A model generated the notes under the pieces. The model saw only the letters and a list, made by a program, of their open reading frames with translations, ran no database searches and was not told where the DNA came from. From a bacterium ADurb.Bin374 (GTDB lineage Bacteria > Riflebacteria > Ozemobacteria > Ozemobacterales > Ozemobacteraceae), in NCBI GenBank assembly GCA_002068715.1, contig MWAR01000501.1, positions 1 through 7,104 on the forward strand: 7,104 nucleotides of DNA, in the 5' to 3' direction. Each line of letters starts with the position of its first letter. Within the stretch, counting starts at the first letter, position 1. A program made the translations under genes and the position numbers. Below, in pieces: positions 1 to 7,104 of the stretch.

Positions 1-1203
1 GTCCATCACGCCCGCCGCGAACGCCGCGACGATGCCGGCTTCGATATCCCCGTTCCCGAGCCTCTCGACGGCATCCATCACCGTGCGCACTTCCTTTTTG
101 ATGATCTCGATCTCTTCCTGGAGACGCGGGCTCATCACGGCGCGCTGGTCCGCCAGCATGTTCACGACCTGGCGGGTCGCCTTCAACCCGGCGGCGTTGG
201 CCTCCTTCGTGGGGATGCCGCGCGCCTCGTGCGGGGTTTTCACGATGACCTTCGTCGCGCCCGACAGGGCCGCGACGGTCGAGCCCCAGCAGATGACCGA
301 GAACGCTTTCGACTCGTCCTCGGGGAAGCCGCCCATCCACTGGTGGAAGACGGTCGTCAGATCGTAGCCGGAGAAGCCGGCCTTCTTGAAATACTCGTCG
401 GCCAGCTCCCGCAGCGAGAGCATCGCCGCGACGTCCTGGATGAAGTTGCCGCCCTGGCCGTAACCCAGGGTCAGGGAGCGGACCCCCTGGGCGAGGGCCA
501 GCAGACCTTCGACGATGGCGACGACGTGGCTGATGAACGGCGGCACGAGCGTCCCGGTCAGGGGGCCGAACGGCTCGCGGTTGATGCTGACCCCGTTCTC
601 CTCATACCAGCCGACGAGCCGGTCGACGTATTTCCAGTCGTCGATGCTTTTCTGCAACGGCACTTTCTTTGCATAGGGGATATTATATGAAATGCCGCCG
701 CCTTCGTAGCTCGTGAAGCCGGCCGCCAGGGTGATCTCGGCGAGAAGCCGCGCGTCGGGCGTTCCGTGCCGTACCTGGACGGGGGATTTGAGCGCCTCGA
801 CGACCTGCCGGCAGCCGGCGAGTCCGTGGTTGACGGCCGGAAAACCGTTCAACAGCGATGTTCCGGCCTGAAGCGACTTCTCGATTCCGTTGGCCGCTTC
901 CTGATACCGGTTCTGGCGGGTGTATGCGTCGATCGTGGTCGGCAGCAGATCCGCCTCGCCTTCGGTCTCGAGATACTGGAGGAGCTTGATGTGTTCGTTT
1001 ACGAGCGCGACGCCGGCACGCGGCTGCAGGAGGGTGCGGCCCTGCTCGTTCGCCTTTTTCATGGCGAGGGCGAAGTTGCGGGCGGGCGGCAGGGTTTTCT
1101 GATACGCCAGCGCCTCGTCGAGACTCAGGCCTTTGCCCGTCGGCCACGTGGCGAGCACGGTGTCGCGAATCGAGAGAAAGTCGTTCCAGGTGAGAGAGTT
1201 CAT
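1..1203 (-). CDS. glmE: Glutamate mutase epsilon (large) subunit, C-terminus cut by window edge
   Basis: This is the catalytic subunit of methylaspartate (glutamate) mutase. With GlmS and adenosylcobalamin it interconverts L-glutamate and (2S,3S)-3-methylaspartate by a radical carbon-skeleton rearrangement. The frame is open from the ATG at 1203 to base 1 (401 codons, no stop). The family is about 483 residues, so roughly 80 C-terminal residues lie outside the window. The match to the Clostridium MutE sequence, as I remember it, is continuous: QPRAGVAL (61-67), [16 protein letters not shown] (90-100), [12 protein letters not shown] (145-156), [13 protein letters not shown] (167-179), [15 protein letters not shown] (208-222), [11 protein letters not shown] (284-294) and [18 protein letters not shown] (322-339). 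The substrate-binding arginines (R62, R96, R145), the catalytic glutamate (E167) and both tyrosines (Y173, Y177) align at a constant offset of four. The enzyme should therefore be active. The start overlaps the glmL stop as ATGA. An AAGGAG motif (1220-1215) lies 11 bases upstream, rather far, so translational coupling to glmL is likely. Confidence 0.97.
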
Positions 1204-2678
1204 ACCGGGTCAGGCTCCTTGTGAAGTCTGTGTGATGGTGTGTCGTGAACGGTCTGCGGAAACCGTACCAGCGATTGGCCGGCAAGTGTCGCGGCAAGTT
1301 CAGGATACGGTGAAGCGAGGTTGCCTAGCAAGGGAAGAAGCCCGTCACGGTCGCGCATGATACGCCGTGCCGTCGGAAGCAGCGGCATTTTCCCGTCGGC
1401 CGTGGGGGCTGATGAGGCGGCAAGCGCGTCGAGATACAGCGTCACGTCGCCGGACGATGCCAGATATCCTCCAGAGCCGATGATGGTGCGGATGCGGCGC
1501 AGGTCCTTGCCGCGCTGAAGAAACACTTTTCCGCCGGGTGTCCAGCTTTCCTCGACGGTTCCGGCATGTCGGGCGATCGAGAGGGAGACGCAAACGGCCG
1601 CAAGAACGCGGTCCAGAGCTTCCTGCCGGGGTGTCGAGGGAAGCCGGCCGGGGGTTTCGGAAATCTCACCGACCCAGGTTTCAAGCTCGAGAGCGTCTAT
1701 GCCGGCATCGGCACGAAGACTCTCGAGGACCGGGCCCCCCGACGTGAGAACGGAACGTGCGCTGACGCGCATGCCGAGATCGCCTTCGACGGTGCGTTTG
1801 ACGGCCGGCTCCGGCAGTCCGCGCAGGATGACGTTTCCGTCGGCGGCGGCCGGTTCGCTGTTCGTATACACATCGGTCGTGGCTCCGCCCATATCGATCA
1901 AAAGCGTGTCGGCCCAGTCCGGAGAGACGGCGGCAAGTCGTTCCACCAGTTCGAGAACGGCGCGAGGCGTGGGTTTCGGTTCGGCACCGAACGCGTCGAT
2001 GACGCGACGCAGGCCTTTTCCCTCGATCAACCGGTGGAGAAACAGGTCACGAATGCATATGCGCGCCGGCTCGATGTTCAACTGGCCGAACTCGGGCATC
2101 AGGTTCTCGGTCACGATCAGCCGACCCTCCGGAAACATCGTCGGGATCTCGTGGGCGACGGAGCGGTTTCCCGCGAAAAGGACTGTCGCTTCGAGGCCGG
2201 CTTCGGCCAGACGCCGTGCGTTTTTCCGGACATACGCGGCGTTACCGCCGTCCGTGCCGCCGGCGAGCAGGATGATGTCGGGCCGATCGAGGCGCATTCG
2301 TTCGATGTCGTCGGGAGTGAGCTCGAACGCGTAGGCCCCCGAGACCTTGCCGCCGGCCGAACAGACCGCCTGCCGGGCGACGCTCAGGGTCAGCTCGGGC
2401 ACGAGGCCGACCGCCGTCACCTTCAGGCCGCCCTTCGCCGAGCAGGAAAGGTGTGCCGGGAGATCGAGCGACACGCCGTCGAGATCGTCGAGCCCTGCGG
2501 CGACTCTGCTCGGAAGCAGACCGTGCAGAACACGGGCGACGCCACGTGGGAGATGATCGACGGTCGTAGGCGTCGAGGCGCGTGCAAGGATGGATCGGCC
2601 GGAAAGGTCGACCAGCGCGCCCTTGGTATATGTCGATCCGATGTCGATCGTCAGAATTCTGTTGTCAGTGCCTGGCAT
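1200..2678 (-). CDS. glmL: Glutamate mutase accessory protein GlmL (MutL-type ASKHA ATPase)
   Basis: This is the accessory protein found between the two glutamate mutase subunit genes in many bacteria. The family has the ASKHA (actin/Hsp70/sugar kinase) ATPase fold and is thought to help assemble or reactivate the B12 enzyme; its exact role is not firmly established. At 492 residues it is slightly longer than the usual roughly 460. Visible motifs are phosphate loop 1 DIGSTYTKG (12-20), CSAKGGLKV (79-87), [10 protein letters not shown] (137-146), phosphate loop 2 [13 protein letters not shown] (260-272) and the adenosine-site motif IGSGGYL (400-406). A short tail after about residue 470 has no recognised motif. 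I chose the ATG at 2678. An in-frame TTG at 2690 would add four residues, and an in-frame stop at 2705-2703 rules out anything longer. Neither start has a good ribosome-binding site, which is odd next to the strong one before glmS. The TGA stop overlaps the glmE start (ATGA). It is not the DNA mismatch repair MutL. Confidence 0.94.
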
Positions 2679-2773
2679 GAAAGACGGCAAACCGTGGAGG
2701 CGTCATGCCCAGCGACACGAGGTGAGAAGCTGGAACGACGATATCCCCGCCGGTTATCCTTTTGATTGAATGT

Positions 2774-2787
2774 ATGGTATAAACTAT
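2774..2787. promoter_or_regulatory. Putative GntR operator copy inside the operon
   Basis: The plus-strand sequence ATGGTATAAACTAT matches the operator-like palindrome in front of gntR (TTGGTATAGACCAA) at 10 of 14 positions, including the block TGGTATA and the AC of the right arm. Its own symmetry is imperfect. It sits in the AT-rich part of the glmS-glmL gap and overlaps a TATAGT -10-like hexamer read on the minus strand (2788-2783). I infer that the operon's GntR protein may bind here and tune glmL-glmE expression separately from glmS. With a short motif in an AT-rich island, chance similarity cannot be excluded. Confidence 0.4.
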
Positions 2788-2793
2788 AAAATA

Positions 2794-2805
2794 ATTCGCT
2801 CGAAT
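2794..2805. repeat. Interrupted palindrome ATTCG-CT-CGAAT
   Basis: Two perfect 5-bp inverted arms are separated by two bases, just downstream of the glmS stop codon. The two-base spacer is too short for a stable RNA hairpin; pairing only the outer four bases leaves a four-base loop and a weak stem. It could be a protein-binding site next to the operator-like copy at 2774-2787, or a chance palindrome. It does not look like a terminator: the T-rich stretch that follows on the minus strand is broken by A residues. Confidence 0.3.
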
Positions 2806-2820
2806 CCTCGTTCACCGGGG

Positions 2821-3246
2821 TCAGCCTTTCCGGCCGGCCTGTTCGATGTCTTCGCGGATGAGCCTGGTGGCCTGTTCGAGGTCCGCGTCGGGGGGGAACA
2901 CCCGGTCGTAGCCCATGGCGATGAACTTCTTTTCGACCGCATCGAAGGGGGTTTTCCCAACCACCAGGTTGCCGCCCACATACAATCTGATGTGGTCCAG
3001 TCCTTTTTCGATGCACTTTTCCCTCAGACCGGCGCAGTCGATCTCGCCATGTCCGTAAAGAGAGCTGACGAGGATCGCCTTCGCGTCGGTCTCGATTGCC
3101 GCGCTGATGAACTCCTCCTGGCTGACCATGACGCCGAGATTTGTGACTTTGAACCCCGCCTGCGTGAAGAACGCGTCGAGGATCTTGTTGCCGACGGAGT
3201 GGCAGTCGAAGCCGATGACGCCGAGAACGACCGGTATGGGCTGCAT
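2821..3246 (-). CDS. glmS: Glutamate mutase sigma (B12-binding small) subunit
   Basis: This is the cobalamin-binding subunit of methylaspartate mutase; it carries adenosylcobalamin to the GlmE barrel. The 141 residues match the usual length of about 137. The protein is a single B12-binding Rossmann-like domain. The N-terminal strand [18 protein letters not shown] carries the base-off/His-on motif DxHxxG (D14, H16, G19), with H16 the expected lower cobalt ligand. It is followed by [12 protein letters not shown] (36-47), [11 protein letters not shown] (61-71), [10 protein letters not shown] (89-98) and GYDRVFPP (112-119). Near-identical blocks occur in the Clostridium MutS protein as I recall it. 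The ATG at 3246 is preceded by a strong Shine-Dalgarno AGGAGGT (3258-3252) at good spacing, only 16 bases after the gntR stop. It is the second gene of the operon. It is unrelated to glucosamine synthase GlmS or mismatch repair MutS, which share the names. Confidence 0.97.
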
Positions 3247-3251
3247 GATGG

Positions 3252-3258
3252 ACCTCCT
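3252..3258 (-). promoter_or_regulatory. Strong ribosome-binding site of glmS
   Basis: On the minus strand AGGAGGT lies five bases before the glmS ATG, a near-perfect anti-16S match. It is by far the best Shine-Dalgarno in the window. The glmL starts have none and the glmE site is too distant, which suggests that the small subunit is made at a higher rate than the other operon products. Confidence 0.75.
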
Positions 3259-3262
3259 GGAA

Positions 3263-4261
3263 TTATGCGGCGGAGCGCTGGAGCAGGGCAGCGGTCTTTT
3301 CCTCGATGTGGAGGAGAGAGCCGCGCTCGATCTGGTATTCGAATCGGACGAGCTTGCCGCCGCGCCGGGTGAACCCGTTCAGTGTTTTCGAAACCTGGCT
3401 GGAAAGCGGAAAGGCATGACCGGGGGGAAGGATGATCGCCTGGACAGTGTTTGTAAGACGGGCGAGGGCGCCCGGTTGGATGTCGAGCATGGCCGGAACA
3501 CGTTCCGGCGCGATGCCGATGCGCCTGAGGTGGATCCTGATGATGTCGTGAAACCGGCTGCTGCGGCAGATCACCGCGATCTTTCCGGCGCCGGCGAGGC
3601 CGGCCAGGCCCATGAGCGTCTCGGGGCTCGGCGAGACGGCAACGGGAAGGAGGCGTTCGGCGATGCCCGGAGCGAGATCGACGAGCTCTTCGGCGTGCGT
3701 CGTGGTCGTTATGATCAGGGCGAACGGCTCGAGTCGGGCAGCAGTATCACCGGCCCGTCGCAGGTCGTCCAGGAGGAACGTCCTGAGTTTCAGCTGGGAG
3801 AGCCGGCCGAGTTGCTGTTCGAAGATCGACAGGGCTTCGGGGTTGCAGTCGACGGCCGCGATCGGAAATGTCGCCCGGAGCTTCGTCCGGCGTTCCAGCT
3901 CGGCATCGAGCAGATACTCAATTTCCTCGCAGGTGTACCGCAGGGCCTCGAGTTCGTCGACAAGGTGCTGAATCAGCGTCTGGGCCTTGCCCTGGCGGGG
4001 TGGTGCCGCGGGATCGGCCTGGTCGGCGACGAAGGTGCCCCGGCCCTGGGTGATCGTGAGCAGTCGCTCGCGGGCGAGCTCCTCGTAGGCCTTCTTGACG
4101 GTCCCGCGGGCGAGGTCAAGATGTCTGGCAAGTTCGCGCTCGGGCGGCAGTCTGTCGCCCGCCAGGAGCTTCCTTTCCCTGATGAGCTGCCTGATTCGTT
4201 CTATCAGCTGGCGGTATGCCGGCAGATCCCGGCCCTTGTCTATCGCGAACTCGCCGAACAT
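3263..4261 (-). CDS. GntR-family transcriptional regulator with atypical sensor domain
   Basis: This 332-residue regulator is the first gene of the glutamate mutase operon. Residues 13-79 form a typical GntR winged helix-turn-helix: [14 protein letters not shown], then [28 protein letters not shown] with the recognition helix at about 51-62, then the wing GRGTFVAD (73-80). A charged helical linker (about 90-127) follows. The C-terminal part does not look like the FCD, UTRA or MocR aminotransferase domains. It alternates hydrophobic strands and helices in two apparent lobes (about 130-205 with IAAVDCN and [14 protein letters not shown]; about 215-310 with GKIAVICRS and [14 protein letters not shown]), resembling a periplasmic-binding-protein or PrpR-N-like sensor. 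That fold is my inference. The ATG at 4261 has GAGGGA four bases upstream. A promoter and palindromic operator sit directly in front, so autoregulation is likely. The effector is unknown; glutamate, methylaspartate or mesaconate are guesses from context. Confidence 0.93.
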
Positions 4262-4273
4262 CTGATCCCTCGA

Positions 4274-4287
4274 TTGGTATAGACCAA
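4274..4287. promoter_or_regulatory. Palindromic operator in the gntR leader
   Basis: TTGGT-ATAG-ACCAA is a perfect 5-bp inverted repeat with a 4-bp centre. The half-sites follow the ...GT / AC... pattern typical of GntR-family operators. It lies between the predicted transcription start (about 4291) and the gntR Shine-Dalgarno, roughly +4 to +17. A bound protein there should block transcription, which fits autorepression by the adjacent regulator. The binder is inferred from position and pattern only. Confidence 0.65.
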
Positions 4288-4293
4288 GTTGAT

Positions 4294-4307
4294 TTGGATT
4301 ATACCTT
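4294..4307. promoter_or_regulatory. Second, weaker operator-like site over the -10 box
   Basis: TTGGATTATACCTT matches the main operator at 9 of 14 positions, keeping TTGG and ACC at the same spacing. Its centre is exactly 20 bp from that of the main palindrome, about two helical turns, so two dimers could bind on the same face of the DNA. It covers the TATAAT hexamer, so part of the match may simply be the -10 sequence. Confidence 0.35.
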
Positions 4308-4326
4308 TTCTATCGGCCGACGTCAA
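4298..4326 (-). promoter_or_regulatory. Sigma70-type promoter of the gntR-glmSLE operon
   Basis: On the minus strand TTGACG (4326-4321, five of six consensus) is separated by exactly 17 bp from a perfect TATAAT (4303-4298). The predicted transcription start is near 4291, giving a leader of about 30 bases before the gntR ATG. It is the only convincing sigma70 promoter I see in the window and it points into the glutamate mutase operon. The overlapping operators suggest a strong promoter that is normally held down. Confidence 0.78.
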
Positions 4327-4328
4327 TG

Positions 4329-4376
4329 GAACCGACAGATGTTTTTCCGGCAGTTCCCGGCAGTTCCCGGCGGTTC
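4329..4376 (-). other. Possible weak structure at the end of the malic enzyme transcript
   Basis: Perfect 6-bp inverted arms GAACCG (4329-4334) and CGGTTC (4371-4376, overlapping the malic enzyme stop) enclose several self-complementary CCGG tetramers that could form inner stems. On the transcribed (minus) strand the structure is followed by no T run; the only homopolymer is an A5. It therefore does not qualify as a standard rho-independent terminator. Transcripts from the kinase-malic enzyme unit may end by another mechanism or read through into gntR. Confidence 0.25.
4347..4376. repeat. Three tandem 10-bp repeats (CCGGCAGTTC)
   Basis: Three head-to-tail units read CCGGCAGTTC, CCGGCAGTTC and CCGGCGGTTC on the plus strand; the third has one change and overlaps the malic enzyme stop codon. 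The period equals about one helical turn. The array lies 21 bp upstream of the -35 box of the gntR promoter, where an activator or a structural element could act. Slippage with no function is equally possible. Confidence 0.7.
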
Positions 4377-5673
4377 ACCGCGCGAAGCGGGCTACGAGTC
4401 GGCGGGCGGCGGAACGGAGTCGACGGCGATAGGCGTCGAGGTCGACGATCGGGGCACGGGCCACGCCGCTTTCCATCGCGGCGGCCGCGACGGCCGGGGG
4501 GACGGTTTCCAGGAGGCGCGGATCGAAGGGCTTCGGAAGGAGGTAGCCGCGGCCGAACGTCAGACGGTTCAATCCGTATGCTTTCAAAACCGCGGCCGGG
4601 ACGGGGCGCCGTGCGAGGTCCGCCAGCGCCTTGCTTGCGGCAAGCTTCATTTCGTCGTTGATCGTTGAAGCGCGCACGTCGAGCGCGCCCCGGAAGAGGA
4701 ACGGGAAACCGAGCAGGTTGTTCACCTGGTTCGGCAGGTCGCTTCGGCCCGTGGCGATGACGGCATCCGGCCTTGCCTCGCGTGCCGCGTCGTATTCGAT
4801 CTCGGGCACCGGGTTCGCAAGCGCGAAGATGATCGGGTCGGGACGCATCTTCCGGAGCATCGCTGGTGTCACGATGCGGGGTGCCGAAACGCCGATGAAG
4901 ACATCGGCGCCTTCCAGGGCGTCGCCCAGAGTTCCAGCTGGCCGCGAAGACGCAAGGGAAGACAGCCACCGGTGCATGCCTTCTCTGCGGCCTTTGTATA
5001 CGATGCCATGTATATCGCAAAGAACGAGATGGCTCCGCCTGACGCCGATCCTGAGCAGATGCCGGGCGACGGCGATGCCGGCCGCGCCGGCGCCGCTGAT
5101 CGCGACCCGCGCCTCGTCGGGTTTCCGGCCGGTGAGATGCAGGGCATTCATGAGGGCTGCAGCCACCACGACCGCAGTCCCGTGCTGGTCATCGTGAAAG
5201 ACGGGAATTCCCATGCCGGCTCGCAGGCGTTCCTCGATTTCGAAGCACTCCGGTGCCTTGATGTCCTCGAGGTTGATGCCGCCGAAACTCGGTTCCAGAA
5301 GAGAGACGGCGTCGCAGAACGCCGCGGGGCACTCCGTGTCGAGTTCGAGATCGACGGCGTCGATGCCTGCAAACCGTTTGAACAGGAGGGCTTTCCCTTC
5401 CATGACTGGCTTGCCGGCGAGCGCGCCGATGTTTCCGAGACCGAGCACGGCGGTCCCGTTCGTGATGACGCCTACCAGGTTGCCGCGGCCCGTATATCGC
5501 CACGCGGCCTCGGGGTCGTCCCGTATGGCGAGACAGGGGGCTGCCACCCCCGGAGTATAGGCGAGGCTGAGATCGTTCCCGTCGGCGCAGGGTTTCGACG
5601 GAACGATCTCGATCTTGCCGGCCGGCTCGGATTCGTGAAGGCGCAGGGCTTTGGGTGCAAGGGGATTCTTCAT
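4375..5673 (-). CDS. NAD(P)-dependent malic enzyme, short MaeB/YtsJ-like form
   Basis: This cytoplasmic enzyme oxidatively decarboxylates L-malate to pyruvate and CO2, reducing NAD(P)+. The 432 residues fit the short bacterial form; there is no C-terminal phosphotransacetylase-like domain. Motifs in order are NDLSLAYTPGVAAPCL (33-48, catalytic Y39), NGTAVLGLGNIGALAGKPVM (72-91), EGKALLFKRFAGIDAVDLEL (92-111, catalytic K94), INLEDIKAPECFEIEERLR (133-151), IPVFHDDQHGTAVV (156-169, metal-binding aspartates 161/162), the nucleotide-binding loop GAGAAG (194-199) with D220 at the end of the next strand (hinting at NAD rather than NADP), FALANPVPEI (283-292) and TGRSDLPNQVNNLLGFPFLFRGALDVRA (308-335). 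The ATG at 5673 is chosen because homology starts there, GAGGA (5685-5681) lies seven bases upstream, and it overlaps the kinase stop as ATGA. Upstream in-frame starts would lie inside the kinase gene and lack homology. Confidence 0.96.
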   Translation of the reverse strand: MKNPLAPKALRLHESEPAGKIEIVPSKPCADGNDLSLAYTPGVAAPCLAIRDDPEAAWRYTGRGNLVGVITNGTAVLGLGNIGALAGKPVMEGKALLFKRFAGIDAVDLELDTECPAAFCDAVSLLEPSFGGINLEDIKAPECFEIEERLRAGMGIPVFHDDQHGTAVVVAAALMNALHLTGRKPDEARVAISGAGAAGIAVARHLLRIGVRRSHLVLCDIHGIVYKGRREGMHRWLSSLASSRPAGTLGDALEGADVFIGVSAPRIVTPAMLRKMRPDPIIFALANPVPEIEYDAAREARPDAVIATGRSDLPNQVNNLLGFPFLFRGALDVRASTINDEMKLAASKALADLARRPVPAAVLKAYGLNRLTFGRGYLLPKPFDPRLLETVPPAVAAAAMESGVARAPIVDLDAYRRRLRSAARRLVARFAR

Positions 5674-7104
5674 GCGGCTTTCCTCGATGGGTCGTTTCCG
5701 AAAATGCAGGAGAGGGCTTTCTCGACGTCGGACAGCGTGAACGGCTTGCTCAGGGCATGGCAGAAACCGTAGGCCGCATGATCGGCCATGACCGGGTCGT
5801 TCGAATACCCCGAGGCGACCATGATCCTGAGCCCCGGTTCGAGCTCGTGCAGCTTTTCGGCGGTTTCCAGTCCGCCCATGCCGCCCCTGATCGTCAGGTC
5901 GAGAATCGCGAGTTGAAACGGAGCTCCCCCGGAAACGGCTTTTTGAAACTCCGCGATGGCTTCGCTCCCGTCTGGGACGCAGACGCACTGGTATCCCAGG
6001 TGCCGGAGAATTCCATGCATGACCGAGAGGATGGCTTTTTCATCGTCCATGATCAGGATTTTTCCGCCGTCGCCACGCTTGACGGGCGGGCGCTCTTCGA
6101 GATCGTCCATCTGGAAATCCGTTGCGGGCAGGTATACCCGGAAAATAGAGCCGGCGCCTGGAGTCGAGTCGACGGTGATATGACCCCCGTGCTGGTCGAT
6201 GATCGAGAATACAGTCGAGAGGCCGAGACCATGGCCCGTCTGCTTGGTCGTGAAAAACGGGTCGAACAGTTGCGGAATGACTTCTGGCGGGATGCCGCAC
6301 CCTTCGTCCGATACGCAAATTTCGACATACTTCCCCGGAGCAAGGATGTTTCCTCGCTTCATGCACGATTGTCCCACGATTTTCATTCCCTCGCTCGATA
6401 CGTCGATATTGGCCGCCGAAATGCAGATCGTGCCGCTCGACTTCATCGACTGCCGGGCGTTGATGACCAGATTCTGGATGGCCTGACCGAGCTGACCCTC
6501 GTCGACTTCCAGGAGGCGGAGGTCTCCGGGAACATCCAGACGAAGCCTGATGGGGCTCCCCGACATCACCAGCCTGGCGGAATCTTCCAGAAGGTTGCGG
6601 ATCGACTGCGCACGCTTCTGAGGCGTTCCACCGCGGGCGAAGGTCAGGAGCTGCCTCGTCAGACCGCGCGCAGTCGCGATCGAACTTTCCGCCTCGACGA
6701 GGTAGGTGAACGCCTTCTGTTCCCTGCTCATTTCCGCCTTCGCGAGGGAGACATGCCCAAGAATACCAGTAAGAATATTATTGAAGTCGTGGGCGATGCC
6801 TCCGGCGAGGATGCCGAGGGATTCGAGTTTCTGCGTGCGTTGAAGCTCACGTTCCATTTCCTCGCGGATGGTGACATCCTGGAAAACGATGATGGTGCCG
6901 ATCTGCGTGCCACTGCCATCAAGGATCGGCGCCTTGGTGCTGGCAATGCGATGCAGGGCCCCGTTGCGGTCGATCATGCTGGCGATCTGTCTGCCGGAGG
7001 ATGTGCCGGACGTGAGTGAGAGAACCTCGGAAAGCGGCCGGGCGGCGGCTTCGGCCATGTTCCAGCCGGTCAGCTCCGATGCGATGCGGTTCATCATCGT
7101 CACC
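5670..7104 (-). CDS. Hybrid sensor histidine kinase (PAS-HisKA-HATPase-REC), N-terminus cut
   Basis: This is a signal-transducing histidine kinase with an attached receiver. The frame is open to the window edge. A GTG at 7103 is only the first full codon, because the visible sequence begins in the middle of a PAS domain (MNRIASELTGW, then KAPILDGSGTQIGTIIVFQDVT to about residue 78). More sensor sequence must lie outside. Numbering from that codon: HisKA H-box GILAGGIAHDFNNIL with phospho-acceptor H105; N-box QAIQNLVINARQSM (208-220, N211/N215); G1 DEGCGIP (266-272); F-box LFDPFFTTK (279-287); G2 TGHGLGLS (289-296); then a receiver from about 347 with acidic pair D353/D354, phospho-acceptor D402 (LDLTIRGGMGG), S431 and K453 (SKPF). 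All catalytic residues are present. There is no membrane segment in the visible part and no output domain, so a partner protein is expected elsewhere. The stop overlaps the malic enzyme start (ATGA). Confidence 0.95.
   Translation of the reverse strand, partial: VTMMNRIASELTGWNMAEAAARPLSEVLSLTSGTSSGRQIASMIDRNGALHRIASTKAPILDGSGTQIGTIIVFQDVTIREEMERELQRTQKLESLGILAGGIAHDFNNILTGILGHVSLAKAEMSREQKAFTYLVEAESSIATARGLTRQLLTFARGGTPQKRAQSIRNLLEDSARLVMSGSPIRLRLDVPGDLRLLEVDEGQLGQAIQNLVINARQSMKSSGTICISAANIDVSSEGMKIVGQSCMKRGNILAPGKYVEICVSDEGCGIPPEVIPQLFDPFFTTKQTGHGLGLSTVFSIIDQHGGHITVDSTPGAGSIFRVYLPATDFQMDDLEERPPVKRGDGGKILIMDDEKAILSVMHGILRHLGYQCVCVPDGSEAIAEFQKAVSGGAPFQLAILDLTIRGGMGGLETAEKLHELEPGLRIMVASGYSNDPVMADHAAYGFCHALSKPFTLSDVEKALSCIFGNDPSRKAA

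Follow-up and report, generated by a model that had tools for sequence, protein, structure and literature searches.

How transcription of the glutamate mutase genes is controlled is the question raised by a locus in which the gene for a GntR-type regulator stands directly ahead of them. The methylaspartate route is among the classics of anaerobic biochemistry, and we asked whether this regulator could govern the mutase genes together with its own, and from which DNA site. The window analyzed here is the whole stretch of 7,104 nucleotides of contig MWAR01000501.1 (bacterium ADurb.Bin374, Ozemobacteraceae). Its genes are the following:

1..1203, minus strand: glmE, catalytic subunit, cut by the window edge (401 residues seen); profile match.
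1200..2678, minus strand: glmL/mutL, mutase accessory protein, with a TTG start at 2690 in the open reading frame list; profile match.
2821..3246, minus strand: glmS, glutamate (methylaspartate) mutase B12-binding subunit; profile match.
3263..4261, minus strand: gntR, 332 amino acids, GntR winged helix plus C-terminal alpha/beta domain, the proposed reader of O1/O2; Pfam and relatives' labels.
4375..5673, minus strand: malic enzyme gene, upstream of gntR and in the same direction, outside the claimed regulated unit; profile match.
5670-7103, minus strand: sensor kinase with receiver domain; open reading frame and domain matches.

The order gntR-glmS-glmL-glmE, with the three mutase genes in sequence, identifies a glutamate mutase operon. 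Among the window proteins, GlmS scored 212 bits (cut-off 110) and GlmE 619 (cut-off 390), while GlmL, at 448, fell below its equivalog cut-off of 475 and reached 390 against a GlmL-family model with a cut-off of 204. On the minus strand, no terminator-like site was seen between the malic enzyme gene and gntR (4262-4374), so that read-through from the malic enzyme gene into the glm operon is possible. The legend of Fig. 4 in PMC4682846 names a decarboxylating malate dehydrogenase among the genes given. At the end of the malic enzyme gene (4351-4380) lies a short direct repeat, cagttcccgg twice and then cggttcaccg.

The gap upstream of gntR contains a predicted promoter and two candidate operators:

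4321..4326, minus strand: -35 hexamer TTGACG; promoter pattern match.
4298..4303, minus strand: -10 hexamer TATAAT, 17-bp spacer, predicted transcription start near 4291; promoter pattern match.
4274..4287, both strands: candidate operator O1, TTGGTATAGACCAA on plus (TTGGTCTATACCAA on minus), 6 of 7 pairs, centre about +11; motif match.
4294..4307, both strands: candidate operator O2, TTGGATTATACCTT on plus (AAGGTATAATCCAA on minus), centre 20 bp upstream of that of O1, over the -10 box; motif match.

The preliminary description of this DNA had read TTGACG-17 bp-TATAAT on the minus strand, and we recovered this promoter at 4326 to 4298 with 11 of 12 positions matched, as the better of two promoter-like matches in the window (shuffled windows gave a mean of 1.1 matches at 9/12 or better). 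O1 has no mismatch to TTGGTnTAnACCAA, a pattern that, with up to three mismatches, occurs four times in the window against 0.45 expected, a number reached by none of 200 shuffles. The description of O1 as a perfect palindrome had to be rejected, as the A and G at positions 6 and 9 do not pair, leaving 12 of 14 bases paired. The second site was found where it had been described, as a 9/14 copy centred exactly 20 bp upstream (centres 4280.5 and 4300.5) and covering the -10 box. Compared by eye, it agrees with O1 at 9/14 positions in the orientation first used and at 10/14 on the other strand, and it matches 8 of the 10 fixed positions of a looser pattern, TTGGnnTAnnCCAA. O2 is a weak site and in part the -10 box itself. 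A search of literature full text for the exact O1 14-mer returned no match. One further operator-like sequence, ATGGTATAAACTAT at 2774-2787, lies with three mismatches in the 142-bp gap between glmS and glmL, where it overlaps a weak promoter-like match on the plus strand.

The regulator and the enzyme travel together. The closest named relatives of the window GntR (76% identity) belong to Candidatus Ozemobacteraceae, and in a first scan of named genomes six of ten full-length relatives stood beside glmS (L001-L003, L006, L009, L010), four not (L004, L005, L007, L008). Searches around five loci gave GntR matches in 6/39 genomes of the phylum of the Riflebacteria locus (E up to 1e-15), in 12/297, 3/296 and 9/288 genomes of the phyla of the Acidobacteriota, Spirochaetaceae and Verrucomicrobia loci (E up to 1e-30 in each), and in 22/247 genomes of Anaerovirgula's order (E up to 1e-20, with L009 as query). 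Across these differing thresholds, 49 of the 52 matches had glmS in the roughly 1.5 kb of flank that was fetched, where L112 is counted through L009 and five of the 49 are the centre genomes, chosen for having a gntR-glmS pair; the three matches with no glmS in the fetched flank were L103, L128 and L130. Among genomes of Anaerovirgula's order that lack a GntR match, glmS occurred in 1 of 80 (the first 80 of 225 in handle order). Of the 39 genomes of the Riflebacteria phylum, 12 carry glmS, six of them without this GntR; hence, the enzyme is not everywhere in need of this regulator. Downstream of glmE, a methylaspartate ammonia-lyase gene follows in L001, L003 and L009, in L009 with a fumarase-type alpha subunit after it.

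The site recurs with the regulator gene. For 51 gntR-glmS loci, the window among them, we compared the 150 bp that precede gntR; these loci represent 50 distinct contigs because L010 and L119 are one contig, kept twice in the counts; L081, L082, L083, L084 with L090, and L112 were left out as the same places as L001, L006, L002, L003 and L009. With the window left out and the one contig in twice, 23 of 50 loci contained TTGGTnTAnACCAA with at most 2/12 mismatches, compared to 1.3% of 2000 dinucleotide-preserving shuffles and to near matches in 7/70 regions upstream of other GntR genes (L011-L080, whose similarity is mostly confined to the winged helix). The looser TTGGnnTAnnCCAA, a form written after the loci had been seen, was present with at most 2/10 mismatches in 31 of the 51 loci, versus 0/7 in the 150 bp before glmS where this GntR is absent (Fisher p 0.003; the seven are six, of 13 glmS loci, from genomes without this GntR, plus L168). 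Footprinting of this gap in relatives had been set beforehand as a refuting test, and the site proved to be kept. When loci were grouped at 60% identity, 16 of 23 clusters had the site, and since the loci are related all these counts are less than independent. Sites stand before gntR in Riflebacteria, Verrucomicrobia, Spirochaetaceae and Anaerovirgula records and in relatives of these groups and of an Acidobacteriota genome. Judged from these related loci, the sites exceed chance, and we consider it very likely that the O1/O2 region is a genuine regulatory site.

At the 2-of-10 threshold, 20 of the 51 loci are without a site. L010/L119 have a full palindrome, ATGGACTGGTCCAT, but miss the threshold, and the best site of L089 has three mismatches. 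In L123, L125-L127 and L132, where gntR follows other genes, the 150 bp before it hold no site, and L109, L110, L121, L122 and L133 are siteless at the threshold without explanation.

The sites are probably read by the adjacent GntR, because they recur upstream of this gntR and are missing ahead of the seven glmS genes without it. This assignment, already made in the preliminary description, gains further support from the 19-20 bp pairing described below. The near matches in the 70-region control indicate a site type shared with other GntR genes, as would be expected if another regulator, e.g., an unlinked NagR-type GntR, read the site, or if it acted as an RNA element; we consider this extremely unlikely, as the site follows this particular gntR across distant groups.

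We then evaluated the spacing of the pair by fixing the best site in each of the 31 loci, shuffling both flanks, and scoring second sites at up to 4/10 mismatches. A second site lay exactly 20 bp away in 12 cases versus 1.8 expected, and 19 bp away in 5 versus 1.2 expected. Such pairs occur in 15 loci and 11 of 23 clusters, window included; in eight loci, again with the window, both members have at most two mismatches. Relative to the predicted promoter, the pair is centred at -8.5 and +11.5 in the window, near -19 and +1 in L001, L002, L104 and L105, and at +1.5 and +21.5 in L107. The spacing of 19-20 bp is thus kept while the place on the promoter shifts, an observation that speaks for two adjacent proteins rather than for a side effect of how the promoter is laid out. 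It might be that GntR binds O1 only, O2 being a -10 region that resembles a half-site (GGTATAAT) and the 20 bp following from promoter geometry. The overlap of O2 with TATAAT would fit this, as would the upstream element of L003, L088 and L089, in which TTGGTA runs into the predicted -10 box and the right half is poor, and the loci nearest Anaerovirgula, which manage with a single site such as AATTGGACTAATCCAAT. Set against the constant spacing, and against the presence of both members at up to 2/10 mismatches in L001, L002, L104, L105 and L107, we regard binding at O1 alone as unlikely. The arrangement of two sites is not universal, with single sites or direct repeats in other loci.

The position of the sites bears on the direction of control. 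A site centre falls between -20 and +15 in 21 of the 30 loci that have both a site and a predicted promoter (the promoters in this comparison being best-scoring matches without shuffle control), which is the placement that repression would need. Some GntR-type proteins both repress and activate, as with GabR, an autorepressor and activator in PDB titles, and in L086 the best site is about 85 bp upstream of where transcription is predicted to begin. That GntR is mainly an activator, or a dual regulator, of the glm operon is nonetheless quite improbable given this placement and the near-consensus promoter of the window.

The protein itself has features that would suit a reader of TTGG half-sites. 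Its residues 16-78 match the PF00392 winged helix at 61.9 bits (cut-off 27), which places it in the GntR superfamily. NagR reads GTGGTCTAGACCAC with Arg38, Arg48 and Gly69, according to the parts of PMC4333415 on these contacts. Matched by motif position without superposition, the equivalent residues are R42 (51/51 loci), R52 (48/51) and G73 (51/51). Among 58 relatives, seven of them without glmS in the flank, E41 together with R52 coincided with a site in 29/46 and V41 in 1/10, a comparison confounded by several V41 loci that have gntR inside a gene cluster. L110, a gntR-glmS locus, has Pro at position 52 and no TTGG-type site.

The C-terminal domain does not match the HutC, FadR or MocR effector types. 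The full protein matched only PF00392 (E 0.001), and residues 87-332 matched no family (E 10), hence no UTRA-type (HutC) domain; for an FCD-type all-helical (FadR) domain, there was no Pfam family and alternating strands and helices were predicted; and MocR-type models matched only residues 5-99, far below their cut-offs, with no aminotransferase-like domain. PF27163 is the C-terminal domain in precomputed labels of the protein's relatives, and hmmscan of the window protein gave no match to it. A fold search with the whole protein was filled by the winged helix, while the C-terminal part alone yielded weak matches to two-lobed folds, glutamate racemase and maleate isomerase. Sequence matches to solved structures do not extend beyond residue 134, with a single exception at E 1.1; by this measure, the effector domain is one without a sequence-detectable solved relative. 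Within it, C139 (49/51), N140 (48/51), and E142, H189 and S234 (51/51 each) are conserved, which suggests a shared ligand. The domain may bind an amino dicarboxylate, which would fit the weak racemase and isomerase matches and the Cys-Asn and Thr-x-x-His residues. A GntR-type DNA-binding domain is joined to a LacI-like sensor in AraR.

Taken together, we consider it quite probable that GntR is an autorepressor of glutamate fermentation acting at O1/O2, where we infer binding, dimers, repression, cooperation and ligand from the comparisons above. A GntR dimer would sit on each 14-bp site, where the two guanines of every TTGG half-site would be read by Arg42 and Arg52, in the manner of Arg38 and Arg48 in NagR. 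Two helical turns from each other, the two dimers would mask the -10 box together with the start region and so prevent transcription of gntR-glmS-glmL-glmE, the gene of the regulator itself among them. Binding of a small molecule linked to glutamate degradation to the two-lobed C-terminal domain would free the DNA, such that the B12-dependent mutase would be made when glutamate is to be fermented. Counting against this reading are the siteless loci, the weakness of O2, the single sites of the loci nearest Anaerovirgula, several of which lie 30-65 bp past the predicted start, the T at position -7 of O1, where NagR contacts G, and a perfect intergenic site (L157:1659-1672, G259) before a TonB-receptor-like reading frame with no evident glutamate link.

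The operator varies among clades. L006 and L091-L096 have no good inverted site and instead TTGGTATAT-type direct repeats, which lie within or next to the spacer between -35 and -10. Another Clostridial group has gntR behind other genes, with no TTGG site directly before it; in L128, the preceding genes include one for a fumarase-type beta subunit. Eight upstream regions inspected for variant sites gave nothing convincing in five. In L166 (reverse strand, 2068-2100), TTGATATATATCAA and TTGATATAATACAA lie 19 bp apart before the first gene of the GntR cluster, and position 52 of the regulator, equivalent to the Arg48 with which NagR reads the inner guanine, is Gln, a site/residue match that is suggestive only. 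L161 and L165 have TTAGTATATCCTAA and TTGATATAATACAA 68 bp apart between divergent genes. DNA specificity may have shifted, from TTGG to TTGA, where Glu41 or Arg52 is replaced.

Other candidate targets appear in some lineages. In L004, a GntR relative (32% identity) is divergent from the histidine ammonia-lyase and urocanate hydratase genes (hutH-hutU), and on their side of the gap TTGACT-17-TATAAT is followed by two sites 19 bp apart (1 and 3 of 10 mismatches); L005 is arranged likewise, although its contig ends before the neighbour. In a Spirochaetota-phylum genome (G533), a perfect site (L153:1681-1694) lies 59 bp before a reading frame, at least 749 residues long, that contains a Glu/Leu/Phe/Val dehydrogenase domain. 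Among 22 GntR-bearing genomes, this protein had one weak partial match beyond its own genome (G004, E 6e-21), so that the dehydrogenase-like target does not generalise. Across nine genomes, TTGGNNTANNCCAA gave 22 forward matches versus 33 for the backward control, i.e., no genome-wide enrichment. Three of the 22 are gntR promoter operators; eight of the other 19 were inspected, of which five lie inside reading frames (two of these inside gntR), one at a reading-frame edge (L152) and two are intergenic (L153, L157). The second TTGG-TA-CCAA sites inside gntR, both from the Riflebacteria phylum (L150:2954-2967 and L151:2676-2689), are 540 and 524 bp from the promoter operator and could serve looping or be forced by the coding sequence. 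A 27% GntR relative in Clostridium (L007:7319-8536) adjoins an aconitase X gene, a hint that the regulator family may serve further pathways. Only tentatively do we propose that one regulator family forms a widespread amino-acid fermentation switch, for glutamate mutase and, in some lineages, for histidine degradation or a glutamate-dehydrogenase-like gene, with the TTGG half-site kept, the geometry changed by clade (inverted at 20 bp, direct repeats at 10 bp, or single), and shifts in specificity and sensor as noted.

In its kind, a probable GntR autorepressor of a catabolic operon, the system is ordinary yet widespread, with a sensor domain and an operator variation that we did not find described; its recurrence beside the same regulator gene in distant bacterial groups looks like a widespread dedicated switch. 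Open full-text literature, which leaves out most subscription papers, yielded no operator, ligand or mechanism for a glutamate mutase GntR and no characterised regulator, operator or inducer of the methylaspartate route. The conserved regulator and operator offer a direct test of control of that route, help to predict glutamate-fermentation genes in uncultured lineages, and form a natural case for comparing the ways in which a single regulator family copes with differing operator geometries.

Among known systems, a GntR is labelled a putative regulator of glutamate degradation in a 2015 paper (PMC4682846) on the basis of gene order in several bacteria, its gene standing in Clostridial clusters that also encode glutamate mutase, methylaspartate ammonia-lyase and mesaconase; it is named there without operator, binding or ligand, and it may be of the same family as the window GntR. 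With NagR/YvoA of Bacillus subtilis (GntR/HutC), which acts at dre sites, the window GntR has the base-reading residues in common, whereas Pfam finds no UTRA-type effector domain in it, O1 has T at position -7 where the crystallised dre palindrome has G, the pathway is another, and there are often two sites. E. coli NanR, as described in parts of PMC8012715, binds a (GGTATA)3 operator with units in close register, at which several dimers bind cooperatively through a 32-residue N-terminal extension. The units 10 bp apart in L006 and L091-L096 resemble that operator, but, unlike in NanR, the winged helix of the window GntR begins near residue 15 and its effector domain is not of the helical FadR type.
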